Positions 1-64,000 of a stretch of 64,000 bases of DNA are shown here, piece by piece. The DNA is from Methanobrevibacter millerae (GTDB taxonomy: Archaea; Methanobacteriota; Methanobacteria; Methanobacteriales; Methanobacteriaceae), in contig NZ_FMXB01000001.1 of NCBI RefSeq assembly GCF_900103415.1, forward strand, positions 1 through 64,000. The letters run 5' to 3'. A program made the position numbers and the translations under genes. Numbering within the stretch: the first letter of the stretch is position 1; each line of letters opens with the position of its first letter. The notes under the pieces were generated by a model. It saw only the letters and a program-made list of their open reading frames with translations. It made no database searches and had not been told where the DNA came from.

Positions 1-429
1 GTATTCACAAAAGTTTTTAATGAGAATGTCTTCAAGAATGTCTCCAAGATTATCAATGACCAGGCAATCGGACAGAAATATCGGTGAAATTGTGATGAAT
101 GAAGCTTCCCCATTGATTAATGGGATTTTCTCTAAAAATTCTACCTTGTCGAGTTCAAGCTTGCAGTTGTTGAAGTAGATGCTTTCTCCCATAACAAATG
201 CTGAAACAAGGCTTCTAAGAAATATTTCATCGACACTGGATACGATAACGCTGATGGCTTTTCTTTCAATCCTGAATGCGGAAAAGGTATAGAACTTGAA
301 GTCTTCGAATTTGGTGCCGTTGAACAGGTCATTTACCTTCCTGTAAAAGAGGTATGAGAGATAATCGTCATAATCATGCTGCAGGTTCTTATTCTCATAT
401 CCCTTGAAATAAATCTTTACGCGAGACAA
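1..429 (-). CDS. cas6: CRISPR endoribonuclease Cas6, 3' end missing
   Basis: About 143 codons are open from a TTG at 429 to the window edge, so the gene's C-terminal part is absent. The translation begins with a RAMP-type strand (SRVKIYFKGYE), a helix ending YLFYRKVND, then FYTFSAFRIERK and, near residue 120, a segment ending FITISPIFL. This order and the 'TxSPI' strand are typical of Cas6, the RAMP nuclease that cuts pre-crRNA in type I and III CRISPR systems. GAGGT sits six bases before the TTG, supporting that start. It begins 13 bases after the stop of the upstream membrane-protein gene, so the two may be co-transcribed. Other cas genes, the glycine-rich loop and the array would lie left of position 1 and cannot be seen. 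Confidence 0.8.
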   Translation of the reverse strand, partial: MSRVKIYFKGYENKNLQHDYDDYLSYLFYRKVNDLFNGTKFEDFKFYTFSAFRIERKAISVIVSSVDEIFLRSLVSAFVMGESIYFNNCKLELDKVEFLEKIPLINGEASFITISPIFLSDCLVIDNLGDILEDILIKNFCEY

Positions 430-442
430 GTGAATACCTCTC

Positions 443-967
443 TTATCTGATGCGGGTATGGTTGATTACTCCCATTTTGGACCAGTAGACTTCATAGACT
501 CCCGGATCCATGTGGCCTCCGCTTGTTGAAACTACGCTTCTGTAAATCGGATTTCCCTCTGAGTCGACCTTGTCGGTTAGAAAATCATGCTGATAATCTT
601 CATATTCTGAAGCGGATGATCCCATTTTTGAGCCCAGCAAATCAATGATTGAAAAATCAGAAAACGAAGTCTTGTCTTGGCTATCATCAGTTGAAACCTT
701 GCCGGTTGATTTGCCATTGCCCGAAGAGTAGTCGACCGAAACATCATCGCTTCTTGTAATCTCCCTTTCCAAAACGCCGCTTTCCGAAATGGAAGGGCTG
801 TTCTTTTCTAAAAAATCTACAGTAAAGCTTTTCTCAGCGTCAGCGCCGTTTGCAACATCACTGACGACCGTATGAACGTGACCTAAAAAAGTGCCCAGTG
901 AACCGAAAATCACTGTACCAATAATTAAAATCATTAAACATGAAATAATAATATCCTTCAAATCCAT
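443..967 (-). CDS. small membrane-anchored protein of unknown function
   Basis: A 174-residue protein with one strongly hydrophobic segment (about residues 4-28), followed by an acidic, Ser/Asp-rich, apparently soluble domain ending in basic residues. I recognise no domain. The ATG at 967 is preferred over a TTG 18 bases upstream because AAGGT lies at a normal distance before it. It is immediately upstream of cas6 on the same strand, with the cas6 ribosome-binding site overlapping its end. Co-transcription is likely, but whether it belongs to the CRISPR locus is unknown. A secreted or pilus-like surface protein is an alternative. Confidence 0.6.
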   Translation of the reverse strand: MDLKDIIISCLMILIIGTVIFGSLGTFLGHVHTVVSDVANGADAEKSFTVDFLEKNSPSISESGVLEREITRSDDVSVDYSSGNGKSTGKVSTDDSQDKTSFSDFSIIDLLGSKMGSSASEYEDYQHDFLTDKVDSEGNPIYRSVVSTSGGHMDPGVYEVYWSKMGVINHTRIR

Positions 968-1852
968 TAACACACAACCTTTCAATGGACTTCCATTTGA
1001 GTCATTATATTATTGGAAGCGCTAACGACTCCCAATGTAGCTTCTAAAGCTACTAACACTATTAAAAATCGATTTTCCTATCATAATTACTCCCTCATTA
1101 AAAAAATAATTAACAATTAAATATTCATTTAAAACTCTTATAATTTACCCCATTTTTTGATGATTAAAGGTTAATGTTTAACCGTTTATCTCATTAACAG
1201 CAATCCCTATTCAGGATAGCTTATATTATATATTCTCTCATAATATATATAGTTATACATTTCAATCAATTTTTCAAAAAATTATAATCAGTCAATATCC
1301 AATTGAAAATTTATTTATCGGACTGTTTTATAATTTAATAAATAAATGAACGATTTTAATTCATAACATCGTTATAATATGTGTGTTCAAGAAAACAAAT
1401 ATGAAATCTGGAAAATTTCTAGAAAAGCCCCGGAAAAAATGGATAAAAATTTTCAGTGGCTCTGGACTCTTCAGTTTTCAGGTAATGGTTGAGGACTGTT
1501 TTTATTAGTTAAATCACTTTGATAAAATAAATAATTCCAAATCAAATTTTGAAACATTCAAATAAAACTCATGCAAATGCCACTAAAAACCATACCTTTA
1601 TAAAGGTTAAAACATATATTTTAATCTAAGATATCTATATTTATTCGAACATTGACTATGTGTGCTTTTTGTCGATGTTTAATTTTAATCTCAGGATATC
1701 TATTATTTTAGATAAAACTCATCAGTTATCTAAATTAATCATTATTACTAATTTATATCTGTGAATTTAGATTGTACTATGTAAATATGGTATAAATCGC
1801 AGCGGTGGATTCTCAGATATGTTTTTTGACAAAATGTTTAGAGGAAAATAAT
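968..1852. other. AT-rich divergent intergenic region before rpsL
   Basis: No convincing full gene. On the minus strand, GGGAGT precedes ATG 1084, which opens a 20-codon frame ending at 1022. An overlapping frame encodes a hydrophobic 25-residue peptide ending at the ribosome-binding site of the 174-residue gene; together they may be a frameshifted small gene. A 7-bp hairpin with a 3-base loop lies at 1037-1053. A perfect 14-bp palindrome, ACCTTTATAAAGGT, lies at 1594-1607. TATA-like boxes at about 1751-1758 and 1789-1797 are placed to drive rpsL. The rest shows no structure I can support. Confidence 0.5.
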
Positions 1853-2278
1853 ATGCCAGGACTTTTTGCTGCAAAAAAACTTAAAAGAAACAGACAAAAT
1901 TTTAAGTGGAAAGATGTAGATTACAAAAGGAGAGCTTTAAGGTTGGACGTTAAGGCTGACCCTCTCGAAGGAGCTCCTCAGGCTAGAGGAATCGTTATCG
2001 AGAAAGTGGGTATTGAAGCAAAGCAACCTAACTCTGCTATTCGTAAATGTGTACGTGTTCAATTGATTAAAAACGGTAAACAATTAACTGCTTTCGCCCC
2101 AGGTGACGGAGCTATCGGATTTATCGATGAGCACGATGAAGTTATGATTGAAGGAATTGGAGGACCATCCGGAAGATCCATGGGTGATATTCCTGGAGTC
2201 CGTTGGAAAGTATCCAAAGTAAACAATGTAGCTTTATCTGAAATGGTAAGTGGAAAAATAGAAAAACCTGTAAGATAA
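1853..2278 (+). CDS. rpsL: 30S ribosomal protein S12
   Basis: Archaeal/eukaryotic-type S12 (uS12), 141 residues, part of the small-subunit decoding centre. The conserved [13 protein letters not shown] segment and the [10 protein letters not shown] segment are intact. The start is set at ATG 1853 (MPGLFAAKK) rather than an upstream in-frame GTG at 1805, because GAGG lies eight bases before it and the length then matches archaeal S12. It heads the cluster rpsL-rpsG-aef2-tuf-rpsJ. The 800-bp AT-rich spacer upstream carries TATA boxes, so this copy appears to have its own promoter rather than reading through from nusA and rpl30, which usually precede it in archaea. Confidence 0.97.
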
Positions 2279-2292
2279 GGATGGTAATTTTT

Positions 2293-2853
2293 ATGAGTAA
2301 GTTATTTGATAAATGGGATCTCGATGAAGTAAAAGTTGAGGACTTAGGTTTAGTTAAATACATCTGTTTGGATGAAACTCTCGTACCTCACACTTCAGGC
2401 AGACACGTAAGAAGACAATTCGCAAAATCAAAAGTATCCATTGTTGAAAGATTAATTAACAAGGTTATGAGAACCCACCTCAACTCAGGTAAGAAAAATA
2501 AAGCTTATAACATTGTAAAAGAAGCATTGGAAATCATCAACAAAAGGACTAAAAAGAACCCAGTTCAGGTTTTAGTCACCGCAGTCGAAAACACTGCACC
2601 TCGTGAAGAAACCACCCGTATCAAATACGGTGGTATCGGTTACCAGGTTGCCGTTGACATTTCCCCTCAAAGAAGAGTTGACTTATCCTTAGGATTTTTA
2701 ACAAGAGGTACTTTACAGTCATCATTCAAAAACAAAAGATCTGTTGCTGAATGTTTAGCTGATGAATTAATACTTGCTTCTGAAGAAGATTCAAGAAGCT
2801 TTGCTTTACAAAAAGCTGAAGAGAAAGAAAGAGTTGCTAAAGCAGCACATTAA
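2293..2853 (+). CDS. rpsG: 30S ribosomal protein S7
   Basis: Archaeal S7 (uS7), about 186 residues, which nucleates assembly of the 16S rRNA 3' domain near the E site. The basic N-terminal TSGRHVRRQFAK region, the core NPVQVLVTAVENTAPREE and the RRVDLSLGFL segment are typical. I prefer ATG 2293 (MSKLFDKWD) to the ATG at 2281, because the first start would add four residues not usual for the family and GGATGGT overlaps it as the likely ribosome-binding site. It follows rpsL by 14 bases and precedes aEF-2 by about 25, so it is part of one operon. Confidence 0.96.
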   Translation: MSKLFDKWDLDEVKVEDLGLVKYICLDETLVPHTSGRHVRRQFAKSKVSIVERLINKVMRTHLNSGKKNKAYNIVKEALEIINKRTKKNPVQVLVTAVENTAPREETTRIKYGGIGYQVAVDISPQRRVDLSLGFLTRGTLQSSFKNKRSVAECLADELILASEEDSRSFALQKAEEKERVAKAAH

Positions 2854-2878
2854 TCTTATTAATACTTAGGTGGTTATT

Positions 2879-5077
2879 TTGAGTAGAAGAGACAAAATGA
2901 TTGCAAAAATCAAGGAATTGATGTACGAACCTGATCAAATCAGAAATATTGGTATCTGTGCTCACATCGATCACGGTAAAACCACTTTATCTGATAACCT
3001 TTTAGCAGGTGCCGGAATGATTTCCGAAGACCTTGCAGGTGACCAGAGATTCTTGGATTTTGATGAACAAGAACAAGCTCGTGGTATCACTATCGACGCA
3101 GCTAACGTATCCATGGTACACGATTACAAAGATGAAGAATACTTAATCAACTTAATCGATACTCCAGGACACGTCGACTTCGGTGGAGACGTTACCCGTG
3201 CAATGAGAGCTGTAGACGGTGCAGTAGTTGTTGTTTGTGCTGTAGAAGGTATCATGCCTCAAACCGAAACTGTATTCAGACAGGCTCTAAAAGAAAACGT
3301 AAAACCTGTTTTATTCATCAACAAAGTTGACAGATTAATCAACGAATTGAAATTACAGCCTGATGAATTGCAGAACAGATTCATCAAAATCTTCATGGAA
3401 GCCAATAAACTCATCAAGAACATGGCTCCTGAAGACAAAAAAGAAGAATGGGCACTCGATTTCACTAACGGTAGTGTAGCTTTCGGTTCAGCATACCACA
3501 ACTGGGCTATCAATGTTCCAACCATGCAGGAAACCGGAATCAACTTCAACGACATTATCGAACACTGTAACAATGAAAACGAAAAGGAATTAGCTCAAAA
3601 AGTACCTTTATCCGACGTACTGTTAGGTATGGTAGTTGAACACTTGCCTTCCCCTAAGGAAGCTCAAGTCTACAGGGTTCCTAACATCTGGGACGGAGAC
3701 ATCGAATCCCCAGCTGGAAAAGGTATGGTGGAAACCTCTCCTGACGGACCTTTAGCTGTTATGGTTACCAATGTATCCGTAGACAAGCACGCAGGTGAAA
3801 TCGCAACCGGTAGGGTTTACGGCGGAGCTATCGAAAAAGGTACTGAAGTCTACATGGTCGGTTCCCACGGAAAATCCAGAGTACAGCAAGTAGGTGTATA
3901 CTTCGGTCCTGAAAGGGTTAATACCGATAAGGTTCCTGCAGGAAACATCGTATACATTGCAGGTGCAAAAGGCGCAATCGCAGGTGAAACCCTCTGTTCT
4001 CCTGAAGACAAAATCAAAGAGTTTGAAGGATTGGAACACATCTCCGAACCTGTAGTTACCGTAGCTGTAGAAGCTAAAAATACCAAGGACTTGCCAAAAC
4101 TCATTGAAGTATTAAGACAAGTCGGTAAGGAAGACCCAACAGTTAAAATCGATATTAACGAAGAAACCGGTGAACACTTAGTATCCGGTATGGGAGAACT
4201 CCACTTGGAAGTTATCGGTTACAGAATCGGTGAAAAAGGTGTGGACATTACCACTTCCGAACCTATCGTAGTTTACAGGGAAACCGTAAGGAAACTCTCT
4301 CCTCAAGTTGAAGGTAAATCCCCTAACAAGCACAACAGATTCTACCTCACAGTTGAACCTATTGAACCAAGCCTTTATGAAGCTATTCAGGAAGGTAAAA
4401 TCAAAGAAGGAAGAGTCAAAGGTAAAGAATCTGCAAATGACTTTATTGAAGCCGGTTTAGAAAAAGAAGAAGCCAGAAGAGTTTGGGCTGTTCACAACAG
4501 AAGCATCTTCCTCAACATGACCAGAGGTATCCAGTACCTGGACGAAGTTAAGGAATTATTGCTTGAAGGATTCGAATCAACCCTTGAAAGCGGTCCTTTA
4601 GGTGAAGAAATCTCCATGGGATTAAAATTCAAGCTCAACGACGCAAAACTTCACGAAGACGCAATCCACAGAGGACCTGCACAAGTATTGCCTGCTATCA
4701 GAAACGCAATCTTAGGTGCAATGACTCTTGCAGAACCTGCTTTACTTGAACCTATGCAGAAAGTAGTTATCGACACTCCTAACGATTACATGGGAGCATG
4801 TACCCGTGAAATCCAAAACAGAAGAGGTCAAATCGTAGACATGGGTCAGGAAGGAGATATGGCAAGAATCGAATCCAAGGTTCCTGTAGCTGAAATGTTC
4901 GGTTTCGCCGGAGACATCAGATCCGCAGCTGAAGGTAGATGTTTATGGTCTACTGAAATCGCAGGATTCGAACCGCTCCCACGTGAAATGCAGGCTCAAA
5001 TTGTCCGTGAAATCAGGCAAAGAAAAGGCTTGTCTGCTGAACCGTTCCCAACCAGTCACTACTTAGGTGACATATAA
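2879..5077 (+). CDS. fusA: translation elongation factor aEF-2
   Basis: A 732-residue GTPase that drives ribosomal translocation. The GTPase motifs are visible: AHIDHGKT (28-35), DTPGH and NKVD, followed by the beta-barrel and domains III-V. The diphthamide region AIHRGPAQ carries the His that archaea modify. TTG 2879 ([10 protein letters not shown]) is chosen over an upstream GTG at 2870 because AGGTGG lies just before it and the protein then has the usual archaeal N-terminus. It is in the str-type operon after S7. Codons are strongly biased, as expected for a highly expressed gene. Confidence 0.97.
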
Positions 5078-5229
5078 GTTTAAAAATTAAATTTTTTAAT
5101 TTTTTATATTTTTATCAAAAAATCATGGAAAAAACATTATCTATTTATATGTTAAAATATAAATTAAATTTAAGCTAACATTTAAGCTTACTAATGTTTG
5201 TTAATAATATATTTAAATGAGGTATTATA

Positions 5230-6471
5230 ATGGCAAAAGAAAAAGAACATCTTAACTTAGCATTTATTGGACACGTTGACCACGGAAAATCCACTTTAGT
5301 TGGACACTTATTATTAAAAGCTGGTGCAATCGCTGAACAACAATTAGATGACGGAGAAAACAAATTCAGATTTGTTATGGACAAATTAGGAGAAGAAAGG
5401 GAAAGAGGAGTAACTATCGACTTAGCTCACCAAAAATTCTCCACCAAAAAATACGACTACACTGTTGTAGACTGTCCTGGACACAGAGACTTCGTTAAAA
5501 ACATGATCACCGGTGCTTCCCAAGCAGACGCTGGTGTTTTAGTTGTTGCTGCAGACGACGGTGTCATGCCACAAACTAAAGAACACGTGTTCTTATCAAA
5601 AACTTTAGGTATCAACCAATTAATCGTAGCTATTAACAAAATCGATTTAGTAGACTACAGCGAAGACAAATACAACGAATTAAAAGAAGAAGTTTCAAAC
5701 TTAATCAAAACTGTCGGTTTCAACCCTGCTACCGTACCTTTCATCCCATTATCTGCATTTGAAGGGGACAACATTAAAGAAGCAAGTCCTAACACTTCCT
5801 GGTACAAAGGTGACAGCTTAATTGACGCATTAGACAAATTAACTCCACCTGAAAAACCAACCGACTTACCTTTAAGAATTCCTATTCAAGACGTCTACTC
5901 CATTACTGGTGTAGGTACCGTACCTGTAGGAAGAGTCGAAACCGGTGTAATGAAAAAAGGAGAAAACGTTATCTTCCAACCTGCTGGAGCTTCCGGAGAA
6001 GTAAAATCTATCGAAATGCACCACGAACAATTTGAAGAAGCTGAACCTGGTGACAACATCGGATTCAACGTAAGAGGTGTAGGTAAAAACGATATCAGAA
6101 GAGGAGACGTAGCAGGACACACTGACGCTTCCCCTACCGTAGCAAGAGAATTCAAAGCACAAATTGTTGTTTTACAACACCCAGGTGTTATCACCGTTGG
6201 ATACACTCCTGTATTCCACTGTCACACTTCACAAGTAGCATGTACTTTCTTAGAATTAATGCAAAAATTAAACCCTGCTACCGGTGCTGTTGACCAAGAA
6301 AACCCTGACTTCTTAAAAACTGGTGACGCAGCTATTGTTAAAATCAAACCTACTAAACCAATGTGTCTCGAAAACGCAAAAGAAATCCCACAAATGGGTA
6401 GATTCGCTATCAGAGACATGGGTCAAACTGTTGCAGCTGGTTTATGTTTAGAAATTACTGAAAAACAATAA
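5230..6471 (+). CDS. tuf: translation elongation factor aEF-1A
   Basis: A 413-residue GTPase that delivers aminoacyl-tRNA to the ribosome. It shows GHVDHGKST (14-22), DCPGHRDF and NKID, followed by two beta-barrel domains ending in [17 protein letters not shown] precedes ATG 5230. A 150-base AT-rich gap separates it from aEF-2 and includes a TATA-like stretch near 5140-5150, so it probably has a second promoter. The direct repeat TTTAAGCT is also present in this leader. A T-rich hairpin terminator follows at 6488, although rpsJ comes close behind. Codon use is highly biased. Confidence 0.98.
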
Positions 6472-6487
6472 GTTTGTAGAAAATCTT

Positions 6488-6525
6488 GTTTAAGTTTTTT
6501 AACTTAAACTTCCTTTTCTTTTTTT
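6488..6525 (+). terminator. hairpin and U-run after tuf
   Basis: GTTTAAGTT (6488-6496) and AACTTAAAC (6501-6509) form a 9-bp stem around TTTT, followed by a pyrimidine/T-rich tail. This looks like an intrinsic-type terminator or attenuation point between tuf and rpsJ. Confidence 0.55.
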
Positions 6526-6544
6526 GTATTTTGGAGGATAATTA

Positions 6545-6853
6545 ATGAATCAAGCAAGAATTAAGCTTACAGGAACTGATCCGGAAAAATTACAATATGT
6601 TTGTGATCAACTCAAAAACATTGCTGAAAGAACTGGTGTTGATTTATCCGGTCCTATCCCACTGCCTACTAAAAAATTAGTAGTCCCTACAAGAAAATCA
6701 CCAGATGGTGAAGGAAAAGCATCTTGGGAAAAATGGGAATTAAGGATTCACAAACGTTTAGTCGGTATCGGAGCTGACGAACGTGCAATGAGACAAGTAA
6801 TGAAGGTCAACGTTCCTGATAACGTAAGTATCGAAATAGAACTTAAAGGATAG
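6545..6853 (+). CDS. rpsJ: 30S ribosomal protein S10
   Basis: Archaeal S10 (uS10), 102 residues, full length. The core [22 protein letters not shown] loop and the RIHKRL segment are typical; this loop reaches into the head of the 30S subunit. GGAGG lies just before ATG 6545. It is the last protein gene of the str-type cluster, with tRNA-Ser genes starting 46 bases after its stop. It may be transcribed from the tuf promoter past the weak terminator, or from its own. Confidence 0.97.
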
Positions 6854-6899
6854 ATATTGAGATTCAATTCTCTAACCATATCCTTGTTATTTTCATAAA

Positions 6900-6982
6900 G
6901 CCGAGGTAGTCTAGTCTGGTAAGGCGCGGGACTTGAAATCCCGTGGAGTTTCTCCTCCTGAGTTCAAATCTCAGTCTCGGCG
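6900..6982 (+). tRNA. tRNA-Ser (anticodon TGA), copy 1
   Basis: The acceptor arm GCCGAGG pairs with TCTCGGC and is followed by discriminator G. The anticodon stem CGGGA/TCCCG holds the loop CTTGAAA, giving anticodon TGA, which reads UCN serine codons. The long variable arm (GGAG...CTCC) is the class II feature expected for serine. The T-loop GTTCAAATC is intact. No CCA is encoded. No intron is seen. It is identical over all 83 bases to the copy at 7037. Confidence 0.96.
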
Positions 6983-7036
6983 TTCATTTATTTTATTTTT
7001 AAAAAAAGTTATTTCTAGTTTTTACATTGCATTTGT

Positions 7037-7119
7037 GCCGAGGTAGTCTAGTCTGGTAAGGCGCGGGACTTGAAATCCCGTGGAGTTTCTCCTCCTGAGT
7101 TCAAATCTCAGTCTCGGCG
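7037..7119 (+). tRNA. tRNA-Ser (anticodon TGA), copy 2
   Basis: An exact duplicate of the 83-base gene at 6900, separated by a 54-base unrelated AT-rich spacer. All arms are intact, with anticodon TGA and a class II variable arm. Its last 19 bases (7101-7119) are also the complement of the last codons of the convergent cobK reading frame. Confidence 0.96.
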
Positions 7120-7898
7120 TTTATTTTAATTTTTTCATCAAATTCTTCCAAATCACTGACAATATCTTCTTTTTTCACTTCTTTAATGACCGGCCGCATA
7201 ATCATTATGAGAGATATATCCTTAATGTTTGCCGCATCGATTTTTTCAATGACTCCACCTATCTCGCCGCTTTCCTTTGTTATCATGACACTTGCGTCGT
7301 ACCTTTCGATTAAATCGATGTTTTCCTCAAGGCTGGCGGCACCTTTCATGGGGATGATATGCTCCGGAGGAATTCCTAAGTTATTGCACTTTTCAATTGA
7401 CTTTTCAACCTTTAAGATTCTCGGATAGAAATTGTCGATTGAAACGTTTTTAAGCACGTCCTCCATGGTGTTTGCCCCCGCAAAATGAAGTACGTTTCCA
7501 TCAGGGAACTTTTCTGAAATTATTTTGCCAGCATCCTCGAATGATTCGGCAAAAATAATGTGTGAAGTGTCAATATCATCAAAGCTTAGTGCAGGCCTTT
7601 CAAAGCGGATGTATGGGATATCACAGATTTCAGCAACGCTTGCGCTCGTCGGGGTGATGTGTTCTGCAAAGGGGTGGGTTGCATCTATCAATAAATCAAA
7701 ATCGGAATTGTTTATAATGCCGATTATCTCATCTTTTAAAAGCGGCCTTGATATGGTATCGTCGCTTCCGGCTTCCAATGCAAGCCTGGATCCGTATTCG
7801 GTCGTTGTCGTAGTCAGTATGTATGTGTCGTAATTGCTTTTTAAATGCTTTATTAAATCCGTCGAGTCCTTTGTTCCGCCAAGAAGTAATATTTTCAT
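7101..7898 (-). CDS. cbiJ: precorrin-6A / cobalt-precorrin-6A reductase
   Basis: A 265-residue reductase that reduces the corrin ring precursor with NAD(P)H in cobamide synthesis. Family features: LLLGGTKDSTDL at the N-terminus, DATHPFAEHIT near residue 70, YIRFERP, ITKESGEIGG near 210, and a C-terminal strand ending MIMRP. The start overlaps the stop of the P-type ATPase gene by four bases (ATGA), so the two are translationally coupled. The last six codons lie inside the antisense of tRNA-Ser copy 2, so the C-terminal tail may be non-ancestral. Oxygen-independent cobalt-early chemistry (CbiJ) is expected in a methanogen. Confidence 0.9.
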   Translation of the reverse strand: MKILLLGGTKDSTDLIKHLKSNYDTYILTTTTTEYGSRLALEAGSDDTISRPLLKDEIIGIINNSDFDLLIDATHPFAEHITPTSASVAEICDIPYIRFERPALSFDDIDTSHIIFAESFEDAGKIISEKFPDGNVLHFAGANTMEDVLKNVSIDNFYPRILKVEKSIEKCNNLGIPPEHIIPMKGAASLEENIDLIERYDASVMITKESGEIGGVIEKIDAANIKDISLIMIMRPVIKEVKKEDIVSDLEEFDEKIKINAETEI

Positions 7899-10333
7899 TT
7901 TATCACTCGGTTCAATACTTTTTCTGATATGATAATCGTAAACGCAACTATTATAATCAATACCCAGTCAATCAAATCAATGGATGTTGTCCTGAATATC
8001 ATCTGAAGCTGCGGAATGTAAATAATGAGGACCTGCAATATCAGGGAGATGGCAATTCCGGCATAAAGGTATCTGCTTGAAGCGTCTGAGTCGGCCTTGC
8101 AGTTCAGGGCATTGAAAAGCTGATAGATTACAAATACCGTAAATGCAACTGTCATCGCCTTTGCCTGATTTGAAACGCTTAACTGATAGCAGTAAAGGGA
8201 TATTGTTCCGATAGCCATTACCAAACCCAATACTAAAATTCTGCTTATGGTTTTTCTATTTAAGATATCTCCGTTTTCAGGTTTTCTTTTCATGATGTCC
8301 TTTTCGGCCCCTTCCATTCCCAGAGTCTGTGCAGGGGGCCCGTCCATCACTATATTAATCCATAATAATTGAACCGGACTGAATGGAATCGGCAGGTTCA
8401 ATAATGATGTTCCGATAATCGTAATGATTGCACCGACGTTCGTTGACACCTGGAACTTGACGAATCTCTTTATGTTATCATAGATTTTCCTTCCTTCCTC
8501 AATCGCCTTGACAATCGTTGCGAAGTTGTTGTCCTGAATGATCATGTCCGATGCTTCATGGGCAACGTCGGTTCCGTTACCCATTGCAACTCCAATTGAA
8601 GCCTTTTTAAGGGCTGGGGCGTCATTGACTCCGTCACCGGTCATTGAAACGATGTGGCCTTTGGCCTTGAGGGTTTCCACAATCCTTACCTTCTGTGACG
8701 GCCTTACTCGGGCATAAACGTCAATGTCTTCAACGACCTTAAAGTATTCATCATCGTTCAGTTCGTCCAGCTGTGCTCCGGTGATTACTTTACCGTCGGT
8801 TAATATCTCAAGGTCCCTGGCTATTGCCCTTGCGGTCTTTTCATGGTCTCCGGTTATCATCACTACTTTAATTCCGGCGTTCTTGCAGTCTTTCACTGCT
8901 TTTTTGGCACTCTTTTTAGGAGGATCCATCATTCCGAGAAGTCCTGTGAAAATCAAATCTGTCTCATCGTCATTTTCATCTTTTTGCTTGTATGCAAAGC
9001 CGATTGTTCTCAATGCATTGCCGGCCATTTCGCCAACCTTTTTGGATACTGTTTCCTTGATTTCAGGTGTGATAATTTTAATAGTTCCATTATCATCTAT
9101 GTATTTGCATTTATCTAGAATTATTTCTGGAGCACCTTTCGAATATATCGTATTGTTTTCATCGCCTAGTGTATATTCAACGCTCATCATTTTACGATTG
9201 CTGTTGAAAGCTATTTCGTTAACCTTGACATAATCGCTCAGGTCCCTTGATTCGTCATGAAAATGCTTCAGTATTGCCCCGTCGGTCGGATCGCCTATTG
9301 TTTCGCCGTTATTAATTACTGCATTGTTGCACAGAACTCCAATTAATGAGGTCATTTCCTCATTGAAAAGGAATGTCTCTGTTACGGTCATCCTGTTTTC
9401 GGTTAGGGTTCCGGTCTTGTCGCTGCAGATGACGCTGCATGAACCGAGGGTTTCAACCGAAAGAAGCCTTTTTACGATTGCGTTAGATTTGGACATTTCC
9501 TGCATTCCCAAAGCCAATGTCAACGTCAGCACGGCCGGAAGGCCTTCGGGAACAGCCGCAACCGCAAGGGAAACCGCTGTCATGAAGGTTTCGACAATTG
9601 GAATTCCCTGTGAAAGCTCCAGAATAAAAACGAATATACATACAACGATGGATATTGCAGATATAGTCTTTCCGAGCTTTGCAACCTTTCTTTGGAGTGG
9701 CGTGTCCTCGCTTTCCTCCTGTATTGCTGCTGCAATCTCTCCGATTGAGGTTTTCATGCCTATTTTTGAGACGACGCCCACAGCGTTTCCGCTTATGATG
9801 TTTGAGTCCATATAGACTTCATCTTCCACCATTTTTTCAACCGCTTCAGACTCTCCGGTGAGATATGATTCGTCAACGTTTAAATCGTTTGATTCAATCA
9901 GCATCAAATCTGCCGGAGCCTTGTCTCCTTCCTCTAAAATCACGATATCTCCGACGGTCAGGTATTTTGAATCTATTTTCCTGACTTTGGAGTCCCTTTT
10001 GACGATGGCTTCTCGAGTAATTAATGTCTTTAACGTTTCAACGGCCTTCTGGGAACGGTATTCCTGAATGAATCCCAAAATGGCGTTAAGTATGATTGCA
10101 ATTAGAATGACGATTGAATCGAGGACGTCTCCGACGATGAATGCCGCAACGGAGGCTACAAACAAAAGTCCGATTAACACGTCGATAAACTGCTCTAAAA
10201 ATAATACAACGGGACTTTTGGGCTTTTTTTCTATAAGCTCGTTAAAGCCGTACTTCTCAAGTCTTGTTTTTGCTTCACTTTCTGTCAATCCGTTCTTAGA
10301 TGTTTCGTATTTGGATAATATGTCACTTGTCAA
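7895..10333 (-). CDS. P-type cation-transporting ATPase (P2, Ca-ATPase-like)
   Basis: A membrane pump of about 812 residues. In order: an N-terminal cation-ATPase domain (NGLTESEAKTRLEKYGFNEL), two membrane helices, an actuator domain with TGES (about residue 165), a PEGLP helix (about 265), the phosphorylation motif DKTGTLTENR (about 305), the TGD and GDGVNDAPA hinge motifs (about 565), then six C-terminal helices. The PEGLP motif and C-terminal NIVMDGPPA favour a P2-type Ca or related cation exporter, but the ion is uncertain. TTG 10333 is preferred over GTG 10342, because AGGTG lies six bases before the TTG and the GTG is part of that site. It overlaps cbiJ by four bases. Confidence 0.93.
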   Translation of the reverse strand: MTSDILSKYETSKNGLTESEAKTRLEKYGFNELIEKKPKSPVVLFLEQFIDVLIGLLFVASVAAFIVGDVLDSIVILIAIILNAILGFIQEYRSQKAVETLKTLITREAIVKRDSKVRKIDSKYLTVGDIVILEEGDKAPADLMLIESNDLNVDESYLTGESEAVEKMVEDEVYMDSNIISGNAVGVVSKIGMKTSIGEIAAAIQEESEDTPLQRKVAKLGKTISAISIVVCIFVFILELSQGIPIVETFMTAVSLAVAAVPEGLPAVLTLTLALGMQEMSKSNAIVKRLLSVETLGSCSVICSDKTGTLTENRMTVTETFLFNEEMTSLIGVLCNNAVINNGETIGDPTDGAILKHFHDESRDLSDYVKVNEIAFNSNRKMMSVEYTLGDENNTIYSKGAPEIILDKCKYIDDNGTIKIITPEIKETVSKKVGEMAGNALRTIGFAYKQKDENDDETDLIFTGLLGMMDPPKKSAKKAVKDCKNAGIKVVMITGDHEKTARAIARDLEILTDGKVITGAQLDELNDDEYFKVVEDIDVYARVRPSQKVRIVETLKAKGHIVSMTGDGVNDAPALKKASIGVAMGNGTDVAHEASDMIIQDNNFATIVKAIEEGRKIYDNIKRFVKFQVSTNVGAIITIIGTSLLNLPIPFSPVQLLWINIVMDGPPAQTLGMEGAEKDIMKRKPENGDILNRKTISRILVLGLVMAIGTISLYCYQLSVSNQAKAMTVAFTVFVIYQLFNALNCKADSDASSRYLYAGIAISLILQVLIIYIPQLQMIFRTTSIDLIDWVLIIIVAFTIIISEKVLNRVIK

Positions 10334-10334
10334 T

Positions 10335-10727
10335 TTATACACCTAATTCAAAAAAGCTGGCCTTTTTGTAATTTTTTAATTTTAATTTCACTCTTTTAGT
10401 ATTTATATCTTCATTAAACAATGGCTTTATTATAAGTTTCGCATTGACTTTTAATGCCAGATTGACGATGTATGGCTGAAGTTCGCCCGGAGGCCTGACA
10501 GAATAGATGATATCCAAATCCTTGTAAAGATTCAGGTCAGGGTCGGTGACGTCATCTTTGATTACGCTTGAATCTGCAGGCGAGATGTCTGTCTTTATTA
10601 TTTCGATGTTTTCATGAGCGTTTAAATAATCATAGACAAAAGAGTATTTGCCAACTCCAATTTCAGCTATTCTTGTCGGGTTCTTGTCTGACTGCGTCAG
10701 GATATATTCGGCGAAACTTTCCCACAT
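10335..10727 (-). CDS. UPF0146 family protein
   Basis: A 130-residue protein of the archaeal UPF0146 family. It has a methyltransferase-like Rossmann start (RIAEIGVGKYSFVYDYL), a TDISP acidic strand end, DDVTDPDLNLY and the family signature YSVRPPGELQPYI. The family is short and lacks an obvious catalytic site; its function is not known. ATG 10727 (MWESFAEYI) is used rather than a GTG nine bases upstream, as family members begin with MW. Its stop lies one base before the ATPase start, so it is the first gene of the UPF0146-ATPase-cbiJ operon. Confidence 0.85.
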   Translation of the reverse strand: MWESFAEYILTQSDKNPTRIAEIGVGKYSFVYDYLNAHENIEIIKTDISPADSSVIKDDVTDPDLNLYKDLDIIYSVRPPGELQPYIVNLALKVNAKLIIKPLFNEDINTKRVKLKLKNYKKASFFELGV

Positions 10728-10792
10728 TAATATCACTACATTAGTCTTTGTTTTTGAAAATATTTAAATAATTTTTTGCCTAAATTAATGAT

Positions 10793-11239
10793 ATGATGAT
10801 AATTCGTGAATTCACGCCTACCGATTTGAAAAGGGTTTATGAAATAGAAAACATGTCCTTTGACCAGTCTTATGGAATAAACATGTTCAAAAGCCTCTAT
10901 GATATGGGAACGGGCTTTCTGGTAGCCGAAGTTGACGGATACGTCATCGGTTATATTCTTTTTTGGATAAAGTATCAAAATCAGGGCCACATAATCTCTC
11001 TTGCGGTGGACAAGAACTACAGGAGAATGCGGGCCGGAACCAGATTATTGTCTAAAGCCATTCAGGTTCTTATGCTTTTCAATGTCGCAAACATCTACCT
11101 GGAAGTAAATGAGAAAAACTGCGGAGCCTATGAATTCTACAAAAGCTTTAACTTTAAGGTTGACAGGATAGTTCCAAGCTATTACGCTTCAGGAGACGGC
11201 GCCATCGTGATGTATCTTCCTATAGGCGCAGGTTTGTGA
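10793..11239 (+). CDS. rimI: GNAT N-acetyltransferase, RimI/Ard1-like
   Basis: A 148-residue GNAT-fold enzyme, probably an N-terminal protein acetyltransferase. Visible features are IREFTPTDLKRVYEIENMSF at the N-terminus, the acetyl-CoA loop YRRMRAGTRLL (about 80-90) and the C-terminal LEVNEKNCGAYEFYKSFNF typical of RimI/Ard1. It is divergent from UPF0146. A TATA-like ATATTTAAAT at about 10759-10768 is about 30 bases before the first ATG and no ribosome-binding site is seen, so the transcript may be leaderless. Its 3' end overlaps the convergent zinc-ribbon gene by 20 bases. Confidence 0.85.
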   Translation: MMIIREFTPTDLKRVYEIENMSFDQSYGINMFKSLYDMGTGFLVAEVDGYVIGYILFWIKYQNQGHIISLAVDKNYRRMRAGTRLLSKAIQVLMLFNVANIYLEVNEKNCGAYEFYKSFNFKVDRIVPSYYASGDGAIVMYLPIGAGL

Positions 11240-11747
11240 GGTTTTCAAGACCCGTCATCTGGGTGTACTGCATCAATGTATCTGTTGTTATCGCTCCGGT
11301 CAGTATGAAAATCAGTATCAGAATCAGATAGAATATGAATATTCCAAGCTGGATTCTTCCGTGCCTTTTTGCAACCGGATCCCTTCTCGTTATCAGATAG
11401 ATTGCTATGATTAGCCCGATGAGTCCTCCTAAAATGGAGAAGATATAGCCGAGCACTATCAAAATCCTGCTTGTATGTGGAACGTCAGCGTCTATAGGCT
11501 CGTTTGCGATGCTTCTTTTGATGATTACTGGATTTATGGAGTCTCCTTCACCTTGCATGTTGTAAATGCGCAATAATGGAGTGCCGCATTTGACGCAGTA
11601 ATCGGCTTCGTCAGGATTTGGAAAATTGCATAATGGACAAACGTTTCCAGCATTTTCGATTTTGGAAAACTCATACCCGCATTTGATACAAAATCCGTAC
11701 TGATCATCGCCCGTCGTGTGGCATTGAGGACATCTTCTAACTACCAT
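11220..11747 (-). CDS. double zinc-ribbon membrane protein
   Basis: A 175-residue protein with two N-terminal zinc ribbons (CPQC...CIKCG and CPLC...CVKCG, residues about 5-60), a linker, and two membrane helices (about residues 95-120 and 138-160). ATG 11747 follows a GTGATT ribosome-binding site. Ribbon-plus-membrane proteins are numerous in this group of archaea; their partners are unknown. It has its own divergent promoter region shared with the gene at 11808. Confidence 0.75.
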   Translation of the reverse strand: MVVRRCPQCHTTGDDQYGFCIKCGYEFSKIENAGNVCPLCNFPNPDEADYCVKCGTPLLRIYNMQGEGDSINPVIIKRSIANEPIDADVPHTSRILIVLGYIFSILGGLIGLIIAIYLITRRDPVAKRHGRIQLGIFIFYLILILIFILTGAITTDTLMQYTQMTGLENLTNLRL

Positions 11748-11807
11748 AATAATCACTTAAAATATTGTTTATTAATTTATATAAAATTATTGATATACTT
11801 ATAATTA

Positions 11808-12755
11808 ATGATTGAAAGACTGGAAATTACGCAGAGGTTCAATTTCAAAAAATCAAACAAGCACTACGAGTGCTTCATCATTGATTTGGTAAACGGGAAC
11901 GCTTATTTCAACATCAGCGAAATGATTTATCCCGACCAGTACTTTGAAGGGAATTTATCCACTGAGGATTCTTTTGCGTTGATTTTAAATGACTTGAAAT
12001 CTCGGGTGACAAGCAGGATATTCCATCTGGATGAGAAGTCCCGTGAAGGCTTTAAAAACGATTTTATGGAATTGGATTTGTTCAATGATTTTGAAGGGGA
12101 AAGCTTCAGGTATTTCGAAAAGCTTGAAAACGTCTATTCCTGTAACGTTAACGTCTATTATTCGGATAAGTATGAGGAATGCTGTATTAAAAACGATTTT
12201 CCCTTAAGATGGCTTGAGTTCAGTGATTTGCTGATTAGGATGTTTAATTTTGACGTTTTAAATGTGGGGCATCTTGAAAATATCGTGACCGGTCTCTTTT
12301 TTGATGTGCGAAAGGATGGAATCTATCGGGAGGATAAGTTAGAGCTGATGGTCCTTGAATTCGGCCATTACGAGTCAGATACTTTACCTCATTCCAATTT
12401 TATCATTGATTTCAATGCTGGAAATATTTCAGGGTATCTTGAGAAGGAAAATATCGATTCTGAGTTGATTTTAAGCCTTTTATCCGAATATGATGTTTAT
12501 CAATGGATTTTTAAAGACTATCACAAAAAGTCCGAAAAGCATGATTCAGTGGTTCTGGACGGCTATGACTGGTATCTGGAACTGATATTTGAGGATTCGG
12601 TAATATGGAATCTAAGTTGCCATAATGAGTATCCGGACAGCTATCCCGCACTGGCATCTAAAATCAGGGAGATGACATCCTTTGATTTGCTTGAACTCGA
12701 ATCGATTCCCGAAGATGAAATTGAATTATTCAATAATTATGCAAAAAAGAGCTGA
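11808..12755 (+). CDS. unknown protein with duplicated module
   Basis: 315 residues, acidic and aromatic-rich, with no signal peptide or membrane segment and no domain I recognise. It seems to consist of two related halves: FIIDLVNGNA (residue about 23) corresponds to FIIDFNAGNI (about 200), and VYYSDKYEECCIKNDFPLRW...FDVL (about 118-150) corresponds to LIFEDSVIWNLSCHNEYPDS...FDLL (about 262-300). A TATA box (TTTATATAA, 11776-11784) is about 25-30 bases before the ATG and no ribosome-binding site is present, which suggests a leaderless mRNA. It stands alone between a divergent gene and aRF1. Confidence 0.7.
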   Translation: MIERLEITQRFNFKKSNKHYECFIIDLVNGNAYFNISEMIYPDQYFEGNLSTEDSFALILNDLKSRVTSRIFHLDEKSREGFKNDFMELDLFNDFEGESFRYFEKLENVYSCNVNVYYSDKYEECCIKNDFPLRWLEFSDLLIRMFNFDVLNVGHLENIVTGLFFDVRKDGIYREDKLELMVLEFGHYESDTLPHSNFIIDFNAGNISGYLEKENIDSELILSLLSEYDVYQWIFKDYHKKSEKHDSVVLDGYDWYLELIFEDSVIWNLSCHNEYPDSYPALASKIREMTSFDLLELESIPEDEIELFNNYAKKS

Positions 12756-12838
12756 AAGCCCCTAATTTTAATTAATTATTTATATCTGTAATGATATAAT
12801 TTTATATATTATATTAATTTTATCATTGAGTGATTATT

Positions 12839-14083
12839 ATGTCTGATGTATCATCAAAAGAATTATATGAATTTAAAAAAACGTTAAAGGAATTATCACA
12901 AAAAAGGGGAAGAGGTACGGAACTTGTTTCAGTTTATATCCCTCCGGACAAGCAATTAAGTGATGTGGGAAAGCACATGAGGGATGAACTCGGACAGAGT
13001 GCCAACATCAAGAGTAAGACCACCAAGAAAAACGTTCAGTCAGCAATTGAGGTTATTCTGCAGAGCATTCGTTTATACAAGAAGCCTCCTGAACACGGTC
13101 TTGTACTGTTTGTGGGCATGATTCCGAAAGGCGGTCCGGGTACCGAAAAGATGGAAAAGTACATCATCGAGCCACCTGAGCCTGTAGTTACCTACTGGTA
13201 CAAGTGTAACAATGAATTTTTCCTTGAACCTCTCGAATACATGATTGAGGAAAGGGATACCTACGGACTGGCGGTAGTTGACAGAAAGGAAGCTACGATT
13301 GCCACTTTGAAGGGCAAAAAAATCACTATTGTCGGTCATTTGACAAGTGGTGTTCCGGGAAAGCACAAGGCTGGGGGACAATCTCAGAGAAGGTTTGACC
13401 GTGTTATTGAAGATGAGGCCAGGGAATTTTTAAAGCGTATCGCAAGGCGCATTAACGATGAGTTTTTACCGTTGAAGGACGATTTGAAGGCTGTCGTTAT
13501 CGGAGGTCCTGGATTTACCAAAACCGATTTGGTTGAAGCCGACTATATCCAGTATGAAATCAAGGACAAAATCATTGCAACCGTGGACACTTCATACACC
13601 GGAGAGTTCGGTATCCGTGAAGTGATCAATAAATCAACCGATTTGTTAAATGAGCTTGACGTTATCCATGAAAAGGAAGTCATTCAGAAGTTTTTAGGCG
13701 AGCTTCGAAAGGATGATGGTCTTTATTCCTATGGTGAAAATGAAGTAAGAAACAATCTCGTTATCGGTGCCGTTGACACCCTGCTTTTATCAGAGGATTT
13801 GGATTCAATGAGAAAGACCTTCCAGTGTCCAAGCTGTGGCTTTGAAAAGGGAATCACGGTTAAAAAGCAGTCCGAAGCTGATGCCATAGAAGAGAGATGT
13901 CCTAACTGCAACGAATTGATAAAAGAAGTTGATTCAGAGCTTCTGGTGGACGAGTTTGTGGAGTTGGCTGAAGATATGAATACCTCAGTAGAGTTCATTT
14001 CAACCGAAACCGAAGAGGGAATGCAGCTTTACCGTGCATTCGGTGGTATCGGCGCAATCCTTAGGTATTACGTTGGACACTAA
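12839..14083 (+). CDS. prf1: peptide chain release factor aRF1
   Basis: A 414-residue class I archaeal release factor that recognises all three stop codons. Domain 1 carries NIKS (56-59) and YKCNNEFF for stop recognition. Domain 2 carries GGQ (179-181) in the loop [11 protein letters not shown] that triggers peptide release. The C-terminal domain has a CPSC...CPNC minidomain near residues 320-355. The start at ATG 12839 follows a GTGATT ribosome-binding site. It is monocistronic with a TATA-rich promoter just upstream. Confidence 0.97.
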
Positions 14084-14092
14084 GGATTTTAA

Positions 14093-14290
14093 TTATTTTT
14101 TTCTGTTTAGGGGCTTATAGCCTTCTTCCATTCTTATCATGTCAATCAGCCTGAAGAAGGTTTGCCTTTCTATATGAATTTCCTCGTTGAGCTCCATGTA
14201 GAGTGAATGGAGAGTCCTGTCTTTTTTCAAATAGTCTTTTTTCAGTTTTTCATACCTGCTTCTTTTTATTTTTTTATGGGTCGGATACAT
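14093..14290 (-). CDS. small basic protein, possible DNA-binding
   Basis: 65 residues, rich in Lys and Arg, with a helical core (LHSLYMELNEEIHIERQTFFRLIDMIRMEEG) that could form a helix-turn-helix. The function is unknown. GGGGGTGG precedes ATG 14290. It is convergent with aRF1, ending nine bases from that stop. About 31 bases around its start region are imperfectly duplicated just upstream (14281-14311 and 14321-14351). As a result a second ATG at 14328 opens a 20-codon frame that ends at 14266, overlapping this gene's start in another frame. Confidence 0.6.
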   Translation of the reverse strand: MYPTHKKIKRSRYEKLKKDYLKKDRTLHSLYMELNEEIHIERQTFFRLIDMIRMEEGYKPLNRKK

Positions 14291-14350
14291 GCTTCCACCC
14301 CCTTTTGTTGTTTTTTATAGTCGGACATATACTTCCAGCCATTTTTGTTC

Positions 14351-16006
<1,656 letters not shown>

Positions 16007-16173
16007 ATTTCCTTCTATTTTTTCTTTTTTTAACTGAAAAATCAATTCATTAATTACTGTTTTTATGTTAATTCATGCAATTGGCATGTTCCGTGATATG
16101 ATTAACCACTATTTTTAATTAGATTATTGAATAGATATTAATATTGAAAGTTATTAATGGGGATGAGATGGCT

Positions 16174-16809
16174 ATGGATTTGACAGATATCGGAATTGAA
16201 GAAGGACAGAAATATGAGGGGATTTACACTACCATGAGCAGGGACGGTGTAAAAAATGCCGCGCCAATAGGAATTGTATGCAAAGGCAAGGATAAACTTG
16301 GATGCAGACTGTTTGTCGGCACCACAACCCTGAAAAACATTATGGAAACGCGCAAATATGTTGTAAACATTACTTTCGATCCTATAAATTTTGCAAATTC
16401 AACAATCGGAAACCTGGATATTGAAGAGTTTACGGATGATGAGGACATTGCAATACTGAAAAATGCAGAGGCATATGTCATTTGTGATGTCACAGACATT
16501 AGAAAGATGGATCCGATAAAAGACCATGTAACATCAAACGGGGAAGCTTATATCATAAGCAGCGATGTTGTTAAAATCGTCAAGAACAATCCATGTGCAA
16601 AGGCTTTAAACCGTGGAGTATTCGCCCTTCTGGAATGCCTTACAAACTATACACGGCTTGACCTTGTAAGCAAGGAGCAGCAGGATTATTTTGTTGGAAG
16701 GTTTAATGAAAACAATCGCATGATCAAGAGGGTTTCAGGGCCCGATACGATAAAGGCCATGGAGATTCTTAAAAAAAGCATGATAGAAAAAGGTTTTGAT
16801 GTTGAATAA
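16174..16809 (+). CDS. DUF447 family protein, paralog 1
   Basis: A 211-residue protein of the archaeal DUF447 family, predicted from family knowledge to have a flavin-binding split-barrel fold. Visible features are the N-terminal DIGIEEGQKYEGIYTTMS, NAAPIGIVCKG, VVNITFDP in the middle and a C-terminal LTNYTRLDLVSKEQQ helix. ATG 16174 is chosen because GGGGATG lies about eight bases upstream and it aligns with the paralog at 60744; a TTG at 16144 would add ten residues. The biochemical function is unknown. It stands alone after gdhA. Confidence 0.8.
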   Translation: MDLTDIGIEEGQKYEGIYTTMSRDGVKNAAPIGIVCKGKDKLGCRLFVGTTTLKNIMETRKYVVNITFDPINFANSTIGNLDIEEFTDDEDIAILKNAEAYVICDVTDIRKMDPIKDHVTSNGEAYIISSDVVKIVKNNPCAKALNRGVFALLECLTNYTRLDLVSKEQQDYFVGRFNENNRMIKRVSGPDTIKAMEILKKSMIEKGFDVE

Positions 16810-16862
16810 GGCCTTAATTTATTTGAAAACATCTAAGTGTTGAAGCTAATATTAAATAGAGC

Positions 16863-17000
16863 CTAATTGGATGATTCGCTCCAGTCATCACAGGTATCAT
16901 CTATTTTAACTAATTTTTTATGGAATCCGCAGTAGTATTGGGTGCAAAGGCCAATATCAAATTCCACGTGTTCGCAGTTATAGCATTCTTTTTCATCCAT
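16863..17000 (-). CDS. 45-residue Cys-rich protein
   Basis: A short frame encoding 45 residues with Cys at 6, 9, 19, 24 and 37, plus His 11 and 27, ending CDDWSESSN. The CxxC pair with later Cys residues suggests a small metal-binding fold. GGTGG lies seven bases before ATG 17000. A similar small Cys-rich gene is at 35374. Such proteins with a terminal C-D/E-D-W/Y are common and uncharacterised. It starts 19 bases after the stop of the nuclease-like gene on the same strand, so the two may be co-transcribed. Confidence 0.6.
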   Translation of the reverse strand: MDEKECYNCEHVEFDIGLCTQYYCGFHKKLVKIDDTCDDWSESSN

Positions 17001-17018
17001 GATGTTTCCCACCAGATA

Positions 17019-17939
17019 TTAAATTTTAGCAGTAATTGATAACAGTTTTTCAAACGTGTCTTTGTTTAATGTAACGCGCCCTTCGCCATCCATTTTACTT
17101 TTGGCTTCTTCTAAAATATCATTCATTTCCTTTTTTTCTAGTTCTGCTTTTTTAACAGCATCTTTTGCTTCGTCTCTTTCTTGTTCTGTTTTTTTAACAG
17201 CATCTTTTGCTTCGTCTCTTTCTTGTTCTGCTTTTTCAACAGCTTCTTTGATTAATCGTTTTTCGCGTCTTTCGAGTCTTGAATATGACATGGTTATCGT
17301 CTCCATTAAGTCATCAGCCAAATCTTCATCATCCACTATCAAATCGACTAAAATCAGTTGACATAACCAGATTTTACCTCTGTCTTTTTCGCAGATATTT
17401 AATCGAGGAGTTAATTGGCATAACTCTTTAATTAATTGGTCTTCATTATCATAGCCATGATTGGTTAATGGTAAGATGGAGAAAACGTATTTCTCATCTT
17501 CATCTAATTCTAAGTTGTTTTCAACTTTGTTTTTAATAGTATTTAATACTGTTGCACCATCAATATCCGGCAGGATATGATATTTTGCAACATAGTCCCA
17601 ATTCGGCATGACATGAAGTCTGTCAACGGATTTTCTGTCATTATCGACAACAATAATCCTTTGATCGATAATTTCTTCGTAGAAGAAGTAAGCATCCATC
17701 ACATATTTGAAATCTCGGGTTAAATGAGATTTGGATAGAGGCTGTTTGTGAAATTCGATGTTCACGTAACCCTTTTTTCCTTTAAGCAAAATATCCATTG
17801 ATTTAACATCTGATCCTGGTCTGAAAATATCTGACGCAATGACTTCATAATCATCATCTGCCAAATCAGTACCTCGAACTAATGCATTAACAAAAGAATA
17901 TGTAGCTATTTTTAAAATAGAATCATATGGCTTTGTCAT
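17019..17939 (-). CDS. Rpn/PD-(D/E)XK nuclease-like protein with coiled coil
   Basis: About 306 residues. The N-terminal half resembles the Rpn/PDDEXK transposase-like nuclease family: DSILKIATYSFVNALV, then SMDILLKGKKGYVNIEFHKQ carrying the D...E core, then a helical domain with AYFFYEE. The C-terminal 80 residues are a charged coiled coil built on a 14-residue unit (AEQERDEAKDAVKK). The start is uncertain: ATG 17939 is used, but a GTG at 17978 is also possible. In bacteria, Rpn proteins promote recombination; in methanogens they occur as expanded accessory families. The role here is inferred only by similarity. Confidence 0.7.
   Translation of the reverse strand: MTKPYDSILKIATYSFVNALVRGTDLADDDYEVIASDIFRPGSDVKSMDILLKGKKGYVNIEFHKQPLSKSHLTRDFKYVMDAYFFYEEIIDQRIIVVDNDRKSVDRLHVMPNWDYVAKYHILPDIDGATVLNTIKNKVENNLELDEDEKYVFSILPLTNHGYDNEDQLIKELCQLTPRLNICEKDRGKIWLCQLILVDLIVDDEDLADDLMETITMSYSRLERREKRLIKEAVEKAEQERDEAKDAVKKTEQERDEAKDAVKKAELEKKEMNDILEEAKSKMDGEGRVTLNKDTFEKLLSITAKI
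17142..17250. repeat. 42-bp tandem repeat within nuclease-like gene
   Basis: Two full 42-base units (17142-17183 and 17184-17225) differ at one position, and a third, partial and diverged unit follows from 17226. Each encodes 14 residues, exactly two heptads of the coiled coil, so copy-number change keeps the frame and the heptad register. Confidence 0.8.
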
Positions 17940-17978
17940 GTTATTCTCAAGAGGTTTTATTTGATAAATTTCAATCAC

Positions 17979-18611
17979 CTTTTATGATTTTTTAATCAAT
18001 GATATTGCCGGCGTTATCAAATTGACAAAAATATTTAATTTTAAAGTAGTATATAAACTAGCTAGTTTCTTTTCATACAATATAACCTCATTAAATAAAT
18101 ATTCTAATGAAAAGGTGAAATTATAATCACTTTAGAAAAAAAGATTAAAATACTTCAAATAAAATCGGGCATCATAATTCGGTGAAAAATCTGGAAAGAA
18201 AAACACTCCAAATAAATCAATTTACCTTCAATAAAATGGCATTCTCCAAACAAATTACTTATAATTATAAAAGCAAAATGCGATTTATAAACATCGTCAT
18301 GTAAAATCAATATTTTTCATCAGCAACATGTGATGCAGGAAATTATTTAAAACAATTTATTCATATTTTAAAAATCAGTGAAAAATTACCTTCCGGAATC
18401 AACATGCTAAAAAGCAGGTAAAAATTAATAAAGTTATTGGATTTTTTTAATTTTTACTGAAATCGCAGTTTTCGATTTATCCAATTTTTTGTGATAAGTA
18501 AATTCTATCAAGGAAAATGAAATGTTGGGTCGGTTACAATTTCGATTTTTAAGTTACTTTGAAAAAGAAGTTAATATAGTGGCTACAAATATCAAAATGG
18601 GAGTTAATAAT
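17979..18611. other. AT-rich region with promoter-palindrome and decayed coding traces
   Basis: No intact gene. A TATA-like GTATATAAA at about 18048-18056 runs into a perfect 14-bp palindrome, AAACTAGCTAGTTT (18055-18068). Downstream, AAGGTGAAAT precedes a frame encoding TLEKKIKILQIKSGIIIR with no start codon. A 40-codon frame from GTG 18182 follows, and a third open stretch ends at about 18421. These look like fragments of a decayed gene, but I cannot assign a family. A TATA-like box near 18568 probably serves the gene at 18612. Confidence 0.4.
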
Positions 18612-18986
18612 ATGCATGATTTAAAAAAGGTTGAAGAGAAGTTTCATGAATACTTAAATTCAAGATTAATTAAAGGAGTTTATCGTATTGATGAACTTAA
18701 ATTAACTGAAGACTTATTGGAACAGCAGGAAGCATTTTACATACCATTCGGGTGGATATCCTATTTTCTGGTCATTGAAGATGAAAAGCCCGTAGTTTAT
18801 GTTAATGCATGTACAAGAATGGATTTGGACATAATCGGCTTTGTTGATGAAAACGGCTATGAAGATTATGATTTGTGGGATAAGAATCTTGATAAGGAAG
18901 TGAGCAAGAGATATCGCAATGCTTTTAAAAACGTTAAGAAATTTGATTACGATGATTTGAAATTTATAAGTGACGTTGAACGTTAA
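18612..18986 (+). CDS. unknown soluble protein
   Basis: 124 residues, acidic, beginning with a helical segment (HDLKKVEEKFHEYLNS). The middle is aromatic-rich (FYIPFGWISYFLVIEDEKPVVYVNA). No signal, membrane segment or known domain is evident. ATG 18612 is chosen because GGGAG lies eight bases before it; upstream ATGs would add AT-rich leader residues of low quality. No operon partner. Confidence 0.6.
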   Translation: MHDLKKVEEKFHEYLNSRLIKGVYRIDELKLTEDLLEQQEAFYIPFGWISYFLVIEDEKPVVYVNACTRMDLDIIGFVDENGYEDYDLWDKNLDKEVSKRYRNAFKNVKKFDYDDLKFISDVER

Positions 18987-19057
18987 TTTAATCTTATTAA
19001 TCTTTTAAACCATTCCTCCAGCAGATTTAATTAATTGCTTGGGGAGGGCGTTATTTT

Positions 19058-19522
19058 CTATTGGTTTTTGATAATGTCTAAATAATTTTTACCTTTATCG
19101 GTGATTTTGTAATACCGGTATCGTTTGTCGTTTTCATTAAGGCAAACGACCAATCCGTATTCCTTCAGCGTTTTAAGATATTTTGATATGTTATAGCTGC
19201 TGTCATCTATGTCCTTGCTGATTTGTGATGGTATTTTGCTTTCTTCTTCCAATGATTCCAATACTCTTATTCTTTTTTCGGAACGATTCAATAATGAGAT
19301 AACTTCTGCACTTTCTCTTTCTTTGTGATTTGGAAATGGAGTATTGGCTTTGATTTTGTTATAGCTAATGTTTTCATTTTTTATTATTTCTTTTAATTCC
19401 TGGTTTTCCTGTTTCAGCTGTATCTGTTCTTCCTTAAGCTTTTGTTCCTCAATGATTCTTCTCAGTTTTTTATTTTCTTTTTTCAGTTCCAGGTTCTCAC
19501 TCAGCAATTCTTCCTTGTCCAT
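19058..19522 (-). CDS. winged-helix regulator with N-terminal coiled coil
   Basis: 154 residues. Residues 1-60 are a Glu/Lys-rich coiled coil (LKKENKKLRRIIEEQKLKEE). Residues about 78-150 are an ArsR/MarR-like winged helix: SLLNRSEKRIRVLESLEEES, IPSQISKDI, NISKYLKTLKEYGLVVCL (recognition helix) and the wing NDKRYRYYKITDKGKNYL. A shorter paralog without the coiled coil is at 57374, with KYLKTLK and the wing nearly identical. Both have CTATTAG-type repeats upstream, which suggests self-regulation. The target signal is unknown. Confidence 0.8.
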   Translation of the reverse strand: MDKEELLSENLELKKENKKLRRIIEEQKLKEEQIQLKQENQELKEIIKNENISYNKIKANTPFPNHKERESAEVISLLNRSEKRIRVLESLEEESKIPSQISKDIDDSSYNISKYLKTLKEYGLVVCLNENDKRYRYYKITDKGKNYLDIIKNQ

Positions 19523-19564
19523 ATTTAAAGTTTTGATTTTATACTATTTTATTAATAATTGTAA

Positions 19565-19584
19565 ACTATTAGTATACTATTAGT
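19565..19584. promoter_or_regulatory. direct-repeat operator candidate
   Basis: ACTATTAGT occurs at 19565-19573 and again at 19576-19584, an 11-base period of about one helical turn, 43 bases upstream of the winged-helix start. The core CTATTAG also occurs in the palindrome upstream of the paralogous regulator (57689-57708). Confidence 0.45.
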
Positions 19585-19660
19585 AATGTTTATATGTTGT
19601 GTTTATCAAAAATATCTGTAAGTATGATATTTTAAAAAGAATTGAAGGTGGTGATAATGT

Positions 19661-20110
19661 ATGATTGTTCGTAAACTGAACTTTTTGATGCCTAAACATG
19701 GTTATAAAAAAGTTGAAGTAAGCATATATGGAGAAAAAAATATCTGTACAATTTACATTGAAAATAAGGGATATGCTATTTATATTAATGGAAACGAGGA
19801 AGACATGTTCTTAATTAAGACCAATATGTCTCCTGATGAATTTAAATCCAGAAAAAATGCTGAAGATAATGAGGATTTTATCAATCTTATCAAATTATTG
19901 TTGGATCAAATATATGCTGATATAGATATTCCTGAATATGAGGAACAACATCATGAATTTGTATTTCTGAAAATCATGGATTATTTTTCTAAAAATGACT
20001 TTAAAGTAATTAATGAAGGTTCTGATTTGTATAAAACTATTGAATGGGGTTTTATGAAATTGGACATTGATTTATTAAATTTAAAGGTTAATAATGAAAC
20101 AAATAATTAA
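19661..20110 (+). CDS. unknown acidic protein
   Basis: 149 residues, predicted soluble, with a beta-rich start (KVEVSIYGEKNICTIYIENKGYAIYING) and a helical acidic C-terminal half. GAAGGTGGTGAT precedes the ATG. No family recognised. It is the first of three same-strand AT-rich genes (19661, 20135, 20651) with gaps of about 20-25 bases, which are probably one transcript. A short overlapping ATG at 19657 is out of frame. Confidence 0.6.
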   Translation: MIVRKLNFLMPKHGYKKVEVSIYGEKNICTIYIENKGYAIYINGNEEDMFLIKTNMSPDEFKSRKNAEDNEDFINLIKLLLDQIYADIDIPEYEEQHHEFVFLKIMDYFSKNDFKVINEGSDLYKTIEWGFMKLDIDLLNLKVNNETNN

Positions 20111-20134
20111 AAAATCATTTATTAGGTGATAAAC

Positions 20135-20629
20135 ATGGTTAATTGTCTTGTTTGTGGAAAATCTATAGAAGATGAAAAATTTTGTTCGAATTGTGGCTCA
20201 GCTATCCATAAAGAAAGAAAGGTTGATAATGATTTGTCAGATATTAATAATACTAAATATTGTACTAATTGTGGTGAACTGGTGGAAGAGAATGATCAAT
20301 TTTGTTCATATTGTGGAAATCAAATAAATGGCGATAACTTCTCTGGAAATAAAATGGAAAATTGTGAAAATATCGATAAAACAATTAATGATGCAGAAAT
20401 AGGTTCTAAGGATATTTTAAAAGAAGCAATACCAAATACGAAACGAAGTTTAAAACATTTGGATTGGAAAGATTTGGTAGGTGGGCCAGTATACACATCA
20501 TTAAGAAAATATAACAGAGGAAAAAATAAGCAATGTGTATATTGTGGCACACCTTATGAAGACGAATCTGATTACTGTATGGAATGTGGAAATAATCTTA
20601 AAATTCAAAGAAAGCAAATGGGAGAGTAG
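20135..20629 (+). CDS. triple zinc-ribbon protein
   Basis: 164 residues with three CxxC...CxxCG ribbons: residues 4-21 (CLVCG...CSNCG), about 43-62 (CTNCG...CSYCG) and about 134-152 (CVYCG...CMECG). The low-complexity linker holds a basic stretch (KHLDWKDLVGG). No membrane segment. ATG 20135 follows AGGTGAT. It lies between an unknown gene and a ribbon-plus-membrane gene. Likely a metal-binding scaffold protein; no enzymatic role is visible. Confidence 0.7.
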   Translation: MVNCLVCGKSIEDEKFCSNCGSAIHKERKVDNDLSDINNTKYCTNCGELVEENDQFCSYCGNQINGDNFSGNKMENCENIDKTINDAEIGSKDILKEAIPNTKRSLKHLDWKDLVGGPVYTSLRKYNRGKNKQCVYCGTPYEDESDYCMECGNNLKIQRKQMGE

Positions 20630-20650
20630 CTTAATAAAAATGGTGATTAT

Positions 20651-21205
20651 ATGGTAAAATACTGTTCGAATTGTGGTCATGTAGTAAGTCACGATGATAA
20701 ATTTTGTGAAAATTGTGGATCTAAGATAGAAAATAACGAAACCAGTAATAAAACAGTAAATAATAAAGGCACTAATGAAGTAGTAACCAATGCAGATACG
20801 ATAGATAGCGATTATTTGATAAGTATATTAATAATTGGTGGAATTTATACTGTTATTGCTTTATTAATTGGTGTTATTTTCCTTGCATTAACAATGGGCA
20901 CTATAAACGGCAATTTAATATGGGGATATGACTCAGGTCTTACTTGGTGGAGTTTTATCGTAGGAGTATTTGTTATGTCCTGTCTTATAGGGATATCCGA
21001 AGAAAATCTAATTTATAAAGTTTCATGCGGTTTTATAACTGGTTTGTTTACTTCTATATTATGCATGCCTGTAGTTTCATTATTATGGGGAGAAACTATG
21101 TCAAGTGCATTATCTTTGCTTTGGGGAAATCAAACATTTATATTAATAATAGTTGGGGTTATAACATCTGTAGTGGTTAGTATGCTCTTTTCTGATAATA
21201 AATAA
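20651..21205 (+). CDS. zinc-ribbon multi-pass membrane protein
   Basis: 184 residues. One N-terminal ribbon (CSNCG...CENCG, residues 5-23), an Asn/Thr-rich linker, then about four hydrophobic segments (about 55-82, 98-116, 122-145 and 158-180). The family is not recognised. GGTGAT precedes the ATG. Last gene of the 19661-21205 run. Confidence 0.65.
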   Translation: MVKYCSNCGHVVSHDDKFCENCGSKIENNETSNKTVNNKGTNEVVTNADTIDSDYLISILIIGGIYTVIALLIGVIFLALTMGTINGNLIWGYDSGLTWWSFIVGVFVMSCLIGISEENLIYKVSCGFITGLFTSILCMPVVSLLWGETMSSALSLLWGNQTFILIIVGVITSVVVSMLFSDNK

Positions 21206-21288
21206 AAATTATTTTCCGCTTTTCTGATAGTATAAAGAAATTTTATTACTTATTTATTTGCTTATATTATTGATGTATAAGGTTATTT

Positions 21289-21744
21289 TCAATAAACCCC
21301 AATATCCTTTTCGCTTTCATTGGCCATATCAACGAGAGGACCTTTCACAATGCAGTCAAAGGCAATATTGCTTCCTTTGATTATCAATAGCTTATCGCCT
21401 CTTTCCAATTCAAAATGATTCATTATCTGCGAAGACAATTCCAACCTATCACCGATCATTCGCAAACGGCAATAGCTTTTGCCCTTATAGCCTATAATCC
21501 GGCCTGAATCGCTTTCAAGTTCCGGGTTCTCGGATATGATATGGGACAGCCCGGAAGACTTTAAGGTTTCAAATTTTGATATGCAGAAGCCTCCTGAAGC
21601 CTTGCTTGCCGTAAAAAGCACTATATCTGCCTCACAACCAAGACCATAATCATTAATTACCTCTGAAGGAAAGCGTATGCTATTATCAGAGCCGATAACC
21701 GACCATCCGTAGACGTTTTTTCCCCGATGCCTTAACTGAACCAT
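21289..21744 (-). CDS. unknown protein with two AbrB-like strand segments
   Basis: 151 residues. Two segments, NSIRFPSEVINDYGLGCEADIVLF (about 25-48) and DRLELSSQIMNHFELERGDKLLII (about 100-123), look like swapped-hairpin (AbrB/SpoVT-type) strands repeated in tandem, which could make it a DNA-binding regulator. Similarity is weak. ATG 21744 follows GGTGAC. It is divergent from glnA across a 190-base promoter region, so co-regulation with nitrogen genes is possible but unproven. Confidence 0.55.
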   Translation of the reverse strand: MVQLRHRGKNVYGWSVIGSDNSIRFPSEVINDYGLGCEADIVLFTASKASGGFCISKFETLKSSGLSHIISENPELESDSGRIIGYKGKSYCRLRMIGDRLELSSQIMNHFELERGDKLLIIKGSNIAFDCIVKGPLVDMANESEKDIGVY

Positions 21745-21805
21745 ATTGTCACCCTTCAATTGAAAACACTTAATTACAGCAATCCCAAATTTTTTCGTTC
21801 ATCAA

Positions 21806-21900
21806 AATATTTATATATCACTAATGATAAAGTATAGTAGGAAGGAAACTTCCTTCCGACTAAATTGCCGATTTTGTCAGAAGGCTTTTCCACCTTCCGT
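21806..21900 (+). promoter_or_regulatory. glnA promoter with NrpR-like operator
   Basis: TATA-like TTTATATAT lies at 21810-21818. GGAAGGAAACTTCCTTCC at 21840-21857 lies about 30 bases downstream, over the expected start site. It contains two overlapping copies of GGAA-N6-TTCC, the operator pattern known for the methanogen nitrogen repressor NrpR. A second inverted repeat (GAAGG-N8-CCTTC) is at 21880-21897. Repression under nitrogen excess is inferred. Confidence 0.7.
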
Positions 21901-21934
21901 TCATTAAATAAATGAATAAAATGATGTGAAAATT

Positions 21935-23272
21935 ATGTCAGGAAAAGATAATAAATTAGACCAAATAATAAAGACGATTGACGAAAATGATATAAAATTT
22001 CTGAAATTACAGTTCTCAGATATCCATGGACTGCCTAAAAGCATGGCTGTTCCGCTTAAAAAAGCAGCTGACGTTGAAGACATTGTAAATGACGGATTAC
22101 TCTTTGACGGATCATCTGTCGCAGGTTTAGCTTCAATCAATGACAGTGACCTGCTTGCAAAACCGGATATCAACACCTTCTCAATGATTCCATGGAGACC
22201 TGAAGCAAAAGGTACCAGCCGTTTCATCTGTGACATTTTCACAACCGACGGCAAACCTTACGACGGAGACCCAAGGGGAGTCTTAAAAAAATCATTACAG
22301 CTGGCAGAAAAAAGAGGATACCAGTTCAACATGGGTCCTGAACCGGAATTCTTCATCATCAAAAAGGACGAAGACGGACACTACATCCCTGCAGACGAAG
22401 CTGAATACTTTGACGTAGAGCCATTAGACCAGGGAACTGACATCAGAAGGGAAATCGTATTAGGTCTCGAAAAGCTTGACTTCGACGTTGAAGTAAGCCA
22501 CCACGAAGTGGCAGCAGGTCAGCACGAAGTCGACTTCAAATACGCAGATGCTTTAAAAACGGCAGATGCTGTTATCACATTCAAGGAAGCTGTTAAAGCT
22601 TTAGTTAACAATTTAGGTTTCAAGGCAACATTCATGCCAAAACCATTCCTGGGAATCAACGGTAGCGGAATGCACTGTAACCAGAGTTTATTCAAAAACG
22701 GAGAAAACATCTTCTACGACCCAGATACCGAAACCCAGATTTCACAGGAAGCATTGTACTTCATCGGAGGACTGTTAAAACACGCTCCGGCTTTATCATC
22801 AATTTTATCCCCTACCGTAAACTCATACAAACGTCTTGTACCTGGTTACGAAGCACCATGCTACATCGCATACGGATTCAAAAACAGGTCAACATTATTA
22901 AGGATTCCTGCATCCCGTGGCTTAGGTACGAGAATCGAATGCAGGTCAGCTGACCCATCCTGTAACCCTTACTTAGCATTCGCTGTGCTTCTTGAAGCTG
23001 GTTTAGACGGTATGGACAACAAGATTGATCCTGGTGAACCAACCGAAGAAAACCTCTTCGCATTTTCCGAAGATGAGCTCGTAGAGAAAGGAATTTCAAG
23101 CCTTCCAACCAGTTTATGGGAAGCATACCATGCTCTTGAAGAGGATGAGGTTGTCAAAAACGCAATCGGAGAAAAGGTCTTCAACCAGTTCTACAACATC
23201 AAAAGGGCTGAATGGGACGCTTACAGAATTCAGGTATTCGATTACGAAAGGGATGAATACTTAGACGTATAG
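21935..23272 (+). CDS. glnA: glutamine synthetase type I
   Basis: A 445-residue dodecameric enzyme making glutamine from glutamate, ammonia and ATP. It shows the N-terminal [36 protein letters not shown] and [13 protein letters not shown] metal-site motifs, [11 protein letters not shown], and the C-terminal [18 protein letters not shown]-site region. The length fits the GSI-alpha group. ATG 21935 is preferred over a GTG nine bases earlier. It is monocistronic, ending in a GC hairpin terminator. The NrpR-like operator implies control by nitrogen status. Confidence 0.97.
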
Positions 23273-23282
23273 AATCATTTCC

Positions 23283-23305
23283 GGGCAGTCAAATCTGCCC
23301 TTTCT
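23283..23305 (+). terminator. glnA terminator hairpin
   Basis: GGGCAG (23283-23288) pairs with CTGCCC (23295-23300) around a 6-base loop, followed by T-rich sequence, 10 bases after the glnA stop. Confidence 0.65.
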
Positions 23306-23352
23306 AAAATTTTTTTGGGAGGTATTTTGAAAAGTTTGGGAAAGATCATTTT

Positions 23353-23413
23353 GGCATATGAAAATTTGTTTTTATTTGAAAAGGCATATTGTAGATTTAT
23401 TTGAAAGGCATAT
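23353..23413. repeat. GGCATAT repeat cluster before the GOGAT operon
   Basis: GGCATAT occurs at 23353-23359, 23383-23389 and 23407-23413; the last two are preceded by TTGAAA(A). The same core occurs inverted (ATATGCC) at about 30352-30358, just after the last gene of the operon. Possible regulatory iterons or remnants of a small repeat. Confidence 0.4.
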
Positions 23414-23457
23414 GAAGAATTTAATACACTGATTATTTATTTTTGGAGGTAGAAAAT

Positions 23458-24375
23458 ATGTGTGGAATAGCAGGTGTAATATATAAGGATAAGAAATCTC
23501 ACCATGTGGGTGAGGCATTAACCTCAATGCTCGAATCACTTCAGCACAGAGGTCCGGATTCAGCAGGTTATGCAATATACGGAAGTTTAAACTTCCCTGA
23601 TAACTACTATCAGTTAAACATTGAAGTCAAAAGAAAAAGGGGAGTTTTAGACAATTTAAAATCATTATTAACCCAATTCAGTCCAATATTTGAAGAGGAA
23701 ATCGTCGAATCCGTAGGGGACTCAGACGTGTACAAATGCAAAATCGCATTGGACGAATATTCACTTTTAAAACCATGTATCAGCGAAATAGACGACTTAA
23801 AAGACGTTAACGTCATAAACGGTTCACATTCCTTTGAAATGATAAAGGACACTGGTAAAGTCAAAGACATTGCAGAGCGTTTCGACGTTCCAAGCAGAAT
23901 GGGAACCCACGGAATAGGACACACTCGTTTTGCAACAGAAAGCGGCGTTGACCGTTATCACGCACACCCTTACCAGAGCTATATCATACCTGACATCACG
24001 GTAGTGCACAACGGCCAGATCACCAATTACTGGAAAATAAGAGATCCTTTGGAAAGGAAAGGACACACCTTCGAGTCATTCAACGATACCGAATGCATCG
24101 TTCACTACATGGCAGACAAGCTCAATCAGGGATACAAGCTTGAGGAAGCTTTGGACCAGGCAGTGATTGATCTGGACGGTCCGTTTTCAATACTTGTCGG
24201 AACCCCGAACGGCATTGGAATCGCAAAGGACAAGCTCGGACTAAGGCCGGGCGTAATGGTTGAAACCGATGAAATATTTGCCGTTGCTTCAGAGGAAATG
24301 GCACTTCACGACGTCGTCGATTCCGACCAGATTGAACAGATTGCTCCTGGCGAGACAAGGGCTTACACAATCTAG
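23458..24375 (+). CDS. archaeal glutamate synthase, glutamine amidotransferase subunit
   Basis: A 305-residue class II (Ntn) amidotransferase. The start MCGIAGV puts the nucleophile Cys at position 2; LQHRGPDSAGY, HTRFATES and VHNGQITNY are conserved active-site motifs. It hydrolyses glutamine and passes ammonia to the FMN-dependent synthase encoded at 26120. ATG 23458 follows GGAGG nine bases upstream, and family members require Cys directly after Met. It opens an operon with the GXGXG subunit, the FrhB-like protein and the synthase, all with short gaps. Confidence 0.92.
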   Translation: MCGIAGVIYKDKKSHHVGEALTSMLESLQHRGPDSAGYAIYGSLNFPDNYYQLNIEVKRKRGVLDNLKSLLTQFSPIFEEEIVESVGDSDVYKCKIALDEYSLLKPCISEIDDLKDVNVINGSHSFEMIKDTGKVKDIAERFDVPSRMGTHGIGHTRFATESGVDRYHAHPYQSYIIPDITVVHNGQITNYWKIRDPLERKGHTFESFNDTECIVHYMADKLNQGYKLEEALDQAVIDLDGPFSILVGTPNGIGIAKDKLGLRPGVMVETDEIFAVASEEMALHDVVDSDQIEQIAPGETRAYTI

Positions 24376-24387
24376 GAAGGGATTTTC

Positions 24388-25041
24388 ATGAAAGAATACG
24401 TTATTGACGCTAAAAACATGGAAGAAAAGGATTTAAACCGTGCCATCAAGGAGCATGCAATTAACTATGATAAATTAATCATCGACAATCCCGATTCCAA
24501 GCACAACATCTGCGCAGGGCTCAGCGAAGAGGTTGAAATTCAAATCAACGGCTCTGCAGGATATTTTGTGGGAACCATGGTCAACGGCCCAAGAATACAC
24601 ATCAACGGGAACGCAGGATGGTTTGCCGGAGACAACATGACCGAAGGCGAACTCATCATCGAAGGAACTGCCGGTGACGGCGCAGGACAGGGAATCTATG
24701 GAGGAACTGTTTTAGTTAAATGCGGTGCCGGTTCAAGAACTGGTGAAATTATGAAAGGCGGAACCGTCATTATCGGCGGAAACAGCGGATTCATGACCGG
24801 ACTTCTCATGATGGGAGGAAGACTCATAATTCTCGGTGACGTTACAGATGACGTCGGAGAATCAATCATGAGAGGCACAATCTACGTTCTTGGAGACGTC
24901 AAAAGCCTTGGAAAAAATGCTGTTTTTGAGGATTTCACTGAAAAAGACAAAAAAGAGCTTGAAGAAATCTTAACAGAATACGGCTTTGATTTGACAGACG
25001 AAGACTATTCAAACTTTAAAAAAATCGTTAATAGGAGCTAA
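24388..25041 (+). CDS. archaeal glutamate synthase, GXGXG-domain subunit
   Basis: A 217-residue right-handed beta-helix of the glutamate-synthase alpha-subunit C-terminal type. The repeating G-x-G-G pattern (GTAGDGAGQGIYGGTVLVK, GGNSGFMTG, GGRLIILG) is plain, and a helical tail follows residue 185. In bacterial GOGAT this domain is fused to the synthase; here it is separate. It lies 12 bases after the amidotransferase and 4 bases before the FrhB-like gene. Confidence 0.9.
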   Translation: MKEYVIDAKNMEEKDLNRAIKEHAINYDKLIIDNPDSKHNICAGLSEEVEIQINGSAGYFVGTMVNGPRIHINGNAGWFAGDNMTEGELIIEGTAGDGAGQGIYGGTVLVKCGAGSRTGEIMKGGTVIIGGNSGFMTGLLMMGGRLIILGDVTDDVGESIMRGTIYVLGDVKSLGKNAVFEDFTEKDKKELEEILTEYGFDLTDEDYSNFKKIVNRS

Positions 25042-25045
25042 TAAA

Positions 25046-26119
25046 ATGAGTGAAGATAAAATAGCAATGGTCGGAACGCCATGTGAAATTATGGCAGCAT
25101 CCAAACTTCAGCATTACACAGATAGCCCTATTGATGTTAAACTGGGCTTGTTCTGTATGGAGAACTTTTCATATAAGTATTTCGTAAATCTCCTGAAAGA
25201 ATATGATTTGAAAATGGATGACATTGAAAAGTTCCAAATCGAAAAAGGATTCGTATTTCTATTATTAAAGACAAAGGAAACGATTAAAATTCCTTTATCA
25301 GTAGCTAAAAGGATTATCAGGAAAAACTGTAACATATGCGTTGAACTGACCTCTGAAACCTCAGACATCTCAATAGGTTCAATCGGATCACAAGACGGCT
25401 GGTCAACGCTGATTATAAGAACCGAAAAAGGTGAAGAAATCGTAAAGGGTGCAATAGAGCAGAGATACATTGAAGCTGAAGACTTTACAGATTCACAGTT
25501 CGCATTATTGGAAAGACTTGCAGAAAACAAGATTAACAAAAACCTTGAGCATATCGAGCAGAGGGAGTTTCTTGCAAGGCCGGTATTATATCAAAGGGAC
25601 AAATCAGACGATTCAATTGAAAAGGAGTTTTCAGAATCTGATTTCTCAGACTTAAGGACCAATGTCATTGACGTTGGAGCATGTGTTTTATGCGGTGCGT
25701 GCGAATATGCATGTCCAGAAAACCTAATCACAATTGATGATACGAAACCAAGAATGAAAGGGGAATGCCCACCGGACTGCCACGCATGCTTTGCCGTATG
25801 TCCGAGGACATTCATACCTGAGAACTTAAGAAACGATAATTCAAAAGCCATAGGCGATTATCTGAAAGTGCTGACGGTAAGGTCTATCAAGCATTCACAG
25901 GGTCAGGACGGATCAATAGTCACAACTCTTTTAGACTATTTATTAACCAATCAGATCGTAACCGAGGCATTAATTGTCGATAAAAAGGACGAGCTTGCCT
26001 GGAAGCCTTATGCCAAAAAAACCGCTGACATCGACGAGGTTGTCAAATCCGGAGGAACCAAGTATTCAGTCTGTCCGGTATTCAAGGCACTTAAAGACAC
26101 TGAAGAGGGGGTTAACTAA
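25046..26119 (+). CDS. FrhB-like F420/flavin iron-sulfur protein, circularly permuted
   Basis: 357 residues. Residues 1-165 match the C-terminal half of F420-hydrogenase beta subunits (VGTPCEIMAASK, LGLFCMENFSY, GSIGSQDGWS). Residues 213-252 hold two 4Fe-4S motifs (Cys 213/216/219/223 and 241/245/248/252). Residues 280-350 match the N-terminal half of FrhB (SQGQDGSIVTTLLDYLL, ELAWKPYAKK, SGGTKYSVCP). This is the reverse of the usual order. FrhB binds FAD, an iron-sulfur cluster and F420, so the protein may feed electrons from F420H2 or ferredoxin to glutamate synthase. Its stop abuts the synthase ATG. Confidence 0.85.
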   Translation: MSEDKIAMVGTPCEIMAASKLQHYTDSPIDVKLGLFCMENFSYKYFVNLLKEYDLKMDDIEKFQIEKGFVFLLLKTKETIKIPLSVAKRIIRKNCNICVELTSETSDISIGSIGSQDGWSTLIIRTEKGEEIVKGAIEQRYIEAEDFTDSQFALLERLAENKINKNLEHIEQREFLARPVLYQRDKSDDSIEKEFSESDFSDLRTNVIDVGACVLCGACEYACPENLITIDDTKPRMKGECPPDCHACFAVCPRTFIPENLRNDNSKAIGDYLKVLTVRSIKHSQGQDGSIVTTLLDYLLTNQIVTEALIVDKKDELAWKPYAKKTADIDEVVKSGGTKYSVCPVFKALKDTEEGVN

Positions 26120-27607
26120 ATGTCATTTACAGTAGAAAGGAAAATTGAAATCTGCCGTCAGAACAACGACCGTCCGGGCTGCTGCTGGTATCTTTGTGAC
26201 AATCCCCACAAGTCCTCTTGTAAGAACTGTTACAGCTGCTATTCAAACTGTCCGCATAACGTTTATGAGGTTATAAACGACGAACCTCTCCCTATTCATC
26301 AGGAAAACTGTGTGGGATGTAAAATCTGTGAGGAAATGTGTCCGACACACGCAATTTACGTAAGACCTTTGGTTGATGAAGGCAGAGGTGTCTGGTCAAA
26401 CTCAACGATGGTTGAAATCAAGCGTAAAAGCCAGACCGGTTCATACAAGGTCCGTGGATGCGGATTGACAAGAAGAATTCCGACATTCGATGACTTAAGC
26501 ATTTTACCGGCACAGGTATCAAGGCCTCCGATTGACTCATACAGAGAAGCCTGCAAGACCTCAGTGGTTTTAGGTGACCGCTTTGCTGAAAATCCGATTG
26601 AAATCGACACTCCTATAATGATTGGGGCAATGTCATTCGGTGCATTAAGTAAAGAGGCAAAAATAGCTTTAGCTATTGGAAGCAGCAAAGTCGGCTCAAT
26701 TGCAAACACCGGTGAAGGAGGAATGCTTCCGGAAGAAAGGGAATATGCAGACAAATTGATTGCACAGTACGCATCAGGCCGTTTTGGAGTGTCTGCAAGC
26801 TATCTAAACAACGCCGAAGCAGTTGAAATCAAAATCGGTCAGGGAGCAAAATCCGGTATGGGAGGACACTTATTAGCCCACAAGGTTACAGCAGAAGTGG
26901 CTAAAGTGAGAAACATCCCTGAAGGAACTTCAGCATTAAGCCCTGCAAGGCACATGGACATTGTCGGTCCTGAGGATCTGGGAATGAAAATCAATCAATT
27001 AAGAGAAATCACCGACTGGAAAATCCCTATCATTGTCAAATTCGCATCAGGCCGTGTCGAACAGGATGTTAAAATCGCCGCTAAGGCCGGAGCAGACATT
27101 ATCGTTGTCGACGGTATGCAGGGAGGAACCGGTGCCGGACCTGAAGTCGTAACCGAACATGCAGGTATTCCGACAATAGAGGCAATCGTCAAGGCAGACG
27201 ACGCATTAAAGGAAATCAACTTAAGAAGCGAAGTCAGCTTAATTGCTGCAGGGGGAATAAGGTCCGGAGCGGACGTTGCAAAGGCAATAGCTCTGGGTGC
27301 AGATGCGGTATACATCGCTACATCAGCATTAATCTCTATAGGATGTAAGGTCTGTCAGAGCTGTTCTGAAGGAATCTGTCCTAAAGGTATCGCAACCCAG
27401 GACAGGGCTCTTAGAAGAAGGCTTGACCCTATAAGGAAAGGCCAGCAGGTTGCAAACTACATTGAGGCAATGACTCAGGAAGTAACCTCACTGACCCAGC
27501 AGGCAGGTAATACGGACATTGAAAATCTGGAACGTCAGGACCTTGTAGCATTGACAATGGATGCATCACAGCTGACTGGAGTGCCTATGGTGAGCAAAAA
27601 GTATTAA
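26120..27607 (+). CDS. gltB: archaeal glutamate synthase, FMN-binding synthase subunit
   Basis: A 495-residue protein. Residues about 30-80 carry ferredoxin-like cysteines (CKNCYSCYSNCP and CVGCKICEEMCP). The rest is the TIM-barrel synthase domain with MSFGALSKEAK, NTGEGGMLPEE, AKSGMGGHLL, VVDGMQGGTGAGP and AAGGIRSGADVAKA. A C-terminal CKVCQSCSEGICPKG motif ligates the 3Fe-4S cluster. It makes glutamate from 2-oxoglutarate and ammonia released by the amidotransferase. It starts directly after the permuted FrhB-like gene stop, which implies coupled expression. Confidence 0.95.
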   Translation: MSFTVERKIEICRQNNDRPGCCWYLCDNPHKSSCKNCYSCYSNCPHNVYEVINDEPLPIHQENCVGCKICEEMCPTHAIYVRPLVDEGRGVWSNSTMVEIKRKSQTGSYKVRGCGLTRRIPTFDDLSILPAQVSRPPIDSYREACKTSVVLGDRFAENPIEIDTPIMIGAMSFGALSKEAKIALAIGSSKVGSIANTGEGGMLPEEREYADKLIAQYASGRFGVSASYLNNAEAVEIKIGQGAKSGMGGHLLAHKVTAEVAKVRNIPEGTSALSPARHMDIVGPEDLGMKINQLREITDWKIPIIVKFASGRVEQDVKIAAKAGADIIVVDGMQGGTGAGPEVVTEHAGIPTIEAIVKADDALKEINLRSEVSLIAAGGIRSGADVAKAIALGADAVYIATSALISIGCKVCQSCSEGICPKGIATQDRALRRRLDPIRKGQQVANYIEAMTQEVTSLTQQAGNTDIENLERQDLVALTMDASQLTGVPMVSKKY

Positions 27608-27661
27608 TCGAGGTAAATTAGGTTTTATAAAAACAAGGATAAAAATTAAGGAGATATTATT

Positions 27662-30304
27662 ATGGCTGCATTCGATAGAATTGAATCAGGAATTCCCGGA
27701 CTTGACAAGGCTTTGGACAACATTCGTCTGGGGGACAATGTGGTATGGAACGTCACCAACCTCAACGAATTCTCATACTTTGTCGATCCTTACGTGAAAC
27801 AGGCAAAAAAAGACAACAGGAACTTAATTTACATTAGGTTTTCCAACGATCCTCCATTAATAGAAATGACTGACGAGGATTTCAGGCTTTTGGATATCGA
27901 AGAGGAAAATCCTGACACCGAGTTCTGCATGATAGAACGTGACGGAATCAAGATTTACCGCGTAAATCCTTATAACCAGTTCGAAACATTCACTCTTGAA
28001 GTTCATAGAATCATAGAAAAGGAAGGCTTTGACGCATTTTACGTTTTCGACTGCTTAAGCGACCTTCAGGCCGTATGGTCAACTGACCTGATGATGGGAA
28101 ACTTCTTCAAGGTAACCTGTCCGTTTCTTTTCCAGCTGGACACAGTCGCATTTTTCCCTATCATCAGGGGAAGGCACTCATATGACGCAATCGCAAAGAT
28201 ACGTGAAACAACACAATTATTCTTAAATGTTTACTCAAACTCCCCCGAGGAGCTTTACGTCACTCCCCTTAAGGTATGGAACAGGTATTCCCAGACGATG
28301 TTTCTGGGCCACAAGTTCAACCCGAGAACACGTTCCGTCAAGGTTCTCCAGGACGGCCAGGAAGTGAGCAAATACTACAAGGCGCTCAATTCCGACAAGT
28401 ATCAGGGCGGACAGACCCTGGACAGCTGGGAAAGGTACATGCTTCAGGTCAGAATGAAATATGAGGAAGGACAGAACATCGACGACGAGTGCGACAAGAT
28501 CTGCGAGCTCATGATGACCAAGGACGAGAAGATGCTTTCAAGAATCAAGGAATACTTCACTTTCGAGGACTACATCACGATTTATGACCGCCGTGTCGGA
28601 AGCGGACTCGTTGGGGGAAAGTCCTGCGGAATGTTGTTGGCAAGAAAGATTATAGAACGGAACTGTCCAGACATCTACAACAACAATTTCGAGCCTGACG
28701 ACTCATTCTACATAGGATCAGACCTCTTTTATACTTACATAGTTTCAAATGGCCTTTGGGACTTGAGGGTAAAGCAAAGAACTCCTGAAGGATATTACAA
28801 GTACGGTAAGGAGCTTGAGGAAGCCCTGAAAAACGGAACGTTTTCAGACCAGATTAAAAGGGAATTCATAAAGATTCTCGATTATTTCGGACAGAACCCT
28901 ATCATCGTGCGTTCAAGCAGTTTTCTGGAGGACGGATACGGAAACGCATTTGCAGGAAAATACGAATCAGTCTTCTGCGTAAACAGGGGCTCTCTTGAGG
29001 AACGTCTCGCAGCATTTGAAGAGGCCGTAAAGACGGTTTATTCAAGTACCATGAACATTTCCGCACTTGAATACAGGAAAATCAACGGCCTGGACGATAC
29101 TGACGAGCAGATGGCATTGCTGGTTCAGAGGGTTTCAGGATCATACTACGGAGACTACTTCTTCCCTACCGCAGCAGGTGTTGGATTCTCATACAGCCCT
29201 TATTCCCCGCTTCCGGACATGGACAACAGCAAGGGAATGCTGAGGCTGGTAATGGGTCTCGGTACAAAGGCCGTTGACAGGACCAAAAAGGACTATCCGA
29301 GAATCATCAATTTGGATAAACCTGAAGTGACGTTAATGAAGGACATCAAGGAAAAGCACAGGTATTCACAGCATTATCTTGACGTAATCGACTTGAAGGA
29401 AATTACTCTCCACGACATTCCGGTCGATGACGGCCTTGAAGTCATTCCGGGCCATGCCAAAAGGGTTTTAGTCGAGCATGACCGTGAGGCCGAAAGGATG
29501 TTCAGGGAGCGCGGTCAGCGCCGTGATATAGTATTCGTCAACTGTGAGGGTATGGTTAAGAACAAGGAATTCATCGGCGACATGAAGGAGATTTTAAGCA
29601 CCCTGCAGATAGCATATGAATATCCGGTTGACATCGAATACACGGTAAACGTCGGAGAAAACAATACATACAACATCAATCTGCTGCAGTGCCGTCCGCT
29701 TCAGGTGTCAGTAAACAACGAGGTCATTGAAATGCCTGAAGGCAAGGACGTATTCTTCCATATCAAGGAATCCTCCATGGGAATGTCAAGAAAGAACGTT
29801 ATTGACACCATCTGTTATGTGGATCCCCACAAGTACTACGAATATCCTTATGCCCAGAAAAGCTCAATACCTCGCATAATCAGTGACGTTAACGCATACT
29901 GCAAAAACAATGACAAAACAGCCATTCTCATAGTTCCAGGAAGAATCGGTACCTCCTCTCCGGAATTGGGAATTCCTGTAGTCTTCGCCGATATCAGCCA
30001 CTTCGCAGCAATCCTCGAAGAGTCATACAGCGAAGTCGGATACATGCCTGAGCTCTCATTCGGAAGCCACATGTTCCAGGATCTGGTTGAGGCCGAAATA
30101 TACTACGGAGCGTTGTTTGAAAACGAGAAAAACCTTGAATTCAACAAAAAAATGGTCTATGAACGTCCAAATATCTTAAAGGATATCAATCCTAATTTGT
30201 CTGACGAGATATACGACATGATACAGGTCATTGACTTCGATGAGGACAAGGCGGAGCTTTATCATGATATGAACAAGGATGAAACACTATGTATCTTTAA
30301 TTAG
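27662..30304 (+). CDS. KaiC-like domain fused to PPDK-type ATP-grasp
   Basis: 880 residues. Residues 1-230 resemble a KaiC/RecA-like domain (RIESGIPGLDKALDNI; FDAFYVFDCLSDL), but the P-loop position reads RLGDNVVWNVTN, without GKT/S. Residues about 310-690 match the pyruvate-phosphate-dikinase N-terminal ATP-grasp domain (VGGKSCGMLLARK near 318; PIIVRSSSFLEDGYGNAFAGK near 413; LLQCRPLQ near 676). No phospho-His or PEP-binding domain follows. It may be an ATP-dependent phosphotransferase or a regulator. It lies 54 bases after gltB on the same strand, so it is probably in or near the nitrogen operon. Confidence 0.75.
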   Translation: MAAFDRIESGIPGLDKALDNIRLGDNVVWNVTNLNEFSYFVDPYVKQAKKDNRNLIYIRFSNDPPLIEMTDEDFRLLDIEEENPDTEFCMIERDGIKIYRVNPYNQFETFTLEVHRIIEKEGFDAFYVFDCLSDLQAVWSTDLMMGNFFKVTCPFLFQLDTVAFFPIIRGRHSYDAIAKIRETTQLFLNVYSNSPEELYVTPLKVWNRYSQTMFLGHKFNPRTRSVKVLQDGQEVSKYYKALNSDKYQGGQTLDSWERYMLQVRMKYEEGQNIDDECDKICELMMTKDEKMLSRIKEYFTFEDYITIYDRRVGSGLVGGKSCGMLLARKIIERNCPDIYNNNFEPDDSFYIGSDLFYTYIVSNGLWDLRVKQRTPEGYYKYGKELEEALKNGTFSDQIKREFIKILDYFGQNPIIVRSSSFLEDGYGNAFAGKYESVFCVNRGSLEERLAAFEEAVKTVYSSTMNISALEYRKINGLDDTDEQMALLVQRVSGSYYGDYFFPTAAGVGFSYSPYSPLPDMDNSKGMLRLVMGLGTKAVDRTKKDYPRIINLDKPEVTLMKDIKEKHRYSQHYLDVIDLKEITLHDIPVDDGLEVIPGHAKRVLVEHDREAERMFRERGQRRDIVFVNCEGMVKNKEFIGDMKEILSTLQIAYEYPVDIEYTVNVGENNTYNINLLQCRPLQVSVNNEVIEMPEGKDVFFHIKESSMGMSRKNVIDTICYVDPHKYYEYPYAQKSSIPRIISDVNAYCKNNDKTAILIVPGRIGTSSPELGIPVVFADISHFAAILEESYSEVGYMPELSFGSHMFQDLVEAEIYYGALFENEKNLEFNKKMVYERPNILKDINPNLSDEIYDMIQVIDFDEDKAELYHDMNKDETLCIFN

Positions 30305-30959
30305 TTGGTAATGAAAGAGATTTCATTATTCCAGGGTTAGGCGGGTGGGACATATGCCTTTTTATTTGGAGTATTGTCTTTTTCCACACAAAAAGATTTA
30401 CAAATAAAAGCAAACGTATGACAAATTTTCACGTGATTAATGGCTCTGTCTTTAAGGCGGGGCTATTTTTCACAATAAGTCAGCTATTTTTTAGGATTTT
30501 TTGAAGTGTCCGTAAATATCGGACAGTTGAAACTAAAGCATTATTTTGTTGGACTGTCGACAAGTTGTCGACGTTTGAAAATCTCAGTTGATGCAATAAA
30601 ATTAGTTAAAACTAGTTTTTTAACAAATAATCAATGGTTAAATTAGTGATGGAAGTGTGACAATCTGTCACGGGTTGGAAATCTTTCTTCAACTGTTGCC
30701 ATTTCAAGTTGAAGTTTAACCTTCTATTTTTTCTTCGATAATTATTGCTTTTATGATTAATTATTTTGATGCTTGTGTTAGGAAACTATATTTTAAATTA
30801 AGCTACAATTAATATCATTGATATTATCATCAAACATTAATTTTTTGCATTGTTGAATGTAGATTATCCATTTCAAGCAGATAATTTTTATTTAAGTTAC
30901 TATCTTGTGTACAAAAAAATATAAATTATCATGGCCAAATATTACACTAGAGGTGTATC
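30305..30959. other. intergenic region with dyad symmetry elements
   Basis: 655 bases without a convincing gene. It holds an inverted ATATGCC core (about 30352-30358), the cluster of five inverted repeats listed separately, a TATA-like AATATAAATT (30917-30926) for the next gene, and a near-repeat of that gene's start (ATCATGGC at 30928 and again at 30957). Confidence 0.5.
30507..30714. repeat. cluster of five inverted repeats
   Basis: TGTCCG-N7-CGGACA (30507-30525); GTCGACAA-G-TTGTCGAC (30556-30572); GTTAAAA-N6-TTTTAAC (30605-30624); GTGACA-N3-TGTCAC (30657-30671); CTTCAACT-N12-AGTTGAAG (30687-30714). All have perfect arms of 6-8 bp, so they could be regulator sites or hairpins of an untranslated RNA. 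Confidence 0.6.
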
Positions 30960-31937
30960 ATGGCAAAATACTGTAAAAAATGCGGAGCTGAAATCAAGGA
31001 TAATGCATTATTCTGCCCGCAGTGTGGTGCAAAAGGTGATTTAGCTGTAAAAAAGTCGGAGGATAAAAAAGATAAAAACAAGTATCTGATAATCGGTCTT
31101 ATTGCTGTTGTAGCTATTCTTGCTGCCGGTGTGCTTTATGCAAGCGGAGTTTTCAATAGCGAAACTCCACTTCAGGAGACCAATTTCGGAGATTTTAAAA
31201 TGCTTGCTCCTGTCGGATCCAATTATGTCGAAACCAATTCAGTGCCGTCCTATGGAGACATAGGTGGTTTCATCATTCTTGAAAATGGTGGAAAATATAA
31301 AAAAGAGGTTTACTGTATCATGGTTTCAACGATTGAAGGTAAAACGACACCATCAAGTGTTAGTTTGGATAGGCAGGAAGGAGACATTACGATTTTCAAG
31401 GATAATCAGGGAAATGATGGATATTTAGTTGAAAGAAAAGTCGGCGATTACGAATTCACTCTGATGGGAAGCGATGACAAGGCAATGATTAAGATGCTTA
31501 ATTCAGTTCAGATAACCAACACAAACGGATTGCTGTCTAAAAGCACTCCAACGGTAGAACAGACTTCAAGCACTGCCGCTCCAACTTCATCCGCTCCAGC
31601 TTCATCATCACCGTCTTCAATAAGCATATTGGGAGGAAGCTTCACAACCGGAAGCGCTGATGCAGACAAGACCTACGCAAGGATTAATGTGGGAACGGCA
31701 CATGCCGGAGAGAACGTAATTGTCCAAATCTTCTATTCAAGGGATGGAAACGCTTTAAACAACGGTAACATGGTTCCTGCAAGCGTGCATTCAGACGGCT
31801 ATCTTGAAATAGCCAGTGCTGATGCATACAAGTACTATCCTGACCATGCGACAATCAAAATTTATGACTCAAACAGCAAGCTGCTGACGACCAAGGACGT
31901 TTCACTGTCCCCTACAAGCGGTACTCAAACATTCTGA
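30960..31937 (+). CDS. zinc-ribbon, single-helix membrane protein with extracytoplasmic domain
   Basis: 325 residues: a zinc ribbon (CKKCG...CPQCG, 5-23), a Lys-rich stretch, one membrane helix (about 42-63), an unknown beta-rich domain (about 70-190), a Ser/Thr/Pro/Ala linker (about 195-222) and a second small beta domain (about 225-320). The N-terminus is predicted inside and the large part outside the cell. AGAGGTG precedes the ATG. The function is unknown; it resembles sensor-like ribbon proteins of Methanobrevibacter. Confidence 0.7.
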   Translation: MAKYCKKCGAEIKDNALFCPQCGAKGDLAVKKSEDKKDKNKYLIIGLIAVVAILAAGVLYASGVFNSETPLQETNFGDFKMLAPVGSNYVETNSVPSYGDIGGFIILENGGKYKKEVYCIMVSTIEGKTTPSSVSLDRQEGDITIFKDNQGNDGYLVERKVGDYEFTLMGSDDKAMIKMLNSVQITNTNGLLSKSTPTVEQTSSTAAPTSSAPASSSPSSISILGGSFTTGSADADKTYARINVGTAHAGENVIVQIFYSRDGNALNNGNMVPASVHSDGYLEIASADAYKYYPDHATIKIYDSNSKLLTTKDVSLSPTSGTQTF

Positions 31938-31968
31938 GTACCTTGTTTTTTTATTTTAATTGATTTAA

Positions 31969-32457
31969 ATGATTAATTCTACTTATTATAGATCTCCTTT
32001 GGGGGAGATGCTTTTGGCTTCAAAAAATAATAAATTAATAGGCGCTTGGTTTGAAGGCCAGAAGTATTATCTGGCCAATATTAATGAAAATATCATAGAA
32101 AAAGAAGACGAAATTCTAATAAAAACAGTTAACTGGCTGGATGACTATTTTAAAGGAAATAAACCATCTATTAATGGCTTGGATTTGGCACCTGAAGGGA
32201 GCGATTTCCGCCTTAAAGTATGGGAAATCCTACGTGAAATCCCTTACGGCGAAACCATTACCTATGGTGAGATAGCAAAGCGAATTTCAAAAGAGGGGAA
32301 AATGTCTGCCCAAGCTGTTGGCGGTGCGGTGGCCCACAATCCGATTTCAATAATAATTCCATGCCACAGGGTCGTTGGCGCAAATGGAAAGCTGACAGGC
32401 TATGCCGGAGGAATCGACAGGAAAAGATTTCTTTTAGAGCATGAAAAGAAGCGATAA
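31969..32457 (+). CDS. ogt: methylated-DNA-protein cysteine methyltransferase
   Basis: A 162-residue suicide repair protein that removes O6-alkyl groups from guanine. The active-site PCHRV is present with NPISIIIPCHRVVGANG upstream and downstream context; the helix-turn-helix region GETITYGEIAK and the Y-A-G-G-I-x-R-K tail are typical. It starts 31 bases after the preceding stop without a clear ribosome-binding site. Confidence 0.95.
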   Translation: MINSTYYRSPLGEMLLASKNNKLIGAWFEGQKYYLANINENIIEKEDEILIKTVNWLDDYFKGNKPSINGLDLAPEGSDFRLKVWEILREIPYGETITYGEIAKRISKEGKMSAQAVGGAVAHNPISIIIPCHRVVGANGKLTGYAGGIDRKRFLLEHEKKR

Positions 32458-32493
32458 AAATATTTATATTATTCTAAAAACAAAGCAATTATT

Positions 32494-33495
32494 ATGGCAA
32501 AAGATGATAGGAGTGCCGTTAATCCGTTTACCGGCAAAAAACATCACGACAACGTTAACGACGACAAGTTTCTGGAGGAATGTTATCAGCAGTATTATGC
32601 CATCATAAGCAAGGCTCAAATCATCGATAACACGGCTGAAGGTCATTTGATAGCTAATGTGGCAAACAATTTAATCAATGCGGTTGAAAACTATCTTTCC
32701 ACAATCGGAAGGCTCGATTACGTTGAGGATTACTACGACTGGGAATTCCACCTGCTTTTAGACAATACAGTCAATGCCTTCTGCATTCCCGGAGGCAAAA
32801 TCGTAGTGTATACAGGTATTTTATCTGTTGCGAACAATGAAGAGGAGCTTGCATTTATTTTGGGCCACGAAATGGCTCACGCATTGCTTGACCATACCCG
32901 AACCCGCCAAAGCGCCCAGAATACCAAAAACACCTTGACTACGGCTTCATGGATTGGAAGCTTTGCTTTTGACTTGGTCGGCCTTGGCGGAATCGGAGAC
33001 CTTGCAAGGGTTGCCGTCAATACTGCAGATATCGGTTCACAGTTTTTCCTTTTAAATCCATGGGGAAGGGACCAGGAGCTTGAAGCGGACCGTCTGGGCA
33101 TGCTGATTATTCACTGGGCAGGCTATGATATTACTGGTGTTCCAGCATTCTGGCAAAAGATGAGTGGACAGAACGCCAACAATTTTGATTTTTTTTCAAC
33201 ACATCCCGCCGATGAAAAAAGGATTAACGTGATGAGGTCTCTGGTTGATGAAATCGAGGAAGGTATCGATTACTCAAAACCTGTCCTTGCCGATAAGCCT
33301 GACGTTAAATACACTCCGAAAAAGGATAATATCGAAACAAAAATCTGCGATCATTGCGGTTCTGAGGAAAGCGAGGATGCAGAATTCTGTACGAATTGTG
33401 GAGAGAAATTTGCGGATGCTAAATTCTGCACTAATTGCGGCAATCAGGTAAGCGAAGGAGATGCGTTCTGTACAAACTGTGGACAAAAGCTTTAG
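32494..33495 (+). CDS. M48-type metalloprotease with C-terminal zinc ribbons
   Basis: 333 residues. The protease domain has HEMAH (125-129) and the third-ligand motif QELEADRLG (about 192-200), as in HtpX/Ste24-like M48 peptidases. Membrane helices are not obvious, although a hydrophobic stretch (about 150-175) is present. The last 55 residues hold three half or full ribbon motifs (CDHCG, CTNCG three times). A TATA-like ATATTTATATTA at about 32460 places the start site close to the ATG, so the mRNA may be leaderless. The ribbon tail may recruit partners. Confidence 0.85.
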   Translation: MAKDDRSAVNPFTGKKHHDNVNDDKFLEECYQQYYAIISKAQIIDNTAEGHLIANVANNLINAVENYLSTIGRLDYVEDYYDWEFHLLLDNTVNAFCIPGGKIVVYTGILSVANNEEELAFILGHEMAHALLDHTRTRQSAQNTKNTLTTASWIGSFAFDLVGLGGIGDLARVAVNTADIGSQFFLLNPWGRDQELEADRLGMLIIHWAGYDITGVPAFWQKMSGQNANNFDFFSTHPADEKRINVMRSLVDEIEEGIDYSKPVLADKPDVKYTPKKDNIETKICDHCGSEESEDAEFCTNCGEKFADAKFCTNCGNQVSEGDAFCTNCGQKL

Positions 33496-33501
33496 ATTTA
33501 A

Positions 33502-34395
33502 ATGAATATCATTGAAAAACTCCCAGTACCGATTTCAGGTCTGATTTTAGCTATTCTGTCATTGGGAAACCTGCTTCAGGGCTATCCCAGATTAATCTGT
33601 GGAGTAGTGGGAGTCATATTAATGGCAATGCTTCTTTTAAGGGTTATCATTTACCCTAGGGATGTAAGCCATGATCTCTCAAACCCTATAATACTGTCGA
33701 ATTCCGGAACATTTTCGATGGCTTTGATGATTCTATCTACATATATCAATCCATTTAATGCTGATTTGGCATTGGGTGTTTGGATATTGGGCGTAGCCCT
33801 GCACATTCTATTGATTGTGTGGTTTACCTATCGTTTTATCATATGTGATTTCGATATAATGACGGTCTATCCGAGCTACTGGATAGTATTCATAGGAATA
33901 ACTATGGGCGCAATCACTGCTCACGTTCACGGACTCACAGAAATCGCCTATCTCTTCTTTGTTTTCGGCTTTATAATGATGTTGATTACGCTGCCTCTGG
34001 TTGTTTACCGCTATGTGAGATATCCTAATATTTTAGATCAAAACAAGCCGTTAATCTGCATTTTCACGGCGGTTATGAGCATACTGATTGTGGGATATAC
34101 CAATTCTTTCAATGCTCTTTCATATGAGTTTCTAATGGTGTTATACACTGTAGCTTTCGTATTTTTCCTGTTTGCCTTTTACAAATTTATCGAATACAGG
34201 AATCTGGATTTCTATCCCAGCTTTTCAGCATTCACTTTTCCATTCGTCATAACAGCAGTTGCGTCAAAGGAGGTCTTCGCAATTAACCAATGGTCATTTT
34301 TCAACGTCATTATTCCAATACAGACATTTATTGCTTTGGTTCTTGTCATTTACGTGTTTGTTAGATATTTTAGATTTTTACTTGATGCTCTTTGA
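33502..34395 (+). CDS. TDT family transporter (TehA/SLAC1-like)
   Basis: 297 residues with about ten membrane helices and a short N-terminus PVPISGLILAILSLGNLLQ, typical of the tellurite-resistance/dicarboxylate transporter family, whose members include TehA and SLAC1 anion channels. The substrate cannot be set from sequence. It starts six bases after the M48 gene stop, so the two are co-transcribed. Confidence 0.8.
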   Translation: MNIIEKLPVPISGLILAILSLGNLLQGYPRLICGVVGVILMAMLLLRVIIYPRDVSHDLSNPIILSNSGTFSMALMILSTYINPFNADLALGVWILGVALHILLIVWFTYRFIICDFDIMTVYPSYWIVFIGITMGAITAHVHGLTEIAYLFFVFGFIMMLITLPLVVYRYVRYPNILDQNKPLICIFTAVMSILIVGYTNSFNALSYEFLMVLYTVAFVFFLFAFYKFIEYRNLDFYPSFSAFTFPFVITAVASKEVFAINQWSFFNVIIPIQTFIALVLVIYVFVRYFRFLLDAL

Positions 34396-34709
34396 ATTTA
34401 TGGAAAAGAGGTTTAAAATTAATTCTAATCATTTGCTTTGCACGGTCTATTTATTTCATAATTATGCTTGTTTTTTCTAAAAAACATAAAATTAATCATT
34501 ATTACTCGCTAATTATAATTTTTACTTGGCAATATAAAAAATAAAAACTATTTATATCATTAAATTGAATATTATAAGTAATCAAACTCTTGACCATAAG
34601 GGGTGATATTATTTTAGGTAGGATAGTATTGCCAATGGTCGGATTTGAAACTTGTGTTTTGATGAATGCTCCCTTTGGCAAAACCACTAATTCGATAGGG
34701 GGAATCCTT

Positions 34710-34811
34710 ATGAGCATCCAAATGAAATTTTGGATGGGGATGTTAATATACAGTATCATTTCATGGTGCTTTGCATTTACCTCATTTGGGTTATGTATTA
34801 GCTTAGATTAG
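34710..34811 (+). CDS. possible small membrane peptide
   Basis: A 33-codon frame, MSIQMKFWMGMLIYSIISW..., mostly hydrophobic, preceded by GGGGGA. The same frame is open further upstream to about 34590. A strong GGGGTGA (34601-34606) there is followed by ATT ATT TTA rather than a start codon, so a longer protein may have lost its start. A TATA-like CTATTTATATC lies at about 34548. Coding status is uncertain. Confidence 0.35.
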   Translation: MSIQMKFWMGMLIYSIISWCFAFTSFGLCISLD

Positions 34812-34977
34812 GCCATAAGGTTTTCGCCATTAAATTGTAGAAATCATCAAATATTATAATGATTGTTTTTCAATGATATTAATAGGTCATATTAGGATTT
34901 GTTTATTTATAATAGGCACTTTCTACTTTATAAATTAAAATCTATAAAGTTTATATATTTATTTTTTCATACTATAT

Positions 34978-35128
34978 CATAGAGTTTAAAATCCCTTTTG
35001 GATACAATTAAATTCTAACGAATTAGTGGTTTAATTCAATGTCTATCTACCTAAACATGTGCAAACATGTTATAGACATTGAAATAACTAATCGTGATTT
35101 TCTATTCATTACCAAACTATTTTTTTTT
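34978..35128 (+). ncRNA. candidate structured RNA with GNRA-capped stem
   Basis: TATA-like stretches (about 34943-34958) are followed within 60-140 bases by a long foldable segment and a nine-T run (35120-35128). TTCAATGTCTAT (35035-35046) pairs perfectly with ATAGACATTGAA (35072-35083). Inside it, AACATGT (35054-35060) pairs with ACATGTT (35065-35071) across a GCAA loop, leaving a 7-base bulge on one side only. Outer pairing extends to 35019-35094. No reading frame fits. It could instead be a small inverted-repeat element. Confidence 0.45.
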
Positions 35129-35295
35129 AAATGTATTCTAATTGAAAGATTCTGAGATTATATAAAAAAATTATTTCGAGTATATTGTTGAATTTAAAAA
35201 AGATTTAATTGATTTCATTACATGTGATAAGAAACATATTTGATTCCAAAAATTATAAATATCTTTTAATATAAAATTAATATTAGTGATATATT

Positions 35296-35344
35296 GTGTT
35301 AATATGGTAGTTAAGTTATGTATGGCTATTTTCGGCATTAACAC
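35296..35344 (+). promoter_or_regulatory. inverted repeat in leader of 48-residue gene
   Basis: GTGTTAAT (35296-35303) and ATTAACAC (35337-35344) form 8-bp perfect arms around 33 bases, in the presumed 5' leader of the gene at 35374, downstream of a TATA-like box near 35262-35275. No known riboswitch is recognised. Confidence 0.35.
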
Positions 35345-35373
35345 AGTCAAAAAAACAATGGAGAATTGATAAA

Positions 35374-35520
35374 ATGGGAAAAATATGCAGTGTAGGTTGT
35401 TTACATTTCCATGAAAACTTTGAAGTTATCGGCGATGAGGAAAGGGAAGTTTCCTATTGTGATTTGGGAAATACCGAAATATACAATAGGCAATATTGTG
35501 AAGACTATGTTGGATTGTGA
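35374..35520 (+). CDS. 48-residue Cys-rich protein
   Basis: A short frame with Cys at 5, 9, 29 and 42 and His 11 and 13, ending CEDYVGL. It resembles in pattern the 45-residue protein at 16863 (terminal C-[DE]-D-aromatic), suggesting a small zinc-binding fold. GGAG lies ten bases before the ATG. Isolated gene in an AT-rich accessory stretch next to a decayed insertion element. The function is unknown. Confidence 0.55.
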   Translation: MGKICSVGCLHFHENFEVIGDEEREVSYCDLGNTEIYNRQYCEDYVGL

Positions 35521-35536
35521 ATAGTCTTTCAAAGGA

Positions 35537-35940
35537 GACTGTCAATTTGTTAGGACTTTTGTTATTATTTTGTGTTTATTTCTTTAAAATCCATTTTCCA
35601 GTCTTTTTTTAAAATTTAATAAATTCATCTTTCATTCCTGGAAACTTAAGATTTTCCAGGTAAAATTTTTTTATTAATTAAAAAATTTTCCAATAATTCT
35701 ACAAAACTACTTAAATAAAAATTTCTTCTCAGAATACAGAAAATACCTTGTATTCCTAGAAAAACCCTTTATAGGGAAATTAGAAAGCACAAATAACAAA
35801 TTAGAAAATTACTTTGGAAATACATTAGATAATCATACTAAAAAGATATATAGGACTCCTGAAGGAATATTTGACTATATTATGGCTAGAAAAGATTGTT
35901 GGATAGAAAACCGAAAAAAAGGCCTAACAAAATGACAGTC
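35537..35940. mobile_element. decayed insertion element with terminal inverted repeats
   Basis: The 20 bases at 35537-35556 match the reverse complement of 35921-35940 at 18 of 20 positions (both begin GACTGTCA and contain TTTGTTAGG). The enclosed 404 bases contain only the C-terminal end of a transposase gene. No clear target-site duplication is seen. Confidence 0.7.
35678..35935 (+). pseudogene. transposase C-terminal remnant
   Basis: 85 codons open after a stop at 35675, with no start codon, ending TGA at 35933 inside the right inverted repeat. The translation includes LESTNNKLENYFGNTLDN, KKIYRTPEGIFDYI and WIENRKKGLTK, a pattern like the C-termini of DDE transposases (N-N...E-x-x-F...K-x-x-R-T-x-x-G). 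The upstream part of the transposase, including the catalytic region, is deleted. Confidence 0.7.
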
Positions 35941-36029
35941 CTTTTTTGTCGATATGATTATATATTTTGTAAAAAAAATTTATTAATGTATATATAATTT
36001 TAAACAAGCCCTAATTCTGGAGATTTAAT

Positions 36030-39000
36030 ATGAAAAAGAGATTATTAATATCACTGTGTTTAGTGTTAGTTTTTTACATATCAATAGCTGGTGCATCAGC
36101 TATTGGAGATAATAATCAAACACTTCAAACAGCAAGTGATGCGAATGAAATAATGACTTATTCTATTTATGAATATGATTTTAATGTTGACGAGTCAAAT
36201 GTGACTCTTTCCGTTAGTGAAAATGAAGACCTATTAACGTCCGGCTTTCTTTATGTTAATGGGTCAGTAAACGAATCCGGTACTGGTGGTGAAGACAGCC
36301 CATATAAAACTATTTCCGAGGCCATATCCGCTTCCAGTGAAGGGGACACGATTTTCATTGCTTCTGGAACTTATTTCGGAAGTGATAATATTGCTTTAAC
36401 TATTGATAGGGAATTGTCCATAATATCTTATGGAAATGAAGATGTGATTATGGATGGTGAAGAAAATTCCTGGATCTGGCATGTTTCATCAAGCAATGTT
36501 TTAATCGATGGAATCACATTTATAAATGCTTATGCGAGTAATGGTTCTGCTATTTATTATGAATCAGGTTCCACAAATAATATTATAAATAATTCAAAAT
36601 TTATTAATAATTATGCTGCTTCTTGTGCCGGAGCTGTATTTTACTATTCAGGTCAAAATTCACAGATTTTAAACACGATTTTTGAAAATAATACTGCATA
36701 TTCCGGTGGAGCAATCTATTATTATTCGACTTCAAACAATATAACTTATATAAATTCCGTTTTTATCAACAATTCTGCACAAACCGGCGGAGCTCTCTGT
36801 TTTGATAATTCAATAGATAATATTAATTTAATAAACTTAAATTTTACAAACAATAAAGCCGACTATGGCAGTGTTTTATATGCAGGGGGTATTAATAGTT
36901 TAAATCTTTCAAATGACATTTTCTTGGACAATCAGGCATCCTCCATTAGCTTAATTCCAAGGGTTAACATTTTCAATGACACGATTTCCGCCGTATGGGA
37001 AGGTGGAAACAACATTATGAATGCAATCTATGCATCAGGTTTGGAAAACATTAAATTATCCAACGTGACTTACTGGAATGGTGATGGTGTCGTTAACAGT
37101 GATGATGCAGAACCGGTTTTTGGCTATTCTGGTCAGAACATAACTCTTGAAATCTATAATGCAGGCAATGATGAGTTGCTTTTCAATGAAACTTACACAA
37201 CTGATGAAAACGCCAGTGTATTGTTTAATTATTCAAGCTTATCTAAGGATAATTCATTCAAATACGTCATTTATCATGTTGAAGACAGTTATTATACTTC
37301 AATAGAATTCACTGACGAATTTAATCCTATTGTGGGAGACTTTGAATCATTGCAATATCTGGTCGATCAGGCATCAGAAAACGACGTAATTGAATTAATG
37401 TGCAATTATACATATACTATAGGCATAGACACTTGTGAGGCAATAACAATCAATAAAAATAATCTGACAATCCGGGGTAATGGCAATGCTATTGATGCAT
37501 TGTCTCAAAGCGGAATTTTCATCATTCAAAGCGAAACTTTCAATCTGGATAATGTAACCTTGAAAAATGCATATTCAAATGGAAACGGGGGAGCAATAAC
37601 TTTTGATGGAAAAGTTAAAGATATAAAATTTATAAACGTGACTTTTGAGAGTAATTATGCGGAATTATATGGTGGAGCTATATTCTTCGAGTGTGATGTT
37701 GACGGCTTTGAATTTGTTAATGCGACTTTCAAAAGCAATATTGCGGGTTCAGATGGTGGAGCCATTGCTTTCGATGAAGAAATAGATGTCAGCGATGGAT
37801 CTTTTGAAAATGTCTCCTTTGTTAATAATACTGCAAGATATGGGGGTGCAATCGCATACAGTAATAAAATGAACGCATCAGACATCACTATATCAGACTC
37901 AGAATTCATAAGCAATTCCGCTAAAAATGGGGGTGCCATATCATATAACGGTGCTACACTCAGCAATATGGCTTATGTTAATGTATTATTCATGAATAAT
38001 GCTAATAATCAGAGTTCAGGTTCCACTACTGGAGGAGGAGCCATATCCTACTATTCTACAACAGATTCAACTAATGAAAGAATAATCAATTCAACATTCA
38101 TCAATAACACTGCAACTTATGGAGGGGGTGCGATTTATTATTATAGTGGTTCTCCAAGAAACTATTCAATTATAAATACCACTTTCATAGACAATCGGGC
38201 CAAATATTTTGGCGGAGCCATATATTTCTCTTCTCTAAAAGACGGCATATTAACTAATATCACATGCATTAATAATCGTGCAAGTATTGGAGGCAGTGCA
38301 ATTTTTTTCATCAGGGAATGTGATAACAATGAAATCTCAAACTCAATATTTGTAAACAACACTGGATACACCATCTATTATTATAATCCGCAAACAAGCG
38401 GAGACAGAATTGTCAATTCAGTATTTATGAATAATGATGCCGTGGATATTTACGCATCCAGTCCAAATGTTGTTGCTAACTACAATTGGTTTGGGAATAA
38501 TGCAAGCAATTACGATAAAAAGCCTTATCATATTAACTCACCCATTACGCTGGATACCTGGTTATTCCTAAATGCAACAGCAGATGAAAGTGCAATTTAC
38601 ACTGGCGATATACACTATGTGAAATTCGTTTTGGGAGCATATAACCAATCATCCACCAGTATAATCGATGAGGATTATGGGGAACTGACCCAGATTAATT
38701 TAGATTTGACCTCAGTTAATGAAACCCTATCTAAAGACCAATCATTAGTTGGTGAAGATGTTAAATTTTACGCAGACACGGTTGGAACGGGGAGCATCAC
38801 TGCAGGATATTTCAATGCTGAATATACAATCGAATTTACAAGTGCTTTAGGAAATTCAAGTGTCGCTATTGAAGACCTTTCAGTTTACTATGGAACCACT
38901 ATCGAAATCATTGCAGACTGCATCGGTGCTAAATCCATCATTCCTAAACTTTATGATGCGGAAGAAAATGACATCACTGACGATTATCTTGAATATGACG

Positions 39001-42000
39001 GCTTCAATATAACAATTAAAAATACATTGAATATCGGTACATACACATTAAATGTAACTACGGTCGTTGATGAAGATAACTTCAATCCTGTAAGCAATTC
39101 ATCAACTATTACAGTTAATATGGCTTCTTCCAGTGTAACCATTAATAATGTGACTGATGGTGTTTACAACACTACAACACCAGTCATTGATTACGTTGTT
39201 GTTAATGAAACATCTGTATCATTTAACATTAATAATGTGAGTGGCATTGTGGTTGCCAACATTACTTCCGTGTCCGATTTGGAAATTGCTTTGCTGGCTT
39301 TGGACTGTGGTAATTACACTGTCAGCATATTCAATGCCAAAAACGAAAATATTAACGCTTCCAATGCAACTAGTGGGGAATTTGTTATTTATCGAGCTTC
39401 TACGGCTGTAACTATTAATGATGTGACCAATGGTGTTTATAACACTACCGCACCAGATGTTGATTACAGCGTAATTAATGAGACCAGCGTTACTTTCATG
39501 ATTGAAAATGAAAACGGCACTGTTATCGAAAATATGGATATCGCGAATCTGACCGCAGAGTTAATCAAGCTAAATGCGGGCGATTATAATATCACAATAA
39601 TCAACAATGAATATGGTAATTTCAACGCCTCAAACGATACAAAGGCATTCACTATTATTAAAGCCAATTCAACTGTTTATCTTGATGATTATGGTGCTTT
39701 GTATGGTGAAATAGTTAACTTAACGGCCATTTGTGAGAATGCAACAGGAATTGTTGCAGTCATTTATGATGAGAATGCAACTTACTATGATTTGGAAATC
39801 GATGGATTTAACATTACCGTAGCAGGTCTTCTTCTAGGTCACTACATTATAAATGTAACGACTTTAACCGATGGAAATTATAATAATGCAAGCATTTCCT
39901 CAAATCTCTACATTTATGCAAATTCTGGAGTAACTGTTAATGACGTTAATGCTATTTATAATGAGACCATTACGGCTATTGCTGTTTGTGATAATGCCAC
40001 GGGTATCATGGCTACTGTTTATGATGAAAACGGAAGTGAAGTCTCTGCCGATATAATGATTGACGGATTTAATATCACTATTTCAGGCTTGGGTGCTGGC
40101 AATTACACTTTAAATGTAACGACAATTGTAGAAGGATATTTCATTCCTGCAAGCAATTCATCCAGGATTTACGTTAAAAGAACCTCTTCCACCATCATTC
40201 TGGAAGAGCATATTGACAGTATTTATGGTGATGTAATTGAAATCGAAGCCGATTGCATCAATGCTACAGGAATTTCAGCAAAAGTATATGATAAGGATGG
40301 CAATAATGTGTCAGCTGATATAATGATTGACGGATTTAATATCACTATTTCAGGCTTGGATGCTGGCAATTACACTTTAAATGTAACGACAGTCACGGAC
40401 AATAACCATTTCCCTTCAAGCAATGTCTCAATCATTTCTGTAAACAAAACGAATTCCAGCGTATACATTGAAGACTTTTCAGGCATAGTGGGTCAGGTAA
40501 TTCTGTTGGATGCAATTTGTGAAAACGCTACCGGCGTCACGGTTAAATTATATGATGACAACGGAACGGAATATTCCAATAATATTATCGTTGGAGAATT
40601 CAAACTGGTTATTTTCAATCTCCCATCAGGCCATTACATTATCAATGTAACAACTCTTGTAGACAATAATCACAATCCTGCGGATAACTCATCAAATCTT
40701 GAAATCAAAATTGAATCAACGGTTTATGTTGACAATATCGCCGTAACATATAATGAAACAGTTAATCTTGAAGCCGTATGCAGCAATGCAATCGGAATTA
40801 ATGCAACACTTTACGATGAAAATGCCAGTGAAGTACCAGCCGATATAATGATTGACGGATTTAATATAACTATTTCCGGTTTGGATGCCGGCAATTATAT
40901 CCTAAACACAACTACAATCGTAGAAGGATATTTTGCTTCAGTCACAGTTTCCTCAAGTGTTATCGTTAACAAGGCCAATTCCACAGTTTACATAAACGAT
41001 TCTGCAATGGTTTACGGGAATGTCATTGATTTGACTGCCGTCTGTGAAAATGCTACGGCGATTAATGCAACTATTTACGATGAAAATTATGATACTGTTG
41101 ATGCAAATATCACTATTGATGGATTTAATATCATTATAAACGATTTAAACTCAGGAAATTACACTTTAGTGTTAACAACAATTGTCAGCGATAACTATAA
41201 TTCCGCTACTGTCAATTCAAGCGTTTATGTTGATAAGGCCAATTCAACCATTGGTCTGGAAAATGCAGACATCAACTATGGTGATGTTTTAAATATCACT
41301 GCAATCTGTGAAAATGCTACGGCGATTAATGCAACTATTTATGATGAAAATGGAGATGTCGTTGATGCAAATATTATTATTGAAGATTTTAACATCATCA
41401 TCAACGATTTAAATGCTGGAAATTACACGTTGGAAGTAACAAACCTTGTCGATGATAATCATTATAATGCCAGTGCCTGCTCAAGCGTCATAGTTAATAA
41501 GGTCAATATCACATTGATTCTTTCGAATGCAAGTGACATCAACCCAACAGAAAGTGAAATAATTGTTGTGGGATTGTCCGATTTAAATATCGATGGAAAT
41601 TTGACTTACACGATTGACGGATTAACATATGCCGTCGAGGACTTTATTATAACTCTGGACAATTTGGCTGAAGGCAATTACACGGTTTTAGTTGAATTGG
41701 TCAATGATACGAACTATAATTACGCGTCAAATTACACCACATTCACTGTAAGCAAGGTTGATTATAATATCAGCGTCGATTCTGAGGACATTAAAGTTAA
41801 TGAAACCAGCTACGTCGTCATCAAGTTGCCTGGCGATGCAACGGGAAATGTCACGCTCACAGTAAACAATGACACCCAAGTAATTTTAATCAATGAAAGT
41901 ACAGTATTCGGATTGAACGGTATTCTATCAATGGTAATAGCTAAAGATAATTTAACTGCTGGAAATTATAGTGTTGTAGCTATTTATAATGGTAATGACA

Positions 42001-43328
42001 AGTATAATCCATCCAATGCAGCTACAAACTTCACAGTATCTAAATTTGATGATTATCCTGTTGAATTAACTTTTGAAAATAACACAATTTCAATTGCATT
42101 GCCTGAAGATGCTACAGGCAATGTGAGTGTTGAGATTGCAAACTTCACATTTTCAGGAGAAATTGTTGTTGGAGATGTCATAATAGATGTTTCTGTATTG
42201 GACGATGGCACCTATGCCGCAAATGTCTATTATCCGGGAGATAATAAGTATGGCGAATACGCTGATTCAATTAACATTTCAGTATCCACATACATTAGGC
42301 TAACCGCTCCAAGTGTTGTTAAATACTATGGGGGATCTGAAAGACTCTATGTTTACCTGCTAGATAAAGACGGACAAGGCATTCCAGATAAGACCATAAT
42401 CATCAGTATCAATGGTATGACATATTCAAGAGTTACTGATGAAAATGGTGTTGCTTCATTGGCTTTAAATCTGGGCAGTGGTGAATATGACGTTTTAGTA
42501 AAATACGCTGAAAAAGAAGTAATTTCTGTAAATACTACAGTAACTGTTAAAACAACTGTCAACGGTACAGATATAGTCAAAATGTTCAGAAATGATACCC
42601 AATATTATGCGACATTCCATGACAGCAATGGAAACTATCTGGCTAACGGCGCTGAAGTTAACTTCAACATCAACGGTGTTTTCTACACCCGTTATATCTA
42701 TGGTAATAACGGATTGGCAAGATTGAATATTAACCTAAATCAGGGAGAATACATTATAACCGCAATCAACCCGGTAACTGGTGAAATGTCTTCAAACAAC
42801 ATCACTGTCTTATCCAGAATCGTTGAAAACAATGATCTGGTAAAATATTATAGAAATGATTCACAGTATGTTGTAAGGATAATAGGTGATGATGGAAAGC
42901 CTGTCGGTGCAGCCGAATCCGTTAGATTTAATATTAATGGGGTATTTTACACTAGATCTACAGATGAAAACGGCTATGTCAAAATGAATATCAATCTGCA
43001 GCCTGGCGATTATGTAATTACAGCAGAGTATAATGGATGCATGGTATCAAATAATATTGTGGTTAAACCGGTTCTCTATGCAAATGACTTGATTAAAAAA
43101 TACGGAACTTCCGATCAGTTCAGGGCATTATTGATTGACGGACACGGCTATCCTTATGCAGGTCAGCAAATAACGTTTAATATTCACGGTGTATTCTATA
43201 ATAGAATAACTGATGTTGATGGATATGCATCCTTGAATATTAAATTGGGCGCAGCTGTTGATGAATATATCATTACTTCAACTTATAACGGCGCAAGCAT
43301 TTCAAATAAAATAATTATTGAACCATAA
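36030..43328 (+). CDS. adhesin-like surface protein (beta-helix plus Ig-like repeats)
   Basis: 2432 residues. A signal peptide (1-24, ending GASA) is followed by two right-handed beta-helix regions (about 70-430 and 430-850) with recurring GGAI and NNTA motifs. Next come about ten Ig-like repeats (about 860-2080; motif DGFNITISGL-AGNYTLNVTT), then four C-terminal repeats of about 87 residues (from about 2090; motif FNINGVFYTR). There is no sortase motif or C-terminal membrane helix. Asn/Thr-rich, so probably glycosylated. GGAG precedes the ATG and TATATATAA-like sequence lies about 40 bases up. It likely mediates attachment to host or microbial partners. Confidence 0.88.
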   Translation: MKKRLLISLCLVLVFYISIAGASAIGDNNQTLQTASDANEIMTYSIYEYDFNVDESNVTLSVSENEDLLTSGFLYVNGSVNESGTGGEDSPYKTISEAISASSEGDTIFIASGTYFGSDNIALTIDRELSIISYGNEDVIMDGEENSWIWHVSSSNVLIDGITFINAYASNGSAIYYESGSTNNIINNSKFINNYAASCAGAVFYYSGQNSQILNTIFENNTAYSGGAIYYYSTSNNITYINSVFINNSAQTGGALCFDNSIDNINLINLNFTNNKADYGSVLYAGGINSLNLSNDIFLDNQASSISLIPRVNIFNDTISAVWEGGNNIMNAIYASGLENIKLSNVTYWNGDGVVNSDDAEPVFGYSGQNITLEIYNAGNDELLFNETYTTDENASVLFNYSSLSKDNSFKYVIYHVEDSYYTSIEFTDEFNPIVGDFESLQYLVDQASENDVIELMCNYTYTIGIDTCEAITINKNNLTIRGNGNAIDALSQSGIFIIQSETFNLDNVTLKNAYSNGNGGAITFDGKVKDIKFINVTFESNYAELYGGAIFFECDVDGFEFVNATFKSNIAGSDGGAIAFDEEIDVSDGSFENVSFVNNTARYGGAIAYSNKMNASDITISDSEFISNSAKNGGAISYNGATLSNMAYVNVLFMNNANNQSSGSTTGGGAISYYSTTDSTNERIINSTFINNTATYGGGAIYYYSGSPRNYSIINTTFIDNRAKYFGGAIYFSSLKDGILTNITCINNRASIGGSAIFFIRECDNNEISNSIFVNNTGYTIYYYNPQTSGDRIVNSVFMNNDAVDIYASSPNVVANYNWFGNNASNYDKKPYHINSPITLDTWLFLNATADESAIYTGDIHYVKFVLGAYNQSSTSIIDEDYGELTQINLDLTSVNETLSKDQSLVGEDVKFYADTVGTGSITAGYFNAEYTIEFTSALGNSSVAIEDLSVYYGTTIEIIADCIGAKSIIPKLYDAEENDITDDYLEYDGFNITIKNTLNIGTYTLNVTTVVDEDNFNPVSNSSTITVNMASSSVTINNVTDGVYNTTTPVIDYVVVNETSVSFNINNVSGIVVANITSVSDLEIALLALDCGNYTVSIFNAKNENINASNATSGEFVIYRASTAVTINDVTNGVYNTTAPDVDYSVINETSVTFMIENENGTVIENMDIANLTAELIKLNAGDYNITIINNEYGNFNASNDTKAFTIIKANSTVYLDDYGALYGEIVNLTAICENATGIVAVIYDENATYYDLEIDGFNITVAGLLLGHYIINVTTLTDGNYNNASISSNLYIYANSGVTVNDVNAIYNETITAIAVCDNATGIMATVYDENGSEVSADIMIDGFNITISGLGAGNYTLNVTTIVEGYFIPASNSSRIYVKRTSSTIILEEHIDSIYGDVIEIEADCINATGISAKVYDKDGNNVSADIMIDGFNITISGLDAGNYTLNVTTVTDNNHFPSSNVSIISVNKTNSSVYIEDFSGIVGQVILLDAICENATGVTVKLYDDNGTEYSNNIIVGEFKLVIFNLPSGHYIINVTTLVDNNHNPADNSSNLEIKIESTVYVDNIAVTYNETVNLEAVCSNAIGINATLYDENASEVPADIMIDGFNITISGLDAGNYILNTTTIVEGYFASVTVSSSVIVNKANSTVYINDSAMVYGNVIDLTAVCENATAINATIYDENYDTVDANITIDGFNIIINDLNSGNYTLVLTTIVSDNYNSATVNSSVYVDKANSTIGLENADINYGDVLNITAICENATAINATIYDENGDVVDANIIIEDFNIIINDLNAGNYTLEVTNLVDDNHYNASACSSVIVNKVNITLILSNASDINPTESEIIVVGLSDLNIDGNLTYTIDGLTYAVEDFIITLDNLAEGNYTVLVELVNDTNYNYASNYTTFTVSKVDYNISVDSEDIKVNETSYVVIKLPGDATGNVTLTVNNDTQVILINESTVFGLNGILSMVIAKDNLTAGNYSVVAIYNGNDKYNPSNAATNFTVSKFDDYPVELTFENNTISIALPEDATGNVSVEIANFTFSGEIVVGDVIIDVSVLDDGTYAANVYYPGDNKYGEYADSINISVSTYIRLTAPSVVKYYGGSERLYVYLLDKDGQGIPDKTIIISINGMTYSRVTDENGVASLALNLGSGEYDVLVKYAEKEVISVNTTVTVKTTVNGTDIVKMFRNDTQYYATFHDSNGNYLANGAEVNFNINGVFYTRYIYGNNGLARLNINLNQGEYIITAINPVTGEMSSNNITVLSRIVENNDLVKYYRNDSQYVVRIIGDDGKPVGAAESVRFNINGVFYTRSTDENGYVKMNINLQPGDYVITAEYNGCMVSNNIVVKPVLYANDLIKKYGTSDQFRALLIDGHGYPYAGQQITFNIHGVFYNRITDVDGYASLNIKLGAAVDEYIITSTYNGASISNKIIIEP
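40050..40391. repeat. near-identical 75-bp repeat within adhesin gene
   Basis: Bases 40050-40124 and 40317-40391 are identical except for one position, encoding the same 25 residues of two neighbouring Ig-like domains. A third, more diverged copy starts at about 40839. The high DNA identity points to recent duplication or gene conversion. Confidence 0.8.
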
Positions 43329-43361
43329 GAGGTAAATTCCCCTCTTATCCTTTTCTTTTTT
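43324..43361 (+). terminator. adhesin gene terminator
   Basis: ATAAGAGG (43324-43331, overlapping the TAA) pairs with CCTCTTAT (43340-43347) around an 8-base loop, followed by a T-rich tail. Confidence 0.75.
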
Positions 43362-43852
43362 TTTAATCCATATTGATTAGTGTATATGCCCTAATCAATT
43401 CAGTGCAACTACAACAACAAATCATTGTATTCTAATCATAGCTTCGTGCATTCAACTAATGATTTGCTTTACATATCGTTTTATCTTCCTTAAATTCAAT
43501 ATAAATGATAGTTTTTTTGCCATAATATTTTTGAGGATATTCTATTTTTTCACGTTCCGCCAAAATTATAAAATACTGGAATTTCATTTTGATTTTTTGA
43601 ATTTGAGAAATAACCGGGCTTTTTTGGCTATTCAAGTATTTTTTCATCCATTTTAAATTTCGATTAAAAATTGCTTTACTATATATTTAAATACTATCCA
43701 TTACAAAATAATTAATTGAAAATTAAAAAAATCCAATGTTTTTTTTAATTATTCGTGTGCGAAATTTTGATTTGGATTTGTAGATTTTCTACTTTTCTAA
43801 ATTTTTATCTTTTTTTCTATATTTTTACTCAAATTAACAGTTTTTTCTAAAA
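43362..43852. other. AT-rich intergenic region
   Basis: About 490 bases between convergent genes. Two overlapping 63-65 codon frames on opposite strands (43456-43656) lack ribosome-binding sites. The minus-strand one (charged, Lys-rich) is the more protein-like but is not called. A TATA-like TATATATTTAAATA lies near 43680. No other structure is supported. Confidence 0.5.
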
Positions 43853-45328
43853 TTAATAGTAATGGGTTATTGTCAAGAGAATCAAACCGCTTAAAAAGAG
43901 AATTACAAAGGTTATCAGGTATTTGTACTCAGCCATTGATTTTTTACTATAATTGATTATCATTGGTAATAAAGCTGTTATCGGAATGAAATATCTTGCC
44001 TGAACTCCCAATATTGTATATGAACCGATTGGAGTCCATATGATGTATAAAATGAAGTAAATTCCAAAGAAAATCAGTATAAATATCGCCGAAAGTATCG
44101 CACGATTGATTTTAGAGAAATTAATGTCGAACCTGTAGAAAATGGAATAGGCTAAAAAGAATATGAAATAGCATATGTTAAAGAATTTCAGACCCTTGAA
44201 ATCCGCATAATGGAAAATGTTCAGGTCGAATATGAAAATGCTCGGCGAAAGGGCAATTGACTCCTTGATTACATGGATTATGACCATAGGGTTGTTAATC
44301 AGGTAGGAAATCTGGCCTGAAGATGAAACGTTGCTTGTCTCAACTGCTGTTTGGACATTTGAGCCCAGCAGTGGAGTTATAAAGTCGCCGAAGGAAAATA
44401 ATGTGGCAATAAAGACCAGGACAATGCCGATTATGGAATATTTCCTGTTTTTTGAGTAATTCTCTTTTGGTATCACCAGCATTAATAACGCAAAAAGCAC
44501 GTATGGTGGCTTGATAAGGCTTATCAATAGGATTGAAATGAAAAATATTGCCAGATACTTGTTTTCAACGTTATCCTTATACATTTTAATGAAACAGCAT
44601 AGGATAATCATCGTAAGCGTTAATATGAATGCATCATAGCTTACCGAAGAGGCCTGGGATATCGTTAATGGCATCGTTGCAAGAACCGTCAGCCCTATTT
44701 TAAACGCAGGCGATTTTTTGATTGCCCAGTAGGCGCCTCCCGCAAAAACCAGCAAATTGGCAAGCCTTGCAAAAAACATAGCGAAAACACTCGTTAAATT
44801 CAGGCATTTTGCAAGAAGTATTCCGAGCGCTGATGCGATATATGAATAAAATGGGCTTGTATTCGCATTAATGTAGCTTTTGTGACTAGTGATGGGATCG
44901 GTAACGTGGTGATTGTCAAAGATTGTCAGTCCCCTTTTGGCTTCATTCAGCCTTAAAAAATAATCGTTTTCATAAAAGCCCTGATCGCTTTGGGGAAAGA
45001 ATTCACCTTCCGAGAGCGCTTCGGCTCTTGTATAGTGATTCACTTCATCCGGATGAGTCATTGGCGGAGCCAAAAACACCATCATCAACCCGAAAACAAG
45101 TATGAGTATTAATGCTACCTTTTCAGGATTCATTTCACGATAAAATGAATATATTATACAAATAATTCCGATAATGATTAATATAGGTATGGATATCTCT
45201 TCAAATCCTCGGTACTGGTAATTTTTGGTTCCTAACATTGAAAATGTAAAAACAGCTATTGAAATAAGGTAAATTAATAGATATTTTTTATTTCCAAGGA
45301 ATGATGTTTTCACGGATTCCAGATTCAT
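43853..45328 (-). CDS. DUF2142 family membrane protein
   Basis: 491 residues with about twelve membrane helices. The family signature APPMTHPDEVNHYTRAEAL (near residue 87) lies after the third helix, followed by a long extracytoplasmic loop. DUF2142 proteins resemble GT-C-type membrane glycosyltransferases, and the acidic residues of the PPDE loop are consistent with this. A role in surface glycan or glycoprotein synthesis is inferred; the nearby adhesin is a possible client. No ribosome-binding site is seen and a TATA box (TTTATATAA type, about 45353) lies at leaderless distance. Confidence 0.8.
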   Translation of the reverse strand: MNLESVKTSFLGNKKYLLIYLISIAVFTFSMLGTKNYQYRGFEEISIPILIIIGIICIIYSFYREMNPEKVALILILVFGLMMVFLAPPMTHPDEVNHYTRAEALSEGEFFPQSDQGFYENDYFLRLNEAKRGLTIFDNHHVTDPITSHKSYINANTSPFYSYIASALGILLAKCLNLTSVFAMFFARLANLLVFAGGAYWAIKKSPAFKIGLTVLATMPLTISQASSVSYDAFILTLTMIILCCFIKMYKDNVENKYLAIFFISILLISLIKPPYVLFALLMLVIPKENYSKNRKYSIIGIVLVFIATLFSFGDFITPLLGSNVQTAVETSNVSSSGQISYLINNPMVIIHVIKESIALSPSIFIFDLNIFHYADFKGLKFFNICYFIFFLAYSIFYRFDINFSKINRAILSAIFILIFFGIYFILYIIWTPIGSYTILGVQARYFIPITALLPMIINYSKKSMAEYKYLITFVILFLSGLILLTITHYY

Positions 45329-45446
45329 TGTTTAATTCTTTATTATAATGATTATATAAATTAATATGCGAATTATCTCTATTCATCACCTGAGAATTTG
45401 ACAGTCCATAATAAATCTTCTAGTCAATTATAAAAATAATGAAAAT

Positions 45447-45471
45447 AAATATTTAAATAAACTTAAGTTTA
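45447..45471 (+). promoter_or_regulatory. TATA box plus palindrome
   Basis: AAATATTTAAATA (about 45447-45459) runs into TAAACTTAAGTTTA, a perfect 14-bp palindrome at 45458-45471. The layout matches the TATA-palindrome at 18048-18068. It may control the gene at 45532. Confidence 0.4.
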
Positions 45472-45531
45472 TGCCAAACATTTTGGGGATGTAAAAAGGC
45501 TTCATTGAGGCAATTGTAAGAAGAGGATATC

Positions 45532-45825
45532 CTGATTAGCAATGAGGAAAAAGAAAAAATCAAAAAAGAGATAGTAGACAAGATAAACACTGTTTTAGAG
45601 GAAAATGACGAATCCTTCAGGTTGGACAAAGTTAATGTCTTAAATAAAGCAGATTCAGTTAAATTCATGGGAAATTACAGGGTTTATGACAGAAAAAAAT
45701 ATGGCCCCATTTCTAGTGAAATCAATTCTTTCCTAAAGAAATATGGGGACGTTGAAATAAAATCCAAAAAAATCAGGGATAGTGGAATGAAATTTACAAC
45801 AGTAAGTTTTAATTTTGAGCTGTAA
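45532..45825 (+). CDS. unknown small protein, apparent CTG start
   Basis: About 97 codons open from CTG 45532, which follows GAGG by five bases; no ATG, GTG or TTG is available there. The first standard codon in frame is TTG 45622, with no ribosome-binding site. The protein is Lys/Glu-rich (SNEEKEKIKKEIVDKINTVLEE) with a beta-rich end (MKFTTVSFNFEL). No family recognised. It either uses a rare CTG start or has lost its original start. Confidence 0.5.
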   Translation: MISNEEKEKIKKEIVDKINTVLEENDESFRLDKVNVLNKADSVKFMGNYRVYDRKKYGPISSEINSFLKKYGDVEIKSKKIRDSGMKFTTVSFNFEL

Positions 45826-45885
45826 AAGTTTCGTTATAATATTTTTTCCCCATTTTTTTTTATTTATGAATTAATACTTATTTTT

Positions 45886-46842
45886 TCAATTCTTTTCCAT
45901 TATTTCCGGATGTTTTAGGAATGGAATATGCAGTACTTTGTCTTTATAAATTAATGCGGAACCAGTACCTATTTCATTTGAAAAGCTGATGCTTCTTCCT
46001 ATTCCTTGAGTTTTGTTTTCCTTGATTTCGGACGTTTCAATAGCTTCCAGTATTTCAAGGGCTTTGATTGAAAGGTCATATTTATTAACAGTTTCCTGAT
46101 TGGAGTCGTCCTTGTCGATAATGTAACTTTTCAGAATCTTTTCATGGTATTCTCCATAAATTTGTGGGTTAATGAAAACGTCCATGCCTTCAAACTCACC
46201 GTTTACAAAAACCATTGCTCCGCTTTGCCCCTTTATTCTTTCGAATTTTTTGACGTACTTATCATGCTTTGCCTTAAGCCTGTCGTAGCTTTCGCTCATT
46301 GCTTGGGTGCTTGAGTGAAATGAGTTTCTCTCTTCCAGACTACTTATTGAGTCCCACACTTCGCTTTGGGCGTTCATATTGCTGTAAAGGGCTTTTGCCT
46401 TGACGCTTCTTGTTTTTGAAGTTGCGATATTTGCGGATACCTTGAAGCTGTCCGTGTATGCCCATCTTCCCTGCTCAACGCAGCTTACGGACAGGTTGAT
46501 GCTTGATTTAGGACCAACCAATGTGGTATTGTTTACAATCCTGTTCTGCTTGGCTCCTATAATCTCATCGCCGTCAACAAGTATCAGGGGACTGATGGAA
46601 TTGTTCGTTACGACAATCTGGCCGACGGTACTCTTTTCGCATTCATCAATGCTTATGAGTCCAAGCTCAAATCCCTTTTTGACGGTGAGGATATCCAGTT
46701 TGGATGCCTTTGTCTTAATTGGAATGACTGCAATGTTTTCATGGATTTGGGGCTCCAAAAGTTCCATTTCAATATTCTTCTTTTCAACCGTGAACTGCGT
46801 TTTGTATTCGCAATCCCCTTCATTTTTCTTTGCCTTTGCCAT
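45886..46842 (-). CDS. ARPP-1 (DUF6569-like) domain protein
   Basis: 318 residues. The core (about 40-160) has NIAVIPIKTKAS, LILVDGDEIIGAKQNRIVN and NLSVSCVEQGRWAY, the signature of ARPP-1 domain proteins, a family linked by context to ADP-ribose and stress functions. A helical middle (about 165-215) and a C-terminal domain follow. The reaction is unknown. The HIRAN-domain gene ends directly before this ATG on the same strand, so they form a two-gene unit. Confidence 0.8.
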   Translation of the reverse strand: MAKAKKNEGDCEYKTQFTVEKKNIEMELLEPQIHENIAVIPIKTKASKLDILTVKKGFELGLISIDECEKSTVGQIVVTNNSISPLILVDGDEIIGAKQNRIVNNTTLVGPKSSINLSVSCVEQGRWAYTDSFKVSANIATSKTRSVKAKALYSNMNAQSEVWDSISSLEERNSFHSSTQAMSESYDRLKAKHDKYVKKFERIKGQSGAMVFVNGEFEGMDVFINPQIYGEYHEKILKSYIIDKDDSNQETVNKYDLSIKALEILEAIETSEIKENKTQGIGRSISFSNEIGTGSALIYKDKVLHIPFLKHPEIMEKN

Positions 46843-47205
46843 CTACTCACCCATTAAATAAAATATGTCGCTTTCCGGATCCTTTTTAAGTTGATTTATC
46901 TTATTGTCGCTTAGAAGTTTGGCAATTATCACGTCGTCTTTCATGAACCTGATTTCCGCGAAAGTTTCTTCATCAAATTTGTCATAGAGTCTTCCTCCAC
47001 TCATCGTTCCTTTAACAACGGTGTATACGCTGTTTGCAACATATGCTGCTTTTCCAACGTGTCTGACTTCAATGTAGATTGCTTCTGTATCGTATTTGTT
47101 TTTAGGTTCTTTTGCTAGTTTTATTATGGTGCCGATATCGAACACCTGAGGTCCTGATAGATTTTTGAATCCAACTAATGTTATGTACTTGTTTTTATGT
47201 CTCAT
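46843..47205 (-). CDS. HIRAN-domain protein
   Basis: 120 residues, essentially one HIRAN domain: ITLVGFKNLSGPQVFDIG, LAKEPKNKYDTEAIYIE, and KAAYVANSVYTV. HIRAN domains bind DNA ends or damaged DNA in larger helicase and nuclease proteins, and also occur alone. ATG 47205 is used; a GTG directly upstream is possible. There is no gap to the ARPP-1 gene downstream. Confidence 0.8.
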   Translation of the reverse strand: MRHKNKYITLVGFKNLSGPQVFDIGTIIKLAKEPKNKYDTEAIYIEVRHVGKAAYVANSVYTVVKGTMSGGRLYDKFDEETFAEIRFMKDDVIIAKLLSDNKINQLKKDPESDIFYLMGE

Positions 47206-47265
47206 CACAACACTTCCTTATTATAATCTTGTGTTTATGATGTATTAAGGTTTTCTATTGGCGGT

Positions 47266-49206
47266 TCAGATGGCTTCAAAGAACTTGTTGATATCGTCTC
47301 TTTGTCCAGTAAAGAGAATGATGTCGTCTTCCAGGAACTGAAAATTGTCACTGATATTTGTAATGGTGTTGTTCTCGCGGATAACGCTTGTAATGGTCAA
47401 TTCGTATTTTTCAAATGGAAAATCGCTGATGTGGGCATCATTGTAAACCCTGAGGGAGTCCAGTTCGATGTCTGTAAATGAATTGCTTAAATAGGCTGAA
47501 ACGTCCTCGGATGAAACGCTACGAAAAGCGTTATAGTTGTCTGATCTCAGGTCATTAACTGCCTCGGCTATTTCATCCATGTCCTTGTTGTAGTAGTCCA
47601 TAATCCTAGTAAACATTAAAATACTTGTTTCAAACTCTTTGGGAATGACCTCGTCGGCTCCGGCTTCAATTACTTCCTCGATGTTTTTAAGGTATTTGGT
47701 TCTCACTATGATGTGGATGTCGGGATTGAGCCTTCTTGCGGTATCTATGGTCTTTAGGGTGCCCTCGTAGGTTGAAGCTGAAATAACTATGCACTGGGCG
47801 CTTGTAATTCGAAGCTCCTTTAAAACGCTTTCGTTTGACGCATTTCCATAAATGATTGGAACGCCCAGGGCCTGCTGCTGCTCGACAACAACAGGATTCT
47901 GGTCAACGGCAAGTATCGGGACATTGAACTGCCTGCACGCTCTTGTCATCTGCTTTCCGATTCTTCCCATACCGACCAGGATAACGTGATCTTCGATGGG
48001 ACGAGCCTCTTCAAGCTCTTCTGGAATGCTTTTAAGCTCCTCGTCAACCTGGAAATAGCTGATTTTTCCGAACTGCTTGATGATTTTTGGAGTCAGCTTC
48101 TGCAGGAACGGCGTCAGTGACATCGTAAGGATGCTCACGCCCAGAAATATTGAAAAGAACTGCTTTGTCATCAAACCGAATTTCATCCCTTCGCTTGCAA
48201 GGACGAATGAAAATTCCCCAATCTGGCTTAAAAGAATTGCTATCGTTACGGATACCTTTGTCGGCAGCTTTAAAATCATTCCTACGAAAAATGTAACTGC
48301 AAAGTTAATCAGAAGTATTAAAGCGGTCAGTATCAGGATGCTTGTGATGTTGTATAAGAAGAGATGCAGGTTTACCATAAGCCCGATACTTATGAAAAAG
48401 AGGCTCATAAATACGTCCTGAAACGGCTGGATATAACCTAAGGTCTGGTGTGAATACTCGGTATTTGAAATTAAAAGTCCCGCAATGAACGCTCCGAGTT
48501 CAGGTCCGATTCCGATAAGGCTCGTTGCAAAGGTGGTTCCCATACAGATGAACAGGGTCAAAAGCATGAACAGATCCCTGTTTTTGGTTTTAGCGGCATC
48601 CCTTAACGCCAGAGGTATGAACCATTTGGCTCCGATTAAAATCAGTATTCCAAGCCCTACGAACTTAAGGATTACCGTCGGAATCAGGTGTAGTTCAATC
48701 GTTTCCCCTCCAAGTATGGGAGTCAGGAGAATAACGCCGATTACTGCGATATCCTGGAATATCAGAATACCCAATGTAACCCTTCCCTGAATTGAGTGGG
48801 TCATGTGCTTCTGCTGCATTATCTTCATTACTATAGCTGTACTTGAAAATGCCACCAGAAATCCGAAAAATATTGCGCTTCTTAAATTAAGGCCCAAAAA
48901 GAGACCTAAAAGAGTAATGGCAATCGTCGTCAGAAATACCTGAAGTGCACCACCTATAAGGGCATATCGCTTGATTGCCGAGAATTTCTCTATTGAAAAC
49001 TCAAGCCCTATGATAAAAAGCAAAAAGACTACTCCAAGCTCTGAAAGTGTTGAAATGATGCTGGTGTCATTGATTGCATGACCTATAACGATTCCCGTGA
49101 TGAACAGGCCTATCATCGTAGGCAATTTCAGCTTGTTGAAAATCAGTAAAACAATTACGGCCGTTATTAGTATTGCCGATGCGTATTGCAGTAAATAGAT
49201 ATCCAT
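47266..49206 (-). CDS. Kef-type K+/H+ (or Na+/H+) antiporter with TrkA domains
   Basis: 646 residues: about 12 membrane helices of the CPA2 exchanger family (GLFITGIVIGH, IGLEFSIEK, LIFQDIAVIG, IGPELGAFIAG), then an RCK/TrkA-N domain from about residue 405 (HVILVGMGRIGKQM, AVDQNP, YGNASN) and a TrkA-C domain at the end. Ligand-gated monovalent cation export is inferred. It begins 51 bases after the gfcR-like stop on the same strand. Confidence 0.93.
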   Translation of the reverse strand: MDIYLLQYASAILITAVIVLLIFNKLKLPTMIGLFITGIVIGHAINDTSIISTLSELGVVFLLFIIGLEFSIEKFSAIKRYALIGGALQVFLTTIAITLLGLFLGLNLRSAIFFGFLVAFSSTAIVMKIMQQKHMTHSIQGRVTLGILIFQDIAVIGVILLTPILGGETIELHLIPTVILKFVGLGILILIGAKWFIPLALRDAAKTKNRDLFMLLTLFICMGTTFATSLIGIGPELGAFIAGLLISNTEYSHQTLGYIQPFQDVFMSLFFISIGLMVNLHLFLYNITSILILTALILLINFAVTFFVGMILKLPTKVSVTIAILLSQIGEFSFVLASEGMKFGLMTKQFFSIFLGVSILTMSLTPFLQKLTPKIIKQFGKISYFQVDEELKSIPEELEEARPIEDHVILVGMGRIGKQMTRACRQFNVPILAVDQNPVVVEQQQALGVPIIYGNASNESVLKELRITSAQCIVISASTYEGTLKTIDTARRLNPDIHIIVRTKYLKNIEEVIEAGADEVIPKEFETSILMFTRIMDYYNKDMDEIAEAVNDLRSDNYNAFRSVSSEDVSAYLSNSFTDIELDSLRVYNDAHISDFPFEKYELTITSVIRENNTITNISDNFQFLEDDIILFTGQRDDINKFFEAI

Positions 49207-49257
49207 TTTAAATCATTGATGCTGGTAAGGATAGAAAAATAAGAATGAAGTAGATGA

Positions 49258-49866
49258 TTATAATCTACTTACTTTGATTAAAGATTCGATAGGTACGTCT
49301 TCAATTTCTGAAAGGCCTGCCTTGTCGATTAGAACGGTAACGCATGTAGGTTCTCCACCCTGGTCTTTAACTGTGTGAATGACTTCACGAACGGTTTTTC
49401 CACTTGTAATGACGTCATCAACAATAATGACCTTTTTGCCTTTAACGTTTCCGAAATTAGTACTTATTGTACCTTCGTCATCAGTATCCTGATCCTTTCT
49501 GTGCTTGTGAGGGTGGAAAATTGCTAAGGAAGTGTCCACTCCACTCATGTCCTCTAAAAAGTCAGCCATTACGGTTGCAAATGGTACTCCACTTACAGCA
49601 ATGCCTAAAACAACATCAGCTTCGCCATGTGAAAGAGCCATGTCACTTAATGCTCCTGAAACGTAGCTTAAACGGGTTGAATTTCCTCCTATGCTGTTCC
49701 AGTTGATTGCAAAGTCCACCGGTGCATCAGGCTTTTCTTCTTCTGCTTTCTGAAGGGTCAGCCATCTTACGGTGTCCATACTGACATTAAGTTCATCAGC
49801 TATTTCTCCGGTTGTGAATCCGTGTTGCCTAAGCTCTTGAGCTTTTTGAATTAATTTACTTTTCAT
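49258..49866 (-). CDS. gfcR: GfcR-type PyrE-like regulator
   Basis: 202 residues: an N-terminal helix-turn-helix ([22 protein letters not shown], about 15-36) fused to a phosphoribosyltransferase domain with the PRPP motif [13 protein letters not shown] (about 147-159). It is the archaeal orotate-phosphoribosyltransferase-like regulator family; in haloarchaea GfcR controls sugar metabolism. Whether it keeps catalytic activity is unknown. It follows the Gfo/Idh gene by eight bases. Confidence 0.85.
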
Positions 49867-49874
49867 AAATATCC

Positions 49875-50834
49875 CTATTCCTCAAGTTCATCCAAACTAA
49901 TTGGTCTATGTTCTTTTGATGATCTGTTTGCTGCTATTACCATTTTAAGGGCCTTGAGGCCGTCTTCACCAGTGATTTCCGGTTCTTTATCATTAACAAC
50001 AGCATTTAAGAATGATTTCAATTCCTCTTTGAGAGGCTCTTCGTGTATGATTTCAATATCTTGGGCGAATTTACCATAAACGTCAATACTTTGCTTAATG
50101 TAGTCAACGGAGATGATTCCGTCCGTTCCGGTAAGTTCAAGTTCTCTTCTTTTGTATGGGGTCAGCCAGTTTACCTCAATGATACCGGTTGATTCGTTGT
50201 CGAAACTCACCATAATTTCCGCATGGTCTTCAAAATCACAGTCATCCAGTATACTGTTCATTGTACCGTAAACCTGTGTGATATCTGCTTCAAAGAGGTA
50301 ATTCATTATATCCAAATCGTGGATTGCCAAATCTATTGCCACTCCAACGTCCTTAATTCTAGGTGGGAGCGGACCTACCCTTTTTGCAAATGCGGATACA
50401 ATATCTCCAATAACTCCGTCGTCTATGAGTTCTTTCGCCTTTTGAACAGCAGGATTAAATCTTTCGACATGTCCTGTTGCAAGAATTACTCCAGCTTCCT
50501 TTGCAGCAGCAATCATTTCCTCAGCTTCGTTTAATGTAAATGCTATTGGCTTTTCAACCAGAACGTGCTTCTTGTTTTTAATAGCTTCCATTACAACAGA
50601 GTGGTGGAAAGTAGTTGGAACGCAAACGCTGACCGCTTCGATTTCCGGATTTTCAAGCAGTTCATTGTAATCGGTATATCCCTTGGCACCGTATTTTCGC
50701 TCAATCTTTTTAAGTGCCCGCTCACTTACGTCAGAAACGGCCATTAAATTGGCTTCTTCCATTTTGTGGTATACACGAACATGGTTTTCACCCATTGCTC
50801 CTACTCCGATAACTCCTACATTAATAGCTTTCAA
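49875..50834 (-). CDS. Gfo/Idh/MocA family dehydrogenase
   Basis: 319 residues. The Rossmann motif [17 protein letters not shown] is at the N-terminus and the catalytic EKP ([11 protein letters not shown], about residue 90) is present, with [13 protein letters not shown] (about 170) in the second domain. The closest role is UDP-sugar 3-dehydrogenase (as in UDP-GlcNAc 3-dehydrogenases of methanogens), used for surface glycans; the substrate is inferred. TTG 50834 (MKAINVG) is chosen because GGAGG lies just upstream. Confidence 0.85.
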
Positions 50835-50849
50835 TTTTGATTCCTCCAA

Positions 50850-51719
50850 TTAAACATAGTCCCCGAATACTTTCCCAATCTTTTGACCTAATTCAACTGC
50901 ATCCTTAATTGATCCAGTTTCATTTTGCTCTTTAAGGATTTCTCCGTCTCTTGTTAGTAATATTGAGTAAATATTAAATTTTTTCTCTTTCATTTGTGCT
51001 ATGGAACCGATTGGCCATTGGCATCCAACGCCCAATTCCTCCAAGACTTTCTTTTCTGCAAAAACTTCTTGCATTGACGTATAATCATTTAATTTTGATA
51101 TTATTTTTTTCTTATCTGAATCTTTTCTTGTAATTATTGCAAGGGCACCCTGTCCGGCCGGCGGAGTGATGTAGTCAACGGGAAAAACGGTTTTGATGTG
51201 TTCGGTTAATCCCAATCTTTTCAGTCCTGCTTCGGCCATTATGGTTGCATCCAAATCGCTTTCAAAGACCTTATTGATTCTGGTTTCAATATTGCCTCTG
51301 ATAGGTTTAAGTTCAAAGCCCTTGTCGTAATGATTGCAGAAGGCTTCACGTCTGAGACTGCTGGTTCCGAGCTTTGAGCCTGGCTCCAGTTCATCCCAGG
51401 TTTTTTCAGATATTAATACTTCACGTGGTGATTCACGTTTTGGAACGGCTACAATTTCCAAATCTTCATCCAATTCGGTAGGCAAATCCTTAAAACTGTG
51501 GACGGTGAAATCAACTTCCTCATCCAAAAGGGCAATGTCCAGTTCCTTGGTAAAAAGTCCTTTTGAATCCATATTGTATAATTGGGAGGTAGTGATTTTG
51601 TCTCCTTTGGTTTTAATGATTTCCAGGTCAATAGGTTTACCAGTTATTGCTGATAAGTCCTGACAAACTTGCTTGGTTTGTGCGAGTGCTAATTGACTGC
51701 CTCTTGTTCCAACTATCAA
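50850..51719 (-). CDS. hemC: porphobilinogen deaminase (hydroxymethylbilane synthase)
   Basis: 289 residues, forming the linear tetrapyrrole needed for F430, corrinoids and siroheme. Motifs: GTRGSQLALAQT at the start, HSFKDLPTE, GTSSLRREA, RGNIETR and GVGCQWPIG with the Cys that carries the dipyrromethane cofactor. TTG 51719 (MIVGTRG) follows GGAG by nine bases. A TATA box (TTATATAAA, about 51749) is its likely promoter. The Gfo/Idh gene starts 15 bases after its stop. Confidence 0.96.
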   Translation of the reverse strand: MIVGTRGSQLALAQTKQVCQDLSAITGKPIDLEIIKTKGDKITTSQLYNMDSKGLFTKELDIALLDEEVDFTVHSFKDLPTELDEDLEIVAVPKRESPREVLISEKTWDELEPGSKLGTSSLRREAFCNHYDKGFELKPIRGNIETRINKVFESDLDATIMAEAGLKRLGLTEHIKTVFPVDYITPPAGQGALAIITRKDSDKKKIISKLNDYTSMQEVFAEKKVLEELGVGCQWPIGSIAQMKEKKFNIYSILLTRDGEILKEQNETGSIKDAVELGQKIGKVFGDYV

Positions 51720-51896
51720 AATTATCGTCTCCAATCTTTTCAATAAGTTTATATAAAAAACTTTCTTTTATGCATATAAGTTTTAACTTATAACTTATTA
51801 AAAATTTACATTGTATTATCTATATTTAATTATAATTAAATGTTTCAATTTTAAGTAAAAATAAGCTTACATTGTTGTTGTTTTCGTTACTCATTT

Positions 51897-53297
51897 TCAT
51901 CTTTTATTTAATTTTCTGTAATCCGAACGGTATATGAAAAGCAGATTCATTTTTCTTTCGCCCGCAATGCCGTAAACCTTGCGGTAATCTTCAATGAATT
52001 CGATGTCTTTATTTATTTTATTTCGGATGTTTTTTCCGACCTCTCCACACAGGACAATCTCTTTGTCAAGTTTTTCTATTAATTTGGCAACGCTTGCCTC
52101 ATCGATTTCCTCACAGGTAATTCCATAGTCTCCGCCGATGGAAATCAGATACGTCGAATCGTCATTAAGCATGCTGATGGAAGCTTCAATCGCCTTTGTA
52201 TTAATGCCGGGGTTGATTTCCTCAATTATTGTAATTCCGTTAACGACGCTTTTGTTTGTCCTTCCGGGAATTCCTCTATAATTTCGAAGTCCGTTAATTA
52301 TTTTATCTTCATTAACGTTAATGGATAATGTGGTACCGACAACTCCCAAAACATTTAAAACGTGGTGTGAGCCCGGCGCAAAGGTCTTTACGGTAATGTT
52401 TCCGCTTATTAATTCATCATTAATTGTATTAACATTATTATATTTGATATCGATTAAAGTTTCATCAAGTGAGTAGTTAACGTCAGTTACATAAATATTT
52501 GCGGATTTATCGTCCAGACTGAACGAATTGATTTTGTCATGATCAATGTCTGAATAGTATTTATCCAATGATTCCTTTTCGATGCATACTACCGGACATC
52601 TGAATACCTGTGCTTTAGCGGCGCTTGCAGATGATTTTTTACCGGCAATTTGATAGTCCTCAACGATATTTGTCAAAAGCCCTACGTCTCCAAGGCCTGA
52701 AACTCCAAGGGAACTTTCAAAAATGGCGCAGTCATAGATTCTCTCTTTCACTTCGCCGCCGCAGATGGGATTTGCAAGCTTATATGCCAAATCCACGCTT
52801 TCCTTGATGTTTGCGGGTGTTATTGATATGTTCTTTTTCAAAACGATTTCCTTTTCATCGTCATAAATCAGAGCGCCAAGGCTGGACAGCACCAGAGGAT
52901 TATCATCAATTAATATGTCCTTAAGCATGAATACGCAGCTGGTCTTTCCCTTGACTCCGGTAACTTCAATCTTTTTTATGTCTTTGCCCCAATCCTTTAA
53001 AATTTCGGCTATAGCTTCATGATGGGTAATGAAAGTGTAGTTAATGTCGGGATTATAGGATTCGATTTCTTTTTCAGTTAACGGCAAATGTATTGGATAA
53101 ATAACCTTCAAATTCCCTTTAAAATCAGCCAAATCTTCCAATTGAATTAATTTGACATCATAGACATCAAGCATTCTCCTGTCAATGTCTTTTAGGGTAT
53201 TGTAGATGTCATAACAGAATACCTTTTCGCCTTTCTTTGCAAGGCTTACGGCAATCTTTACTCCGCCGTGAGTCAAATCAATTACTAAAATATCCAT
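51897..53297 (-). CDS. cfbE: Mur ligase-like coenzyme F430 synthetase
   Basis: 466 residues, MurD/F-like: a short N-terminal domain starting MDILVIDLTHGGVKIA, the P-loop EVTGVKGKTS (112-120), an IFESSLGVSG central motif, and a C-terminal ligase domain with a G-R-T/N region. The DLTHGG start is a feature I associate with CfbE, which closes the carbocyclic ring in F430 using ATP; this is from memory and could be wrong (a pseudomurein Mur ligase is the alternative). The ATG overlaps the NAD kinase stop by one base (TAATG). hemC is next downstream, supporting a tetrapyrrole role. Confidence 0.7.
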   Translation of the reverse strand: MDILVIDLTHGGVKIAVSLAKKGEKVFCYDIYNTLKDIDRRMLDVYDVKLIQLEDLADFKGNLKVIYPIHLPLTEKEIESYNPDINYTFITHHEAIAEILKDWGKDIKKIEVTGVKGKTSCVFMLKDILIDDNPLVLSSLGALIYDDEKEIVLKKNISITPANIKESVDLAYKLANPICGGEVKERIYDCAIFESSLGVSGLGDVGLLTNIVEDYQIAGKKSSASAAKAQVFRCPVVCIEKESLDKYYSDIDHDKINSFSLDDKSANIYVTDVNYSLDETLIDIKYNNVNTINDELISGNITVKTFAPGSHHVLNVLGVVGTTLSINVNEDKIINGLRNYRGIPGRTNKSVVNGITIIEEINPGINTKAIEASISMLNDDSTYLISIGGDYGITCEEIDEASVAKLIEKLDKEIVLCGEVGKNIRNKINKDIEFIEDYRKVYGIAGERKMNLLFIYRSDYRKLNKR

Positions 53298-55150
53298 TAT
53301 AAGCATCCCGGCTTTTTGTTGATGCCGCCTTCACCCAGCTTGTCCTTAACCTTTTCATAGAAGTATTTGCTGCTTGTCCTGATGAAGTAAACGTCCTTGT
53401 AGGCCTTTTTGAACTTGATTTCCTCAAGATAATCGGCCTCTTCATTAATCTGGCCGTCCATAACGAACACTGCACTTTTACCTTTCTTGAGCAGCTTTAC
53501 GGTTATTTCACTGTTGTCGGATACGATAAACGGTCTTGCGCCAAGCTTATACGGACAGATTGGAATGATAATGAATCCTTCGAGCTTAGGGTCAACTATA
53601 GGGCCTCCCGCAGACATGGCGTATGCTGTAGATCCGCTTGGAGTTGAAATAATCAGTCCGTCAGCCCTTACCTCTTCAATGGTTTCGCCGTCAACCTGAA
53701 TCTCGAAATGAAGCATTTTTGCAGGCTTGTTGGTCATGATGACAACTTCGTTCATTGCGGTAAAGTTATGGTTTTCGTGTGAAACGGCAAGTTTGGTTCT
53801 TTTTTCCTTGTAGTACTCTCCCCTTAAAACCGCATTAAGGGCATCGAAGGTTTCAGATACTTCAATGTCAGTTAAAAATCCTACCGTTCCCATGTTGATT
53901 CCAAAGAGAGGGGTTTCTTCCTTAAGCTTTGCCTGTGCCCTTAAGAGAGTTCCGTCACCGCCTAAAACGACTGCCATGTCGCATCTGAATTCATTAACGT
54001 CCTTTGCAAGCTTTTTAAAGTCAATGTTCAGATTAAGGTTTTCAAGATGCTCCTTGAGTTCGGGGGATTCCTCAACAGTCTTTTTAATGATTTTTTCAAG
54101 TTTAGGATTGTCCCTCAGCTCTTCAATCTTGGTAACAAGCCTCTTTTCGACTTCAACTTCAATTCCATTGGTTAGGAAAAAGTCAACAAGCTTTGCAGCA
54201 AATAAGATAGGCTTGTCCTGATCGATACGGCTTGCGATTCCGACTTTACCGATGACGTCAGTCTGATTGTCATTTAAAATATCGATGATTTGCTTGTGCA
54301 TGATTTCATTGTTTGCCGCAACGACGATTGCCTTTTCATGGATGCTTAATTTATTGTTGAGCTTTTCGCCGTGCTTGGATGTTATGATGGCTCCTGCCTC
54401 TTCAACGATGAGCTTTGAAGCTGCAATGTCGATAATGCGGCTTCCCCTCAAGTCCAGAAATGCGTCGTATCTTCCGCTTGCAACATAGGAAAGCTCCAGT
54501 ACAACGGAACCCAAAACCCTCATCCTTCTTGCGCTGTCGACAAGTTTGGAAGCTGATAATGTTCCGCTTTTTGTAAATCCTCCAAGGGTCATTTTGCTGA
54601 AATTAACGACGTCACTTGGCTGAACCCTTTCGTTATTGAGCCAGCATCCTTTTCCCTTTTCGGCTTCAAAGAAATTACCGTTACCGAAATTGCTGATAAA
54701 TCCTAATTGAACATCATCTAAAGTTGCGATTCTTCCTTCGGGAACGTCTGCTACAGCAATTGAAATTCCGTAGGCGGGAATCTCTTTAATCGCATTGCTG
54801 GTTCCGTCAATCGGATCAACCAGAAATATGAACTTCGGCCTTTCCTCATCTTCAATGTCGTCACGTCTTAACTCTTCGGTTAAGTTAATGCTTCTTTTGG
54901 TTCCTTTTCCAAGTTTAAGCTCGCCAACCTCTTCACTGATAATGTAAGACATGACTGGTGCATTCTTTAATATGTTAACTAGTTTATCTTCAGCTATAAT
55001 GTCAATAAGTGATGTTGGCGTTCCGTCAGCCCCGATTTTAACCTTTTCGCCTGATTCCGGCTTTCCAACGTATGGCCTGATTGCCCTACTCACTTCTTTA
55101 ATTATCTCATAAGCTAAGTCCGTAGCTATTTTTTTGTCTTTAGCATCCAT
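53297..55150 (-). CDS. bifunctional NADP phosphatase / NAD kinase
   Basis: 617 residues. The N-terminal inositol-monophosphatase-like half has ISEEVGE and DPIDGTSNA (112-120) metal-site motifs. The C-terminal half is NAD kinase with LGGDGTLLRA (about 395), GTVGFLTD, and PSGSTAYAMSAGGPI. Such fusions in methanogens both make and remove NADP. It starts four bases after the pdaD stop and couples to cfbE. Confidence 0.93.
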   Translation of the reverse strand: MDAKDKKIATDLAYEIIKEVSRAIRPYVGKPESGEKVKIGADGTPTSLIDIIAEDKLVNILKNAPVMSYIISEEVGELKLGKGTKRSINLTEELRRDDIEDEERPKFIFLVDPIDGTSNAIKEIPAYGISIAVADVPEGRIATLDDVQLGFISNFGNGNFFEAEKGKGCWLNNERVQPSDVVNFSKMTLGGFTKSGTLSASKLVDSARRMRVLGSVVLELSYVASGRYDAFLDLRGSRIIDIAASKLIVEEAGAIITSKHGEKLNNKLSIHEKAIVVAANNEIMHKQIIDILNDNQTDVIGKVGIASRIDQDKPILFAAKLVDFFLTNGIEVEVEKRLVTKIEELRDNPKLEKIIKKTVEESPELKEHLENLNLNIDFKKLAKDVNEFRCDMAVVLGGDGTLLRAQAKLKEETPLFGINMGTVGFLTDIEVSETFDALNAVLRGEYYKEKRTKLAVSHENHNFTAMNEVVIMTNKPAKMLHFEIQVDGETIEEVRADGLIISTPSGSTAYAMSAGGPIVDPKLEGFIIIPICPYKLGARPFIVSDNSEITVKLLKKGKSAVFVMDGQINEEADYLEEIKFKKAYKDVYFIRTSSKYFYEKVKDKLGEGGINKKPGCL

Positions 55151-55154
55151 ATTT

Positions 55155-55601
55155 TCACTCTTCTAAATAAACGACTGATGCTACAACGCTTGCAATGTCA
55201 TTAACTGTAGTTGTAGCTTCTTTTACTATCAGTTCCTTGATTTTAACTTCACGCTTTTCCATCATATACTTAACCATGAATTCCGCTTCTTCTCTCAATT
55301 CCTCAGGCGGCCTGTTAATTCCCTGTGTTTCGACAGCACAGCCCAATTCCTCTCCGATAGCTACTGCAACCGTTGCTGTTATTTCATCGCCGGGATTGTC
55401 TGATGTTATGTCTGAAAGTACGCAATTGACCATTGAGCCCGGTTTTAGGCAAGGCAGTTCATGTATTTCAGTATTCGGCCCAAGCATGCTTGAAACTCTT
55501 ATCAAATTAACGTCACCTATTCCGGCATCGCTTAGGGCGTTGTCAAATGCATTAAGTTTTGTAGGTCCTTCATCCTTTCCACTTACAATAGCTATTTTCA
55601 T
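55155..55601 (-). CDS. pdaD: pyruvoyl-dependent arginine decarboxylase
   Basis: 148 residues, converting arginine to agmatine. The self-cleavage site VSSML lies at residues 36-40 (Ser37-Ser38), where the pyruvoyl group forms. [23 protein letters not shown] is the conserved core. It is slightly shorter at the N-terminus than some relatives. First gene of the pdaD-NAD kinase-cfbE operon. Agmatine feeds SpeB (56503) and the tRNA-Ile agmatidine modification known in archaea. Confidence 0.93.
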
Positions 55602-55640
55602 TTTATCACTAAGTTTTATTATGTTGTTTTTAACTAATAT

Positions 55641-55979
55641 ATGAATATGATTTTAAATAAATTTTTATCATTGGTAATCACGGGATGTTTCTTTTTAATG
55701 CTGATGCTTTTGTTGTCGTCAGTGGTGACCTTATTCGGCTCACAATTTCATATTGCCTTTTCAGGCATTTTGATAATAGCTTTTGTATTGCTTTCAAGGC
55801 TTTTCTACAATTATCTGCGAAATGACGATACCTATAAAAACAACAGGAAAATCTCATCGGACAAAAAAGGGGAATCCTACATTACGAAAGGCGAAAGCGA
55901 TATGAAGAAGGTATTTGTCATAATCTGGGTTTTTATAATGACAATCCTTTTGGCAATATCATTCATTTTAATTGCTTGA
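55641..55979 (+). CDS. small three-helix membrane protein
   Basis: 112 residues with two N-terminal membrane helices (about 7-29 and 35-55), a basic loop (about 60-85) and a C-terminal helix (about 90-111). No family recognised. No ribosome-binding site; a TATA-like region overlaps the divergent pdaD start 39 bases away, so the transcript may be leaderless. Confidence 0.6.
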
Positions 55980-56076
55980 AAACGAATACTTTAAATAAAA
56001 TAGTAAATAAAATTATAATTAATCTAAAATAATTCTTATTGTAGATTATAAATTTGGAATTTATGGAGGAAAATTA

Positions 56077-56466
56077 ATGTCAACTAAAGTAGTAGAGATT
56101 AAAACATTAAAAGTCGGAAAATATATCGTATTGGGTGGAGAAGCATCTAAAATCACTAGTTTAACTACCTCATCCCCAGGTAAACACGGGGCTGCTAAAG
56201 CAAGATTAGAAGCAGTAGGTATTTTTGATAACCAAAAAAGAAGTATCGTTAAACCTGTAGATACCAAAGTAGACATTCCTATCATCGATAAAAGAGTAGG
56301 TCAAGTCTTATCTATCCAAGGTCCTAACGTACAGTTAATGGACATGGAAAGTTACGAAACCTTAGACTTGCCAATGCCTGATGAATTGAAAGACCAAATT
56401 ACCGAAGGTATTGAAGTCGAATACATCGTAGCTTTAGGAAATATGAAAATCATGAGAACTAAATAA
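56077..56466 (+). CDS. eif5a: translation initiation factor aIF5A
   Basis: 129 residues, KOW-like plus OB-fold. The modification loop [14 protein letters not shown] has Lys36, the site for hypusine or deoxyhypusine. It promotes peptide-bond formation at difficult sequences. GGAGG precedes the ATG. It lies between polyamine genes pdaD and speB, which fits the polyamine source of its modification. Confidence 0.96.
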
Positions 56467-56502
56467 GTTCTCTACCTTTTACTTTTTTTATACTGAGACC
56501 TT

Positions 56503-57372
56503 ATGCTATTGAATACTTATGAACCGTGGAAATTCGCATTTTCCGCAGATACTGATTTTGATAACATTAAAAAGGATTCATATGGCATAATCGGAGTGCC
56601 CTTTGACAGCACAACATCATATCATTCAGGATCACGTCTGGGTCCGGTGGTTGTTCGTGAAGCCTCTTACGGCTTTGAAAAGTACAATACCAATTTTAAA
56701 AGCGATCTTGACACTACATTTTATGATTTCGGTGACGTTAATGTCGTTCCGGGAAACTGTGAAGCAACCTGCAGGATTGTTGAGGATACCGTAAGGGAAA
56801 TCCTTGATTTGGGCGTAAAGCCGATTACAATTGGGGGAGAGCACTCAGCTTCAATCGGTGTCATCAAGGCGTTAACCGAAAAGTATGAGAAACTGACTGT
56901 AGTTCACCTTGACGCTCACCGTGACTTGGCATTTGACTTTATCGGCGAGAAATACTCACACGCAACCGTAATGAGAAGGGTTCATGAATTGGGTGTTGAT
57001 CTGGTTCAGGTCGGAATTAGGTCATCTTCCTGGGAAGAAGAGGAATTCGTCAAGTCAACCTATAACATTCAGACCTTTAAAAACAAGGACGTTCATCGTC
57101 ACATGGACGCAGTTGAGTATTATCTGGCAACTGTTGAAACGCCGATTTATCTATCAGTGGATATGGACGTTTTCGACCCTGCAATCGCTCCTGCCGTTGG
57201 AAACCCTGCTCCCGGAGGACTGTTCACTTCCGAAGTCGAGGATGTAATCAAGGCTTTGGCATTTAAGGAAGTTGTCGGTCTGGACGTTGTTGAGACTGCA
57301 ACGGATAAGCTGGGCGAAAACACTGCCGTAACTGCAGCAAAAGTAATTTATGACTTTTTATCTTTGATTTAA
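56503..57372 (+). CDS. speB: agmatinase
   Basis: 289 residues of the ureohydrolase family, hydrolysing agmatine to putrescine and urea. Metal ligands: His114 in GGEHS, D137-x-H139-x-D141 (DAHRD), and SVDMDVFDPAIAPA (about 217-230). The Arg in DAHRD is a minor variation from the more usual DAHTD/DAHAD. It follows aIF5A by 36 bases; it ends one base from the convergent regulator gene. Confidence 0.93.
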   Translation: MLLNTYEPWKFAFSADTDFDNIKKDSYGIIGVPFDSTTSYHSGSRLGPVVVREASYGFEKYNTNFKSDLDTTFYDFGDVNVVPGNCEATCRIVEDTVREILDLGVKPITIGGEHSASIGVIKALTEKYEKLTVVHLDAHRDLAFDFIGEKYSHATVMRRVHELGVDLVQVGIRSSSWEEEEFVKSTYNIQTFKNKDVHRHMDAVEYYLATVETPIYLSVDMDVFDPAIAPAVGNPAPGGLFTSEVEDVIKALAFKEVVGLDVVETATDKLGENTAVTAAKVIYDFLSLI

Positions 57373-57373
57373 A

Positions 57374-57646
57374 TTATTCGTATTGCTTTACAATATTTAG
57401 GTAATAGCTTCCTTTTTCGGTGATACGATAAATCCTGTATCTTTTGTCCTCTTCGTTGAGGCATTCAACCAGTTTAGCGTCTTTAAGGGTTTTAAGGTAT
57501 TTTGAAACATGATTGCTGTTATCTCCAATTTCCTTGCTTATTTTGGATGGTATTTTGTCTTCAAATTCGAGTGATTTCAACACTTCTATTCTCCTTTTGG
57601 AACGTACTAGCAAGGATATTATTCGCATATCATCTTTCTTTTCCAT
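57374..57646 (-). CDS. winged-helix regulator, paralog 2
   Basis: 90 residues, an ArsR/MarR-like winged helix almost alone: LLVRSKRRIEVLKSLEFED, IPSKISKEI, HVSKYLKTLKDAKLVECL and the wing DKRYRIYRITEKGSYYL. It is a shorter relative of the protein at 19058, without its coiled coil. A perfect palindrome with CTATTAG core lies 43 bases upstream (57689-57708), suggesting autoregulation. Convergent with speB. Confidence 0.82.
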   Translation of the reverse strand: MEKKDDMRIISLLVRSKRRIEVLKSLEFEDKIPSKISKEIGDNSNHVSKYLKTLKDAKLVECLNEEDKRYRIYRITEKGSYYLNIVKQYE

Positions 57647-57688
57647 ATAATAATTTTTGTCTTTTAGTTATATTATTGATATGTATAT

Positions 57689-57708
57689 GCTATTAGCATA
57701 TTAATAGC
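57689..57708. promoter_or_regulatory. palindromic operator candidate
   Basis: GCTATTA-GCATAT-TAATAGC, perfect 7-bp arms, 43 bases before the ATG of the winged-helix gene and about 100 bases before the gene at 57808. Shares CTATTAG with the site at 19565-19584, also 43 bases before its gene. Confidence 0.5.
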
Positions 57709-57807
57709 ATAATAATATTTTGTGCTTATTGAAGTTATTTTTCAAACAATATCATTAAATATCACCGTTAACCATAATTATAATATTAACAAATGGAGCA
57801 AATTATT

Positions 57808-59028
57808 ATGGAAAAGAGAAATATTGACCTTTCTGGACATATTATCGACTCATTGATTTTAACCAAGACAATGGGCATAATTATGGACAAGGGAGGAGAA
57901 TTTAATATATTGGAAATCGAGGTTGGACGAAAAAAGTCAGATACCAGTCATGCGAAGATTGAAGTTTCAGCAGAATCTCCCGAATTATTAGATTCCATAT
58001 TAGATGAATTGTCTGTTCTCGGCGCATCAATCGATGAAATCAAGGAGGTCAATCTTGTTGCATCAGAAAAGGATAAAGTTGCTCCTGAAGGTTTTTATTC
58101 ATCATCCAATCACGTTACTCATATTTATTACGATGGGGATTGGATTCCTGTTGAAGACATTGAAATGGACTGTCTGGTCGTTGTTGATGAGGAAAACAAA
58201 AGCGCTCGCGTAAAGCCAATAGCTGACATTAAGGCCGGAGATAAAATCGTTGTAGGCCTTGACGGAGTTAAAGTTACGCCTCCAAACAGATCCAGGGACG
58301 AACAGCAGGTATTCGAATTTATGAACAGTGACGTATCTTCCGAAAAGCCATTAATGAATATCATAAACGGTATTGCCGAAGAGATGAAGGAAATCAAGGC
58401 AAAAGGCGGAAAAATCGGAATCGTCGGAGGACCTGCAATCGTTCACACAGGTTCAGGAAAATACCTGGCCGCACTGGTTCGTGAAGGCTACATTGATGTC
58501 ATTATGGCAGGTAATGCCCTTGCAACTCACGATATGGAGTCCAATATCTTCGGAACATCCCTAGGTATTGAAGTGGAGACCGGAAAAATCGTTGCTCATG
58601 GTCATACCCACCACATGAGAACAATCAATAAAATCAACCGTTCAGGCTCAATCAGAGAAGCCGTTGCAGACGGAACGTTAACGGGCGGAATAATGTATGA
58701 ATGTATCAAAAACGATGTTCCATTTGTCCTTGCGGGCTCAATCCGTGATGACGGACCTTTGCCTGACGTCATTACAGACGTTGTCGAGTCCCAAAAGGAA
58801 ATGAGGAAATACGCACAGGAAATGGACATGGTCATAATGATTGCAACCATGCTTCACTCAATAGCTACCGGAAACATGCTCCCATCAAGAGTTAAAACTA
58901 TTTGTGTTGACATCAACCCGTCCACCGTTACAAAGCTCTCAGATAGGGGAAGTGCACAGGTAATTGGCATCGTTACCGACATAGGATCATTTTTACCTCT
59001 TCTTTACCATGCTTTATGCGAGGATTAG
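57808..59028 (+). CDS. LOR/SDH-domain protein, probable archaeal ornithine cyclodeaminase
   Basis: 406 residues of the TIGR00300 (LOR/SDH) family. A methanogen member has been described as an alternative ornithine cyclodeaminase (ornithine to proline and ammonia). Visible: N-terminal beta domain with [37 protein letters not shown] (about 215) and [17 protein letters not shown] (about 350). ATG 57808 is preferred since GGAG lies nine bases before it; another ATG is at 57793. It is followed after three bases by ade. Confidence 0.8.
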
Positions 59029-59031
59029 AAA

Positions 59032-60747
59032 ATGACGTTTACAGCTTATATCCTCGATGTCATGACGGATTCTGTCTATCCGGCAAGAATCACCATCGAC
59101 AATGGGATATTTTCGGAAATCGTTCCGATTGTTCCTGATGAGGATTTTAAGGTTGATGTGGAAGGTCTGCTTCTTCCGGGATTCATAGATTCTCACATTC
59201 ACATTGAAAGCAGCATGCTCACGCCTGCTCAGTTTGCCAAGGTTGCCGTAAGGCACGGTACCACTTCGGTCGTCTGCGATCCTCATGAAATAGCCAATGT
59301 CTGTGGAATCGAAGGCATTGAATTCATGATTGAAAACGCAAGCCATGTTCCTTTCAATTTCTATTTCTCAGCACCTTCATGTGTTCCGGCAACGGCCTTT
59401 GAAACATCCGGTGCCACTATTGACTCAGACGACATCGAATTCCTGCTTCAAAAGGAGGAAATGGTCGCTTTGGGAGAAATGATGAATTTCCCCGGTGTCA
59501 TTAACGGCGATGAGGAAGTCTTAAGAAAACTGAAACTGGCAAAGAAGTATGACAAGCCCATTGACGGTCATGCCCCCCTGCTTTCAGGCAAGGAATTGGA
59601 TAAATACCTTGAACAGTATATAGTAACCGATCACGAATGCAGTAACTTTTCGGAAGCTATTGAGAAAAAGCAGAAAGGCATGAAAATTATGGTACGTGAC
59701 GGTTCATCTGCTAAGAATATGGAAGTACTTTTTGATTTTAATGAAAGGCTGAACTACTGGAAAAATCAGGAAAGCTTTGGAATCATACCTACTGAAGTTC
59801 TTGAGCGAAGAATCAACTCTCCGATATTCGATTTCATCGTAAGTGACGACAAGAATCCTAGGGATTTAGTCAACGGTCATTTAAACAAATCCATTAAAAA
59901 GGCATGGAATTTAGGTGTTGATATCATAAAGGCCATTGAAATGGTTACCATCAATCCTGCTGCACATTATAATCTTGATGCTGGAGCTATCGTAACCGGA
60001 GCAAAGGCAGACTTCGTAATAGTTGATAATCTGCTTGATTTTAATATACTTAAGACCTATATCTCAGGTGAATGCGTATTCGATGGGGAAAACGTTTTGT
60101 TTGATGCTCCGGAAGTGGAAACTGAAAATACGATTAAGGCCTCTCTCAAAAAGCCTGAAGACTTTGATGTTTTATACGACGGTGATGAATGCGAAGTAAA
60201 TGTCATCAAATGCTACAACGGCGATTTGCTAACCAAAAAGACAACCGCCAAATTACTTTGCAAAAACGGCAAGGTTCAGCCGGACATTTACGAGGACATA
60301 TTAAAAATTGCTGTCGTTGAACGCTACGGCGGAAATAACATAGCCAACGCATTCATTAAAGGATTCAGCCTTAAGAACGGTGCAATGGCTTCATCAATAT
60401 CCCACGATTCACATAACATAATCGTTGTCGGATATGACTCAAAAATGATGGCCGATGCGGTTAATATGGTGATTGAAAACAATGGTGGTATTTCCGTTGT
60501 AAGCGAAGACTTCAGAGACTCTCTTGCCCTTCCGATTGCGGGGCTTATGAGCAATAAGGATGCATTTGAAGTTGCAAAAAAACTTAGAATCCTTCAGAAA
60601 ATGGCTGACGCCCTGGGATGTGAGCTTGACGCACCATTCATGACGATGGCGTTCATGGCGCTTTTGGTGATTCCATCCTTAAGAATATCGGCTAAGGGTC
60701 TTTTTGACTGTGACAGCTTTGAATTCATTGACGTTATCATGGATTAA
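59032..60747 (+). CDS. ade: adenine deaminase
   Basis: 571 residues of the amidohydrolase superfamily, converting adenine to hypoxanthine and ammonia. Motifs: [18 protein letters not shown] (46-63) for metal binding, [20 protein letters not shown], and NPAAHYNLD; the C-terminal ade domain has [12 protein letters not shown]. It overlaps the convergent DUF447 gene by four bases at its 3' end and follows the LOR/SDH gene closely, suggesting co-transcription. Confidence 0.95.
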
Positions 60748-61370
60748 ACGTCATAACCCTTTTCATTTATCTTTTCCTTAATATTTTCCATCGCTTTTTT
60801 ATCCATTTTTGAGCCGACTTTTCTAACGACTCTATAAGCTTCTCTAAAGCTGTCCAGATAATACTTTCTTTTTTCATAGTCAACCAAATCCAATTTTGAA
60901 TAATTGGCCAAACTTTCTATAACGTATCCGAAAGCTCTGTTATATGCATTAACTGGATTGTTGATAATTAATTCACAAACGTCTGCCTTGATTACTATGG
61001 CTTCGGACTTTTTCCTGATCGGATCGCTCTGCGTGACGGCCTCTTTCAAATCGGTTACCTCACATTTAAAATAGCAGTCAGCATTTTTAATTGATTTATC
61101 CTCATTGAAGTCCTCTTCCATGAGATTGTCCAGCAAAGACCACGTGAAAAGAAGCGGATTGTGGGTAATGTTAACGACAAACTCGCGTTGGGATATAATA
61201 TTGTCTAAAGTATGGATTCCTTTAAAGATACGACACATTACCTTGTCTGAACCCCTGCAGATGACTCCAATAGGGGCGGCATTCAAATTGCCGTCAATAT
61301 CTGCAGTAGTGATTATGGTCTCGTATTGGTGGCCTTTTTCCATTCCTATTTTTGATAAATCAATCTGCAT
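60744..61370 (-). CDS. DUF447 family protein, paralog 2
   Basis: 208 residues, related to the protein at 16174: [47 protein letters not shown], and [19 protein letters not shown] flavin-binding split-barrel fold is expected from family; the function is unknown. It is convergent with ade. Confidence 0.8.
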
Positions 61371-61459
61371 ATATTATAAATTATCTTTTATTTTTAAAAA
61401 AACTTTTTATATTTTAAATTAGAAAAATATAAGATAATAAAAATTGAGGAGTTTTTTTC

Positions 61460-62467
61460 ATGAACTATAAAATGTATGATGAAATGATGGAACAGCCTGA
61501 TTCACTTAGAAAAACTTTTGAAAGTGAATTGCCTACAATGAACGAAGTTTCCGAAATGGTCAAGAAAGCGGACAAGGTTTATCTGATTGGTTGCGGTAGT
61601 TCTATCTCAACTTGTTACAGCGTTAGAGATGCAATTAGAATGTCTACATCAATGAATATAGAAGTATTTTCAGGATATGAATTCAATTACAACAAATTTT
61701 TACAGAAAGGGGAAAATTCACTTGCAATATTCACGTCACAGTCCGGTGAAACCGCTGACACATTGTCTTCCCTCAGGCGTGCAAACGAATACGGAATACA
61801 CACAGTTTCCATTTCCAACGAACCAGATAGTTCTATGATTAAAGAAGCTAAAACTCCAATTATTACCAGATGTGAAACGGAAACAGCTATTCTCGGTACA
61901 AAAACCTACGTAACACAAATCGCATGTCTTTATCAGATCCTATTTGCAGCTTCAGACTATGAGAAAAAGGATGAACTGCTTGAACAATTGCAGCAAATTC
62001 CTGATATCATAGAAGAGTTGCTTGAAACAACTGAAGAAGATAACAAAAAGTTAGCTGAAGAGTTTAAGGATGAGGAAATCTTTTATTGTCTTGGAAGCGG
62101 CCCTAACTTCGGTCTTTCATTCAAACTGGCAATGACAATGCTTATGGAAGGAGCAATCAAGCATGCATGTCCACTTTATTCAGCTGAATTCAGGCATGGT
62201 TTAATAGAACGTGCCGAAAAAGACGTTCCTATCATTATCTTTGACTCTGACTTTGAATCCGATGAGATTACAAGAAAAGCAATAGAATTTTCCAAAAACC
62301 TTGAGCTTAAAATGATCGTATACAATTTAAGCGACTACGCTGATGTCAATAACCTATTGTCTCCATTGGTTTATGTTGTTCCTTTGGAATGGTTTGTCTA
62401 TTACCTGGCACACTTCAACGGCGAAGACCCTGGTGCTACAAGACACATCGGCAAGGTAAGGTATTAA
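61460..62467 (+). CDS. double-SIS domain sugar-phosphate isomerase/deaminase-like protein
   Basis: 335 residues with two SIS domains: [19 protein letters not shown] and [12 protein letters not shown] (about 41-100), then [18 protein letters not shown] and [10 protein letters not shown] (about 208-255). It matches the isomerase half of GlmS and related FrlB/AgaS-type enzymes but has no glutaminase domain, so it may be a hexosamine-phosphate deaminase or isomerase. GGAG precedes the ATG. Confidence 0.85.
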
Positions 62468-62482
62468 TTTCTAAAATTTAAG

Positions 62483-62525
62483 CAGTAGAAGCTATTCTAC
62501 TGTTATTTTAATCTATTTTTTAACA
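62483..62525 (+). terminator. terminator hairpin after SIS gene
   Basis: CAGTAGA (62483-62489) pairs with TCTACTG (62496-62502) across a 6-base loop, followed by T-rich sequence. Confidence 0.6.
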
Positions 62526-62633
62526 TTTGGCTTTTAATAAGGCTTTTTTAACATATTTTATAAATTTTATATATAATGTTTTGCATATTCATATTTGTAT
62601 TAAACTTTTTGAAATGGTAATTGGGGTGTAAAA

Positions 62634-64000
62634 ATTTTTAATAGGAAATATGCAATTATTCTTTCCATTGTTCTGACATTGTTCATTGCGATGGGTTCAC
62701 TTTCAGCTGCTGATTTAAACGATACCTGTGAGGATTATGTCTCAGGGACTGTTTTTCAGGAATTTCATTCTTTAGATGATGACGTTACGGCCAATGGTAC
62801 AATTCCAACCTCTCTGGCCGGAAACGACACTGAAATGTATTTTGGAAGCGGTGAATCATTTAAGGTTTCACTAACAGACGTTAACGGAACTGCATTGTCA
62901 AACGAAAGCGTAATATTTACGATTAATGCAAATAACTATACCAGAACCACTGACGTTAACGGCACTGCTTCAATCAAAATCAACCTGAACTCAGGAAGCT
63001 ATAATGTGACATCTTATTTTGCTGGAACTGACATTTATAGCTCTTCAAATACTTCACATGTCATTAATGTCCTCTCAACGATTTTAGGTGATGATATCGA
63101 GAAATTTTATAAAAACGATACTCAGTATTATGCAACTTTTAAAGACAGCAGCGGCAATCTGCTGGTAGATACAAACGTCACTTTCAACATCAACGGCGTT
63201 TATTATGAAAGAAAGACCAATGAAAAGGGTACTGCAAGGCTCAACATTAATCTCAATTCAGGAAAATACATTTTAACAGCCATCAATCCGGCCAATGGCG
63301 AGATGCATTCCAATAACGTCACCGTGATTTCCACATTATACGGCTCTGACGTTGTGAAATACTATAAAAACGACACCCAGTATTATGTAACTCTCGTAAA
63401 CGGTGAAGGAAAGCCATTGGCAAACCAGAAAGTTACTTTCAACATCAATGGCGTTTACTATGAGCGAACCGCAGATTCAAACGGAATTGCCAGAATGAAC
63501 ATCAACCTGAATCCTGGAAACTACACGATTACTGCAATCAGTTCCTTTAACAATGAGATGCACTCAAACAACATTGAGGTATTGCCTACGATATCAGCTG
63601 AGGATTTAACCATGAATTATAAGGACGGCAGCAGATTCTGCGCCAACGTTCTTGACGATAATGGAAATCCTCTGGCCAAAAGCGATGTGGTGTTCAACAT
63701 TAACGGTGTTTATTACACCCGCACAAGCGACAATGAGGGCAACGCATATTTAAACATCAATCTTGAAGTTGGAAGCTATGTCATAACAGCAACCAACAAT
63801 AAAGGCCTTTCAGTTTCAAAAACGATTAAGATTAATAAGGGAGATTCCACTATCAAGGCCAGTGATGCCCATATTATTGTAGGCGTTGACAGAGACTATA
63901 CTGTTACGTTAATGGGCGTCAACAACAAGACAGTTCCTTTAAACCTAATAAGTTTCAGATATAATGGTGTTAACGTCAATGCGGTTTCAAATGAAAACGG
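62634..64000 (+). CDS. adhesin-like surface protein, 3' end missing
   Basis: The frame is open to the window end (about 455 codons). A signal peptide (NRKYAIILSIVLTLFIAMGS, then LSA) is followed by at least four repeats of about 86 residues with KNDTQYY and FNINGVYYER motifs, as in the C-terminal part of the protein at 36030. The frame has no ATG, GTG or TTG near the strong GGGGTG at 62623-62628; the codons at the right distance are ATT (62634) and TTT (62637). An ATT start, or a TTG mutated to TTT, is likely. Secreted and probably cell-surface attached. Confidence 0.8.
   Translation, partial: MFNRKYAIILSIVLTLFIAMGSLSAADLNDTCEDYVSGTVFQEFHSLDDDVTANGTIPTSLAGNDTEMYFGSGESFKVSLTDVNGTALSNESVIFTINANNYTRTTDVNGTASIKINLNSGSYNVTSYFAGTDIYSSSNTSHVINVLSTILGDDIEKFYKNDTQYYATFKDSSGNLLVDTNVTFNINGVYYERKTNEKGTARLNINLNSGKYILTAINPANGEMHSNNVTVISTLYGSDVVKYYKNDTQYYVTLVNGEGKPLANQKVTFNINGVYYERTADSNGIARMNINLNPGNYTITAISSFNNEMHSNNIEVLPTISAEDLTMNYKDGSRFCANVLDDNGNPLAKSDVVFNINGVYYTRTSDNEGNAYLNINLEVGSYVITATNNKGLSVSKTIKINKGDSTIKASDAHIIVGVDRDYTVTLMGVNNKTVPLNLISFRYNGVNVNAVSNEN

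Follow-up and report, generated by a model that had tools for sequence, protein, structure and literature searches.

Within a glutamine synthetase-glutamate synthase (GS-GOGAT) operon of Methanobrevibacter millerae lies an FrhB-family gene whose product, according to the initial annotation, begins with the C-terminal half of FrhB, continues with two 4Fe-4S motifs and ends with the N-terminal half. This raises the question of whether the order is real, how far it is conserved, and what such a protein would do for a glutamate synthase. Coordinates of the relevant features are given in Table 1; the window is the whole stretch of 64,000 nucleotides that was analysed.

Pfam and the swapped stretches in PDB matches both bear out the annotated arrangement. 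The open reading frame encodes 357 amino acids from an ATG start. The FrhB_FdhB_C domain (E 3e-44, 151 bits against a gathering score of 23.3, nearly the whole profile covered) comes first, followed by a Fer4_9 match (residues 212-256, E 8e-7) and the FrhB_FdhB_N domain (E 8e-16, 58.3 bits against a gathering score of 22), so that the domain order of the product is C, ferredoxin, N. Neither the usual N-then-C order nor a lack of FrhB similarity in the first 165 residues was found. Against the solved structures of FrhB, Fsr and F420-CODH subunits, the protein aligns as two stretches in swapped order; residues 4-172 correspond to 176-348 of 8riu_B, and residues 198-348 to 7-166 of the same chain. 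An AlphaFold2 model built from 42 orthologues has a mean pLDDT of 85.8 and a pTM of 0.87. Its best Foldseek matches are FrhB and Fsr structures, and F420-CODH subunits are matched too, over a single segment of about 180 residues only, as would be expected when an order-dependent aligner meets a permuted chain.

Table 1. Features of the GS-GOGAT operon and the permuted FrhB gene (window positions).
Feature	Position	Strand	Basis or remark
Glutamine synthetase (glnA), first gene of GS-GOGAT block	21926..23272	+	By sequence
Class II glutamine amidotransferase subunit	23458..24375	+	Pfam; likely start MCGIAG at 23458
GXGXG subunit of archaeal glutamate synthase	24388..25041	+	Pfam
AGGAG ribosome-binding site	25033..25037	+	8 bases 5' of ATG, within end of preceding gene; sequence
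Permuted FrhB-family subunit (C domain, 2x[4Fe-4S] ferredoxin, N domain)	25046..26119	+	Pfam, PDB sequence matches, genome survey, AlphaFold2
FrhB_FdhB_C domain, residues 4-149	25055..25492	+	Pfam PF04432
Two 4Fe-4S motifs, residues about 207-256	25664..25813	+	Pfam
FrhB_FdhB_N domain, residues 283-350	25892..26095	+	Pfam PF04422
FAD-site motifs: QDG 287-289, TKY 338-340	within 25892..26095	+	Roles from PMC3591093
GltS synthase subunit: N-terminal 2x[4Fe-4S] ferredoxin (residues about 31-80) and Glu_synthase FMN domain	26120..27607	+	Pfam, sequence

Relative to the three-piece Fsr/FpoF layout, the protein is exactly circularly permuted, from ferredoxin-N-C to C-ferredoxin-N; it is this layout, and not the two-piece FrhB, that is permuted. 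Identity as an ordinary FrhB or FpoF is ruled out by the domain order together with the NCBIfam cut-offs: the frhB equivalog TIGR03289 scores 182 bits against a cut-off of 331.5, and FpoF 127 bits against 475. There is next to no chance that assembly, a frameshift or gene calling produced the swapped order. It is found in a single open frame in 101 Methanobacteriota genomes and therefore is not such an artefact; GTDB loci carry it too, and it has been published for a Methanothermobacter protein (Mills et al. 2013, eLife, Fig. 9 legend; PMC3591093).

All cluster ligands and most cofactor motifs are retained. Across 79 aligned FrhB-family rows (24 GOGAT-type, 21 other permuted and 34 canonical), the FrhB [4Fe-4S] ligands Cys13, Cys37, Cys95 and Cys98 are invariant in 79/79, permuted or not; they were matched by motif to the ligands named as Cys104/134/192/195 in PMC3591093. 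Cys343 of the SVCP motif was considered as a fourth ligand and rejected, since the cuticularis-like clade has another residue there and PMC3591093 names other ligands. The eight ferredoxin cysteines (C213, C216, C219 and C223; C241, C245, C248 and C252) are all invariant in the 42 orthologues. Gly111 is likewise invariant in all 79 rows, and the Gly111-Ser115 loop of the F420 site is largely retained. Outside FdhB, Gln287-Asp288-Gly289 (start of the FAD helix) and Tyr340 (FAD loop; roles from PMC3591093) are nearly invariant in this alignment. The GKGK turn, a proposed holder of the F420 phosphate, is partly retained, with Lys67 a lysine in 15/24. With the motifs mostly kept, the permuted FrhB is predicted to bind both FAD and F420. 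These residues also bear on whether ferredoxin is the electron donor, with F420 as a side product, if it is bound by the protein. Two ferredoxin clusters do lie within the chain, and other glutamate synthases use ferredoxin (PMC3448663), but a full FrhB catalytic half with conserved FAD- and F420-site motifs would be superfluous in a protein that only relays electrons from ferredoxin, and we consider a ferredoxin donor very improbable.

The gene order of the operon is glnA, amidotransferase, GXGXG, permuted FrhB and Fd/GltS. The ATG of the permuted gene is four bases past the preceding stop codon, and the following gene starts directly after it, at 26120. For the amidotransferase, the listed open reading frame opens with TTG at 23443, and the MCGIAG start is likelier. 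GltS contains a Cys409-x5-Cys415-x4-Cys420 motif, which we take to be the [3Fe-4S] motif of glutamate synthases; this motif and the eight N-terminal ferredoxin cysteines are kept in relatives at 72-82% identity. The amidotransferase-GXGXG-FrhB-GltS arrangement was found in 50 of 80 related loci, 36 of these with a glutamine synthetase upstream, and the FrhB-GltS gap, measured between BLAST ends, is most often 4 bases. An operon shared with GltS, GXGXG and amidotransferase genes is what would be expected of a subunit of the proposed F420-dependent glutamate synthase (FGltS). No gene resembling GltD, the small subunit that donates electrons in NADPH-dependent GOGAT of the bacterial type, was found among the four operon proteins scanned with Pfam. 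Elsewhere in the window, several proteins (20126-21205, 30960-31937 and 32494-33495) have zinc-ribbon CxxCG motifs (such as MVKYCSNCG..., CTNCG repeats) at one end.

To place the gene in a wider context, we surveyed 115 Methanobacteriota genomes with a completeness of at least 85%. The permuted order is conserved across this methanogen class, with a complete open reading frame in 101/115 genomes. The initial annotation had supposed that the order might be conserved in other methanogens and simply unremarked; the first part holds for the phylum, while the second does not quite hold, given the brief description published in 2013 (PMC3591093). An orthologous GltS is present in 106/115 genomes, and 104 of these 106 also carry the permuted FrhB (101 whole, two split at contig ends and one decayed). 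In the decayed case, permuted FrhB, amidotransferase, GXGXG and GltS all seem to be broken by stops and frame changes, a joint decay. The permuted gene was found in 0/9 genomes without an orthologous GltS; in these nine, the best remaining match had an E value of 1e-73 to 1e-85. The co-occurrence is significant when genomes, rather than independent losses, are counted (Fisher p 8e-12). G009 and G055, both draft genomes, have the amidotransferase, GXGXG and GltS genes, and no permuted FrhB was detected in either.

The tally also takes in a clade where FrhB and GltS are unlinked. The clade is a second lineage of Methanobrevibacter type, at about 42-48% identity, and in 26 of its loci no GltS was detected next to FrhB; in seven of these viewed more closely, the neighbours are unrelated and the FrhB gene stands alone. 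In one genome of this kind (G034), the GltS operon does not contain the permuted FrhB. That the two genes are absent together although unlinked is, in this analysis, the strongest indication of FrhB and GltS acting together.

We propose, with a probability of roughly 80%, that the permuted FrhB is the F420H2-oxidising subunit of glutamate synthase. The suggestion in the initial annotation that a permuted F420 module serves this enzyme gains support from the operon and from the co-occurrence with GltS; the cofactors, complex formation, direction of electron flow from F420H2 and F420 specificity are what we infer. Electrons would pass from F420H2 to FAD, to the FrhB [4Fe-4S] cluster and to the two [4Fe-4S] clusters of the same chain, and then to the two [4Fe-4S] clusters at the start of GltS, the GltS [3Fe-4S] cluster and FMN. 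At the FMN site, 2-iminoglutarate, formed from 2-oxoglutarate and glutamine-derived ammonia, would be reduced to glutamate. Counted against this proposal are the two draft genomes without the gene, the partial loss of the GKGK turn and the stand-alone lineage, where the permuted FrhB therefore need not be a fixed subunit.

Among sampled archaea outside Methanobacteriota, full-length permuted relatives occur in 11 families, outside GOGAT. At 11 loci, genes for POR gamma, delta, alpha and beta subunits adjoin the permuted gene. At six others, in two separate tree groups, it lies immediately upstream of Mtd, the F420-dependent methylene-H4MPT dehydrogenase. At two loci it is clustered with a Tat-exported molybdopterin oxidoreductase, ferredoxin proteins and a multihaem cytochrome c, and at two more no informative neighbour was found. 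The POR, MTD, molybdopterin and cytochrome families were confirmed by Pfam for representative genes only, the others being named by sequence likeness. In one POR-linked locus (L115:5036-6667), a fusion joins the permuted module in-frame to TPP_enzyme_C, the POR beta domain, and is cut short by the contig end; it suggests a 2-oxoacid:F420 oxidoreductase. In three other POR-linked loci (L117, L121 and L123) the ferredoxin part has four cysteines only, and therefore at least one cluster has probably been lost.

These neighbours, together with the stand-alone gene of the unlinked lineage, fit a general F420H2:ferredoxin exchange protein whose own ferredoxin domain serves several acceptors, GltS among them. 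Against this, the gene is missing from 9/9 genomes without GltS and is embedded in the GltS operon elsewhere; a general exchange role is unlikely, and a dedicated F420H2-oxidising subunit of glutamate synthase is our preferred reading. We give even odds to a broader view, in which F420 modules with the C-ferredoxin-N order form a single, ancient branch of their own. They would serve GOGAT in Methanobacteria and, in archaea of other phyla, link F420 to 2-oxoacid:ferredoxin oxidoreductases, act beside Mtd and take part in a molybdopterin/multihaem-cytochrome cluster, the N domain at the C-terminus letting a partner fuse. Within the open-access literature, no published account of the permuted order outside the phylum or outside GOGAT was found.

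How the order arose was addressed with two trees. In the first (79 rows, N and C columns), the permuted rows fall into four or five groups, and a single permuted clade is not rejected (AU p 0.14). In the second, with ferredoxin columns added and some long branches left out, two changes are needed, and a single permuted clade fits slightly better, by 4 log units (AU p 0.65). A single origin is compatible with both trees and is slightly favoured over several. In its layout, the protein corresponds to the Fsr/FpoF-type module opened between N and C and joined up again through the ferredoxin piece. Such a gene probably arose when one of the ferredoxin-N-C type, present in tandem, lost its outer pieces. 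Such a change should shift the chain ends only and leave the fold unaltered. One locus (L139 in genome G249) illustrates how tandem duplication can yield a permuted gene: two adjacent FrhB-family genes are present, and the C half of the first plus the ferredoxin-N half of the second give the permuted order.

A redox flavoprotein that nature has circularly permuted, and that is conserved in this form throughout a class, offers a clean test of which parts of a fold tolerate moved ends. If F420H2 does drive ammonia assimilation in these archaea, their nitrogen metabolism would be coupled directly to the hydride carrier of methanogenesis rather than to NADPH or ferredoxin. The F420-GOGAT idea itself dates from 2011-2012. 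MTBMA_c06440/MTH193, with subunit 4 annotated as FrhB, was described as an F420-dependent glutamate synthase that "remains to be proven" (PMC3087415), and the names FGltS(I) and FGltS(II) followed, with FGltS(II)-alpha grouping with FrhB in a tree (PMC3448663). The proposal is also made in PMC3591093. The enzyme is still termed putative in 2026 (PMC13381448), and in the open literature we found no F420H2 measurement on this glutamate synthase as a purified enzyme. The interest lies mainly in this putative F420-GOGAT and in the wider permuted module, which supplies new candidates for F420-linked oxidation of pyruvate and other 2-oxoacids; PMC9012536 judges such F420 coupling feasible only in the oxidative direction. 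The swapped order has thus been reported before, though it has drawn little attention, and the F420-GOGAT proposal is not new either; how widely the permuted form occurs was not found described in the open literature, and "circular permutation" in combination with FrhB gave no match in the open-licence literature.

Comparison with known systems places the window protein as follows. FrhB of the F420-reducing hydrogenase (4ci0_C, 9r51_B) shares the C and N halves, the four cluster cysteines and the FAD motifs, but has no ferredoxin domain and has its halves in the opposite order. The N-terminal half of Fsr, FpoF and the subunits of F420-CODH and F420-Fwd (7npa, 8riu_B, 8rja_E) have the same three pieces and cluster cysteines, at about 30-35% identity in structural alignments. 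In the Fsr/FpoF type, as in the window protein, the 2x[4Fe-4S] ferredoxin domain is joined directly to the N domain, whereas the overall order is ferredoxin-N-C in the former and C-ferredoxin-N in the latter. FrhB modules are likewise plugged into other enzymes in ANME-1, where, in the relevant passages of PMC9012536 (2022), FrhB paralogues lie in PFOR and GltS clusters (FrhB6 with Pfor, FrhB10 with glutamate synthase) and domain order is not mentioned. The closest counterpart is the Methanothermobacter marburgensis glutamate synthase subunit (ADL58239), which has the same swapped order in the same kind of glutamate synthase and shows no substantial difference. The 182 and 83 residues given for it in PMC3591093 correspond to residues 1-182 and 268-350 of the window protein and, compared through that description, the window gene looks like its Methanobrevibacter orthologue.
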